A DNA stretch of 41,734 nt from the NCBI GenBank assembly GCA_026984515.1, contig JALSRZ010000130.1:1-41734 (forward strand), read 5' to 3'. Under the pieces are notes generated by a model. The model made no database searches and was not told the DNA's origin. It saw nothing but the letters and a program-made list of their open reading frames with translations. Positions 1 through 41,734 of this stretch are shown piece after piece; the stretch's first letter is position 1, and each line of letters starts with the position of its first letter. This DNA comes from Thiohalobacter sp. GTDB taxonomy: Bacteria > Pseudomonadota > Gammaproteobacteria > DSM-19610. The translations under genes were made by a program, and so were the position numbers.

Positions 1-122
1 GCCCGGGCGGCAAGTGCAAGTTTTTTGTTCACATCGTCCAGGCTTGCAACCCCGTAATGGCCCGGTTCCCGGTTACCAAGAAGGTTCAGGTTAGGGCCAT
101 TCAGGATCAGGAATCTGGACAT
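1..122 (-). CDS. aroQ: 3-dehydroquinate dehydratase, type II (partial, N-terminus only)
   Basis: Type II dehydroquinases catalyse the third step of the shikimate pathway, 3-dehydroquinate to 3-dehydroshikimate, as cytosolic dodecamers. Reading leftward from the ATG at 122, about 40 codons are visible before the window ends. They hold the family N-terminal signature: a short beta strand ([13 protein letters not shown]), then NREPGHYG, which contains the conserved Arg (about residue 18) and the catalytic Tyr (about 23). The rest of the protein (family length about 145-150) lies outside. It is the only core-metabolism gene here and marks the left border of the accessory region. The identification is strong despite the short fragment because the N-terminal block is nearly invariant. 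Confidence 0.93.
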
Positions 123-193
123 TGCACGTATAATCCGCTGGTTGCGTTGCGGATCATAACAAGTCCATTCTCAGGCTGTCCAGGCGGCACGCG

Positions 194-1276
194 CTAGCCT
201 GCGCCGTGACAACGCTTGTATTTCCTGCCCGACCCGCACGGACACGGGCTGTTACGACCCGTTTTTTCCGGGGCCTCGCCAGGCGGCTTTGCGGGACCCG
301 TATCCGCGCGCCCTTCGGCCAGCCCGGGGGTCAGTGCAGACGCCAGGATACGCGCACACATCACCTGCGGCGCGCTGGAGCTGTTGGACAATAGCAGGCC
401 GGCATCGATCGACAGCACCTTTTCCGTGGTTTTGTTGATCAGCAGTTCGTAATCAAGCCACCCGGTTTTTTCCGGCCCGTGGACCGACCAGATGGACCGC
501 CAGGCAAACCGGAAAGTAGTCAGGATGGCGAGATACCGCTCAAGCTGTTCACGATCATTTTCCGCTACGGAACCAACATCCTGTATCAACCCCTCGACCA
601 GCGCATCAACCTCTCCCGCAGACATCACCACGGGAACATTAAAGCGCTCGGTCTGAATTTTTACCTTTTTTGACGCCTGGAAAGGAACCTGCACAGCAGT
701 CGCCTCCCGGCCGGGCGCGGAGGATGATGAAAATATTTGCGCCGATTCAACCAGTTCCCAGAATTCCGGGGAGCCGGACGTATCAATCACCAGGTGCACC
801 CTGGTCTTGCCGGACGGATTGACCACGCGGTGCATTTTCCACGAATCGAAAATCCACGCCTCCCCCTCCGCCATATGCACCTGCTGATCTCCGCAGTGAA
901 AAATAACGTCCGGCGTGGTCACAATGGGCACATGGATACGCACTCTCGACCACCAGTGATAATTGATATCACTGTGCAGGGGCACGTCGTGCCTGCCTTC
1001 CAGGCGCATCAACCTGGAGCGGCTGCAGACTGACCTGAAGGTGGCAATTACCTGCTGCATATACGGAGACCGTTTCAACTGCGGGGTCGGCTGCATCGGA
1101 CCGGCAAAATCGTCGTTGATCCGGCCATTTACCGACACAAGCGGTATGGCAAGATTCCCCTTGTAGTCGCTTGGATGCGTCTGCCAGTCCGACTCCGGGA
1201 ACGCAGCCAGCTCTTTCCTGAGGCGTTCGACATCAAAGCGCAGTGGCAGCTTGTAGAACTCGTGCTTTAGCTTCAT
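194..1276 (-). CDS. Aspartyl/asparaginyl beta-hydroxylase-like protein with C-terminal SEC-C motif
   Basis: This resembles the AspH family of 2-oxoglutarate/Fe(II) dioxygenases, which hydroxylate Asp/Asn side chains. With the ATG at 1276 (360 aa; chosen because MKLKHEFYKLPLRFD looks like the family N-terminus), the double-stranded beta-helix motifs are an H-S-D at about residues 101-103, an R-x-H at 113-115, GEAWIFDSWKMH ending at His149, then N-x5-R-x-H at about 153-161. The last 20 residues form a SEC-C zinc-binding motif (CPCGSGRKYKRCHG), as in SecA and other proteins. A TTG start at 1324 would add 16 residues. The gene lies 81 bp after a second oxygenase relative on the same strand. The substrate is unknown; protein hydroxylation would fit the neighbourhood, but this is inference. 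Confidence 0.82.
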   Translation of the reverse strand: MKLKHEFYKLPLRFDVERLRKELAAFPESDWQTHPSDYKGNLAIPLVSVNGRINDDFAGPMQPTPQLKRSPYMQQVIATFRSVCSRSRLMRLEGRHDVPLHSDINYHWWSRVRIHVPIVTTPDVIFHCGDQQVHMAEGEAWIFDSWKMHRVVNPSGKTRVHLVIDTSGSPEFWELVESAQIFSSSSAPGREATAVQVPFQASKKVKIQTERFNVPVVMSAGEVDALVEGLIQDVGSVAENDREQLERYLAILTTFRFAWRSIWSVHGPEKTGWLDYELLINKTTEKVLSIDAGLLLSNSSSAPQVMCARILASALTPGLAEGRADTGPAKPPGEAPEKTGRNSPCPCGSGRKYKRCHGAG

Positions 1277-1357
1277 AAGAGGTTGAAGTTTATCTGATTC
1301 AGGGGCAAATATATTTGCTATCAATCGCGACAGGGCGGCTGTAAAGCAATCCTCCGA

Positions 1358-1822
1358 TCAACCTGCTCCGGCGCTGGATATGGACATGGTGTGATAATGA
1401 TTAACTCCCAGTTCGTCAAACTGGTCATACACGCGTATGTCACTCGCAATCAGAATGCGTTCGCCGGGCACGCTGAACGGGTGCGAAAAATGTACCTGGT
1501 AGCAAGGAAACACCACCAGGTCACCCGCCCGAGGATGGATCTTGGCGTTACCATAGGCACCGTGCTGCACACCCGGTATCAGTACCCGCTCGCGAAAACG
1601 GGTAACCACGGCATCCTTGCGATTGACGAAAGAGGGCTCGGTATGAAAGCCTCCCTGAGCCGTGGTAGTCCTGGCGCTCGCGCGAGTGTCAGCCTCCAGC
1701 TTCAGAATCAGCCGGGACAGATCCCGGTTCAGGCGATCCACCTTTTCCCCTTCGTAGTGACGCAACAGCAAACCCATCGGGAAGGTCACGGTAAACTGCC
1801 CCCTGGCTGGTAATTCGCCCAT
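1358..1822 (-). CDS. Short 2OG-Fe(II) oxygenase-like protein, probably degenerate
   Basis: The 154-aa product resembles the two ends of the putative 2OG-Fe(II) oxygenase family of PF13759/TIGR02466 type. The N-terminal half (TVTFPMGLLLRHY, later GGFHT at about 57-61) and the C-terminal core (IHPRAGDLVVFPCYQVHFSHPF at about 95-116, then ER-x-LIASDIRV) are recognisable. The central segment that normally carries the first metal ligands (N-x-P-H-x-H or H-x-D) is absent, as if 50 or so residues were lost near residues 80-95. I chose the ATG at 1822 because GGAGAG (1831-1836 on the minus strand) lies 8 nt upstream; an upstream extension to 2026 has no family-like content. It may be a decayed gene or a non-catalytic paralogue of the adjacent hydroxylase. 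Confidence 0.55.
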   Translation of the reverse strand: MGELPARGQFTVTFPMGLLLRHYEGEKVDRLNRDLSRLILKLEADTRASARTTTAQGGFHTEPSFVNRKDAVVTRFRERVLIPGVQHGAYGNAKIHPRAGDLVVFPCYQVHFSHPFSVPGERILIASDIRVYDQFDELGVNHYHTMSISSAGAG

Positions 1823-2029
1823 CTGCTCTTCTCTCCAGGATCTGTATCGAAGCATATCGCATGCTGGATTCAGGTGGCCACAGGGAACATCCGTCACCAG
1901 TCCAGACAGCGCCACCCGGTCTCTCGCAAAGTATATCAGAATTTGGTTATGTTCCTGTCCGGCGCGTACTATTTTACGGCAGATGACCGCATAAATGTGC
2001 CCGCAAAACCACCGTTGCCGGATCAAACA

Positions 2030-2623
2030 ATGAATGCTTCAAACCCTACGCCGAAACTGGCCCGCGGCCTGAACAAAAGGCTGGTGCGCGAATTGTCGAC
2101 GGCGGTACAATCCCGGGTCGACGAAGCGATTCAGAAAACCATACAGCGCAACCGCGAGCAGAAATCCCGCAAGGGCTGGTACCGCAAGGTAGTATCCGAA
2201 CTGTGTGGTTTTGTTGAAGATTCCTATGTTGGAACAGCGGCATTGCCGACCAGGCCCAAGCACCCCGCCTGCCTGGTCCTGTACCTGGACAGCTGCGAAA
2301 TCGAAGGCCGCTTGCAACTGGTCTGTTTTCAAATCGATTCGAAAACCTTTACCGTGGAACCAAAAGTGGTAGGACTCTATGTTGCCAGGCACGCACTGGA
2401 ACGGGTCTTCCAGAGACTGGGGCTGAACAGTTCACAGGAGGCCATGCAGGAGATTATACCCGCCATCGAGGAATTACTGCTAAACCCGGTACTCGGCGAG
2501 ATCCGCATCAAGTCCGAGCATGGGCTGTTCCTGGGCAACAGCGAAAAAAACGAGGTCGGCAATATAACCGCTGTTATTACCACCTTTGTAGATAATACCC
2601 GACTGCGGCCTGACCAATTGTAA
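2030..2623 (+). CDS. Hypothetical protein, 197 aa
   Basis: I do not recognise this protein. The ATG at 2030 is preferred over the in-frame upstream start at 1874 because the extension overlaps the divergent oxygenase gene and reads like random translation. The N-terminal 55 residues are basic and helical (many K/R, one RNREQKSRKGWYRK stretch). A beta-rich middle follows (ACLVLYLDSCEIEGRLQLVC), then a helical stretch with VARHALERVFQRLG at about residues 120-133, and a beta-rich end. There is no signal peptide or membrane segment, so it is probably cytosolic. It converges with the GT41 gene at 2646 across a perfect palindrome. The basic start could bind nucleic acid, but that is only a guess. 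Confidence 0.6.
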   Translation: MNASNPTPKLARGLNKRLVRELSTAVQSRVDEAIQKTIQRNREQKSRKGWYRKVVSELCGFVEDSYVGTAALPTRPKHPACLVLYLDSCEIEGRLQLVCFQIDSKTFTVEPKVVGLYVARHALERVFQRLGLNSSQEAMQEIIPAIEELLLNPVLGEIRIKSEHGLFLGNSEKNEVGNITAVITTFVDNTRLRPDQL

Positions 2624-2629
2624 AGATTC

Positions 2630-2645
2630 CACAGGCCGGCCTGTG
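2630..2645. terminator. Perfect 16-bp palindrome between convergent genes
   Basis: CACAGGCCGGCCTGTG is an 8-bp perfect inverted repeat with no loop. It fills almost the whole gap between the stop of the plus-strand gene ending at 2623 and the stop of the minus-strand gene ending at 2646. Its position suggests a shared terminator, but no T-tract follows on either strand, so intrinsic termination is uncertain. Confidence 0.4.
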
Positions 2646-4850
2646 CTATCCTGCGTGTTGCTGACAGACTTCAGACCAGATTTCAAGGTAGGCATTCTCC
2701 AGTCTTGCTGTAAATGCCGGGAAATCCATCAATATGGATTTCCTGAAATCATCCCGCAGACTTTTCCTCAGCTCTGAAAGCAGACTTTCGTCGGTGCCGA
2801 TGGCGGCTGCTTTTTCGATGTATTCATCTTCACTGCGGGCAATAAATTCACTATGTCCTGCTGCATTCACTATTGACGAACAAACACGCGCAGCATGCCT
2901 GTTGCCATATAAAGTGATCACAGGAACGCCCATCCATAACGCTTCCAGTGCTATGGTATGGTTGTTGTATGGCAGGGTGTCAAGCATCACATCACATTCC
3001 GACATAATTGCCATGATCTCCGTCCCTCCAGGCAACGATCGATACCGCTCCGGAATCTCGCCCACAAAGCTGAGACGCGCACTGTCGATTCCTTCTTTTT
3101 CAAACAGGGATTCGAACCGTTTTCTGGCAAGCTCATTGATCGACAGACGCATGATCAGCAACCTGGAACCGGGTACGCTGTGCAGAACCCTGCTCCAGAG
3201 CCTGACCACCTCTTCATTTATCTTGTACAGGTTGCTGAAAGAACCGAAGGTGACATAACCATTGCGCGTGCAAGGCGGCGACTCAAGAACATCCGGGGCT
3301 TGCGGATTCGGCTGGTAACATATAAAGCATTCGCCCAGCGACCACAGTTTTTCTGTATGCCATTGCTGGTCACTTTCAGTATCGAGAAGATCGTCGGTCA
3401 GCTTGTAATCCATCGCGTTCAGGCCGGTAGTATTGGGATACGCCTCATACTCCACCTGCACCGGTGCCGGCTTCATCGCCAGTACCGGAAGACGATTGCC
3501 TCCTGTATGGCCCGACAGGTCAATCAGTATGTCGATATTATCGTCATATATGGTCTGCGCCAGCCGCGCATCGGACATGCTGTACACATCCCGCCATTTG
3601 TCTGCCAGGGCTTCAAAGCGCTTCGTAATGTGGTCCTTGCTGGCATCATTGTAATAGCAGTACAGCTCGAACCCGGATTTGTCGTGCTGCCTGAAAAACG
3701 GTTCTATGACATAATAAACCGCGTGGTTCTTCAGGTCCGCCGACACATAGCCGATTCTCAGTCGCCTGCCAACCGAGTAGTCATGATGCGAATGATCGTA
3801 GACAGACAGGTTGCGGGCGAACTGCGCATCCCACTTTTTGTGCTCTTCCAGGAATTCCCGGTTGGAAAACTGCGGAAGGTAGTTGCTATTTAACAGGTAG
3901 GTACTGAACAAAGAAGGGTCGGGCTTGAGCAATGCATGCGCCTTTCTGCTGTATTCCATACATCTTTCCAGATCACCGACTGCTTTGTATGCCCCGGACA
4001 AGGTCAGCATGGTGCCACCATTGCCGGGCGCCACGCCGGTCGAACGTTCCAGCAATTCTATGGCTTCCGATATCCGGTGACACTTGATGTAAAAACTCGC
4101 CAGGTGATTCAGTACTTCAACGTTATCCGGGTGCTTCCTGCGTAATTGTTCATAGAGTCGCGTCGCTTCGCCGAGCTTCCCTGTTTTCTGGTACAAGGCC
4201 GCCAGCTCCAGGGATGGCGTAACCAATCTGCCCGACAGACTCTCTGCTCGCTGGTAAAAGGGAAAAGCCTCTTCGGTATTGCCCATCGATACAAGCGCCC
4301 TGGCCTTACAATAATATCCCTGGTATTTTTCACCGTGCTGCCCGATCACGTGGTCAAAGTACCTTATTGCATCCTCGGCTCTCCCTGAATCCAGCAAGGC
4401 CTGCCCGTGGAAAAGGCAGGAGTCCATATCATTCTTCCAGTATTTCACCATTTCGGCTGTATAGCGGAGCGCTTCCGCCACGCGGGATTCACTGATGGCT
4501 ATCAGGGATAACAGTCTGAGCGCATGGTAATTTTTATTCTGCTGTCGATAGACCGTTTCCAGGTACACGACAGCGCTGCTGTTTTCCCCCTGGTTGTGGC
4601 ATGCCGACGCCATGAAAAGGTTCGCTTCGATATCGTCCGGGCTGATAGCGAGCGCTTCTCCCAGGCTGATTGACGACAGGCTGAACCGGCCCATATCATG
4701 GTGGATGATACCGGTCATCTTGAGCGCCCAGAATTGCTTTGGCCCTTTAACCAGTTTTTCAAGCAGGGATAATGCTTCCTGAAACTGCTTTTTTTGAACG
4801 AACCTGTTTACTTTTTCCTCTACTGTCATCGTGCGGACTTCGCTCGCCAT
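2646..4850 (-). CDS. TPR protein with O-GlcNAc-transferase (GT41, SPINDLY-like) catalytic domain
   Basis: This 734-aa protein has tetratricopeptide repeats over about residues 10-320 and a C-terminal GT41 domain (OGT C-terminal type) over about 360-730. Family members transfer a sugar, usually GlcNAc from UDP-GlcNAc, to Ser/Thr. Visible landmarks are RLRIGYVSADLKNHAV at about 363 with the conserved His at about 376, DILIDLSGHTGGNRLPV, FGSFSNLYKI with the Lys expected to contact UDP at about 543, and LDTLPYNNHTIALEALWMG at about 624-642. The block usually written WLGYPNTTG reads YEAYPNTTG here, which is unusual. Starts at 4850 (MASEV) or 4829 (MTVEEK) are both plausible; the longer reading to 4958 is less protein-like. 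It is divergent from the TPR-oxygenase gene at 5011. Confidence 0.88.
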   Translation of the reverse strand: MASEVRTMTVEEKVNRFVQKKQFQEALSLLEKLVKGPKQFWALKMTGIIHHDMGRFSLSSISLGEALAISPDDIEANLFMASACHNQGENSSAVVYLETVYRQQNKNYHALRLLSLIAISESRVAEALRYTAEMVKYWKNDMDSCLFHGQALLDSGRAEDAIRYFDHVIGQHGEKYQGYYCKARALVSMGNTEEAFPFYQRAESLSGRLVTPSLELAALYQKTGKLGEATRLYEQLRRKHPDNVEVLNHLASFYIKCHRISEAIELLERSTGVAPGNGGTMLTLSGAYKAVGDLERCMEYSRKAHALLKPDPSLFSTYLLNSNYLPQFSNREFLEEHKKWDAQFARNLSVYDHSHHDYSVGRRLRIGYVSADLKNHAVYYVIEPFFRQHDKSGFELYCYYNDASKDHITKRFEALADKWRDVYSMSDARLAQTIYDDNIDILIDLSGHTGGNRLPVLAMKPAPVQVEYEAYPNTTGLNAMDYKLTDDLLDTESDQQWHTEKLWSLGECFICYQPNPQAPDVLESPPCTRNGYVTFGSFSNLYKINEEVVRLWSRVLHSVPGSRLLIMRLSINELARKRFESLFEKEGIDSARLSFVGEIPERYRSLPGGTEIMAIMSECDVMLDTLPYNNHTIALEALWMGVPVITLYGNRHAARVCSSIVNAAGHSEFIARSEDEYIEKAAAIGTDESLLSELRKSLRDDFRKSILMDFPAFTARLENAYLEIWSEVCQQHAG

Positions 4851-5010
4851 GTTGCCGTAAACTGCCCCCGGTCGAATACGGTGGAGACACAGTATAGATG
4901 GTTTTACGTAATAACTGATAATATCCACAACCGGCGGGGCAACAGTCAGGGCAGGCACTGGCTTGACCCCGAAAACCTGTTGATTCTTATTGAGTTGGGG
5001 CAGTTACGCC

Positions 5011-6612
5011 ATGCCACGCACACCACATACTCCGCCGGATACCCTGTTACAGCGGGGCATCCGGCTGGACCAGGCCGGTCAACATGAGGCAGCTGCAACC
5101 CTGTATCGAGAAATACTCGAACAGCAGGCAGACCATGCCTACGCATTGCATTTACTGGGCGCGGATGCGCTGCGGCGCGGCGACCCCGCTGCAGCCGTCG
5201 AGCTGATCAGCGCTGCGATCAGGAGCAACGCGCGCGAGCCGGTCTTTCACTTTTTCCTGGGGCAGGCACTGCAGGAAAAGGGCGACCTGCCGGGCGCCCT
5301 CTCGGCCTATAACTTTGCACTCGACCTGGCGCCACACTTCTCGTCCGCAATGTTCCGCCGGGCGACTGCCCTGATGGCACTGCAACAGGTGCCGAAAGCA
5401 CTGGACAACTTCAGACAAGCCCTGAAGACTGACCCGGAGCTCGGTCGTAGCTGCCTGCAACAGGCATACACCTATAAAAATAATGACGAGCTGGACGCTG
5501 CCCGCAACTTGCTGCGGATCACGCTGGAGTTTCACCCGCATATGCGGGAGGCTCACGTGGCGCTGGCTAATGTACTGCTGGCGCAGGAACATTACAGTGA
5601 AGCCCGGGAAATATTCGCGCGGCTGTTCCGCTCAGAAAGGGGCAGCGGCTGGGGCGATGCGCCGTTCCCGGCGGAAAATGACGAGGCCGCTCCAGAGGCT
5701 GATCAGCTACGCGCCTCACCGTTTTTTTTCGAAAACCTGATCGGACACATCAATCACCTGCTGGGTCGCGGCAAGCTGCATAGCAGCTTTTCCCAACTGG
5801 CGGGAATCTACAGGGAGATCCTTGCGGAGAGTGCTGACACGACCGACTCGCAGGGTTTGATCACACTCTCGCCGGCACAGGCCAGGCGTGTTCAGGCAGT
5901 CCTGCCAAAGGCCCTGCACTATGCAGACAGCGCGCCTGTCCCCGGCGCGGCGGTAAACCCGACCCTGGACGGCACGGCAATTCAGCGGAACTACCGGGAA
6001 TCACCCTGGCGCATGACCTGGTTTGATGACTTCCTGACCACGGATGCACTCAACAGCCTGCGGGATTTCTGCCTGGAATCCACCATCTTCTTTCGGCAAA
6101 GCCCCAACACCTTCGTTTCATCCTACCTTGATGAAGGTTTCAATTGCAGCATCCTGTACAAGATCGCCTCGGAGCTGAAAACTACGTTTCCGGAGATCCT
6201 GGGTCCGTTGCACCTGCAGAATATATGGTGCTACCGCCAGGCACCGATCGGTGACGGTGTTCGTGCCCACTCGGACCAGGCCGCCGTGACTTTCAACTTC
6301 TGGCTCACAGCTGACGACGCCAACCTGGACAACAAGAGCGGCGGACTGGTGCTGTATGACAGGGAACAGCCACTGGAGTGGGACTGGTACAAGACCAACT
6401 ATGAAAAGGACGACCCGGCAGTGCTGCAACGGATCATGACATACCTGCAGGGCGCGAATACCAAAACCATTCCCTACCGTGAAAACCGGGCAGTGATGTT
6501 CTATTCCAACATGCTGCATCGCTCCGATCGGTTCCGGTTCAAACGGGGCTATAAAAACAGCCGCATGAATGTCACAATGCTGTTCGGTCGGCATGCCAGC
6601 CAACTACAGTAA
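5011..6612 (+). CDS. TPR protein with C-terminal 2OG-Fe(II) dioxygenase domain
   Basis: The 533-aa product begins with TPR units at about residues 10-200 (for example ALHLLGADALRRGDPAAAVE). A low-homology linker follows, then a prolyl-4-hydroxylase-like 2OG-Fe(II) domain at about 325-525. The metal triad is visible as His420-x-Asp422 (HSDQAAVTFNFWL) and His503 (MFYSNMLHRSDRF), with Arg518 (NSRMNVTMLFG) placed to bind 2-oxoglutarate. Family members oxidise proteins or small molecules; with a TPR front end, a protein hydroxylase is a reasonable inference. I take the ATG at 5011, preceded by a GGGG-containing purine run, over a TTG at 4990. A single-domain sulfotransferase starts 34 bp downstream in the same direction and may be co-transcribed. 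Confidence 0.85.
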   Translation: MPRTPHTPPDTLLQRGIRLDQAGQHEAAATLYREILEQQADHAYALHLLGADALRRGDPAAAVELISAAIRSNAREPVFHFFLGQALQEKGDLPGALSAYNFALDLAPHFSSAMFRRATALMALQQVPKALDNFRQALKTDPELGRSCLQQAYTYKNNDELDAARNLLRITLEFHPHMREAHVALANVLLAQEHYSEAREIFARLFRSERGSGWGDAPFPAENDEAAPEADQLRASPFFFENLIGHINHLLGRGKLHSSFSQLAGIYREILAESADTTDSQGLITLSPAQARRVQAVLPKALHYADSAPVPGAAVNPTLDGTAIQRNYRESPWRMTWFDDFLTTDALNSLRDFCLESTIFFRQSPNTFVSSYLDEGFNCSILYKIASELKTTFPEILGPLHLQNIWCYRQAPIGDGVRAHSDQAAVTFNFWLTADDANLDNKSGGLVLYDREQPLEWDWYKTNYEKDDPAVLQRIMTYLQGANTKTIPYRENRAVMFYSNMLHRSDRFRFKRGYKNSRMNVTMLFGRHASQLQ

Positions 6613-6646
6613 CCGCACCTGATAACTGTTTCCGCACGACATATCC

Positions 6647-7444
6647 ATGAGCAATGAACTGATAATTACCGGGATCCCACGCAGCGGGACCAGCTATCTC
6701 TGTTCGATGCTGAACAGAGCCCGGAATACCGTTGTCATCAATGAACCGGAGGAAATCTTCCGGATTCTTCGCAACGACTCCAATACAGCCCTGTCCAGCT
6801 ATTACGAATACATCCGCAAACGTATAAACAATGGTCAACCGGTCGTTAACAAGCTGGTAAACGGAAAGTTCATCGAGGATACCAATGTACTGGATGCGCG
6901 TTCTGCATATACCCCGCATGTCGATACAACAGACTTTATACTGGGAACAAAAAACACGCTCGTCTACCTGAACACACTGAAACGAATCATCAACAGTCTT
7001 CCCGAAGCCGTTATTGTGGCTTGCGTGCGCCACCCCTGTGACACTATTGCATCCTGGAGCAAGGTTTCCTTTCCCCATATCAGAGATGCCATGCCGGGAT
7101 TTCTCCTTGAATACACCACCGGAGAGGAAAATCGCGCTATCGACAGAGTATTGAAAACAAGGCAGCTGGCCGTGCGCTATGCAAGCTGGTGGGACTATCT
7201 TGCCCGGATCATCATCCGCAACCGTGAGCACGTGATATTAATTAACTATGAACACATGGTGTGTGACCCTGCGACTGCCCTGAATCGCATCTACAAAGCC
7301 ATGAGTTACCAAACTGACCTGCTGCCACCGCTGGAGCCGTCTGTACCACGCCATCACGAAAATGCGCTGGATACTGAAACCCTCACCGCAATCACAGACA
7401 AGTGCAAAAGTTCCGCGGCATTACTGGGATATACCCTGGAGTGA
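6647..7444 (+). CDS. Sulfotransferase family protein (single domain)
   Basis: The 265-aa protein has the two PAPS-binding signatures of sulfotransferases, which move a sulfuryl group from PAPS to a hydroxyl or amine. The 5'-phosphosulfate loop is IITGIPRSGTSYLCSML at about residues 6-22, and the 3'-phosphate motif is VACVRHPCDTIASWSKV at about 124-140 with Arg128 and Ser136. An acidic NEPEE lies at about 32-36 and a conserved-looking INYEHMV in the second half. There is no signal peptide or membrane segment. It follows the TPR-dioxygenase by 34 bp. The acceptor is unknown. Decayed sulfotransferase sequence lies directly downstream. Confidence 0.87.
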   Translation: MSNELIITGIPRSGTSYLCSMLNRARNTVVINEPEEIFRILRNDSNTALSSYYEYIRKRINNGQPVVNKLVNGKFIEDTNVLDARSAYTPHVDTTDFILGTKNTLVYLNTLKRIINSLPEAVIVACVRHPCDTIASWSKVSFPHIRDAMPGFLLEYTTGEENRAIDRVLKTRQLAVRYASWWDYLARIIIRNREHVILINYEHMVCDPATALNRIYKAMSYQTDLLPPLEPSVPRHHENALDTETLTAITDKCKSSAALLGYTLE

Positions 7445-7460
7445 TGGCAGGGGAAAAGTG

Positions 7461-7572
7461 CCTTTACCCGTCCTCCCTGTTCAGCGACGGAAATACTACG
7501 CTTGCCGATTCCACGCCCGGGAACACGGGAAGTCTTGCTGCGATAGCGCGATCGCCTTCTTCAAGACCGATC
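7461..7572 (-). pseudogene. 3'-end remnant of a sulfotransferase gene
   Basis: This stretch aligns without gaps to 8263-8374, the 3' end of the intact sulfotransferase gene at 8266-8865; 94 of the first 110 positions match by hand count. Read on the minus strand it preserves the last 36 codons and the stop (GLEEGDRAIAARL near its start, FPSLNREDG at its end). Similarity stops abruptly upstream at about 7573, so the rest of the gene is absent. It lies in the same orientation as the intact copy and on the other side of the decayed gene at 7684-8239, which suggests a duplication followed by loss. Confidence 0.75.
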
Positions 7573-7683
7573 CCCGTTCCGATCCGGTTTCACCAGCTGA
7601 CCGAAGCTTCATTGCGCTGAAAGAACCAACAGGCATCCAGTCCCCGCAAGCATACATTTTTACGTTACGATACACTTACCAAC

Positions 7684-8239
7684 ATGACAGACTCTGACAA
7701 TGACATCATAGATCGCGTGAGGGGAAAACAGCTCATTCTCACCGCGACAGCCGGCCGAACCGGCACAACTTTCCTGCAGAAGCTGTTTTCATTGATCCCG
7801 GGCGTAGACAGCTTTCATGAGCCTGACCCCAATTATGTTCACTTCCTCAGACGCGTTCAGTCCCAACCAGCCACAGCTACCCAGTTTCTGCTCAAGCACA
7901 AGCTACCTGCCATTGCTGAATACAGATCGCGCACGTACGTGGAAACTAGCCACCTGTACTGCTGAAGAACTGAATGACCCAGACACATTCCTCTCCCTGG
8001 TGAAAATCTTTTCCCTGGGTATTGACAATAACGAGGGACTGTTAAAGCTGCACAAAACCACATCATCGACCGAATACAACAAGAATCCACGCACGTTCGA
8101 CAAAGCGTCTTTTGATTTTGACGAGGCAGAAGAACTGGTATGGTAAAAAGTGTCTTATTACGAACCGTTCCTGCGCGGACAACTTGCCGAACGCTACGCC
8201 GGCGAGAACGGTTTCCTTTCCCCTCCAGGCAACGAGTAA
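7684..8239 (+). pseudogene. Decayed sulfotransferase gene (frameshift/deletion and internal stop)
   Basis: The first 93 codons from the ATG at 7684 give a convincing sulfotransferase start: LTATAGRTGTTFLQKLFSL carries the P-loop-like 5'-phosphosulfate motif, followed by FHEPDPN and TYVETSHLYC before a TGA at 7963-7965. Protein-like sequence then continues in frame +1 (AEELNDPDTFLSLVKIF onward) to a TAA at 8144-8146, and beyond that stop in the same frame (VSYYEPFLRGQLAERYAG) to a TAA at 8237-8239. The segment expected after ETSHLYC, including the 3'-phosphate-binding motif, is missing. The most economical reading is a gene with an internal deletion that shifted the frame plus one nonsense mutation. 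Confidence 0.72.
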
Positions 8240-8265
8240 CGCCCGGACAATGACAAGGGGGGCCT

Positions 8266-8865
8266 TTACCCGCCCCCCCTGTTCAGAGAAGGAAATACTG
8301 CGCTTGTCGGCTCCACACCCAGGAACGCGTGAAGTCCTGCCGCGATAGCGCGATCGTCTTCTTCAAGATCGATCACCATAAAGTTCTGACGACCAGAAAA
8401 ATATTTCTCAACGGCACGGTTATGTGCAAGATATATCTTCCTGTACCTTGCGACATGATGATGGGGGTTTCCATATCCGTAAATCATCTGCCGCATGCGG
8501 GTATTCTCCTCGCTCGAATACTTCAACAGACTGTTGATCCAGCCATCTACCTTTCGCCTGGTAAGAATGAACAGACTCTCCGGGTAGTTCCGGTCAAGAC
8601 GCCTGTACAGCAGCGGCCAGGGGTTATCACTGAAATAATCGAATTTTCTGACCAGGCCATCCAGCAAACCCTGATCTATCAGCGAATCCAGGTCTACACT
8701 GGTACCATCACCTTCCTCAGCACATCCCTGGACGCCAAGCCCGAGCTTCACCATCGAATAGCTGACAGAATGCAATACTTTAAAACCATGCTCACGCATA
8801 AACTGTGTGAGACTGGTAGTTCCGGTTTTATGAAACCCGATGTTGAATATTTTCCGTTCTTTCAT
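8266..8865 (-). CDS. Sulfotransferase family protein (Sulfotransfer_4-like)
   Basis: The 199-aa product starts with IFNIGFHKTGTTSLTQF (about residues 6-22), the phosphosulfate-binding loop typical of the small sulfotransferases in PF17784. LFILTRRKVDGWINSLLK later supplies the Arg/Ser 3'-phosphate motif. FSDNPWPLLYRRLDRNYP between them is also typical of that family. The ATG at 8865 places the motif at the usual distance from the N-terminus; a GTG at 8898 would add 11 residues. The gene is divergent from the SGNH hydrolase at 9012. Its 3' end has a duplicated remnant at 7461-7572. The acceptor is unknown. Confidence 0.83.
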   Translation of the reverse strand: MKERKIFNIGFHKTGTTSLTQFMREHGFKVLHSVSYSMVKLGLGVQGCAEEGDGTSVDLDSLIDQGLLDGLVRKFDYFSDNPWPLLYRRLDRNYPESLFILTRRKVDGWINSLLKYSSEENTRMRQMIYGYGNPHHHVARYRKIYLAHNRAVEKYFSGRQNFMVIDLEEDDRAIAAGLHAFLGVEPTSAVFPSLNRGGG

Positions 8866-9011
8866 ACCTGGACCGGTAAAAGCCGCATGACTGCACACCC
8901 CCGAAACAGCCTACACGGAATAATTGGCTACGAAAACAGGACAGGATTCGCTAAAATCCTGGGTACATTCGACATAGTACAGCTGGTTTGCTATCCCGTT
9001 CCGGAACACTT

Positions 9012-10070
9012 ATGAAATCTGTCACCAAGAATATACTGTTATCATTAGTTACCGTACTGGTACTTCTCTCCCTTATAGAACTGGCCGCCCGGCTCTTTTT
9101 TGATCCGGTAAGCAGGGTAAACTTTACTCCAATACCACGCTCCCTGCTAATGAAACCTTCTTTTCCCGGAGTACCTTATATTCTGCGCCCAAACGGGACG
9201 GGGACACAGCATTTCGGGACAAACCCTGACGGTTATTTCAACGAGGGAGCCACGCTGACCTATAACATCAATTCGTTGGGATTCAGGGGGAAGGAAACCA
9301 CTGTAGGAAAACCCGCCAATACAGTCCGCATCATTGGAATCGGTGACTCCTTCACTTTCGGGTCTGGCGTGCGCAACAGCGACACTTTTCTATCGACACT
9401 GGAAGCAGATTTAAGCGATTCCGTTAACGGTAAAAACATTGAAGTTCTGAATCTCGGTGTCGGCGGCTATAACACAGCACACGAACTGAGCCTGCTGTAC
9501 CACATGGGGCTGAAATATCAGCCGGACATCGTAGTGCTATGCTACTTCCTCAACGATACAAATGCCGGAGGGACCGCACAGGCATTCAGCCCGCACGCGC
9601 ACGTCAATCAACTACCGCTCTGGCGCCGCTATTCCCGGCTGGCAGACCTGCTGGCCAGCGGCTTTGAAAGGAAGCAGGCAGCAGAAAAGCTCGTGGCGAA
9701 CTACAACAGCAGCTACCAGCAGGATGCGCCCGGCTGGATACGCAGCAGAAAAGCCTTGCAACAGATGCAGATCCTCTCCCAAAAGCGCGGATTCAAACTG
9801 ACACTGGTTATTTTCCCCGTGTTATGGAATCTTTCCGACAATTATCCTTTCCTGGCAATTCACCAGACCATCACTGATTTTGCTTCCGGCCTTGGCATCC
9901 CGGTACTGGACTTGCTTCCCGCATTTTCCGGCTTCAAGGGGCCGGAGCTATGGGCGCACCCCAATAACCAGCATCCAAACGCGGAAGGACACCAAATCGC
10001 AGGTCATGCGCTCGCCGAGTTTCTGGAAACCACCTATCCTTCCATTTTGCCTGCAGCAGGGGGATCATAA
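9012..10070 (+). CDS. Membrane-anchored SGNH/GDSL-like hydrolase or O-acyl-transfer protein
   Basis: The 352-aa protein begins with a short basic stretch and one hydrophobic segment at about residues 8-30 (ILLSLVTVLVLLSLIELAA), probably a signal anchor that exports the rest. The SGNH blocks are GIGDSFTFGSGV with Ser113 (block I), NLGVGGYNTAHE at about 147 (block II), CYFLNDTNAGG with Asn181 (block III) and HPNAEGHQIAGHAL at about 321-334 (block V). The block V Asp that usually lies just before the catalytic His appears to be Asn here (HPNNQHPN). Family members are esterases or acetyl-transfer proteins acting on lipids and glycans. It starts 113 bp after the divergent sulfotransferase start and overlaps the convergent DUF2919 gene by 6 bp. 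Its substrate could be an envelope or extracellular glycan (inference). Confidence 0.78.
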   Translation: MKSVTKNILLSLVTVLVLLSLIELAARLFFDPVSRVNFTPIPRSLLMKPSFPGVPYILRPNGTGTQHFGTNPDGYFNEGATLTYNINSLGFRGKETTVGKPANTVRIIGIGDSFTFGSGVRNSDTFLSTLEADLSDSVNGKNIEVLNLGVGGYNTAHELSLLYHMGLKYQPDIVVLCYFLNDTNAGGTAQAFSPHAHVNQLPLWRRYSRLADLLASGFERKQAAEKLVANYNSSYQQDAPGWIRSRKALQQMQILSQKRGFKLTLVIFPVLWNLSDNYPFLAIHQTITDFASGLGIPVLDLLPAFSGFKGPELWAHPNNQHPNAEGHQIAGHALAEFLETTYPSILPAAGGS

Positions 10071-10553
10071 ATTATCGTCGGCATCTTCTTCCGGAAAATC
10101 AGCAAAACAATCCTTGATATAAGGCGACGAATATAACGTTACAGCGATAGCCAGACTGATCGCAAACTGAACCCATCCAACCTTGTCGATATGGTGCGCC
10201 AGCCCCAGCCACAGGGGCATAAAAACCACAGCGATATTGCACAGCGCTGAAACCGCAAGCAACTCCCTGCCTCTACGCCATACTTTTCTCGCAAACATGG
10301 AAGCCCCCGGCCTCCTCCTGTTCCACGCATAGACCACAAAAACGGCTGGAATTCCGGCCAGAAACGCCCACCAAAGCACCAGTTTATCCGAATACACCAT
10401 ATCGATTAACCCGGTTCTGTCGGTCCGGTTGACCAGTGAGATGATTGTCACCAGATACGGCCTCAGCAGAAACAGTAAAATCACCCACAATGTGTCGTTC
10501 ATGCGCAGACAAAGGTGCTTGTCATAGCTTTCGATCGCGTACTTCTCTGTCAT
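10065..10553 (-). CDS. DUF2919 family membrane protein
   Basis: The roughly 162-aa product matches my recollection of DUF2919 (the E. coli YfeZ type): a start of the form SYDKHLCLRMNDTLW, then LLFLLRPYLVTIISLVNRTDRTG and a basic cytosolic stretch. Four hydrophobic segments are visible, at about residues 22-40, 60-80, 100-118 and 122-140, so it should be an inner-membrane protein. The function of the family is unknown. I use the ATG at 10553; a TTG at 10559 is possible. It lies 27 bp after the glycosyltransferase-like gene on the same strand and overlaps the end of the SGNH gene. Nothing ties it to the surrounding modification genes except position. Confidence 0.75.
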   Translation of the reverse strand: MTEKYAIESYDKHLCLRMNDTLWVILLFLLRPYLVTIISLVNRTDRTGLIDMVYSDKLVLWWAFLAGIPAVFVVYAWNRRRPGASMFARKVWRRGRELLAVSALCNIAVVFMPLWLGLAHHIDKVGWVQFAISLAIAVTLYSSPYIKDCFADFPEEDADDNL

Positions 10554-10580
10554 ATTCAACCTGTTGATCTGCGTATATGG

Positions 10581-11345
10581 CTAGGCCGGGCGGCTGGTCA
10601 TATACTCGTTCATCATTTGATACTTGACCCGGTTATCCACCGGGTTGAAATGGTAAAATATGTAGTCTTTCTTCCTGGAGAATACCCTGTTGTCGTCTGC
10701 TTCCCGCCTCACCTGCACCGGGTACGCCACCCACTCATTCGGGAAGGGTTGCGCCTTCACCATCCCCCTGACAATGACTTCATTGAGAGCATGCTGATCA
10801 TTATCGGTGGGGGTCTGTTTCAGAACCTTCCTCCAGGTTTCCAGAAGCTCCCCCAGCATGGCTGTCTGCACACCAAAAATACCCGAGCAAATGCCCGTTA
10901 GCGAATTTTTTACTATCGGGGTGTTCCGGTACTGATCGATGTAAGCTCCCGCCATGAACGCTTCGCTGTCCCAGGGGAACACCGGCGCATAAGTGTAATA
11001 AATTGCATCACCCCTGATCGCATTGAAAGCCCTGTTCATATTTTTCAGAACGAGAATATCGAAGTCAATATAAATGAGCTTCCTGTGCACGCTGAAATCA
11101 TAGTAATCATCCATATAGATTCTGAAATTGCGCGGGTCCTGTGACGGATACTGATCCACATGAACCCGGATAATATCCAGCGAATCCTCCCCCCGCAGTT
11201 TACGGGTAAAATCACTGAACACCACGATATCACCTCGGTAACTGGCACGTTTTCGCAGCGAATACAATGCGAGTTCGAGCAATTCTGCGTTGAAGTTCGT
11301 GTCCTGAAGGCAAACAAGGACCACGACATATTTATGACCAGGCAT
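10581..11345 (-). CDS. Nucleotide-sugar glycosyltransferase-like protein (GT-A fold, GT8-like)
   Basis: The 254-aa product has the layout of a GT-A glycosyltransferase: an N-terminal beta-alpha unit (YVVVLVCLQDTNFNAELLE), a middle RKLIYIDFDILVLKNM with a D-x-D (Asp94, Asp96) that would bind Mn2+ and the nucleotide sugar, then SGIFGVQTAMLGELLETW and DQHALNEVIV, which resemble the donor- and acceptor-side motifs of GT8-like enzymes. A late YHFNPVDN also fits. No signal peptide or membrane segment is present. The donor sugar cannot be told from sequence. It lies upstream of the DUF2919 gene in the same direction and is divergent from the lipoprotein gene. Confidence 0.68.
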   Translation of the reverse strand: MPGHKYVVVLVCLQDTNFNAELLELALYSLRKRASYRGDIVVFSDFTRKLRGEDSLDIIRVHVDQYPSQDPRNFRIYMDDYYDFSVHRKLIYIDFDILVLKNMNRAFNAIRGDAIYYTYAPVFPWDSEAFMAGAYIDQYRNTPIVKNSLTGICSGIFGVQTAMLGELLETWRKVLKQTPTDNDQHALNEVIVRGMVKAQPFPNEWVAYPVQVRREADDNRVFSRKKDYIFYHFNPVDNRVKYQMMNEYMTSRPA

Positions 11346-11563
11346 AAGGTCTCACCCATCCAGCTACGGCTTCATTGAGCGCTTATGATAATTTGGATCA
11401 CTGCACCTACCAACCCCCGTCAGCCGATATAATTACTGCATATATAACATGGGCTTATGTAATTATGCATGGCGAATTATTGAAACCACGCGCCACTGGA
11501 GATAGGATTGACTATTATAAGCCAAAAATACAGACGACGTGCACAGACACGTTAAAGCAATTC

Positions 11564-11571
11564 AGGAGGGG
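11564..11571 (+). promoter_or_regulatory. Strong ribosome binding site setting the lipoprotein start
   Basis: AGGAGGGG ends 4 nt before the ATG at 11576 (AGGAGG core spaced 6 nt). It is among the strongest Shine-Dalgarno matches I saw in the window and decides the start over an in-frame upstream option at 11375. The 230-bp gap upstream, shared with the divergent glycosyltransferase gene, is AT-rich around 11430-11530, but I could not assign a convincing promoter pair. Confidence 0.7.
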
Positions 11572-11575
11572 CTCC

Positions 11576-12529
11576 ATGGTCAACAAATCAATTCTAGTTC
11601 TGTTTGTCGTTACATTGCTGGCCAGCGCCGGATGCGCCATTGTGCACACAACCCCGCTGGCCGCACGTAAAGGCGATACTGTCATGGTTTCCGTAGGCTC
11701 CCCTGATGACATGACCAGATCCAACACCAGCCTGACCTATACTCCCTCGGGTGGTTCGGCAATCGCTATCCCGAACAGCGCGATTCGCGCGATATTCAAC
11801 CTGTACCCCGACAAAAACAGTGATGTCTGGCTCTATTCAGCAGCAGGACTCATTGAAAACGAGTCAGGACACGGGCCATGGAATACGGTTCTCGTTTTCG
11901 ATGTACCTGGCGGACCTGGCGACACCAGTGGAGTCGTACTCCCGGAAGGCCCCGGAAACCTGCAGATCAACACGACTGCCACGTATGACGGAACCATCCC
12001 GGGCGTCAATGGCCGGGATATCGCCCTGGAAATACTGCCTGGTACCGGAGCTTCCAGTTCGTTCAATTATCTGGGTTTTGGCGGCGTGGAACTGACCGGG
12101 GATCTGTCCCGGCTCGAACCCATGAAGAAACTTCAATTCAAACCAGTCTGGACCGGCCGCGACAGTACAAATACGTACGGAGCTGTTGAGATCAAGATCG
12201 GCCTGGACAGCAGCGGTATCGCGAAAGGCGATTTCAATGTCGTCGTTGATGACAAGATCGGGCCTTTACAACAAACCAGGCGCGTACACAGCATCTGGAA
12301 CAAAACCCGGTTCGAGCTGACTGTTTACTTCATCAGCCCGGTAGGCAACTTGCAGTACTCGGATGTCAATTTCTCGGTCATCTCAAAAGAATTGCAGACA
12401 CAGTTTGAAAACGGTACGCAAAATGTTGCCACCGACATAACCATCAATTCCGTTACCTGGTATGACGTCAACGGCGCAGTAGACTCCAGTGGCCCGCCTA
12501 TTACCCTGGTTAATCAGACGGGCACCTGA
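11576..12529 (+). CDS. Predicted lipoprotein/exported protein of unknown function
   Basis: This 317-aa protein opens with MVNKSILVLFVVTLLASAGC, a lipoprotein-like signal with the candidate lipidated Cys at residue 20. The -3 position is Ser rather than the usual Leu/Val, so the lipobox is imperfect. The mature part is beta-rich, Gly/Ser/Thr/Pro-rich, and poor in Cys and Lys. It includes a segment around residues 100-150 with WNTVLVFDVPGGPGDTSG and a second half of alternating polar/hydrophobic strands. I do not recognise a domain. It is one of two clearly exported non-enzyme-like proteins here, so it is a candidate surface substrate for nearby modifying enzymes, but that is inference only. 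A broken sulfotransferase follows on the same strand. Confidence 0.75.
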   Translation: MVNKSILVLFVVTLLASAGCAIVHTTPLAARKGDTVMVSVGSPDDMTRSNTSLTYTPSGGSAIAIPNSAIRAIFNLYPDKNSDVWLYSAAGLIENESGHGPWNTVLVFDVPGGPGDTSGVVLPEGPGNLQINTTATYDGTIPGVNGRDIALEILPGTGASSSFNYLGFGGVELTGDLSRLEPMKKLQFKPVWTGRDSTNTYGAVEIKIGLDSSGIAKGDFNVVVDDKIGPLQQTRRVHSIWNKTRFELTVYFISPVGNLQYSDVNFSVISKELQTQFENGTQNVATDITINSVTWYDVNGAVDSSGPPITLVNQTGT

Positions 12530-12538
12530 ACATAATAA

Positions 12539-13331
12539 TGGTTCATTTTTTCGGCCAGCACATGGATAAAGTATATTATCCACTCCCTTGAACAGCTGCG
12601 CCCAATACCGCTCACGTTTGATCGCCTGCCGGAAACCAGGCTTTTTATGTTCATTCACGACCGCGAGCGGTTTGGACTCCCGCCACTGGCGGATTTTCCC
12701 GAGAGCAAAACAGGGGAAATACTTTACGGTGATGAATACTTCAAGTTCACTTTTGTCCGCAATCCCTACAGCAGGCTGGTATCCGCATGGACAAACAAGC
12801 TGTATTTTATCGAACCTGGCCTGGAATCTTTATATCAGTCGAAAAAAATCAGGTTTCCGGACTGCATCAAAAACGGATACGTAACATTTGAGGGTTTTGT
12901 CAGGTATATAAGCCAGTTTGAGGACATCCATACCTGTAACCCGCATTACCGGTTGCAGAGCAACCTCGTCATGGAGAAAGCGATCAGGTACGACATGGTT
13001 GCCATGGGTAGAGAATTTTGCCGACGGTATAAAAGAACTGGAGGCACACATCGGTGTTGGCAACCTCAGCAGTTCCAGAAACAGCCCGGCAAACGAGTCA
13101 TATAGCGAGGACTGGAGAAGCCACTATACTCCGGAGCTTGCTGAAATTGTTTACAGTCTTTATAAAGTTGATTTTGAACAGTTTGGATACACAAAAAACA
13201 GCTGGAAAGGTGGCAGCAGGATCAGCCGGAAGTCACCCCGGGAGATCTACCTGGAAAAACAGATATTTGACAGGAATCGACTGATAAGCCAGATGTACCA
13301 GTGGATCAACAGAAATTTCAACCGGCAATAA
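12539..13331 (+). pseudogene. Frameshifted, probably N-truncated sulfotransferase (Sulfotransfer_2-like)
   Basis: From about 12647 one frame reads as a carbohydrate-type sulfotransferase: EYFKFTFVRNPYSRLVSAW is the 3'-phosphate-binding motif, followed by KNGYVTFEGFVRYI, HYRLQSNLV and YDMVAMGRE. Near 13010-13016 the coding signal moves to frame +1, giving ENFADGIKELEAHIGVG, YTPELAEIVYSLYKVDFEQFGY and a natural end at 13331. One inserted base or two lost bases would explain this. The frame stays open upstream to 12539 but contains no HIPKTGGTS-like phosphosulfate loop, so the 5' end seems lost or replaced. A sequencing error could explain the frameshift but not the missing loop. It may have been transcribed with the upstream lipoprotein gene. 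Confidence 0.7.
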
Positions 13332-13376
13332 TACACACTGGATACCCCGCTGAATTAACTTCGAAGCCTTTCAATA

Positions 13377-14876
13377 ATGAGCACCGGAATGTCATCAACC
13401 CCTTGCCACGATGAATGCACCTACCTGATTGAGCTGGCCCACAGGCTTGAACAATCGATGACGGAAACAGATAAGCAACTCAATAAATGGTATGAAGATG
13501 CCAATACGCTGCTGCGTTCAGCGAACCTGGAAAGCCTCGCAGGTGAACGGGAGCTGGAAAAACTCTCCTTGCAGCTACGCACCGAGTGGCTGCGCTATGC
13601 CAATCATATCTCCAGCAAATACCTGAGATCGCCGCCGCATTTCCAGATGGTATACCTGCCTTCCGGTAACCAGAACCCCCTTCCCTATGATCGCTGGAAC
13701 AAACCGGTATCCCTGGAACAGCGTGCTGCAAACTTCCGTAGCGCACCAAGCGGCTGGAAAGCGGACCACATCCTGTTCAACAGTGGCATGGGCGCGGTAA
13801 GCTGCCTGCTGCAGGTGATGCGAAAGCTGTTCGAACCCAGACCTGGCAACCCCATGCGTTTTAACGGCGTGGGCGGTTATTTCGAGATCATGGACCTGAT
13901 GCAATTCAGTCACGACGAACTGTTTCAGTTCCGGATCTTTCAACAACAACAGCAATTTCAGCGCTCGGTAGCCAGTGGCGCGTCGCAGCTGTTGTATATC
14001 GAACCTGTATACACCCTGCTTGGCCGGCTGGAAGTATTCGATATGGATGCTTTTCTTGCGGCCTGGCACCAACGTCCCGAAAATACCCCGACCGCCATAG
14101 TGGTTGACACCACTTTCGTTGGCAACAGGTTCCCTATGAAAGAGTTCCTGCGCCAACTGACACCACATGAACCCAGGGTTGTAGTCCAGATATCCTCAAC
14201 GCTTAAACTTGACCAGGAAGGACTGGAATTCTCCAATGCCGGCCTGATGAGCATATTTTCGACGACTGAACCTATTGTAAGCGGCCTTGGCAAACGCTTG
14301 CGCAAATACCGGGCATCCATGGGCCTGGGCCTGACGCTGGAGCAAACGGCTGCACTGGATTACACAGGCTTCCTCGACGCCAGCCTGTCCACACAACATG
14401 CCGACGGCATTTTCAGGAACAATGCGCTGCTGGCGCAGGAAATGGAGGTCGGCGACAACCGCCTGTTTGCCGAAAGATTCCATCCGGTTCTGCAGGAATC
14501 CCTGCACTCCACTCCCTGGGCGGTATCTCCGTTTGTTAACCTGCAGTTAAGAAGTGAAACCAGCCAGATTGAGAGAGAGTTGCTCAAACATGTACTCTTC
14601 AGGGAAGCCAGCCAGCGGGGTTTGACCTTCAAACCGGGATCGAGTTTCGGATTCCGTGCCCACCGCGTCGAAACCAGCATCCAGGACGAGCGTGGCGGCG
14701 TCCAGGTTATACGCGTAGCCATGGGCTGCAGGGAAGGGCCATCGCTTGGCGGCGCCATCAAACTGCTTAATGACATCAGCCGCATGGGAACCTTTGATGC
14801 CGTGAGGGCAAAATACCCGGAACTCCTGGAGACCGTGTTGAAAATTGCGCAACCAGAAGAGAAGGAGGCCGACTGA
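13377..14876 (+). CDS. PLP-dependent enzyme, fold type I (aminotransferase/gamma-lyase-like)
   Basis: The 499-aa product has a helical N-terminal extension of about 120 residues, then a fold-type-I PLP core. FNSGMGAVSCLLQVM (about 134-148) resembles the phosphate-binding S-G-M-A turn of Cys/Met-metabolism enzymes. IVVDTTFVGNRFP supplies the Asp (244) that pairs with the pyridine nitrogen. VVVQISSTLKLDQEG holds the likely Schiff-base Lys277. A C-terminal domain ends with VIRVAMGCREGPSLGGAI. I cannot place it in a named family. A SET-domain gene follows 68 bp downstream on the same strand, and a fold-III PLP enzyme converges on that pair, which suggests a small amino-acid-derived pathway (inference). 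No clear Shine-Dalgarno precedes the ATG. Confidence 0.72.
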   Translation: MSTGMSSTPCHDECTYLIELAHRLEQSMTETDKQLNKWYEDANTLLRSANLESLAGERELEKLSLQLRTEWLRYANHISSKYLRSPPHFQMVYLPSGNQNPLPYDRWNKPVSLEQRAANFRSAPSGWKADHILFNSGMGAVSCLLQVMRKLFEPRPGNPMRFNGVGGYFEIMDLMQFSHDELFQFRIFQQQQQFQRSVASGASQLLYIEPVYTLLGRLEVFDMDAFLAAWHQRPENTPTAIVVDTTFVGNRFPMKEFLRQLTPHEPRVVVQISSTLKLDQEGLEFSNAGLMSIFSTTEPIVSGLGKRLRKYRASMGLGLTLEQTAALDYTGFLDASLSTQHADGIFRNNALLAQEMEVGDNRLFAERFHPVLQESLHSTPWAVSPFVNLQLRSETSQIERELLKHVLFREASQRGLTFKPGSSFGFRAHRVETSIQDERGGVQVIRVAMGCREGPSLGGAIKLLNDISRMGTFDAVRAKYPELLETVLKIAQPEEKEAD

Positions 14877-14944
14877 ACCACGCCTACTGAAACCTGGCGA
14901 TTCAGGTTATCATAACGACAGTAGTCAACGGCCTGCATGATCCG

Positions 14945-15679
14945 ATGTTAAATCCGGCTATTCAAGTAAAAAAAGACAGTGTCATCGAGGGTGCCGGACT
15001 TGTGGCTGACCGGCTCATTCCGGAGGGAGACGTCCTTTTCCGCTTCGACGACATAAACCCACCGGCTCACCTCCATGAGCTGGTCGACTGGCCGCCACAG
15101 AGACGCATCAGGTTCCTGGCATTCGCCATTCAGATCGGCGAAGACGACTACGCGTTCAGGCAGGGTGATATAAAATTCATCAATCATTCCTGTGACCCGA
15201 CCGGCTGGTGGTCAGGCTACGGCACACTTATCGCCCGCAGGGATATACACCCTGGAGAGGAAATAACCTACGACTATTCGACATCGGATATAACACTGAA
15301 GTACCGGATGGAATGTCTTTGTGGAACTGAATCCTGTCGAGGTATTGTCACCAACCAGGACTACCTGGATCCCGACTTCCAGAAAAAATACGCCGGTCAC
15401 ATACCGGAACATGTTATGGCCGCTATAGACAGGGCCCGTTCAGCCGCCCCGGTCGGCACCGGGCGGGACACGGTAGATATTCCTGCTCATGTAATTGAGG
15501 CTGTACAGCAGGCCAGACAGAAAGCTCCTGCGCTTCGCCTTGAGTTCGGCAACCAGTATATTTTTGAAATGGTCAAACTGGCTGTGCACCAGGTGCGTTC
15601 AAACAACCCCGGGTTTCGCAGGGAACACGGCGACAGATACCTCTACGAGATGGTCCGGGAACTGATATTAAAAAACTGA
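14945..15679 (+). CDS. SET-domain protein-lysine methyltransferase with repeated C-terminal tail
   Basis: The 244-aa protein carries a compact SET domain at about residues 5-115: an N-terminal GAGLVADRLIPEGD strand pair, FINHSCDPTGWW with the SAM-binding NHSC at 80-83, and GEEITYDYS with catalytic-type Tyr109/Tyr111. A post-SET zinc-type motif C-x-C-x4-C follows (CLCGTESCRG, 124-133). SET enzymes methylate lysines of proteins using SAM. The remaining 90 residues hold two repeat pairs: IPEHVMAAIDRARSAAP with IPAHVIEAVQQARQKAP, and FGNQYIFEMVKLAVHQV with HGDRYLYEMVRELILKN. The tail may bind a partner or substrate. The stop codon is the first part of a terminator hairpin. Bacterial SET proteins are uncommon and often horizontally acquired. 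Confidence 0.85.
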   Translation: MLNPAIQVKKDSVIEGAGLVADRLIPEGDVLFRFDDINPPAHLHELVDWPPQRRIRFLAFAIQIGEDDYAFRQGDIKFINHSCDPTGWWSGYGTLIARRDIHPGEEITYDYSTSDITLKYRMECLCGTESCRGIVTNQDYLDPDFQKKYAGHIPEHVMAAIDRARSAAPVGTGRDTVDIPAHVIEAVQQARQKAPALRLEFGNQYIFEMVKLAVHQVRSNNPGFRREHGDRYLYEMVRELILKN

Positions 15680-15709
15680 CTACACAGGTGTAGTCACCCC
15701 GGCTTTTTT
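15677..15709. terminator. Bidirectional intrinsic terminator between convergent genes
   Basis: TGACTACAC-AG-GTGTAGTCA (15677-15696) is a perfect 9-bp stem with a 2-nt loop. On the minus strand it is followed by GTTTTTT, a good intrinsic terminator for the decarboxylase-like gene. On the plus strand a T6 run at 15704-15709 lies 7 nt beyond the stem. The first three bases of the stem are the TGA stop of the SET gene. Confidence 0.75.
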
Positions 15710-16925
15710 ACAGCCTGACCCAGACAGTATCTGCAACCGGGATCCCGTTAAATGAAGTATTCCATTCCATGGAATAGGTGCTCACCTTCCCGAAAACCAC
15801 CTGACTGCCAATCTCCAGCCCCGCATCAGGAATCACATCGCCAGAATACGGCACGTAGTATTTTCCGATAAAATCCGACTCGTAACAGGAAGGCCCAAAG
15901 AACTGCACTACGCACCCCTTGTCGTGGTGCGGTTCAAAGAAGTGTAACAGGCTGGGAGACGACCAGTGCAGGTGACTTTTTCCGGACAGATCCAGCGTAC
16001 ACCTGACAATATCCCCCGCACGGGAAAGATTGACAACTGTGCCGACAGCGTAACCTGCCGGCTCGGCGTACCAGCGCCCGGGCTCAAACAGTATGGAGCA
16101 GGGTTCAGGAAACCGCTTCCGGGCACTGTCCAGCACTTCCCTGATATCCTGCCTCGACAGGTGGTGCCAGCCCCCCCCGAGGTTGATACACGCGGCAGGC
16201 ATATCCAGCAGCGCCCCCAGCTTCCCCAGTCCTTCAAGAAGGGTGTTGTAAGTGGATTTCCTGTTGACCTCACTGCCGTGATGAACATGAAACCCGATCG
16301 GTTTTTTCCCCTTTATGGCAGGGGTCTGCAGGAGTTGTCCGATTTCACTGACAGTAAATCCGAACCGGGTAACCGGGTAGTAAGCAGGATCATGCGGTTT
16401 TGATGCTCCCAGGAGGCTTGAGCCCTGGACTCTCAAAAGATACTCGCAGGGATCCTGCTGCGCCAGATGTCTTGCAAGCTGCGCCGGACTATCCAGCGTG
16501 ACAACGAGCTTGTTACCCTTGCTGCGAAAGTCTTCCATCCTGTCTGTTATTACAGGCGACGTAACTGAAACCAGCTTGCCCCGCAGGTCGTCTGGCAACA
16601 GCGAATACTCGTTCAGGTTTGAAACATCATAGCCACCAAGATGCTGTTGAGCCAGGCACAGGAAGTCCCGATCGGTGCAGCTTTTCACCGCCAGAAGTGG
16701 CGTCACCGAAAACGCTTTTGACGTTTCAGCCAGCCAGCGCATCCGGGATTCCACGACACCCAGATCGAATACCAGTGTTGGTCGGGTAACATTGGCAGAG
16801 GCCAGCCATCCGTGCACAGGATGCGAAGTCACGTTGCTGCCTATCGCCTGATTCAGCGCAACGGCAAACTTCTCCCTGCCCACACCGGGTTTACCGAATT
16901 GATTGAGTTCTATCAGGATAGACAT
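15708..16925 (-). CDS. Fold-type-III PLP enzyme (DAP/ornithine decarboxylase-like)
   Basis: The 405-aa product fits the alanine-racemase-fold decarboxylase superfamily, which includes DAP, ornithine and carboxynorspermidine decarboxylases. Landmarks are VTPLLAVKSCTD with Schiff-base Lys81, GFHVHHGSEV at about 211-220, INLGGGWH at about 247-254 and EPGRWYAEPAG at about 281-291 for PLP phosphate binding. In the C-terminal beta domain are FFGPSCYESD at about 342-351, whose Cys347 is expected to complete the partner subunit active site, and STYSMEWNTSFNG ending at 394. The substrate cannot be assigned; the family also decarboxylates carrier-bound or unusual amino acids. It converges on the SET gene, sharing a terminator, and is divergent from the GT41 gene at 17081. 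Confidence 0.82.
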   Translation of the reverse strand: MSILIELNQFGKPGVGREKFAVALNQAIGSNVTSHPVHGWLASANVTRPTLVFDLGVVESRMRWLAETSKAFSVTPLLAVKSCTDRDFLCLAQQHLGGYDVSNLNEYSLLPDDLRGKLVSVTSPVITDRMEDFRSKGNKLVVTLDSPAQLARHLAQQDPCEYLLRVQGSSLLGASKPHDPAYYPVTRFGFTVSEIGQLLQTPAIKGKKPIGFHVHHGSEVNRKSTYNTLLEGLGKLGALLDMPAACINLGGGWHHLSRQDIREVLDSARKRFPEPCSILFEPGRWYAEPAGYAVGTVVNLSRAGDIVRCTLDLSGKSHLHWSSPSLLHFFEPHHDKGCVVQFFGPSCYESDFIGKYYVPYSGDVIPDAGLEIGSQVVFGKVSTYSMEWNTSFNGIPVADTVWVRL

Positions 16926-17080
16926 GAAAAAGAATGCATTGCGGCCTGATTACGCCTGTTTTTGATAACAACATTGTACCCTTGCCTGCACGTTAGTAAA
17001 GATCAGGGAACCCGTAACAGTTCGCGCTATTGTGCTACTATAACCGCTGAATAACCCACTGGTTGCAGCCTGTTTTCCTG

Positions 17081-18952
17081 ATGGCGAAGCATCAAAAGAA
17101 AAATGATCCGCAGCGAAAAGCGCGTCACCTGGCCAGTACAAACCGCCTGGACGAGGCACGTGAACTTTACCTGAAAATCTGCCGCAGGCAGCCGCAGGAC
17201 GGGGGGGCATGGCTCGGACTGGCCGAAACCTGTCGCAAACTGGGGTTGCTGCAGGAAGCCTGGCGAGCCGCCCGCAAGCTTCTTGAGATAGATTCTCACG
17301 ACCCGGACGCCCTGCATGTACTTGGCTCAATACTGCACAGACAGGGGCATCTCGAAGCCGCGGTCAACAACTACCGACAGGCCCTGCAGATCGATCCCGG
17401 CAAGGTGGAAACCCACTATTTCCTGGCCAATGCGCTGCGCGAACAGGGCTTTTTTGAAGCCGCCGAGAACGAATATCAACGCACGATTGCACTGCAACCT
17501 GATCATGTCGAAGCGCTGAACAATCTGTCTGCACTGTTAACCAACCGGGGAAGGATCCAGCAAGCCGCCGAATTACTGCAACGCGCCCTCCGCGTACGTC
17601 CGGACAGTCACCAGATGCTCATCAACCTGGGCCGCGCAAACCTGCACGCCGGAAATGCAGTTGAAGCTGCGACCGTCTTCCGCCGGGTAATCGAACTGCA
17701 ACCAGGACTGGCCGATGCGCACAGCAATCTGCTGGCCTGCCTCAATTACCTGCCGGGACTGGAACCCCGCACTGTTTTCGAGCAACATCAGAGCTGGGCC
17801 ACGGCACACACCTGCACCATCGCGCCAAACAATACCTGGTACAACGATCCGGACCCACACCGTCGGCTGCACGTGGCGTACCTTTCCGCGGACCTGTGCG
17901 AACATTCAGTGGCTCGCTTCCTGCAGCCGGTACTGGCCAGTCATGACCATGAATCCCTTGAAATCACCTGCTATTCCGACGTAACGAAGCCGGATGCGAT
18001 CACCAGGCAGCTACGCGGGCTTTGCAACCATTGGCGTGAGACTGCCAGTCTCTCCGACGAGCAGCTTGCCGGGCTGGTCACCAGGGACAAAATCGATATT
18101 CTGGTCGACCTTGCCGGACACACGGCACACAACCGGCTGCTCGTTTTCGCGCACAAACCTGCTCCCCTGCAGGTATCCTGGCTGGGCTACCCCAATACCA
18201 CCGGTCTGGCCAGCATCGATTTCAGGCTGACCGATGCCAGGGCAGACCCTCCGGGGGAAACCGATGCGCTGCACACGGAATCCCTGCTGCGTCTGCCGCG
18301 CAGCTTTATCTGCTACGGCCCCCCGCAGGATGCGCCCGAGCCCACCACACCTCCTTCACAGTCCGCGGGCCACATCACCTTCGGCTCGTTCAATAATCTT
18401 GCCAAGACGACCCCGGAACTCATCGAAACCTGGTCCCGGATCCTGTCCGCAGTACCGGGCTCCCGCCTGCTGCTGAAGAGTCGCGCCACCGCTGACCCGG
18501 CCACCAGGCAGCGCCTGCTCGCCCTGTTTTCCGCAGCAGATGTCAACGTGGAACGGATCGGCTTCCTGAACCCGGAACCCTCCCACTTCGAACACCTGGC
18601 CGCCTACCGCCAGATTGATATCGCGCTGGACACCTTTCCCTACCATGGCACCACCACGACCTGCGAAGCCCTCTGGATGGGTATCCCGGTAATCACCCGG
18701 GCAGGACCGGTGCACGCCGCTCGCGTAGGCGTCAGCCTGTTGGCACAGGTGGGACTCGACCAGCTGGTGGCAACCGGAGAGAAAGAGTATATCCGTACAG
18801 CAGCCCGGCTGGCAGGCGACCGGGAACTCCTGGCAACCCTGCATCACACCCTGCGCGGAACCATGCGCCGCTCCTCCCTGTGCGACGCGGCAGGTTTCAC
18901 CGCCGAACTGGAACAGGCCTATCGAAAAATGTGGGTTGACTGGTGTCAGTAG
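17081..18952 (+). CDS. TPR protein with O-GlcNAc-transferase (GT41, SPINDLY-like) catalytic domain
   Basis: This 623-aa protein has about six TPR units over residues 10-220 (for example ALHVLGSILHRQGHLEAAV, ALNNLSALLTNRGRIQQAA) and a GT41 domain over about 260-620. Landmarks are RLHVAYLSADLCEHSVARF with the conserved His at about 273, DILVDLAGHTAHNRLLVF, VSWLGYPNTTGLASIDFRL, ITFGSFNNLAKTTPE with the UDP-contacting Lys at about 440, and LDTFPYHGTTTTCEALWMG. These blocks are close to the usual bacterial SPINDLY/OGT pattern, so activity is likely. The ATG at 17081 is preferred over a TTG at 17063. It overlaps the next GT41 gene by 10 bp, so the two should be co-expressed. The acceptor is unknown. 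Confidence 0.9.
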   Translation: MAKHQKKNDPQRKARHLASTNRLDEARELYLKICRRQPQDGGAWLGLAETCRKLGLLQEAWRAARKLLEIDSHDPDALHVLGSILHRQGHLEAAVNNYRQALQIDPGKVETHYFLANALREQGFFEAAENEYQRTIALQPDHVEALNNLSALLTNRGRIQQAAELLQRALRVRPDSHQMLINLGRANLHAGNAVEAATVFRRVIELQPGLADAHSNLLACLNYLPGLEPRTVFEQHQSWATAHTCTIAPNNTWYNDPDPHRRLHVAYLSADLCEHSVARFLQPVLASHDHESLEITCYSDVTKPDAITRQLRGLCNHWRETASLSDEQLAGLVTRDKIDILVDLAGHTAHNRLLVFAHKPAPLQVSWLGYPNTTGLASIDFRLTDARADPPGETDALHTESLLRLPRSFICYGPPQDAPEPTTPPSQSAGHITFGSFNNLAKTTPELIETWSRILSAVPGSRLLLKSRATADPATRQRLLALFSAADVNVERIGFLNPEPSHFEHLAAYRQIDIALDTFPYHGTTTTCEALWMGIPVITRAGPVHAARVGVSLLAQVGLDQLVATGEKEYIRTAARLAGDRELLATLHHTLRGTMRRSSLCDAAGFTAELEQAYRKMWVDWCQ

Positions 18953-21033
18953 GCAAACAGGACAACATATCCGGACTGCTGGAAAGTGCGTTACGGCACC
19001 ACCAGGCCGGCGAGCTGAATGAAGCAGAAAAACTGTACCGGGAAGTCCTCGCCTGCGAAGCCGTGCATCCCAGGGCACTGTATCTACTCGGCACCCTGAA
19101 AGCGCAAGGCGGCGATACGGCAGAGGCAGTTCGCTATCTCAGGGAGGCAACCCGGCATGACCCCGGTTTCAACGCAGCCTGGCTCAACCTGGGGAATGCC
19201 CTGCTACAACTTGCCAATGCCGATGAAGCCGAAACCTGCTACCGCAAGGCCATCAAGACTGCTCCGGAACAGGCAGACGCATACTTCGGGCTCGGTCGCA
19301 CCCTGCTCTCGCTGCGCCGCTATAACGAAGCACAGGATGAGCTGAAACGGGCACTTGCACTCAAACCACAGTTCGCAGAAGCACAATACCAGCTGGGAAA
19401 AGCCTTTTTCCTACTGGGAAAACTGACAGAGGCTGAAAACAGTTACCGGCAAGCGTTGCGACAGAATCCACAACTGTTACATATCTATACCGATCTGGGC
19501 AGAACGCTGCGAACGCTGGGGAAGCTCGATGAGGCAGCTGCAGCCTACCGGGAAATTATCCGGGCACGACCCGAAGCGGCCGATGCCTGGAATAACCTCG
19601 GTAACGTCCTGCGCCAGCAATCGCGCATGGATGATGCAGCCGAATGTTACCGGCGCGCCCTCTCGATAGATCCGAAGCTGGCCGAAACGCAAAATAACCT
19701 GGGGAATGTACTCAAGACCCTGGGACGACTCGATGAAGCCGCAGGCTGTTATCGACAGGCGATTCAACTCAAACCCGGTTTCATACAGGCACACAGCAAT
19801 CTCCTGCTGTGCCTGAACTACATTCCGGGTTACGATGAACAGCAGCTGTTCCGGGAACATCTGCACTGGGCAGCAACGCACACCCCCACCCGTCCGGTGA
19901 GCGGTAAGTACAGTAATATTCCGGACCCGGGGCGCCGTTTGCGCGTGGGCTACGTTTCCCCTGATTTCCGGACCCACGCGGTTACCCGGTTTTTCGAACC
20001 CCTGTATGCCCATCACAATCATGAAGTGGTCGAAACCATCTGCTATGCGCAGCTGGTCAAAGGTGATGAGACCACCGAACGGCTGCAGTCCATGTCCGAT
20101 GGATGGCGCCGCACCATTGGCATGACCCAGGCAGGGCTGGCCGAACAGATCCGGGAGGATGCTATCGATATCCTGGTGGATCTTGCCGGCCATACGGCGC
20201 GCAATCGTCTGCCGGTATTCAGGCTGCGGCCAGCGCCGCTACAGATCTCCTGGCTGGGCTACCCGAACACCACCGGTATGGCCACCCTGGACTACCGGCT
20301 GACCGATGCCATTGCTGATCCTGACGGAGCGGACCGGTTCTACACGGAACGGCTGTTGCGGCTGGAAAACGGTCTTACCTGCTTTCTGCCACCGACCGAT
20401 GCGCCAGACCCCGGCCCCCTGCCGGCCGGCGGCTCCGGCCGGGTAACATTTGGCTCACTGAATAACCTGGTGAAACTCAATGACCAGGTAATCGCGCTCT
20501 GGAGCCGCGTACTCAGGCAGGTTCCGGGCGCCCGTTTACTGCTTTTTCGGGATATGCTGCAGGGAAAGGTCGCGGAACGGGTACAATCGGGGTTCGAGCA
20601 GCATGGTATTAATAGCAGCCAGCTTGAATTACGTCACGAAGCAGGTAGCGGCAATACATACCTCAACGTCTACCAGGAAATCGACATCGCCCTGGACCCG
20701 TTTCCGTGGAACGGCCACGTTACCAGTTGCGAAGCCCTGTGGATGGGCGTGCCGGTAATTGCCCTGCTGGGACCGGCACATCGGGGACGCCTGGCAGCGA
20801 GTGTGCTGCACCAGGTCGGCCTGGAATCCCTGGTCGCCCGGGACCCCGATGACTATGTGCACATCGCCTCCGAGCTGGCCAGGGATGTACGAGGGATGGA
20901 GCAACTACGTTCAGGCCTGCGTCAGCGGGTAGCGGAATCGCCATTGTGTGACGGCCCTGGCATGGCGCTCGAGGTGGAAGCCATCTACCGCAAGCTGTGG
21001 CACCACTGGTGCACAGGCCGGGATACCCGCTAG
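18943..21033 (+). CDS. TPR protein with O-GlcNAc-transferase (GT41, SPINDLY-like) catalytic domain, second tandem copy
   Basis: The 696-aa product has a longer TPR array than its neighbour (about eight units, residues 10-290, including AWLNLGNALLQLANADEAE and AWNNLGNVLRQQSRMDDAA), then a GT41 domain over about 328-690. It shows RLRVGYVSPDFRTHAVTRF with the conserved His at about 343, DILVDLAGHTARNRLPVF, ISWLGYPNTTGMATLDYRL, FGSLNNLVKLND with the Lys at about 510, and LDPFPWNGHVTSCEALWMG. The likely start is GTG at 18943, inside the end of the upstream GT41 gene, implying translational coupling. Its TAG stop is the first triplet of a palindromic repeat. Different TPR length and active-site loops suggest a different substrate set from the first copy. 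Confidence 0.9.
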   Translation: MSVGKQDNISGLLESALRHHQAGELNEAEKLYREVLACEAVHPRALYLLGTLKAQGGDTAEAVRYLREATRHDPGFNAAWLNLGNALLQLANADEAETCYRKAIKTAPEQADAYFGLGRTLLSLRRYNEAQDELKRALALKPQFAEAQYQLGKAFFLLGKLTEAENSYRQALRQNPQLLHIYTDLGRTLRTLGKLDEAAAAYREIIRARPEAADAWNNLGNVLRQQSRMDDAAECYRRALSIDPKLAETQNNLGNVLKTLGRLDEAAGCYRQAIQLKPGFIQAHSNLLLCLNYIPGYDEQQLFREHLHWAATHTPTRPVSGKYSNIPDPGRRLRVGYVSPDFRTHAVTRFFEPLYAHHNHEVVETICYAQLVKGDETTERLQSMSDGWRRTIGMTQAGLAEQIREDAIDILVDLAGHTARNRLPVFRLRPAPLQISWLGYPNTTGMATLDYRLTDAIADPDGADRFYTERLLRLENGLTCFLPPTDAPDPGPLPAGGSGRVTFGSLNNLVKLNDQVIALWSRVLRQVPGARLLLFRDMLQGKVAERVQSGFEQHGINSSQLELRHEAGSGNTYLNVYQEIDIALDPFPWNGHVTSCEALWMGVPVIALLGPAHRGRLAASVLHQVGLESLVARDPDDYVHIASELARDVRGMEQLRSGLRQRVAESPLCDGPGMALEVEAIYRKLWHHWCTGRDTR

Positions 21034-21083
21034 CCCGAATTTCTCACCGGGTTCCGTAGCGAGGCGGTGAGAAATGCGGGCTA
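21031..21083. repeat. Short palindromic element (REP/MITE-like), short form
   Basis: This 53-bp unit consists of TAGCCCGAATTTCTCACCG, a 15-bp loop (GGTTCCGTAGCGAGG), and CGGTGAGAAATGCGGGCTA. The 19-bp arms match at 18 of 19 positions. The loop is identical to the corresponding stretch of the 182-bp element at 36327-36508. It lies between convergent genes and could also work as a transcription barrier. The first TAG is the stop codon of the GT41 gene. Confidence 0.85.
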
Positions 21084-21127
21084 GTGAAAATAACGAACGT
21101 GATGCCCGATACTATAGGGTTTCCCGG

Positions 21128-23014
21128 TTAGTCGCAGTTTATACCTGCTGCTTCAAGCTGCTCGCGGAGTGGTCGCAGGTACTGCTCATAATGTCTCCAA
21201 CGCTCCAGTGACCGGGTGTACATGGGTTGTCGAACCTGTTCATAACTGAGAGTAAAGACAAAACGGTTCGTAGCGTGAAAGTCAAGGCAGCGCTCATCCC
21301 ATTCCAGGCCGCAGAATTTTACAATCTCCCGGCTGTAACGTTCCTGCTCACACACCAGGTCAGCATACGAAACCTGCAGCACATGATCGGGAAAAACGCG
21401 TGCCCAGTGCTGCATCAGCCTGTGGTACTGGATATAGAATTCCCCAGCCGTCTTCAAATCATAGGAGAAGTCGTGCCCTATGGTGCCAAAGTCTGAAAAA
21501 AAACAGGACAGACAGGTATCCAGTGGGTGGCGTATACACTGGATAATACGCGCAGCGGGGAAAAGTTGTGCTATCAAACCAACATAGACGAGATTGTAAG
21601 GCATCTTGTCTGTGACCCTTGCTGCCGTCCCGCCCAGCTCCATGAGCGTCCGCAAGTGCTGCTCCGCGGCAACATCCAGCGATTCCCGGGTGACATACCT
21701 GGCCAGCCCGGGAAATGTGAGCCCCGGGTAATCAACGGTAAAGCGCCGCACAATCCTGGAAATATGCGGTAACTCCCCGGCACCGAACACCTCCGGGTGG
21801 GAGGCAAGGATCTGCTCGACAAGACTAGTGCCGGAACGTGGCATACCGACAATGAATACCGGCAGTTCCGTACAGCTGTCAGCGCGGCGCATACTCCCTG
21901 CAAATTCCTCACTGTAGGTGGCAATAATTCCGTCTACCAGTCGAACCTGTGCCTCGCGGTTGAAATCCGCAGGCGTCAGGGCGTTTGCCTGCTCGAAATG
22001 CCGGAAAGCCGTGTCATAGTCACCAAACTCATCGTAGTGCCTGCCCAGCTGAAAATGGATACCTGCAGCAGCTTCAACACGCATATCCGGCCGTTCACCA
22101 AGAAATCTCTCCAACTCTCTGACAGCCTGGTCCCGCTTCCCGATGTGTTTGCTGATATCGAAGAATACCGGGAGCGCACTGCCATACCCCGCCTCTACCA
22201 GGGGTCGCAGCAGATCATGTGATTTTACGTATTCGCCCAGTTGCTCGAATATTTTCGCCTGCGCCAGAATCACTTCTCGCCAGCCGGGCACCAGGCGGGC
22301 CGCCTTACCGTAGCTGTGGAGCGATTCCTGCAACCGGCCGGCATGATGCAGCGCATTGGCAAGTGCACGATGGGCGTTCGGGAACTTCGGGTTGACACGT
22401 ACTGCACGCTGCAGGATTTCGATGGCGTCTTCATACCGGCTCCTGGCAACATAGGCATCCCCCAGGTTGGTCATGGTCTCGATACTGTCCGGTTGCAGTT
22501 GCAGGGCACGGTGCAGCAAAGGAACAGCCTCCTCAGCATTTCCAAGATTCTTCAGGTGAGTTCCCAGGTTATTCAGACCTGCAACATGATTCGGACTGAG
22601 TTCAAGTAGCTTGCGGTAGGCAATAGTGGCTTCGTCAAGGAGGGCTGCTTGCCGAAGCGCGTTGGCAAAAAAGTAATGCGCTTCTACCAGCTCGGGATCC
22701 AGCCGGACAGCTTCCCGGTAACAGGACAGCGCTTCATCCAGCTTGCCCTGCTGCTGGAGGGCGGCACCGAGTGCCTGGTGGGCGGATGCAAGGTTTGGCT
22801 GTAATGAGACAGCCTTGCGACAACACTGCTCTGCCTCCTTAAACGCCCCTAGGCGCCGCTGAACAACGCCCAGCGCTACCCAGGCATCTGCATCCCCCGG
22901 AGTCTGCTGACATACCTTCTCAAGTCCCGCTTTTGCCCGGGAAAACTGGTTATCAGCCAGAAACAAATCAACCTGCTTCTTCAATTTTTGTACCTGGTCT
23001 GCATTTCCGGTCAT
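21128..23014 (-). CDS. TPR-sulfotransferase fusion (TPST-like)
   Basis: The 628-aa protein has a TPR array over about residues 10-330 (AWVALGVVQRRLGAFKEAE and similar) and a C-terminal sulfotransferase over about 378-628. The phosphosulfate loop is PVFIVGMPRSGTSLVEQIL, followed by ASHPEVFGAGEL. The 3'-phosphate motif is IIQCIRHPLDTCLSCFFSDF. The C-terminal signature shared with its three paralogues here reads CGLEWDERCLDFH, then SYEQVRQPMY and RWRHYEQYL. The family is related to tyrosylprotein sulfotransferases, so protein Tyr sulfation is possible but unproven. The ATG at 23014 starts TPR-like sequence; the extension to 23146 runs into a repeat and is rejected. The next gene on the strand is another copy. 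Confidence 0.9.
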   Translation of the reverse strand: MTGNADQVQKLKKQVDLFLADNQFSRAKAGLEKVCQQTPGDADAWVALGVVQRRLGAFKEAEQCCRKAVSLQPNLASAHQALGAALQQQGKLDEALSCYREAVRLDPELVEAHYFFANALRQAALLDEATIAYRKLLELSPNHVAGLNNLGTHLKNLGNAEEAVPLLHRALQLQPDSIETMTNLGDAYVARSRYEDAIEILQRAVRVNPKFPNAHRALANALHHAGRLQESLHSYGKAARLVPGWREVILAQAKIFEQLGEYVKSHDLLRPLVEAGYGSALPVFFDISKHIGKRDQAVRELERFLGERPDMRVEAAAGIHFQLGRHYDEFGDYDTAFRHFEQANALTPADFNREAQVRLVDGIIATYSEEFAGSMRRADSCTELPVFIVGMPRSGTSLVEQILASHPEVFGAGELPHISRIVRRFTVDYPGLTFPGLARYVTRESLDVAAEQHLRTLMELGGTAARVTDKMPYNLVYVGLIAQLFPAARIIQCIRHPLDTCLSCFFSDFGTIGHDFSYDLKTAGEFYIQYHRLMQHWARVFPDHVLQVSYADLVCEQERYSREIVKFCGLEWDERCLDFHATNRFVFTLSYEQVRQPMYTRSLERWRHYEQYLRPLREQLEAAGINCD

Positions 23015-23115
23015 GATTATCTGGCTCTGGAACAGGAACGGAATCCCCTGTGGACTGCGTCCGGGCCGCGACTCTGTCCGAACCTGCTTCTGCATCAGGG
23101 AATATCTGTTTAATT

Positions 23116-23201
23116 CGTCATGGCAAGGAACGGAGTGAGGAGGCAATCTCTAACAGCCTGGTTCCATTATATGAGATCGCCTCGCTTCGCGAGCAATGAC
23201 G
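23116..23201. repeat. Imperfect inverted repeat (second palindromic family)
   Basis: The left arm begins CGTCATGGCAAGGAACGG and ends GGCAATCTC; the right arm runs GAGATCGCCTCGCTTCGCG then AGCAATGACG. The arms pair imperfectly around a roughly 23-nt loop. The pattern resembles the CGTCATTGCGAG...GCAATCTC palindromes scattered through many proteobacterial genomes (from memory). It lies in the gap between two same-strand TPR-sulfotransferase genes and is unrelated to the TAGCCCG element. Confidence 0.7.
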
Positions 23202-23249
23202 GGAATTTTGAATCAATCAGGGTTTCCTTAGCATATTTCAGTGATCAGG

Positions 23250-25157
23250 TTAATCGTATGGCGGCAGCGTATCCAGGGCTTTCATAAGCGGGCGAAGATG
23301 TGCCTGGTAATGCTTCCAGCGACTTACGGATTTCGTATAGATAGGCTGACGAACCTGGCCATAGCTTGGTGTATTGACATCCCGCTTTGTCGCATAGAAC
23401 TCAAGACAGCGATCATCCCAGTCCAGTCCACAAAATTCCACCAGTGAACGGGTAACCTGCTCAGGTTCCGCAACAAGCTGTTCATATCGTATGTTCAGGA
23501 TCGGGATGCTCAGCACCCTGTTCCAGTATTCCATCAGCTTGCGGTAGAGGCCATAGTACTGCCCGAGACGGGCCAGATCGCACGCGTACGCGTGTTGTGG
23601 CGTGAACAACTGGAAATAGATCGAGGTGCAGGTATCGAGTGGCTCACGTGCGATGTGAACGATATGCGCATTCGGAAACAGCAGCGAAATCAGGCCAAGG
23701 TGCATAAAATTATGAGGGCATTTGTCCACTACCCGGCTTGCTGTATCCGACAGCAACTGCAACTGGCGCAGGTGACGGACAGCATGCCGCTCTAGCACTT
23801 GCCCGGTCAAACCGGCAAGCCCGTCCGGGTATGACGACTGGTAGCGCGCACCGGGAAACAATAACCTGGCAATCTCTTCCACGGCCGTGAGTTCACCTGC
23901 CCCGTAAACCCGTGGATGACTGGCCAGGATCTGCTCCACAAGCGTCGTTCCGGAGCGTGGCATGCCTACCACGAATACCGGTTTCTCCGAGCAGTTACCT
24001 GCTCTCGCCAGCGCATGCCAGAATGCCCGGTCACAGGTCTCCATACGCCGGACAACCCGCTCTGCCTGTCTTTCAATGGTATCTACACCTTTTACCTGCC
24101 CTACAGCGTGGCAGGTGAGTTCATTCGCTTTCCTGTAGTGTTCGAATGACCGGTCATAGTCTCCTGCTCTATCCAGTAACTTGCCCAGCTTGTAGTGGAT
24201 TTCGATACGGGTCTGCTGACCAGTCGTGTTGCTGGACAGCGCCTGCTCCAGCAAATGTATTGCCTCGTCGTCGTTATCCCGCTGCATCGACAGCTCTGCA
24301 AATGGCAACACAATACCCTCATGGGTAGACCCGGATGCGATAAAGGGTTCCAGAAGGCCAAGTGCATCGTCCAGCTGGCCACGTCTTTCCAGCACATGAG
24401 CCTGCGCACCGATGGCATATTCATCGTTGGGCCGGATACGGTCAGCCTTTCTGTAACATTCAAGCGCATCGTCATAGCGCCCCATCCGGGTAAAGATGTT
24501 ACCAAGCGTATAATTTGCTCCGTAGGAATCAGGATCTGATTGTATCGCCTGTTCCAGCACCCGGAGCGCTTCTCCATCCCTGCCCTGGAAAGCCAGCGCC
24601 TGCCCCAGGTGTATCAGTATTTCAGTATTGCCTGGCTCGATGGCAAGCGCTTCCTTCAACCACTTTTCTGCCGCACCGGATTGGCCAATATTGTTGTACA
24701 GCAGGCCAAGTCCCGCCATTGCCGGGACGAAACCCTTCTCCAACGACAGAGCTTTCAAATAACCGTTCTCCGCCTCACGATTCTCTCCCTGCCTGGCCAG
24801 TGCATTGGCCAGGAACAAGTGCGCATTGGCAAACCCCGGACGCAAGCTAATCGCCTGCCTGAATTCTGTTATCGCCTCACTCAACCTGTCCTGCCGCTCA
24901 AGTACCGAACCCAGCACATGATGTGCCAGGGCATGGTTCCGGTCGATTTTAAGTGCATTCAAACAACTGCATTCAGCATCCTCGAGATTGTCCCGTCTTA
25001 GTTGGGCAACGGCATACATTACCCGGGCATCAGTATTCCGTTTATCCGATCTGCAGATTTTCCTGTAGAGCTCGGCTGCCTCGGGCAACCTGCCCTCAGC
25101 CAGCAAGGCATCGGCACGTTTCCTGGACGAACGTGTTAATACGTTTTTACTGGACAT
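23250..25157 (-). CDS. TPR-sulfotransferase fusion (TPST-like)
   Basis: This 635-aa protein has TPR units over about residues 10-340 (AHHVLGSVLERQDRLSEAI, GANYTLGNIFTRMGRYDDA) and a sulfotransferase domain over about 385-635. PVFVVGMPRSGTTLVEQIL is the phosphosulfate loop, AHIVHIAREPLDTCTSIYF the 3'-phosphate motif, and CGLDWDDRCLEFYATKRDV with SYGQVRQPIYTKSVSRWKHY the C-terminal signature common to the four copies in this window. No export signal is visible, so it probably acts in the cytosol where PAPS is available. It is divergent from a close paralogue at 25340 across a 182-bp AT-rich gap. Confidence 0.9.
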   Translation of the reverse strand: MSSKNVLTRSSRKRADALLAEGRLPEAAELYRKICRSDKRNTDARVMYAVAQLRRDNLEDAECSCLNALKIDRNHALAHHVLGSVLERQDRLSEAITEFRQAISLRPGFANAHLFLANALARQGENREAENGYLKALSLEKGFVPAMAGLGLLYNNIGQSGAAEKWLKEALAIEPGNTEILIHLGQALAFQGRDGEALRVLEQAIQSDPDSYGANYTLGNIFTRMGRYDDALECYRKADRIRPNDEYAIGAQAHVLERRGQLDDALGLLEPFIASGSTHEGIVLPFAELSMQRDNDDEAIHLLEQALSSNTTGQQTRIEIHYKLGKLLDRAGDYDRSFEHYRKANELTCHAVGQVKGVDTIERQAERVVRRMETCDRAFWHALARAGNCSEKPVFVVGMPRSGTTLVEQILASHPRVYGAGELTAVEEIARLLFPGARYQSSYPDGLAGLTGQVLERHAVRHLRQLQLLSDTASRVVDKCPHNFMHLGLISLLFPNAHIVHIAREPLDTCTSIYFQLFTPQHAYACDLARLGQYYGLYRKLMEYWNRVLSIPILNIRYEQLVAEPEQVTRSLVEFCGLDWDDRCLEFYATKRDVNTPSYGQVRQPIYTKSVSRWKHYQAHLRPLMKALDTLPPYD

Positions 25158-25242
25158 AACTAAAAAATATAATACTGTTATCTGCTATGGTGTTTTACAC
25201 ACGCAATTGTAGCCATCATATCCACCGCTTTTACAGCAAAAC

Positions 25243-25271
25243 TTTTCATTGCAAGACCAATAGCTTATCAT
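25243..25271 (+). promoter_or_regulatory. Candidate sigma-70-type promoter for the TPR-sulfotransferase at 25340
   Basis: TTTTCA at 25243-25248 and TATCAT at 25266-25271 are spaced 17 bp (4/6 and 5/6 matches to consensus). They lie in the AT-rich divergent gap 25158-25339 and would give a leader of about 60 nt. I found no equally good pair for the opposite gene. This is a sequence match only. Confidence 0.35.
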
Positions 25272-25339
25272 GTTATACCATATTGTTTTAATTATGTTTT
25301 TTAGATTTTCGCCCCCCCTTTACCCGCACATCTTCCATT

Positions 25340-27247
25340 ATGGCTGAAATCGATGCTCACAAGCTGGCTGCGAAACTGAAATCACTTATGAACGGAGGCA
25401 GATTTCCCTCAGCCGTGCGGGGCGAAGCCAACCAGCTGTATGAACAGCTGCGTATATCAAAACGCAACAATACTGACCTTGTACTGGCGCTGGCCGTCCT
25501 TTACCGGAAGTCCAGGCTCTTCATGGAAGCCGATGCTGTATGCAACCAGGTCCTCGAACTCCAACCGCACAATGCGCTGGCACACCATATCAGCGGATCA
25601 ATACAACAATGTCTTGGCAACCATAGCGCAGCAATCATCCGCTACAGGACTGCGATCAGCCTGGATGCCACGCTGGCCGAGACACGCTATTTCCTCGGTA
25701 ATATCCTGCAGATGAATGGCCGGTCACAGGAAGCGGTCGAAAACTACCGAAAAGCTGTCATTTTACAGCCCGACTACCTGGAGGCGCTAAGCAATCTTGG
25801 AGCAGTTCTGATGGCCCTGCACCGGTTTGAGGAAGCCAGGAAGGTACTGGAGACTGCCAACAGCTTCCATCCGGACTGCCCACAGGTGCTGTGCAACCTG
25901 GGAGATCTGGCACTGAGGGATGGGGATTACGAAAAGGCACGGAGCTACGCGGCTTCTGTTCTCGGAAAAAACCCGCAATTCTTTGATGCACACCATCTTT
26001 CAGGAAAAGTCTGCCGCCAGCAGGAAGACTATGAAAAAACACTAAAACACTTTTCCCGCGCACTGGAAATTCGACCGAACGACGAAAACCTCATTGGCAG
26101 CATTGCCGAGATACTGGAGAAACGCAGCGAGTTTTCCGCAGCACGGCAACTGCTGCAGCCGCTGCTTCAAAGAGGTACTCACAACCCGCTGGTGCTAAAA
26201 GCCTGGTCCGCCCTGTCGCGGAGCCTCGGCAAAGAGCAGGAAGCGGTGCACCTGCTGGAAAGCGCTGTTGCCCGCGATGGCCTGCACATCCACGAGTCTG
26301 CCAGCTTGCACTCGGAGCTTGGCAAGCAATATGATCATCTGGGTGATTACGGGCGCGCATTCGAACATTACCGGCAAGCCAACCTGCTGGAGCGCGAACT
26401 GAAGACACAGGGCCGAATGAAATCGGGCACCGCATTTACAACGATCGCAGAAATCAACAAGTGGTTTGAACAGTTTGATGCCGCATTCTGGAAAACTCTG
26501 CCGTGCGCCGGGTCAAACAGCAAGCGCCCGGTATTCGTGGTCGGAATGCCGCGCTCCGGCACCACACTTGCCGAACAGATACTAGCAAGCCACCCTGACG
26601 TATACGGCGCAGGAGAATTACAGGACATTCCGGACCTGGCAGCACATCTTGGGGAGCATGGGACCGGGGTTGGCCGAATCCGGTACCTCGCCAGCCTGAA
26701 TCGACAGAATATAACTGCGGCGGCGGAAAATTACCTGGGAACACTGCTGAAAAGGTCCCCCGATGCATTGCGAGTGGTTGACAAGATGCCTACTAACTTC
26801 GCTTATATCGGGCTCATCTCTCTGCTCTTCCCGAATGCATATATCATCCATATGCAACGCGACCCGAGGGACACCTGCCTGTCGATGTACTTCCAGCGTT
26901 TTGGCGCATCGATGCTCTTTACTACTGACCTGCAGGAGCTGGCTGCATACTATTCCGCGTATACTAGGATGATGGAGTACTGGAAAAGCGTACTGGATAC
27001 AAAAATCCTGGATATCCAGTACGAGGAACTGGTCAGCGACCAGGAGCATGTAATTCGCCGCATGATAAAATATTGCGAGCTGGACTGGAATGAAAGATGC
27101 CTGAACTTTCATACCAGCAGCAGGGATATACATACTCCGAGCTACGACCAGGTGCGCAAACCCATGTACCGCAAGTCGGCAGGCCGATGGAAACACTATG
27201 AAAAACAATTAGCACCGCTAATAAAAGCTTTGAATTTAACTCCCTAA
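25340..27247 (+). CDS. TPR-sulfotransferase fusion (TPST-like)
   Basis: The 635-aa product matches the length of its divergent neighbour. TPR units span about residues 30-340 (AHHISGSIQQCLGNHSAAI, ALSNLGAVLMALHRFEEAR). The sulfotransferase domain spans about 390-635 with PVFVVGMPRSGTTLAEQIL, AYIIHMQRDPRDTCLSMYF and the shared C-terminal block CELDWNERCLNFH, SYDQVRKPMY, RWKHYEKQL. Equal length and aligned motifs indicate duplication with the copy at 23250. It ends 2 bp from the convergent single-domain sulfotransferase at 27250. Confidence 0.9.
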   Translation: MAEIDAHKLAAKLKSLMNGGRFPSAVRGEANQLYEQLRISKRNNTDLVLALAVLYRKSRLFMEADAVCNQVLELQPHNALAHHISGSIQQCLGNHSAAIIRYRTAISLDATLAETRYFLGNILQMNGRSQEAVENYRKAVILQPDYLEALSNLGAVLMALHRFEEARKVLETANSFHPDCPQVLCNLGDLALRDGDYEKARSYAASVLGKNPQFFDAHHLSGKVCRQQEDYEKTLKHFSRALEIRPNDENLIGSIAEILEKRSEFSAARQLLQPLLQRGTHNPLVLKAWSALSRSLGKEQEAVHLLESAVARDGLHIHESASLHSELGKQYDHLGDYGRAFEHYRQANLLERELKTQGRMKSGTAFTTIAEINKWFEQFDAAFWKTLPCAGSNSKRPVFVVGMPRSGTTLAEQILASHPDVYGAGELQDIPDLAAHLGEHGTGVGRIRYLASLNRQNITAAAENYLGTLLKRSPDALRVVDKMPTNFAYIGLISLLFPNAYIIHMQRDPRDTCLSMYFQRFGASMLFTTDLQELAAYYSAYTRMMEYWKSVLDTKILDIQYEELVSDQEHVIRRMIKYCELDWNERCLNFHTSSRDIHTPSYDQVRKPMYRKSAGRWKHYEKQLAPLIKALNLTP

Positions 27248-27249
27248 AG

Positions 27250-28113
27250 TCACTCTCTACATTGCAGACCAGCGTCAACCGGACAAGCTCCAACGCTTCC
27301 ATCCAACTTGTAGCCGTACTGGTTCATCAGGGCTTCCAGCCCACTGATTGCCGACATCTGTGGCTGAGGCTCATTCATCGAATGCGGCTTTCTGACCATC
27401 TCGCGAATCTTTCCTTTCAGTTCAGCAGTCATATCCAGGCCAAGCCAGTTGAAACAGGCCCGCAACTGTTCTACCGGGCTATTTACAATATCTTCATAAC
27501 GCATACTATGGATGGGAACAGCGGCCTCATTCCTGGCCTGCTGCACCCACTTCTCACGACCTAACCACTGCGTGAAAATATCTTCAGCCGTTCCTTTCCA
27601 GGAATCAGGAACTGTCCCCCAGTCCTGCACAGCAGTTTTCATACTTCTGTATACCGCACAGGGATTTCTGATGACATGTAGAAAATGCGCATCGGGAAAA
27701 AGCTCCAGTATAAATTGCCTCAATTCCGGGTCAGCATATTGCGCAGGTTTTTTATCCCCAACCCATGCAAGCCCGCTTTTCCCCGGGCGCCGCTGCTGCA
27801 CATCTGATCCATTTTTCATCAGATGATCCTGGATACGAAAAAACGCTTTGACAAGGTCACTCTTTTCATGGTTGGTCGTTAGCATTGACTGATATACAGC
27901 TGCTGCAGATTTCAGTGTAGCCCGCATACCCAGGTCACCGTCATCAGGATAAGGTGCGAATTGTTCTGGCAAGCCCATGCGCGACTGAAAGAGCGTCCAG
28001 ATAACATCGGATTCGTGTGTTATAAAAATGCGCGGGTGGGCATTCAACAGGCGAACAAGCATAGACGTTCCCGAGCGCTTATTCCCCATTATAAATAGTG
28101 TCCTGGCGTGCAT
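27250..28113 (-). CDS. Sulfotransferase family protein (single domain)
   Basis: The 287-aa protein starts almost at once with LFIMGNKRSGTSMLVRLLNA, the phosphosulfate loop, followed by THESDVIWTLF. AHFLHVIRNPCAVYRSMKTA is the 3'-phosphate motif, and SMRYEDIVNSPVEQLRACF the later conserved region. I prefer the ATG at 28113 because AAGG on the minus strand (28119-28122) lies 5 nt upstream; a GTG at 28119 would add two residues. Having no TPR array, it is distinct from the fusion enzymes around it. It converges on the TPR-sulfotransferase at 25340 with a 2-bp gap, and an upstream methyltransferase lies on the same strand. The acceptor is unknown. Confidence 0.85.
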   Translation of the reverse strand: MHARTLFIMGNKRSGTSMLVRLLNAHPRIFITHESDVIWTLFQSRMGLPEQFAPYPDDGDLGMRATLKSAAAVYQSMLTTNHEKSDLVKAFFRIQDHLMKNGSDVQQRRPGKSGLAWVGDKKPAQYADPELRQFILELFPDAHFLHVIRNPCAVYRSMKTAVQDWGTVPDSWKGTAEDIFTQWLGREKWVQQARNEAAVPIHSMRYEDIVNSPVEQLRACFNWLGLDMTAELKGKIREMVRKPHSMNEPQPQMSAISGLEALMNQYGYKLDGSVGACPVDAGLQCRE

Positions 28114-28199
28114 ATTCACCTTGTTCCCCGGTCAACACCAAGCCACGGACAGCACGCAATCAATATTTCGCATCCTGGCAGATCCTTCGTCTTCAACTG

Positions 28200-28796
28200 T
28201 CAATCCTGGGGGATAGTTCCCATCGATTCCCCCTCATAACCCGGCACTGTCCGTTTGGATACATCGACGGCAGACAACGCGTTAAACCAGAGTGGCGGGA
28301 TAACCGGTTGCGCACCGGAACCCTTATTTGCCTTACACAGAGCCCAGGTCCAGACCACACCATTTTCATTTACATTGGTATCGAAACTGGCGAAATCAAA
28401 GTCGCAGTGAATCAGGTCAGGATAGAGATCCGCATAGTACTTTTTTGAATAGTAAAATAACGAATTTCTGTTCCAGAAAGACACGTGCGTGGGATCCTGG
28501 AAAGCGCCACGTCCGTCTGTAGAAGGAACCCACAGCTCCAGCAATCCACCGTGCCCGAGTACGCGCCATGCTTCATTCATCGTATTGATTGGATCGTGCA
28601 GGTGCTCAAAAATATCAAATGCGCGGATATAGTGTACGCTATTGTCTTCCCATGGCCACTCCTCCTCCAGGTTCGCAACAACATTCACCCCCGGCATCGA
28701 CTGTATATCCACGTTAATCCAGTCATCCAGCGCGTTTTTGTTGCACCCTAAATTCAGCTTCACCCATTCGGATGGCAGCTTCCTGATTATGGTCAT
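28200..28796 (-). CDS. Class I SAM-dependent methyltransferase
   Basis: This 198-aa protein has a Rossmann-type methyltransferase core: motif I VKLNLGCNKNALDDWINVD at about residues 12-30, VVANLEEEWPWEDNSVHYI, the acidic AFDIFEHLHDPINTMNEAW, and HGGLLELWVPSTDGRGAF. The pattern matches the small methyltransferases common in glycan-biosynthesis loci (Methyltransf_11-like). Start choice is between the ATG at 28796 and a TTG at 28811. It lies between two single-domain sulfotransferases on the same strand, with gaps of about 80 bp each, so co-transcription is possible. The substrate, sugar or protein, is unknown. Confidence 0.8.
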   Translation of the reverse strand: MTIIRKLPSEWVKLNLGCNKNALDDWINVDIQSMPGVNVVANLEEEWPWEDNSVHYIRAFDIFEHLHDPINTMNEAWRVLGHGGLLELWVPSTDGRGAFQDPTHVSFWNRNSLFYYSKKYYADLYPDLIHCDFDFASFDTNVNENGVVWTWALCKANKGSGAQPVIPPLWFNALSAVDVSKRTVPGYEGESMGTIPQD

Positions 28797-28877
28797 AAGT
28801 TCGGTACTCAACCTGTTCTATAAGTATATAACACCCCAAACACAATCTGTGTTCGGAAATAAAACACATTATAACAT

Positions 28878-29756
28878 TTACAATGTTTGTCCATATTTAG
28901 GAAATTTTTTATAGAAATCCTCTACCAGCATTGCCACGTATCCCGAGCCTTTTTCGGGGTCCAGCACAGGGGCCACGGGAAGCTCCCAGTCATCCGGATA
29001 CCCGTACTTCTCCATGTACGGCCTGAAATAGGGCCGGAAATATTCCACGTCCTCTTCAAGGAACCAGTTCCTCCAGTCACCCGACTTCCTTGTCCTGGCA
29101 ACGAATTTGAAGTGATCCGGGACATCAGACCGGTCCCTTAGACGGAAACCGAGATATTCTTCCAGGGAAGCCAACTTCCTGTAAATATAATCTTCGTACC
29201 TGAATGTATAAAATGATGGATTCCTGTCCAGGTATTCAACGCTAAAGTTGCGCCACCGCATAAACAATTCCACGAAATCCGATGAATTCAGCTGCCCCAT
29301 CAGGCTTAATATACGTCGCACGGACACGTCACCGGGCCTGTCCTCCTTTTCCCTGATAAGGTCTACCAACTTAGTGGCATGCACCCTCAGGACAAGCCTC
29401 CTTGAATTGACAATCATGTACAACATATAGCTAACCAGATTATCCCTGGGATCCCTGACCAGAAATATCTTTTTTTCATACCCCGAAAAACTGTCATAGT
29501 CCGGTCTCGGCACCCGGATAATGTTGGACTTTTCCGGATCGTGGTCGACACAGACCAGCTTGACAACAAGATTCTTCCCGTCGTTTATCGCGCGCTGAAT
29601 TTTTTCATTGCCGGAAATATACCGGTTATCGATCGGCTCAAAAATGCTCACCACATTGGGTGACAGAGCCTTGACCAGGTCACTATACAACCCCGTTGTT
29701 GCGGACTTAGGGAGCCCCAATACTAGATATCTGTCTGGTTTCTTCATAATCGACAT
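28878..29756 (-). CDS. Sulfotransferase family protein (single domain)
   Basis: The 292-aa product begins with RYLVLGLPKSATTGLYSDL (about residues 8-26), a variant phosphosulfate loop in which the usual Gly-Thr is Ala-Thr. IFLVRDPRDNLVSYMLYMI is the 3'-phosphate motif (about 96-114), and FYTFRYEDYI a typical second-half block. It resembles sulfotransferases found in exopolysaccharide and surface-glycan loci, but the acceptor cannot be named. The ATG at 29756 is used; an internal ATG three codons later is possible. It lies 37 bp downstream of the TPR-sulfotransferase at 29794-31479 on the same strand, so they are likely co-transcribed. Confidence 0.82.
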   Translation of the reverse strand: MSIMKKPDRYLVLGLPKSATTGLYSDLVKALSPNVVSIFEPIDNRYISGNEKIQRAINDGKNLVVKLVCVDHDPEKSNIIRVPRPDYDSFSGYEKKIFLVRDPRDNLVSYMLYMIVNSRRLVLRVHATKLVDLIREKEDRPGDVSVRRILSLMGQLNSSDFVELFMRWRNFSVEYLDRNPSFYTFRYEDYIYRKLASLEEYLGFRLRDRSDVPDHFKFVARTRKSGDWRNWFLEEDVEYFRPYFRPYMEKYGYPDDWELPVAPVLDPEKGSGYVAMLVEDFYKKFPKYGQTL

Positions 29757-29793
29757 AAAAACAATTCATACCTTATAGCTGCAATAACCACCA

Positions 29794-31479
29794 TTAACCG
29801 AAAACTTCCTGGCCATCGATAGCCTCTATCAACGGACCGATATGCGCAGCGTAGTTTTCCCGGCGATTCAGGGATGTTGTATATATCCTGTGCCGAACTT
29901 GCACAAAACTGGCGGTATTTACGTCACGGCGTGTCTTGTGCGGGCACAAGCACCGTTCATCCCACTCAAGACCACAATAGTCAACCAGCATTCTGCTGGT
30001 CTCCTCCGGGTTATTCACCAGGTCCTCATAGCGCACTTCGTAAAATGGAATTTCCAGTGCGTATTTCCAGTGATGCATTACCTTCCGGTATTGACGATAG
30101 TAAGCGCCCAGGCTGGAAAGGTCGCAGGTGTATTCGTGCCCGTCACGGAAGTCTGCAAAGTAGCACGAAATGCAGGTATCCAGTGGATTTCTCGTGCAAT
30201 GTATGATTTTCGCTGCCGGAAAGATCAACCTTATCAGCCCGAGATTCCAGAAATTCTCCGGCATTTTGTCAGTCATCATCCTGTATCCGCTGGCGGGCAG
30301 TGACAGCCAGTCAGCCAGATAATCGTCGCGTATCTGCTGCATGACAGAACCGGTGGCTTGCTGAAGGCAGGCTGGATACCCACCGCCCGGGCCGGAGATA
30401 CCAAAATATTTTTCCCTGGCATGATTGATATGCCCCAGTTCACCGGCACCGTACACTGCAGGATGACTTGCCAATATCTGCTCGGTAAGTGAAGTACCGG
30501 ATCTTGGCATTCCTACAATAAAGACAGGCTCTATGGCATCAGTCTTTACTCTTGCAGACGGCAATCGCGCATTAAATTCACCAGACCACGCTCTAACAAG
30601 GTTATCTGCCTGACTATCCAGCCGGGGAGCATGTACTTCGAGCCGCTTCAATCTGTTTGCCTCTGCCACCGCCTTGAAAGCCCGGTCATACTGCTTCATC
30701 CGATCATACAATTTGGCCAACGCAAAGATAAGACGGCGGTGCCTGACCCTTGGTTTCGTTGAGCGACGCAATATCTCCTCAATAATCACAGCGGCTTCCT
30801 CACACTGCCCTGTGAACTGGCAGAGGTCCGAAAAAAGAAAAGCTATCGCGTTTGGTGTGGTTCCGCCCCTTATAAAGGGGGCAACCAACTCGTGGGCGCC
30901 TTCCACATCACCCGCCTTCATGCGCAGATCTGCGAGCCCGGCAGCCGCATGAATAACTTTCGGGTTTTTTTCCAGAACGCGCTCATAGCAACATCTGGCT
31001 TCGTCCAGCTTTCCCAGCACCGTTTTCACCCGGGCCATTCTGTTCAAAGCATCTATACTACCGGGATCTTCTTCCAACACCTTGCCTGCATACTCAGCTG
31101 CTTTTTCGTAGCTGCCAAGCTGTTCATAAACAGCACTCAATGCCAGGTTGGCGCCAGGAAAGAATTCATCAATGGACAGGCATTTCAGCAAATTAACGGC
31201 AGCCTTGTCGAACTGTTGCAATTCTATCCGGGCAAGCGCCTGGTGGTAACAGGCTGACGCTGACTGACTATTTAACTGGATAGATTTTTCATAATATCGG
31301 ATGGCTGCGCCCGGACGCTCGAGACTGGACTCGATACGACCGAGCAGGTACCACATCTCAGCATCATTTGCTTCCAGCCCAATTGCCTGCAACAGCACTT
31401 CTTTTGCCTGTTCGAGCCGGTTGTTGCCAAGATGAATCCTGGCACATTGCTTCAGATCATGCGCGCTTTGTCTATCCAT
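29794..31479 (-). CDS. TPR-sulfotransferase fusion (TPST-like), shorter and more diverged copy
   Basis: This 561-aa protein has fewer TPR units (about residues 5-270, for example MWYLLGRIESSLERPGAAI) and a sulfotransferase domain over about 315-561. It shows PVFIVGMPRSGTSLTEQIL, KIIHCTRNPLDTCISCYF and CGLEWDERCLCPHKTRRDV. The C-terminal signature has drifted: SFVQVRHRIYTTSLNRRENY replaces the S-Y-x-Q-V-R-x-P-x-Y ... R-W-x-x-Y seen in the other three. The PAPS-contacting blocks are intact, so activity is still likely. It starts 25 bp after the HMW1C-like gene on the same strand, which suggests one transcript running from about 34022 to 28878. Confidence 0.88.
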   Translation of the reverse strand: MDRQSAHDLKQCARIHLGNNRLEQAKEVLLQAIGLEANDAEMWYLLGRIESSLERPGAAIRYYEKSIQLNSQSASACYHQALARIELQQFDKAAVNLLKCLSIDEFFPGANLALSAVYEQLGSYEKAAEYAGKVLEEDPGSIDALNRMARVKTVLGKLDEARCCYERVLEKNPKVIHAAAGLADLRMKAGDVEGAHELVAPFIRGGTTPNAIAFLFSDLCQFTGQCEEAAVIIEEILRRSTKPRVRHRRLIFALAKLYDRMKQYDRAFKAVAEANRLKRLEVHAPRLDSQADNLVRAWSGEFNARLPSARVKTDAIEPVFIVGMPRSGTSLTEQILASHPAVYGAGELGHINHAREKYFGISGPGGGYPACLQQATGSVMQQIRDDYLADWLSLPASGYRMMTDKMPENFWNLGLIRLIFPAAKIIHCTRNPLDTCISCYFADFRDGHEYTCDLSSLGAYYRQYRKVMHHWKYALEIPFYEVRYEDLVNNPEETSRMLVDYCGLEWDERCLCPHKTRRDVNTASFVQVRHRIYTTSLNRRENYAAHIGPLIEAIDGQEVFG

Positions 31480-31503
31480 ACCGGAATGCTGCCATATTTC
31501 TGT

Positions 31504-33264
31504 TTATTCAATATGAATCGGTGCACCGGGCTGACCCGGTTTCAGGGTTTCGTGGTTGGCAACCAGGTGATTGATTGCTCTCCTGAAAGCGGCTGGATCC
31601 AGATTAGCTGTGATATCCCTCTTCAGGTCAGAACGGCCTATCTGCTCCGCAAGACTCTCGCGAAAGACTTTATCCTCGATCAACGCAAGTATCTTTTTCC
31701 TGAATTCACTGTGCCCGTGCGTGACGACCTCGCCCAGCCCGGCTTTGCGCAGCAATGCGCAGGGAAACCGGTTATACCCGTGCGTGCCCTCCCTGACAAC
31801 CGCCGGCACTCCGACATAAAGGGAGTCAATAACCGTGTTAAATCCTCCAAAGGGATACGGAACGATAGAGATATCCCCCTTTGCCATTTCTGCGAGGAAT
31901 TTTCTGTAGCCCATCATGCCATGGAGCTCAAAATTATCCTCCCCCAGAATCTCCGCTATATCCTGCCAGTATACCGGTCTGGCCCATTGGTCTGCTTTGT
32001 CCAGGTCGGTAAAAAACCGGAAACAGACGGGTTTCGAACACGCATCGGTGATTTCTTTCAGCAAGCCGATGAGGTCGGCATTCATCTTCATCAAGGTCCA
32101 CGGACAATTTATAAGAACTCTGCCCGCATCGGGAGTGGACTGCTTTTCAACCGGTGCTGTTGGCCAAACCGGAATCATCCCCATACCGGGAAGCAGAACC
32201 AGCCGTTCTGAAAAATACCGGTCCGCCAGTTCCGGTATTTCCGAATCTTCACCAGCCATAAAATAATCGATCTGCCCGCCATGCATGCTGGCCGGGTGGC
32301 CATAGCCCATCACCTGTACAGGGGCCAGCCGGCAGTTACCCAGATAGATCGACTCTACGTCCATACCCACATCGGGAAAATAAGCCACCGTCCAGTCCTG
32401 GTCCAGGACCGCCGCACGCTGTTCTGCATTCAGCTGCCGAACATTCTGCAGTCGCGGGAAAGTCCTGATCGAGGAGAACATAGAGGTGTCTATCGCAGGA
32501 TTCATCTTTCCCAGGTGAACCAGCGTCAGCCGGTAGTCACCGACAAGCGTTTCCAGGTAGGGACGCAGGGCCCGGTAAACAGCGGAACCGGGAAACCAGC
32601 GTCGCGTTATCACCGCCAGCGAGCGTGGGTTTCGTTGCCCGCTCCACTGCAGCATTTCACAGTCCCTGCGTATCGCCCGGTTAAGCTTCTGCTTGTAGGA
32701 ACGTTCGTCTTCCGGCTCCAGGTAGGTGATATCAAAATAACCTGCGGACACGGTGCCCGGCGATACAACCTGGTAGGCGTCAGGCATATCGCGGTAATGC
32801 GCACGCGCATTTTCCATCAGCCAGGGCTGCGCCGGTGGAAGCGCTGTAAATGTCTGCATGGCATACCAGTGGGAAGCGAGGCCCGGTTTCTCCCGGAAAA
32901 GTTCCTGCAGCGGCAATCGAAAGCGGTTGCGTAATGAATAAAGGGCAAGAATCTTCTCAACAGGCGCGTTCTGTTCACAGAGCGTCCGCAACCAGGAATC
33001 CGTGTTGATAACCACGGAACACCCTGCAAGGTAGGCGATCGTACTGTTAAGAGAAATAAACTTTGGCGCATCTTTCGGCGGTATCGCAAAGTCCGGGTTG
33101 CAAAACAGGTGGAAAAAGTCTTGCATGAACTCATTGAGTTCGTCGCGAATCCTGTTGTTTATACCAGCGTGCTCACGCTCCCTGAACGTAACCAGGGCGC
33201 CCAGCAGCCTGGACGAAAGAGCATCGTGCCGGCTTGCTGACAGGAGGGAATAGCACTCTTGCAT
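31504..33264 (-). CDS. HMW1C-like glycosyltransferase (GT41 family)
   Basis: The 586-aa protein resembles the HMW1C/N-glycosyltransferase branch of GT41, cytosolic enzymes that add hexose to Asn of adhesins in some gammaproteobacteria. Its helical N-terminal half (AAD-like) has no canonical TPRs. The GT-B half shows APVQVMGYGHPASMHGGQID followed by YFMAGEDSEI (compare L-G-H-P-A-T-T-H-S-x-F-I-D-Y in HMW1C), INCPWTLMKMNADLIGLLKE with the expected UDP-contacting Lys, and VPYPFGGFNTVIDSLYVGVP, which matches the N-P-F-P-F-G-N-x-N block. It follows the U32-like gene by 11 bp and precedes a TPR-sulfotransferase by 24 bp. No partner adhesin or two-partner secretion system is in the window, so the substrate is open. 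Confidence 0.78.
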   Translation of the reverse strand: MQECYSLLSASRHDALSSRLLGALVTFREREHAGINNRIRDELNEFMQDFFHLFCNPDFAIPPKDAPKFISLNSTIAYLAGCSVVINTDSWLRTLCEQNAPVEKILALYSLRNRFRLPLQELFREKPGLASHWYAMQTFTALPPAQPWLMENARAHYRDMPDAYQVVSPGTVSAGYFDITYLEPEDERSYKQKLNRAIRRDCEMLQWSGQRNPRSLAVITRRWFPGSAVYRALRPYLETLVGDYRLTLVHLGKMNPAIDTSMFSSIRTFPRLQNVRQLNAEQRAAVLDQDWTVAYFPDVGMDVESIYLGNCRLAPVQVMGYGHPASMHGGQIDYFMAGEDSEIPELADRYFSERLVLLPGMGMIPVWPTAPVEKQSTPDAGRVLINCPWTLMKMNADLIGLLKEITDACSKPVCFRFFTDLDKADQWARPVYWQDIAEILGEDNFELHGMMGYRKFLAEMAKGDISIVPYPFGGFNTVIDSLYVGVPAVVREGTHGYNRFPCALLRKAGLGEVVTHGHSEFRKKILALIEDKVFRESLAEQIGRSDLKRDITANLDPAAFRRAINHLVANHETLKPGQPGAPIHIE

Positions 33265-33275
33265 GGTACGATTGA

Positions 33276-34022
33276 TCAGAATCCTGTAACACCCCTGATT
33301 CCGGCAATGCTTGCAGGCCTGGCGCGCAGTAACTTAAAACGGCTGAACCCCAGGGAGGAAAGCGCATCCAGATCAAAATCCACCATACCGTGCTTCTCCC
33401 TGTATTTTAGCGTCTGGGAACACTTGAACTCTCCACCCTTGTATTTATTGATGACGGAGATCGAGGGATAACATATTTTTGAAGGGCAGGTCAGCGCACA
33501 ACCCGCATTGGCAAACAGGGTAATCCGCTCCTTGTTTTCTATTTTAACCAGGAAGTCCGGGTCCTGGCAGAATTTCATTGGCAACACAACTGTATCGTAC
33601 AACTCAAATGCATTTTCAATTTTCCGGTACGTATTGATATTTTTTATCACACTCGCTTCGATCCGGTATTCCGGGAAATCCCTCCTGATCCAGCGTGCAA
33701 GGTCATCGTTTGTAACAATGACGGCGTTACCCTGCCGATGGTACTTCTCCAGCAACGGCAGGTTTTCCCGGTACTCCTCCGACTCTACGTAACTGTTGGT
33801 CAGTGGCATACGGACGCCGATACCCGCGGAATAAAGTTTATCCACGTCATGCTCGCTTATCTGCCGCTCTGTAAACGGACGACCTCCGTACAGCGTCGAT
33901 CTCTCCAGAAACCCGAACACACTATCAATATCGTGATGTGGAATATCCGGATAGTTCCGGGCAAGAAACGGGAGTATGGGAACTTCCTCTGACTTCCCCC
34001 GTACAGATATTGTAAATCGCAT
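33276..34022 (-). CDS. Unknown protein, possibly peptidase-U32-like TIM barrel
   Basis: The 248-aa protein is not one I can name with confidence. It alternates helices and short strands in a TIM-barrel-like way: MPLTNSYVESEEYRENLPLL, NAVIVTNDDLARWIRRDFP, IEASVIKNINTYRKIENAF, LYDTVVLPMKFCQDPDF and ITLFANAGCALTCPSKIC. The last contains a C-x4-C-x4-C cluster resembling the N-x-x-C-x-x-x-C-P block of U32-type proteins. U32 relatives act in RNA or cofactor hydroxylation and in surface-glycan loci. It is immediately upstream of the HMW1C-like gene (11 bp) and should be co-transcribed. There is no signal or membrane segment. Confidence 0.5.
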   Translation of the reverse strand: MRFTISVRGKSEEVPILPFLARNYPDIPHHDIDSVFGFLERSTLYGGRPFTERQISEHDVDKLYSAGIGVRMPLTNSYVESEEYRENLPLLEKYHRQGNAVIVTNDDLARWIRRDFPEYRIEASVIKNINTYRKIENAFELYDTVVLPMKFCQDPDFLVKIENKERITLFANAGCALTCPSKICYPSISVINKYKGGEFKCSQTLKYREKHGMVDFDLDALSSLGFSRFKLLRARPASIAGIRGVTGF

Positions 34023-34220
34023 TTCTGTTACCGTGCTGAATATAGGCTAGCCAGAATACACTCTGAATCCCGCGCATGTGCAAGTATCTATATTCATTGA
34101 CTTAACAACAAAACGTCAACCATTATTTTCCTTCAAAAATCCTTCGGATGGAATTATCCAACTGAATCCTTTAGAATTTTGATGTGCGTATAAAAAGCGC
34201 CACAGGCGTGATGACAGACC

Positions 34221-35468
34221 ATGAATAGCCGCAACAGCGAATTTCAAAATACCGGGGCTACCGACCCCGCCGCAGCGCAGGTTTTCCTGGATCGCGCCAT
34301 ACAGCACCACAAGGCCGGCCGGCTCCAGGCTGCCGAGACTGCCTACCGCGAGATACTGCAGTCCCTGCCGGAACATGGAGTAGCGCTGCATATGCTGGGG
34401 CTGATTGAATACCAGGCAGGTCGATATGAACAGGCCATCGACCTGATGAGCCGGGCGGAAGCCCGCATACCCGGCGATGCAGGGCTCCACACCAATCTGG
34501 GCACTGTCCTGCAGGCCAGCGGCCGCCTGGACGAAGCGGTCGGCCGGTATATGAACGCCATCGCTATCAACCCGGGCTTCGCACTCGCGTACAACAACCT
34601 GGGCAATGCCCTCAGGTTGCAGGGCAAGCACGAGCAGGCTGTGTCCGCCTTCCGTCAGGCTCTGGATATCGACCCGAATTACGTGGATGCCTGTGTAAAC
34701 CTGGCAATTGTATATCAATCAATGAACGAGACAGAGAAAGCCATACAGTGCTATGAAAAGGCTATCGCTCTCGACCCGCGTCATGGCCCGGCCACGCATA
34801 TGCTGGCCGCACTGCGGGGGGAACACACAAAGGCTGCCCCACCGGAGCACGTTGCCCACCTGTTTGACGAATATGCAGCCCGCTTTGATCACCACCTTGT
34901 CGATACCCTCGGCTACTCGATGCCCGGTCTGCTGCGCAGCGAGATTGATCGTCTTGGGGGAAAAGACGCACATTTCAGGAATGTGATCGATCTGGGCTGT
35001 GGCACCGGGCTGGCCGGCATCGCCTTTCGTCCGCTTGCCACCCGTTTGACCGGAGTCGACCTGTCACCTGGAATGATCGTAAAATCCAGGGAACGGAACG
35101 TATACGATGCCCTGTTTACAGGCGACATCGTCACTACCCTGCTGGAACGGCAGGAACACTACGACCTGTTTATTTGTGCTGACGTATTCCCCTACATCGG
35201 TGATGTCGGGCCACTGTTCTCGGCTTTGCACAGCCGCGCAAACGAAGACGCCCTGTTTGCCTTTTCCACGGAATCCCATACCGGCAGTGATTACATACTG
35301 CGTCCGACAGGGCGCTACGCCCATTCCGGTGACTACCTGTGCAGTGCGGCTGCAGACCACGGATTTTCGGTCATGACCATGCGCACGGAAAACCTGCGCA
35401 AACAGAAGGACCAGTGGATACCCGGCGATCTCGTCATACTTCGCAAAACGCCAGGGGATACCGTATGA
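34221..35468 (+). CDS. TPR protein with C-terminal SAM methyltransferase domain
   Basis: The 415-aa product has about five TPR units over residues 15-200 (ALHMLGLIEYQAGRYEQAI, AYNNLGNALRLQGKHEQAV) and a class I methyltransferase domain over about 215-410 of the COG4976 type. LFDEYAARFDHHL precedes motif I VIDLGCGTGLAGIAF (about 255-269), then LTGVDLSPGMIVKSRER, YDLFICADVFPYIGDVGPLF and a typical C-terminal strand set. It probably methylates a protein or small molecule recruited by the TPR part (inference). Its stop codon overlaps the start of the secreted dockerin-like gene (ATGA), implying translational coupling. The 198-bp gap upstream is AT-rich and shared with the divergent gene at 34022; I see no definite promoter. 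Confidence 0.88.
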   Translation: MNSRNSEFQNTGATDPAAAQVFLDRAIQHHKAGRLQAAETAYREILQSLPEHGVALHMLGLIEYQAGRYEQAIDLMSRAEARIPGDAGLHTNLGTVLQASGRLDEAVGRYMNAIAINPGFALAYNNLGNALRLQGKHEQAVSAFRQALDIDPNYVDACVNLAIVYQSMNETEKAIQCYEKAIALDPRHGPATHMLAALRGEHTKAAPPEHVAHLFDEYAARFDHHLVDTLGYSMPGLLRSEIDRLGGKDAHFRNVIDLGCGTGLAGIAFRPLATRLTGVDLSPGMIVKSRERNVYDALFTGDIVTTLLERQEHYDLFICADVFPYIGDVGPLFSALHSRANEDALFAFSTESHTGSDYILRPTGRYAHSGDYLCSAAADHGFSVMTMRTENLRKQKDQWIPGDLVILRKTPGDTV

Positions 35469-36229
35469 AATACTGGTCCATTCTTCCGGTCCTTGTGTAC
35501 CTGTTCCTGCCGGGAACAGCTTACGCGGACCACCTCAGCGGCCTTGCCATTACCGGCGTGCCGGCCAATGCCATTGTCGGTGCCTGGCCGGTTGATTCGC
35601 AATATTCCTGGCTAAGCAACCGTTTTCCCCAGGCAGGCAGCCCGCACTCCTGGCGCCTGCATCCCGGCACCGATGGCGGCATTTTGCTGGACCAGGCCCA
35701 GCCTTCCGGGTCCCTGACCGCTGAATTCCTGATGTTTAATATACCCACCACCATTTTCAGTGTTGGCAATGGCATTACGCTGGATGCCAGTGAAAATATC
35801 AACATGGATAACCTCCGCAAACTGGCCGGCAAGAACATTACGGACCTGGGTTCCGGCAGTGGCGCAAACCCGGTAGTGCCACTGGTGCCGGATATTACCG
35901 CACTGGCTGCCGGACAGAACGGCTGGCAGCTCAATGCGGATGGCACCTACCATATAATTTATAATACGCAGGGATCCTGTGCCGACTGCGAAATGATTAT
36001 TCATTTCTATGGCAACGTCATGCCGGTAACGCCCGATGGCGATATAAACGGCGACGGTAGCGTCACCGTCACCGATGTCCTGCTGGCCGAACGCTACCTG
36101 TTCGGGCTTACCCAGCTGACCCCCGGCCAGATTGCACACGGCGACCTGGCCCCGGCCGGCCAGGGTGACGGCGCCCTGACCATTGCGGACGTGTATCGCC
36201 TGATCAAGCTGCTCAATACCCCCAACTGA
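35465..36229 (+). CDS. Secreted protein with C-terminal dockerin-like (EF-hand pair) domain
   Basis: The 254-aa protein has a classical signal peptide, MKYWSILPVLVYLFLPGTAYA, with likely cleavage after Ala21. An unrecognised beta-rich domain spans about 22-185. Residues 190-254 form a dockerin type I-like module: DGDINGDGSVTVTDV gives a calcium loop (Asp193, Asn195, Asp197, Ser199, Asp204), followed by the helix LLAERYLFGL, and a second loop GDLAPAGQGDGALTIADV with Asp227, Asp235 and Asp242. Dockerins bind cohesins in cellulosomes, but isolated ones occur in many non-cellulolytic bacteria. No cohesin is in the window. The ATG overlaps the upstream methyltransferase stop by 4 bp, so the two are made together. 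Confidence 0.85.
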   Translation: MKYWSILPVLVYLFLPGTAYADHLSGLAITGVPANAIVGAWPVDSQYSWLSNRFPQAGSPHSWRLHPGTDGGILLDQAQPSGSLTAEFLMFNIPTTIFSVGNGITLDASENINMDNLRKLAGKNITDLGSGSGANPVVPLVPDITALAAGQNGWQLNADGTYHIIYNTQGSCADCEMIIHFYGNVMPVTPDGDINGDGSVTVTDVLLAERYLFGLTQLTPGQIAHGDLAPAGQGDGALTIADVYRLIKLLNTPN

Positions 36230-36326
36230 AATGCACCGGAAGTGGCTGCGCGCGCGTGTCGCGTATGCCCCGTCGTCCGGGAGTTTGAACGTCGCCACTT
36301 GCTGCAGCCGACGCAAATCTTCCCGT

Positions 36327-36508
36327 TAGCCCGCATTTCTCACCGGGTTCCGTAGCGAGGCGGTGGCAGGTCGTGTGATAAGCGGCGTTCGCGACCGAGG
36401 GCCGCGCAGGCATAGTCGACTCTATGTCGAGCAGCCCGACCGAGTGAACGCCGCTTAGCGCGCGGCATGACACCGCCGCAGCAGGAAGTCGGTGAGAAAT
36501 GCGGGTTA
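36327..36508. mobile_element. MITE-like palindromic element, long form (182 bp)
   Basis: The terminal inverted repeats are TAGCCCGCATTTCTCACCG (36327-36345) and CGGTGAGAAATGCGGGTTA (36490-36508), matching at 18 of 19. Inside are a perfect 12-bp inverted repeat, TAAGCGGCGTTC at 36379-36390 with GAACGCCGCTTA at 36446-36457, and a central CATAG-TCGACT-CTATG. There is no coding capacity. The next 19 bp after the left arm are shared with the 53-bp unit at 21031-21083, so the two are one family. The right end overlaps the acyltransferase stop codon. A non-autonomous transposable element is the likeliest identity; I do not recognise the parent transposase. Confidence 0.75.
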
Positions 36509-38422
36509 GTCCATGGTGTGTTCCAGGATGGGGTAAACCAGTAATGCTCCCTCACGCGTGAGGTGGTTATCATCCACATAAAGCGGCGTAAACCCGTCAT
36601 CCGCGTAGGTCCTGCAATATTCAGTTGCACACAGGATATCCGCAGGGTCAATGATATGAACCCGTGGGTTCTTTTTAAAAGTCCTGAATATCCTGTCGAT
36701 CGATGCCCGCTTTTCCATGTAGGCCTGTTTTGACACCTTGTGTGTCAGTTTCTTTATGTGGGTGGGCAGGTCCGGCACCGGTTCCAGTATCGTAACCGGA
36801 ATTTCCAACCCGTTGGTTAATTCATCAACCGTTCGCAACAGGGCGCGTTTCAAAACCCTGGCACTGTCAGATGGCAGGACACTGGTTGTTTCACTATCCG
36901 ACAGGTAATGGGTCGCTTTCTGAAGGCGACCATCCATAACCCATCCCGTCTGGTAAAGCATCCATCGCGACACCATGTAAATCATGTCGATGTTCGCCCT
37001 GTTCGCGTGCAGGAACGCCCTCACATTTTCGGAAAACTTTCCGGTGCACCCGTCCGCCCCGATGCCATCCAGCCTGAAGACACCAAAAACAGGGGCACAG
37101 CCCCCGCTGCGCGCCACAATGCCCCGGTAGCCGTTTTCTGAAGCAAATTTCTGGAAAGCCGGGAACAGTGCGTTCGAATGGGAGTCCCCGTATAAAAGAA
37201 AGATCTTGTCCGTATCCAGTGTTCCAAAACTGCATCTTTCCGTACTCTTCAGGGTTTCCTTCCCCTTGTAAAAGCATAACTGGTCATAGACATCCTGCTG
37301 CCCGGTTTCTACAGGACCCATTGCGTATAAGGCACCACCGGAAATCACCGACAGGGAAGCCAGTGCAACAATCCCTGCCTTTATCTGCAGGAATTCCCTC
37401 AGCCTCTGCGCTCTCCTGAAAGGCTGTTCCACAAATGTATATGAAAACGCGGACAGGACAAAGGCCAGAGCGAGGATCGACAACTTCATCCACAGGCCCA
37501 GCTCCCCGGTCATACTGCTTTTGACCAGCGCAATAATCGGCCAGTGCCAAAGATAAAGCGAATATGAAATCAGGCCGGTATAAACCACCGGGTGGCTTGT
37601 CAGTACAGCGGATAAAAGCGTCCCACCTCGTGCCGCATAAATAATCAGCGCGGTTCCCAGCACCGTATACAGCACGGTAAAACCGGAAAATGCGCCGCTC
37701 CTGTCCAGCAGGGCAATCGAAGCAATGATGAGCGTCAGACCGGCCATGGAGAGCAGGTTGTCCAGCACAACTCCCTTGCGGGGTATTCTGTGAAGTGTAA
37801 TAGCGAGCAACGCCCCGGCAAGCAGCTCCCAGAACCGTGTGAGCGGCAGGTAAAAGGTCGCAACGGGATCACTTAAGCCGATCGCCGGCATGCCTGTCAC
37901 AAAGGAGGCTATAGAAAACACCAGCAGTAACAGGACGATATTCCTGTCAGTCATTTTCCTTGTCAGCAACATGAACACCGGGAATACAATGTAAAACTGC
38001 TCTTCGATGCCCAGGGACCAGGTATGCAGCAGTGGCTTCAGTTCTGCGGCAACAGAGAAGTAATCCGAGTATTTCCAGAAGAAGAAATTGGATGTAAAGG
38101 TGCTGACACTGAAAACACTTTTCAGGAATTCTACAAAATCCTCCGGCAGGAGGAGGTAATACGCGAAGGGGATAAGCGCCATCACCACGAAAAACAGCGC
38201 CGGGATAATTCTTCGAACACGCCGCCGGTAAAAGTTCGGAATGGTAAAGTTGCCGTTCTTGATGTCGGAGCGAATACTGCCGGTTATCAGGAACCCGGAA
38301 ATCACAAAGAAAATATCAACGCCGACAAATCCCCCGGGCACAAAAGAGAAATCCAGGTGATATAAAATAACGGCAAGTACGGCGAGCGCTCTCAGGCCGT
38401 CTATTTCTTTATAATATTTCAT
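36506..38422 (-). CDS. Acyltransferase 3 (OafA/YrhL type) with C-terminal SGNH domain
   Basis: This 638-aa protein has an AT3 membrane domain (about residues 1-370, roughly ten hydrophobic segments). The opening YKEIDGLRALAVLAVILYH contains Arg11 and catalytic-type His22, followed by GGFVGVDIFFVISGFLITG. A periplasmic SGNH domain follows with FLLYGDSHSNALFP (Ser at about 414) and a C-terminal VDDNHLTREGA carrying the Asp617-x-x-His620 dyad. Such proteins O-acetylate lipopolysaccharide O-antigen, capsules, exopolysaccharide or peptidoglycan, using cytosolic acyl-CoA. The stop codon is supplied by the right end of the MITE-like element. It is followed upstream by the class III aminotransferase on the same strand, 111 bp away. 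Confidence 0.92.
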   Translation of the reverse strand: MKYYKEIDGLRALAVLAVILYHLDFSFVPGGFVGVDIFFVISGFLITGSIRSDIKNGNFTIPNFYRRRVRRIIPALFFVVMALIPFAYYLLLPEDFVEFLKSVFSVSTFTSNFFFWKYSDYFSVAAELKPLLHTWSLGIEEQFYIVFPVFMLLTRKMTDRNIVLLLLVFSIASFVTGMPAIGLSDPVATFYLPLTRFWELLAGALLAITLHRIPRKGVVLDNLLSMAGLTLIIASIALLDRSGAFSGFTVLYTVLGTALIIYAARGGTLLSAVLTSHPVVYTGLISYSLYLWHWPIIALVKSSMTGELGLWMKLSILALAFVLSAFSYTFVEQPFRRAQRLREFLQIKAGIVALASLSVISGGALYAMGPVETGQQDVYDQLCFYKGKETLKSTERCSFGTLDTDKIFLLYGDSHSNALFPAFQKFASENGYRGIVARSGGCAPVFGVFRLDGIGADGCTGKFSENVRAFLHANRANIDMIYMVSRWMLYQTGWVMDGRLQKATHYLSDSETTSVLPSDSARVLKRALLRTVDELTNGLEIPVTILEPVPDLPTHIKKLTHKVSKQAYMEKRASIDRIFRTFKKNPRVHIIDPADILCATEYCRTYADDGFTPLYVDDNHLTREGALLVYPILEHTMD

Positions 38423-38533
38423 CTTCTTTCATACCTGTAACCACAAAGCGAGCCCGGCAATTCCTGACCGCTCAAAACTCCCTGTGGTCACAGCAAACAA
38501 GTGGATCGCCGATCGTGCAGTCATTAACTGCAC

Positions 38534-39955
38534 TCAGCCGGGTCGGATAGCGTTCCTGGCGTAGTCGGCAACGATACGGGTAACCCCTCTCGACAACAGA
38601 TCATCCAGCGCGTTAACGAACGTATCAATCTGCTCACGGCTGACAATCAACGGGGGCTCAAGCCGGATCACGTTCCGGTTATACTCGGTGAACGCTACCA
38701 GAATATCATATTTCCTGAGCAGCAGACTCCCGACAAACCCGCAGAGACTGCCTTTCAGCCTGTTGTCCAGTACCGATACCAGCTGCTTCAGGCCCGGCAC
38801 CAGGGTCTGACTGAAATCCTGGAATTCGATCCCCAGCATCAGGCCCTGCCCGCGAACCTCTTTCAGTATTTTCGGATATTTTTCCTGCACTTGTTGCAGG
38901 CGCTCAAGAAGGTAGGCACCGCTCAGCGCCGAGTTCTCGACCAGGTTTTCATCGTACAACACATTGAGCGCTTCAATCGCCGTGCAGCACGCCTCCCCTA
39001 TCCCTCCAAAGGTCGCCGGCCCGTGGATCAGCGCCGTTTTCGGGTCTCCGTATGCCTTCATGTACAACGGCCTGCGGGCAATCATCGCCCCCATGGCCGT
39101 CTTGCCACCGCCCAGGGACTTGGCCAGCGTTACAATATCCGGGCAGACACCAAAATGCTCGAAAGCAAAGAATTTTCCCGTGCGCCCTACCCCGCACTGC
39201 ACCTCATCCGCAATCCATATCACTTTGTAGCGGTCACAGAGCCGGCGTACTTCCGTCCAGTACCCGGGTTCCGCGCCGACGATCCCCGCCCCGCCCTGCA
39301 CGGTTTCCAGGATCAGGATGCCAACGGCCGTGTCCCCGGCCAGTAACGACTCCAGGGCGGCGGCATCGCCAAAAGGCACACGCACCCGGTTTTCAATCAA
39401 ATGGAAACCGGATTGGTAAAATTCGGAGTCTGTCACTGACAGGGCGCCGCGCGTCTTGCCGTGAAACGAATGTGTGGCGTAGGCGATTTTTGCCCGTTCC
39501 GGCCCCTGGACCTGCTCTGCCAGCTTGAGTGCTGCTTCCACCGCTTCGGACCCCGTGGAACCCAGGAATACCATGTCCAGGTCTTCCGGCGCGATCGAGG
39601 CAAGGTTACTGGACAAGGCAGCTGCATACTGGGACATAAAGGCAATAGCAATCTCGTGCCGCAGTTCCTCCTGGAACTGTTTACGGGCCGCAAGAATCCG
39701 CGGGTGGTTATGCCCGCATGCCAGCGACCCGAAGCCGCCAAAAAAGTCCAGTATCTTGCGCCCGTTTCTGTCCGTGTAGTACATCCCCTCGGCCGAATCA
39801 ATCAGCACTTCATGAAAGCCCAGCAACTTCAGGAAATGGTACTGCCCCGGATTCATATGATGGTTAAACGCTTCTGCAGTATCCGCCACGCTCATTTGCT
39901 TCGCATCTTCGACGGTTAACAACGACGGTTTGCGGGTTTCTGTAGCGTGATTCAT
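38534..39955 (-). CDS. Class III (fold-type-I) PLP-dependent aminotransferase
   Basis: The 473-aa protein has all class III aminotransferase landmarks: FLGSTGSEAVEAALKLA (about 130-146, PLP phosphate), THSFHGKTRGALSVT (about 161-175), WIADEVQCGVGRTGKFFAF with Asp250/Glu251, and CPDIVTLAKSLGGGKTAMGA with Schiff-base Lys279. Family members use omega-amino donors such as ornithine, putrescine, GABA or acetylornithine; the substrate here is unclear. It lies 28 bp downstream of the DprE1-like gene on the same strand and probably forms an operon with it and the membrane protein at the window edge. The role could be in a modified polyamine, amino sugar or lipid head group (inference). Confidence 0.88.
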   Translation of the reverse strand: MNHATETRKPSLLTVEDAKQMSVADTAEAFNHHMNPGQYHFLKLLGFHEVLIDSAEGMYYTDRNGRKILDFFGGFGSLACGHNHPRILAARKQFQEELRHEIAIAFMSQYAAALSSNLASIAPEDLDMVFLGSTGSEAVEAALKLAEQVQGPERAKIAYATHSFHGKTRGALSVTDSEFYQSGFHLIENRVRVPFGDAAALESLLAGDTAVGILILETVQGGAGIVGAEPGYWTEVRRLCDRYKVIWIADEVQCGVGRTGKFFAFEHFGVCPDIVTLAKSLGGGKTAMGAMIARRPLYMKAYGDPKTALIHGPATFGGIGEACCTAIEALNVLYDENLVENSALSGAYLLERLQQVQEKYPKILKEVRGQGLMLGIEFQDFSQTLVPGLKQLVSVLDNRLKGSLCGFVGSLLLRKYDILVAFTEYNRNVIRLEPPLIVSREQIDTFVNALDDLLSRGVTRIVADYARNAIRPG

Positions 39956-39983
39956 GTATATCTGCTCTCGGTCTGCTTCAACA

Positions 39984-41321
39984 TCAGTGTGGCAGCCTTA
40001 TCTGTAAACGTCGCGCGAGATCGGAGTTCATACGAACCTCCGGGTCAATTTTCTCCAGAACACGCACGAACTTTTCCAGACCCGGGTACATTTGCTGAAA
40101 ATGCCCCGGGGACAGCCAGGCGTCTTTGGCGAGATAGGTTCTACCCCCGTGCTCCAGGGTAATCCGTGCCAGGCGGTCGAGAAGCGCTTCAATACCCGGC
40201 CTGTGCGGGAGATCCAGCGCCAGGGTATAACCTCGCATCGGGAATGACAGGTACCCCCTGCCCGCTCCACCCAGCGTCTTGATGGTAGTCAGGAACGAAC
40301 TCGAACGTGAACGGGATATCGTTTCCAGCAAGCGCGGCAATCCCGCCGCGCTGAGTTCGTCCGGTAATACGCACTGGAACTGAAAGAATCCACGCTTCCC
40401 GTAGATCCGGTTCCAGTCGAGCAGCGCATCCAGCGGATACAGGAAACGCTCGACAAGCACCCGGCGCTCGCGCCCGCCGCGCGGCACCCTGTGATAATAA
40501 AGCTGGTTGAACGCACGGACGGTCCACGGGTTCAATACAAAACCCGGGAAATCCACTGGCACCCTCACCCGCCTGGAAGTCGCAGACGGCAGCGACCGAT
40601 CTGCGGGATCGGCAGACTCGAGTATACCACGCCCGAGCCGGCTGCCACGCGCCAGGGTATCGATCCAGCCAACCGTATAGGTTTTACTCGAACGCACCTG
40701 TTCCAGTCTGGAGAGAAACGCGTCGAGGTCTGGAATCCGTTCTTCCCGCAGGACAACGGCATTGGACAGGACTTTCCGCATTCTGAAACACACGGTAACA
40801 ATCACCCCGGTCAGACCGGCTCCCCCGATGGTAGCCGCAAACAGATCAGGGTGTTCGTCCGGTGATACGCGAACCGGCTGTCCATCGGGAAGCATGAGAT
40901 CCATCCACAACACATGATCACCGAAACTGCCGGCATGATCATGATTCTTCCCGTGCACATCATTTGCGACCGCGCCGCCAACAGAAACATACCCGGTACC
41001 GGGGCTGACAGGCGCCATGTATCCGTCCGGCAGAAACCTGCGCAGCAGGTCGTTGAAGGTGATGCCCGGGCCACAGACCAGCTCGCCGCTGTCCGGGTCA
41101 AAAGCATGTATCTGCTTCAGGGCTGCGCTCAGAATGGTACCGCCACCGCTGTTCAGCGCTACATCGCCGTAACTGCGCCCGCCGGCATACACGATCAGCC
41201 CGTGGTCATCGACCGCTCCGATTGCCTCACCCACCCCGGTTTTATCCGCTGGAGTACACGCGGACACGCGGGCATACGTGGTACGGCCCCATCCACAGAG
41301 TGACATGGACTCCCAGTTCAC
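39984..41321 (-). CDS. FAD-binding oxidoreductase, DprE1-like
   Basis: The 445-aa product resembles decaprenylphosphoryl-ribose 2'-oxidase (DprE1) and other FAD-linked (PCMH-fold) oxidases. Landmarks are SLCGWGRTTYA near the N-terminus, YAGGRSYGDVALNSGG (about 45-60), VCGPGITFNDLLRRFLPDG and SPGTGYVSVGGAVANDVHGK, then NHDHAGSFGDHV, which matches the DprE1 H-G-K-N-H-H-x-x-G-S-F-G block, and GGAGLTGVIV. The C-terminal half has the FQFQCVLP, RGYTLALDLPHR and YLAKDAWLSP strands typical of the family. In actinobacteria DprE1 makes polyprenyl-phospho-arabinose; related genes in proteobacteria are less well understood. No DprE2-like reductase or UbiA-like partner is visible. Its ATG overlaps the upstream membrane-protein stop by 4 bp. 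Confidence 0.85.
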   Translation of the reverse strand: MNWESMSLCGWGRTTYARVSACTPADKTGVGEAIGAVDDHGLIVYAGGRSYGDVALNSGGGTILSAALKQIHAFDPDSGELVCGPGITFNDLLRRFLPDGYMAPVSPGTGYVSVGGAVANDVHGKNHDHAGSFGDHVLWMDLMLPDGQPVRVSPDEHPDLFAATIGGAGLTGVIVTVCFRMRKVLSNAVVLREERIPDLDAFLSRLEQVRSSKTYTVGWIDTLARGSRLGRGILESADPADRSLPSATSRRVRVPVDFPGFVLNPWTVRAFNQLYYHRVPRGGRERRVLVERFLYPLDALLDWNRIYGKRGFFQFQCVLPDELSAAGLPRLLETISRSRSSSFLTTIKTLGGAGRGYLSFPMRGYTLALDLPHRPGIEALLDRLARITLEHGGRTYLAKDAWLSPGHFQQMYPGLEKFVRVLEKIDPEVRMNSDLARRLQIRLPH

Positions 41322-41734
41322 TTCCCGGCCAGAACTTTGGGCACGTCCCGCGCGTTGTCCGGTCTGCGCGCAAGCCGTAAAGCGAAAGGCAGGGCCGCGA
41401 ACCCAAGAGCAACCGCAAACCAGAGCGTCGTCAGGCGTATAACAGCAGTTGCCGCCAGACCAACGTCCAGGCTGGTACCCGGCGCAAGCAGCAAAGCCAT
41501 CATCGTTGCTTCAACGCCTCCCAGACCTCCCGGCAACATGGATAGTGCTCCTGCCACCATCGAAAAAGCAAAAATGAAGACGGCGTACAGGAATCCAACC
41601 GGTGCACCCAGCTCGCTGAGAAGCCAGTAGAAGGCAAAACACTCGGCCAGCCAGCCACACACGGACAGTAACAGGGTCCCTCCGAATACACGCCACGTAA
41701 ACAGTCTCGCGGTTGTTCTCAGCACGCGCCGTGC
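41318..41734 (-). CDS. Lysylphosphatidylglycerol-synthase-type membrane protein (partial, C-terminal part)
   Basis: The reading frame is open to the window edge, so the N-terminus is missing; 138 codons are visible. They encode four or so hydrophobic segments with FSMVAGALSMLPGGLGGVEA, the conserved block of the LPG synthase TM region/UPF0104 family (PF03706), and a basic C-terminal tail. Members are flippases or flippase-like integral membrane proteins found next to glycosyltransferases and polyprenyl-phosphate enzymes. The stop overlaps the start of the DprE1-like gene (4 bp), so both belong to one operon transcribed leftward, which suggests a lipid-linked sugar pathway. The function stays tentative. 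Confidence 0.8.
   Translation of the reverse strand, partial: ARRVLRTTARLFTWRVFGGTLLLSVCGWLAECFAFYWLLSELGAPVGFLYAVFIFAFSMVAGALSMLPGGLGGVEATMMALLLAPGTSLDVGLAATAVIRLTTLWFAVALGFAALPFALRLARRPDNARDVPKVLAGK

Follow-up and report, generated by a model that had tools for sequence, protein, structure and literature searches.

A divergent Cys/Met-type PLP enzyme repeatedly paired with fold-III decarboxylases, a possible aminopropylation module

A three-gene locus in Thiohalobacter

The stretch analysed here (hereafter the window) is the 41,734-nucleotide contig JALSRZ010000130.1 of Thiohalobacter sp., which harbors three complete open reading frames side by side between positions 13377 and 16925. A fold-I PLP enzyme of 499 amino acids (13377-14876, plus strand) is followed by a SET-domain methyltransferase of 244 amino acids (14945-15679, plus strand; PF00856) and by a fold-III PLP decarboxylase of 405 amino acids (15708-16925, minus strand; PF02784), an arrangement of adjacent genes with a convergent last one that the first-pass annotation had described correctly. 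The SET gene is co-oriented with the fold-I gene and starts 68 bp downstream of its stop codon; the decarboxylase gene converges with SET and forms no single operon with fold-I. An intrinsic-terminator-like hairpin of the decarboxylase gene lies at 15677-15696 on the minus strand (8 pairs, GTTTTTTAAT tail). The proposal that this terminator is shared stands for one side only, since the minus-strand reading combines the 8-bp stem with a T-run whereas on the plus strand no T-run was found directly after the stem. By itself the hairpin is weak evidence, because eight terminator-like sites were observed in 4 kb where 4.1 were expected in shuffles, and no obvious hairpin was found by eye in the matching stretch of HyVt-541.

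The co-occurrence of the three families, on which the earlier annotation had made its proposal depend, extends to one other genome of the genus, HyVt-541 (G010). There the trio is found in the same gene order, with a gap of 38 bp between fold-I and SET, and identities to the window are 62-63% for fold-I, 59% for SET and 59% for the decarboxylase. A lipoprotein-like gene (11375-12529, plus strand; named by eye and not placed in the module) also accompanies the trio in both genomes (68% identity). Given its retention in HyVt-541, the adjacency of the trio is beyond chance, although the flanking genes, and not just the trio, are retained too, so that adjacency in one relative tells little.

The fold-I family and its fold-III neighbours

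The window fold-I protein has no Pfam or NCBIfam match, and even PF01053, the Pfam model of the Cys/Met family, gives none for it and only 25 bits against a cut-off of 27 for the M. sciuri relative. Membership was therefore based on fold and profile. A 35-row profile of the family searched against the PDB returned 16 matches (E up to 0.1, best 0.0011), all Cys/Met-family PLP enzymes by name. The AlphaFold model (pLDDT 93.5) retrieved gamma-lyases and gamma-synthases throughout among the 50 Foldseek matches listed (E from 1.7e-13 to 2.1e-12), and VIA gave Z 23.6-26.4 against homocysteine gamma-lyase, CGL, CGS and MGL, the homocysteine gamma-lyase 1pff scoring highest (26.4) with the next two within 1. 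Two cystathionine beta-lyases were also found at Z 24.1-24.3, and therefore the fold leaves the reaction type unfixed. The protein carries Y104-x-R106..P110, S136-G-M, Y168, D244, S274-x-x-K277 and R430, so that the Y-x-R..P phosphate motif, S-G-M, the pyridine Asp and the S-x-x-K lysine are all present; Y104, R106, D244, S274 and K277 are invariant in 35 of 35 family rows, in an alignment made by HMMER for the first half and by eye for the lysine segment. The roles of these residues are presumably those known from methionine gamma-lyase, an analogy drawn in part from the HMMER alignment.

Profile and model thus agree with the initial assignment to fold I and, as judged from both, the protein belongs to a divergent lineage within the Cys/Met (gamma-lyase/gamma-synthase) PLP family. 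With CGS, CGL and MGL it shares the fold, Y-x-R..P, S-G-M, the Schiff-base S-x-x-K and the best structural matches. It differs by an identity of only 12-20% among the structural alignments listed, by the lack of a Pfam or NCBIfam match and by three N-terminal helices, modeled at residues 9-26, 33-46 and 54-79, which bear out the unusual helical N-terminus noticed earlier. Moreover, its E-x-P-x-N-P segment appears by eye to be devoid of the Asn, a residue that has a role in Cys/Met PLP enzymes. The separation from other proteins is wide, with four members at 516-592 bits and the next matches at 31 bits or less among 391 genomes. By analogy, the enzyme may catalyze gamma-replacement or elimination; to our knowledge, no member of the family has a known activity. 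No paper on the family was found among the matches listed in the open-licence literature, which is no proof of its being unpublished.

A single-sequence scan of genome contigs with fold-I yielded no relatives, and a five-row profile on genome contigs detected them. The family was found in Pseudomonadota, Actinomycetota and Bacillota, ranging from plasmids of Bacillota to Magnetococcales. Of the 22 genomes that the profile matched, 10 gave E >1e-20; their matches were read as ordinary Cys/Met-type enzymes and left out, as were the weak matches in 311 of the 315 genomes with a match in the 391-genome scan, excluded as a class and not individually. Loci of such weak, ordinary matches served as 36 controls, with flanks shorter than those of the family loci; two of them (L060, L068) carry internal stops.

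At 24 of the 42 loci outside the window, fold-I has a fold-III decarboxylase-type gene no more than 3 kb away, compared to none of the 36 control loci in the flank examined; the L016 fold-III gene was excluded from this count, being 3.5 kb off and over the lysA cut-off. In the 391-genome scan, the flank examined contained a fold-III frame for three of four later-found members, one of which is L024's own genome. No linked partner is seen at the remaining 18 loci, some of them at contig ends, and the nearest relatives of the window fold-I (L015, L028, Magnetovibrio) are among these. Some fold-III match occurs in all 17 genomes tested, lysA types counted, and an unlinked partner may serve where no linked one is present. 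In the fold-III tree, whose long branches and weak deep forks limit its reading, an NspC-type clade (7 rows) and two mainly Gram-positive clades (12 and 11 rows) are found, and the window decarboxylase pairs with its HyVt-541 counterpart alone on a long stem. Because the pairing is repeated across phyla and with separate fold-III lineages, joint action of the two PLP enzymes is very probable, in keeping with the first-pass remark that the two folds often act in sequence.

A possible route to aminopropyl amines

The window decarboxylase matches PF02784 (4.3e-07) and carries K81, H215, C347, D351 and Y384. Its alignment with 9eaf (K81=K43, C347=C306, Y384=Y335) shows the PLP Lys, the active-site Cys and the Tyr all conserved, as expected of the fold-III decarboxylase-like enzyme first proposed. 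The nspC equivalog gives 36.9 bits, below its cut-off of 409. In the alignment, the terminal-amine Asp276 of the solved carboxyspermidine decarboxylase is not found and Ser325 stands there, and Arg284 replaces Glu240; on these two changes an orthodox carboxyspermidine decarboxylase was rejected, and because of them the substrate probably differs. In Gram-positive operons, the first fold-III partner has Leu in place of the active-site Cys, so that decarboxylation is not required of every partner.

The link to polyamines comes from other loci. In four Magnetococcales genomes, the fold-I neighbour is a carboxynorspermidine-decarboxylase relative; in these genomes (G200, G204, G211 and G263, identified by frame length with L017, L023, L022 and L027), the sole nspC match above 35 bits is the one adjoining fold-I, with 203-263 bits, all nspC matches being under the curated cut-off of 409. 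Three further alphaproteobacterial loci have NspC-type partners. Since some partners are of this type, a polyamine-like product of the pair is a reasonable reading of the sequences, which favours the polyamine half of the earlier proposal; nothing was found in support of its other half, a methylated lysine. An agmatinase/arginase-family gene at 13 of 43 loci is consistent with the N1-aminopropylagmatine route described in PMC11999265. Counting against an aminopropylation role of the pair, a spermidine synthase already seems to be encoded by the host, where the match to it is strong (171 bits).

The pair resembles the known CASDH plus CASDC/NspC route in that a fold-III decarboxylase adjoins an enzyme that may make its carboxy-aminopropyl substrate. 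Here, on the contrary, a Cys/Met PLP enzyme stands beside the decarboxylase, the window decarboxylase lacks the Asp276 of CASDC, and 11 of 12 genomes tested have no match to the C-domain of the dehydrogenase (PF16653), a test domain that matches 2 of 14 control genomes. It was not found in the four Magnetococcales genomes, which are 65-90% complete, making its absence weak for each. In G774 (the L031 genome), PF16653 (132 bits) lies beside a second fold-III gene and fold-I has its own nspC-type partner. PF03435 was dropped as a dehydrogenase test as it matches 13 of 14 control genomes.

We tentatively propose, at somewhat less than an even chance, that the PLP pair is a two-step aminopropylation module, in which fold-I would perform a gamma-replacement onto an amine before decarboxylation by fold-III. 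The donor, an amino acid bearing a leaving group on its gamma-carbon (candidates are S-adenosylmethionine, O-acylhomoserine and S-methylmethionine), would be bound to PLP as an adduct by fold-I, which would then expel this group to give a vinylglycine-type intermediate. Addition of the amine would yield an N-(3-amino-3-carboxypropyl) amine, from which fold-III would strip the carboxylate to leave an aminopropyl group. Fold-I would thereby take over the part that the known route assigns to an NADPH-dependent carboxyspermidine dehydrogenase, and the SET methyltransferase would be a local addition targeting the donor, the pair's product or some protein. The proposal builds on the observed families, the conserved PLP-site residues, the repeated pairing and the missing dehydrogenase C-domain; from these we infer the order of the steps, the donor, the acceptor and the role of SET.

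Functional precedents for aminopropylation are MccD with MccE-N (microcin C) and Mur24 (muraymycin), and a gamma-substitution was proposed for LolC (loline), according to PMC10491745 and PMC4274035. These systems share the 3-amino-3-carboxypropyl transfer or gamma-substitution, followed with MccE by PLP decarboxylation, the step order in microcin C being itself not fully settled (PMC10491745). They are set apart from fold-I: MccD is a methyltransferase-type protein, Mur24 resembles ACC synthases, and LolC is fungal, with a proposed condensation of proline and homoserine.

It is more doubtful, and clearly less likely than not, that the module amounts to a so far undescribed PLP pathway for attaching aminopropyl groups, in spermidine-type polyamines or in decorated natural products, in its full form, with fold-I gamma-replacement instead of the aspartate-semialdehyde dehydrogenase in several phyla, at least three separate decarboxylase partners and a local SET enzyme giving S-methylmethionine, dimethyl sulfide being the leaving group. 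If true, aminopropyl transfer to amines would have a further chemistry beyond decarboxylated SAM and aspartate semialdehyde, an enzyme family without Pfam or NCBIfam match would be marked from Bacillota plasmids to Magnetococcales, and the fold-I gene beside a decarboxylase would be a handle to find polyamine-like products. With S-methylmethionine as donor, a bacterial SET enzyme would have a metabolic role beyond DMSP synthesis.

The SET gene and competing readings

The bacterial SET protein was rightly recognized (PF00856, 2.4e-12), but a place for it in the wider PLP module is not supported: a phmmer search of 43 loci (E up to 1) found SET in the window and HyVt-541 only, and neither PLP gene was found near any of 19 other gammaproteobacterial SET loci in the short flank examined. 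On these searches the idea of SET as part of a wider PLP module was rejected, and the gene is a local addition to the pair. It could supply S-methylmethionine, following the precedent of BurB, a small-molecule SET enzyme that methylates the sulfur of methionine (PMC12542666), or be unrelated to the pair. There is a real, if not quite even, chance that SET is a protein (lysine) methyltransferase metabolically unlinked to the PLP enzymes, the whole accessory block being co-inherited. This reading covers SET alone and is compatible with aminopropylation by the pair. Besides the loci devoid of SET and the retained flanks, it is favoured by the PDB matches, the best of which come from histone methyltransferases (ASH1L, 42-45 bits), with BurB scoring lower (28-30 bits). 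The short gaps between the co-oriented fold-I and SET genes in both genomes argue against it, as does DMSP synthesis, which uses a SET enzyme and then a fold-III decarboxylase.

Joint action of the two PLP enzymes would itself be called into question if fold-I were a diverged methionine/homocysteine gamma-lyase and fold-III an independent amino-acid decarboxylase, loosely co-located. The top VIA score of 1pff and the Magnetovibrio fold-I gene, which lies in housekeeping-like surroundings without a fold-III neighbour, are in line with such separate enzymes; the excess of fold-III neighbours over controls in several phyla and the recurrence of the pairing with different fold-III lineages make this unlikely.

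Unlikely as well is a DMSP-like sulfonium pathway, in which SET would make S-methylmethionine, fold-III would convert it to DMSP-amine like BurI and fold-I would act on a sulfonium, for instance through a gamma-elimination that releases dimethyl sulfide. The Burkholderia methylation pathway (BurB/BurI/BurD/BurE) likewise combines a SET enzyme, a fold-III decarboxylase and another PLP enzyme, the transaminase BurD; burI is needed, a mutant in this gene shows an enrichment of S-methylmethionine (PMC7496086), and a plant DAP decarboxylase is 24% identical to BurI and 27% to SMMDC, placing them in fold III by inference (PMC11464771). A sulfonium substrate would also suit a decarboxylase devoid of the terminal-amine Asp. 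However, the linked fold-I belongs to the Cys/Met family and is no BurD-type transaminase, no BurE-type dehydrogenase was seen among the nine window proteins scanned, the pair is present without SET at other loci, and the match of SET to BurB is distant, covers a short stretch of 62-69 residues and scores below the matches to histone enzymes.

The SET protein also carries cysteines of the post-SET type (ECLCG..SCRG) and is extended at its C-terminus by about 95 amino acids; its structure model, built from two sequences, has a low pLDDT of 46.

The three genes and their counterpart in HyVt-541

The three genes are placed as the first-pass annotation had given them, each as an open frame: a fold-I gene without Pfam match (13377-14876, + strand, 499 aa), a SET gene with the Pfam SET domain (14945-15679, + strand, 244 aa) and a fold-III gene with the Pfam fold-III decarboxylase domain (15708-16925, - strand, 405 aa). 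The terminator thought to be shared by the convergent gene ends held in part: the hairpin at 15677-15696 is plausible for the decarboxylase gene, but the other strand has no direct T-run, and nothing resembling the hairpin was seen by eye in the counterpart stretch of HyVt-541, a genome of the same genus.

A co-occurrence search for the trio found all three genes together in HyVt-541 as well, in the same order (decarboxylase, SET, fold-I) and relative orientation, with aligned identities of 62% (fold-I), 59% (SET) and 59% (decarboxylase). Among 95 genomes drawn as relatives, the first gene was present in two, the window's own and HyVt-541 (G010; 63% identity). A lipoprotein-like neighbour gene also stays beside the trio in HyVt-541 (68%), and has remoter relatives (at most 41%) in five other genomes among the 17 of the genus. 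The trio is conserved, but inside a conserved accessory block, and finding the three genes side by side in a single relative lends weak support to all three acting jointly.

Directly upstream of the fold-I gene, sulfotransferase-like coding sequence (PF03567) is divided between two frames (12647-13105 and 12918-13331, + strand); it seems to be without a start, as in a decayed gene or an assembly error, and a longer frame of similar appearance was seen by eye in the HyVt-541 locus (L007:14639-15736). Positions 17063-23146 encode two adjacent TPR/Glyco_transf_41 (OGT-like) proteins according to Pfam, followed on the opposite strand by a TPR-like protein whose C-terminal half looks sulfotransferase-like; Glyco_transf_41-like frames were likewise noticed by eye on the flanks of the trio in L007.

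The recurring pair of PLP enzymes

The first gene encodes an enzyme of the Cys/Met family. A profile of 35 aligned rows, in which Y104, R106, Y168, E170, E209, D244, S274, K277 and R430 are invariant, gave 16 PDB matches at E ≤ 0.1 (best E 0.0011), all named lyases, synthases or sulfhydrylases of this family. For the AlphaFold model (pLDDT 93.5, pTM 0.92), the 50 matches listed by Foldseek are methionine gamma-lyases, cystathionine gamma-lyases and gamma-synthases, and the 50 listed by VIA belong to the same family (Z 23.6-26.4, differences within 1 counting as ties). Two beta-lyases were also among the listed VIA matches (Z 24.1-24.3), so the fold alone is insufficient to fix the reaction. 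The unusual helical N-terminus noticed at first reading is borne out by model helices 9-26, 33-46 and 54-79. Genuine members were found in 4 of 391 genomes from the order of a Streptomyces relative (516-592 bits, next matches at most 31 bits), a gap that sharply delimits the branch.

The real finding is the fold-I/fold-III pairing, the recurring unit being the PLP pair. We assembled 43 loci (39 from a profile scan of genome_contigs, three from a plasmid search, and the window), not all independent: L044 and L045 are two ends in one genome, L041/L043 and L013/L040 are nearly identical copies, and L004, L005, L007 (= L009) and the window served to build the fold-III profile. Outside the window, 24 of 42 loci have a fold-III gene no more than 3 kb from fold-I, and a broader fold-III profile matched within 1.5 kb in 23 of the 43. 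None was found in the short flanks of 36 control loci (L060-L069 and L104-L129), whose matches are weak and of the ordinary Cys/Met type; these loci were cut around partial matches and reach less than 1.5 kb past the gene end. Three of the four members from the 391 genomes have a fold-III frame in the examined flank, where the fourth (L103) has none.

Several lineages make up the partner tree: 7 rows form an NspC-like (carboxynorspermidine decarboxylase) clade, 12 and 11 rows form two clades that are mainly Gram-positive, and the window pair has a long stem to itself, the deepest forks being weak. A linked fold-III gene is absent from 18 of the 42 loci; those of their genomes that were searched carry fold-III genes at other sites, some of them of lysA type, by which an unlinked partner is neither shown nor excluded. 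The tree of fold-I enzymes places the window and HyVt-541 sequences among relatives without linked partner, so pairing on this branch may be newly gained, or may have been lost in the others. In Magnetovibrio blakemorei (L010:7029-15631), fold-I lies between genes named by eye as glnD-like and mutS-like, GST-like and metallo-beta-lactamase-like genes are also present, and the locus has no fold-III partner.

Possible chemistry of the pair

Four genomes (G200, G204, G211, G263), matched by frame length to Magnetococcales loci (L017, L023, L022, L027), have their sole nspC match above 35 bits directly adjoining fold-I. PF16653, the C-terminal domain of carboxyspermidine dehydrogenase, is missing from 11 of 12 genomes tested, these four included, so that fold-I sits where this dehydrogenase would be. 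The sole carrier, G774, has the domain beside a second fold-III gene, in addition to its fold-I/nspC-type pair. Gamma-replacement by fold-I could give the same product class, an N-(3-amino-3-carboxypropyl) amine, and aminopropylation by the pair is plausible but unproven. In Magnetococcales loci L017, L021, L022, L023 and L027, fold-I forms the N-terminal portion of longer frames (770-1116 aa); in L017 (3298-6645) it is fused to Ser/Thr protein kinase and FGE-sulfatase domains, which follow it.

The window decarboxylase retains K81, H215, C347 and Y384. Compared with the solved carboxyspermidine decarboxylase (PMC11866407), Ser325 replaces the amine-binding Asp276 and Arg284 replaces Glu240; judging from these residues, carboxyspermidine is probably not its substrate. 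Plain spermidine would not need the pair, given a spermidine-synthase match in the host genome (171 bits). W321 and a C-Y-E-x-D motif are common to this decarboxylase and the second Gram-positive partner.

An agmatinase/arginase-family gene occurs in 13 of the 43 loci. On a Mammaliicoccus plasmid (L004:1565-8792), the operon reads fold-III, this ureohydrolase, fold-III, fold-I, ABC transporter and GNAT, as it also does in Bacillus and Shouchella (L029:6290-14017; L041:6342-13956); the order of its first four genes recalls the aminopropylagmatine route (PMC11999265). The first fold-III protein of these operons has Leu at the catalytic Cys position, so not every fold-III partner is necessarily a simple decarboxylase. 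On Enterococcus faecalis and Lactococcus lactis plasmids (L005:2634-10620; L006:1584-6711; L047:8566-10657), the pair is accompanied by a transporter and a ThiF-like gene, no ThiF match being found in L047. This setting resembles microcin C clusters, for which aminocarboxypropyl transfer and decarboxylation are described (PMC12250964 and PMC10491745). In L006 and L047, the fold-III gene is broken over two frames.

The SET gene

The first-pass annotation noted that the two PLP folds often act in sequence on amino acids and raised the possibility of a methylated-lysine or polyamine-derived product. This reading is partly supported: the pair recurs and its aminopropylation chemistry is plausible but unproven. 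The SET gene was added locally. Among the 17 genus genomes, four have SET domains, as the window and G010 copies beside the pair and as 100-115 aa frames elsewhere. Some match was obtained in 58 of 369 class genomes, none full-length outside the window's own genome, the best elsewhere reaching 66 bits over positions 11-167 of 246. A PLP partner was found in the examined flanks of none of 19 other SET loci (L072-L090).

The protein has post-SET cysteines and matches histone methyltransferases best in PDB, and weakly also BurB, a methionine S-methyltransferase (PMC12542666). BurI acts in the DMSP pathway and is inferred to be fold III (PMC7496086 and PMC11464771, respectively). BurB and BurI are an example of SET and fold-III enzymes able to work sequentially on methionine. 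By this precedent, S-methylmethionine could be the donor for the pair, a testable idea and no more. The C-terminal end of the SET protein (15395-15676) consists of two similar stretches, FGNQYIFEMVKLAV and HGDRYLYEMVRELI, which lie outside any Pfam match and are kept in HyVt-541.
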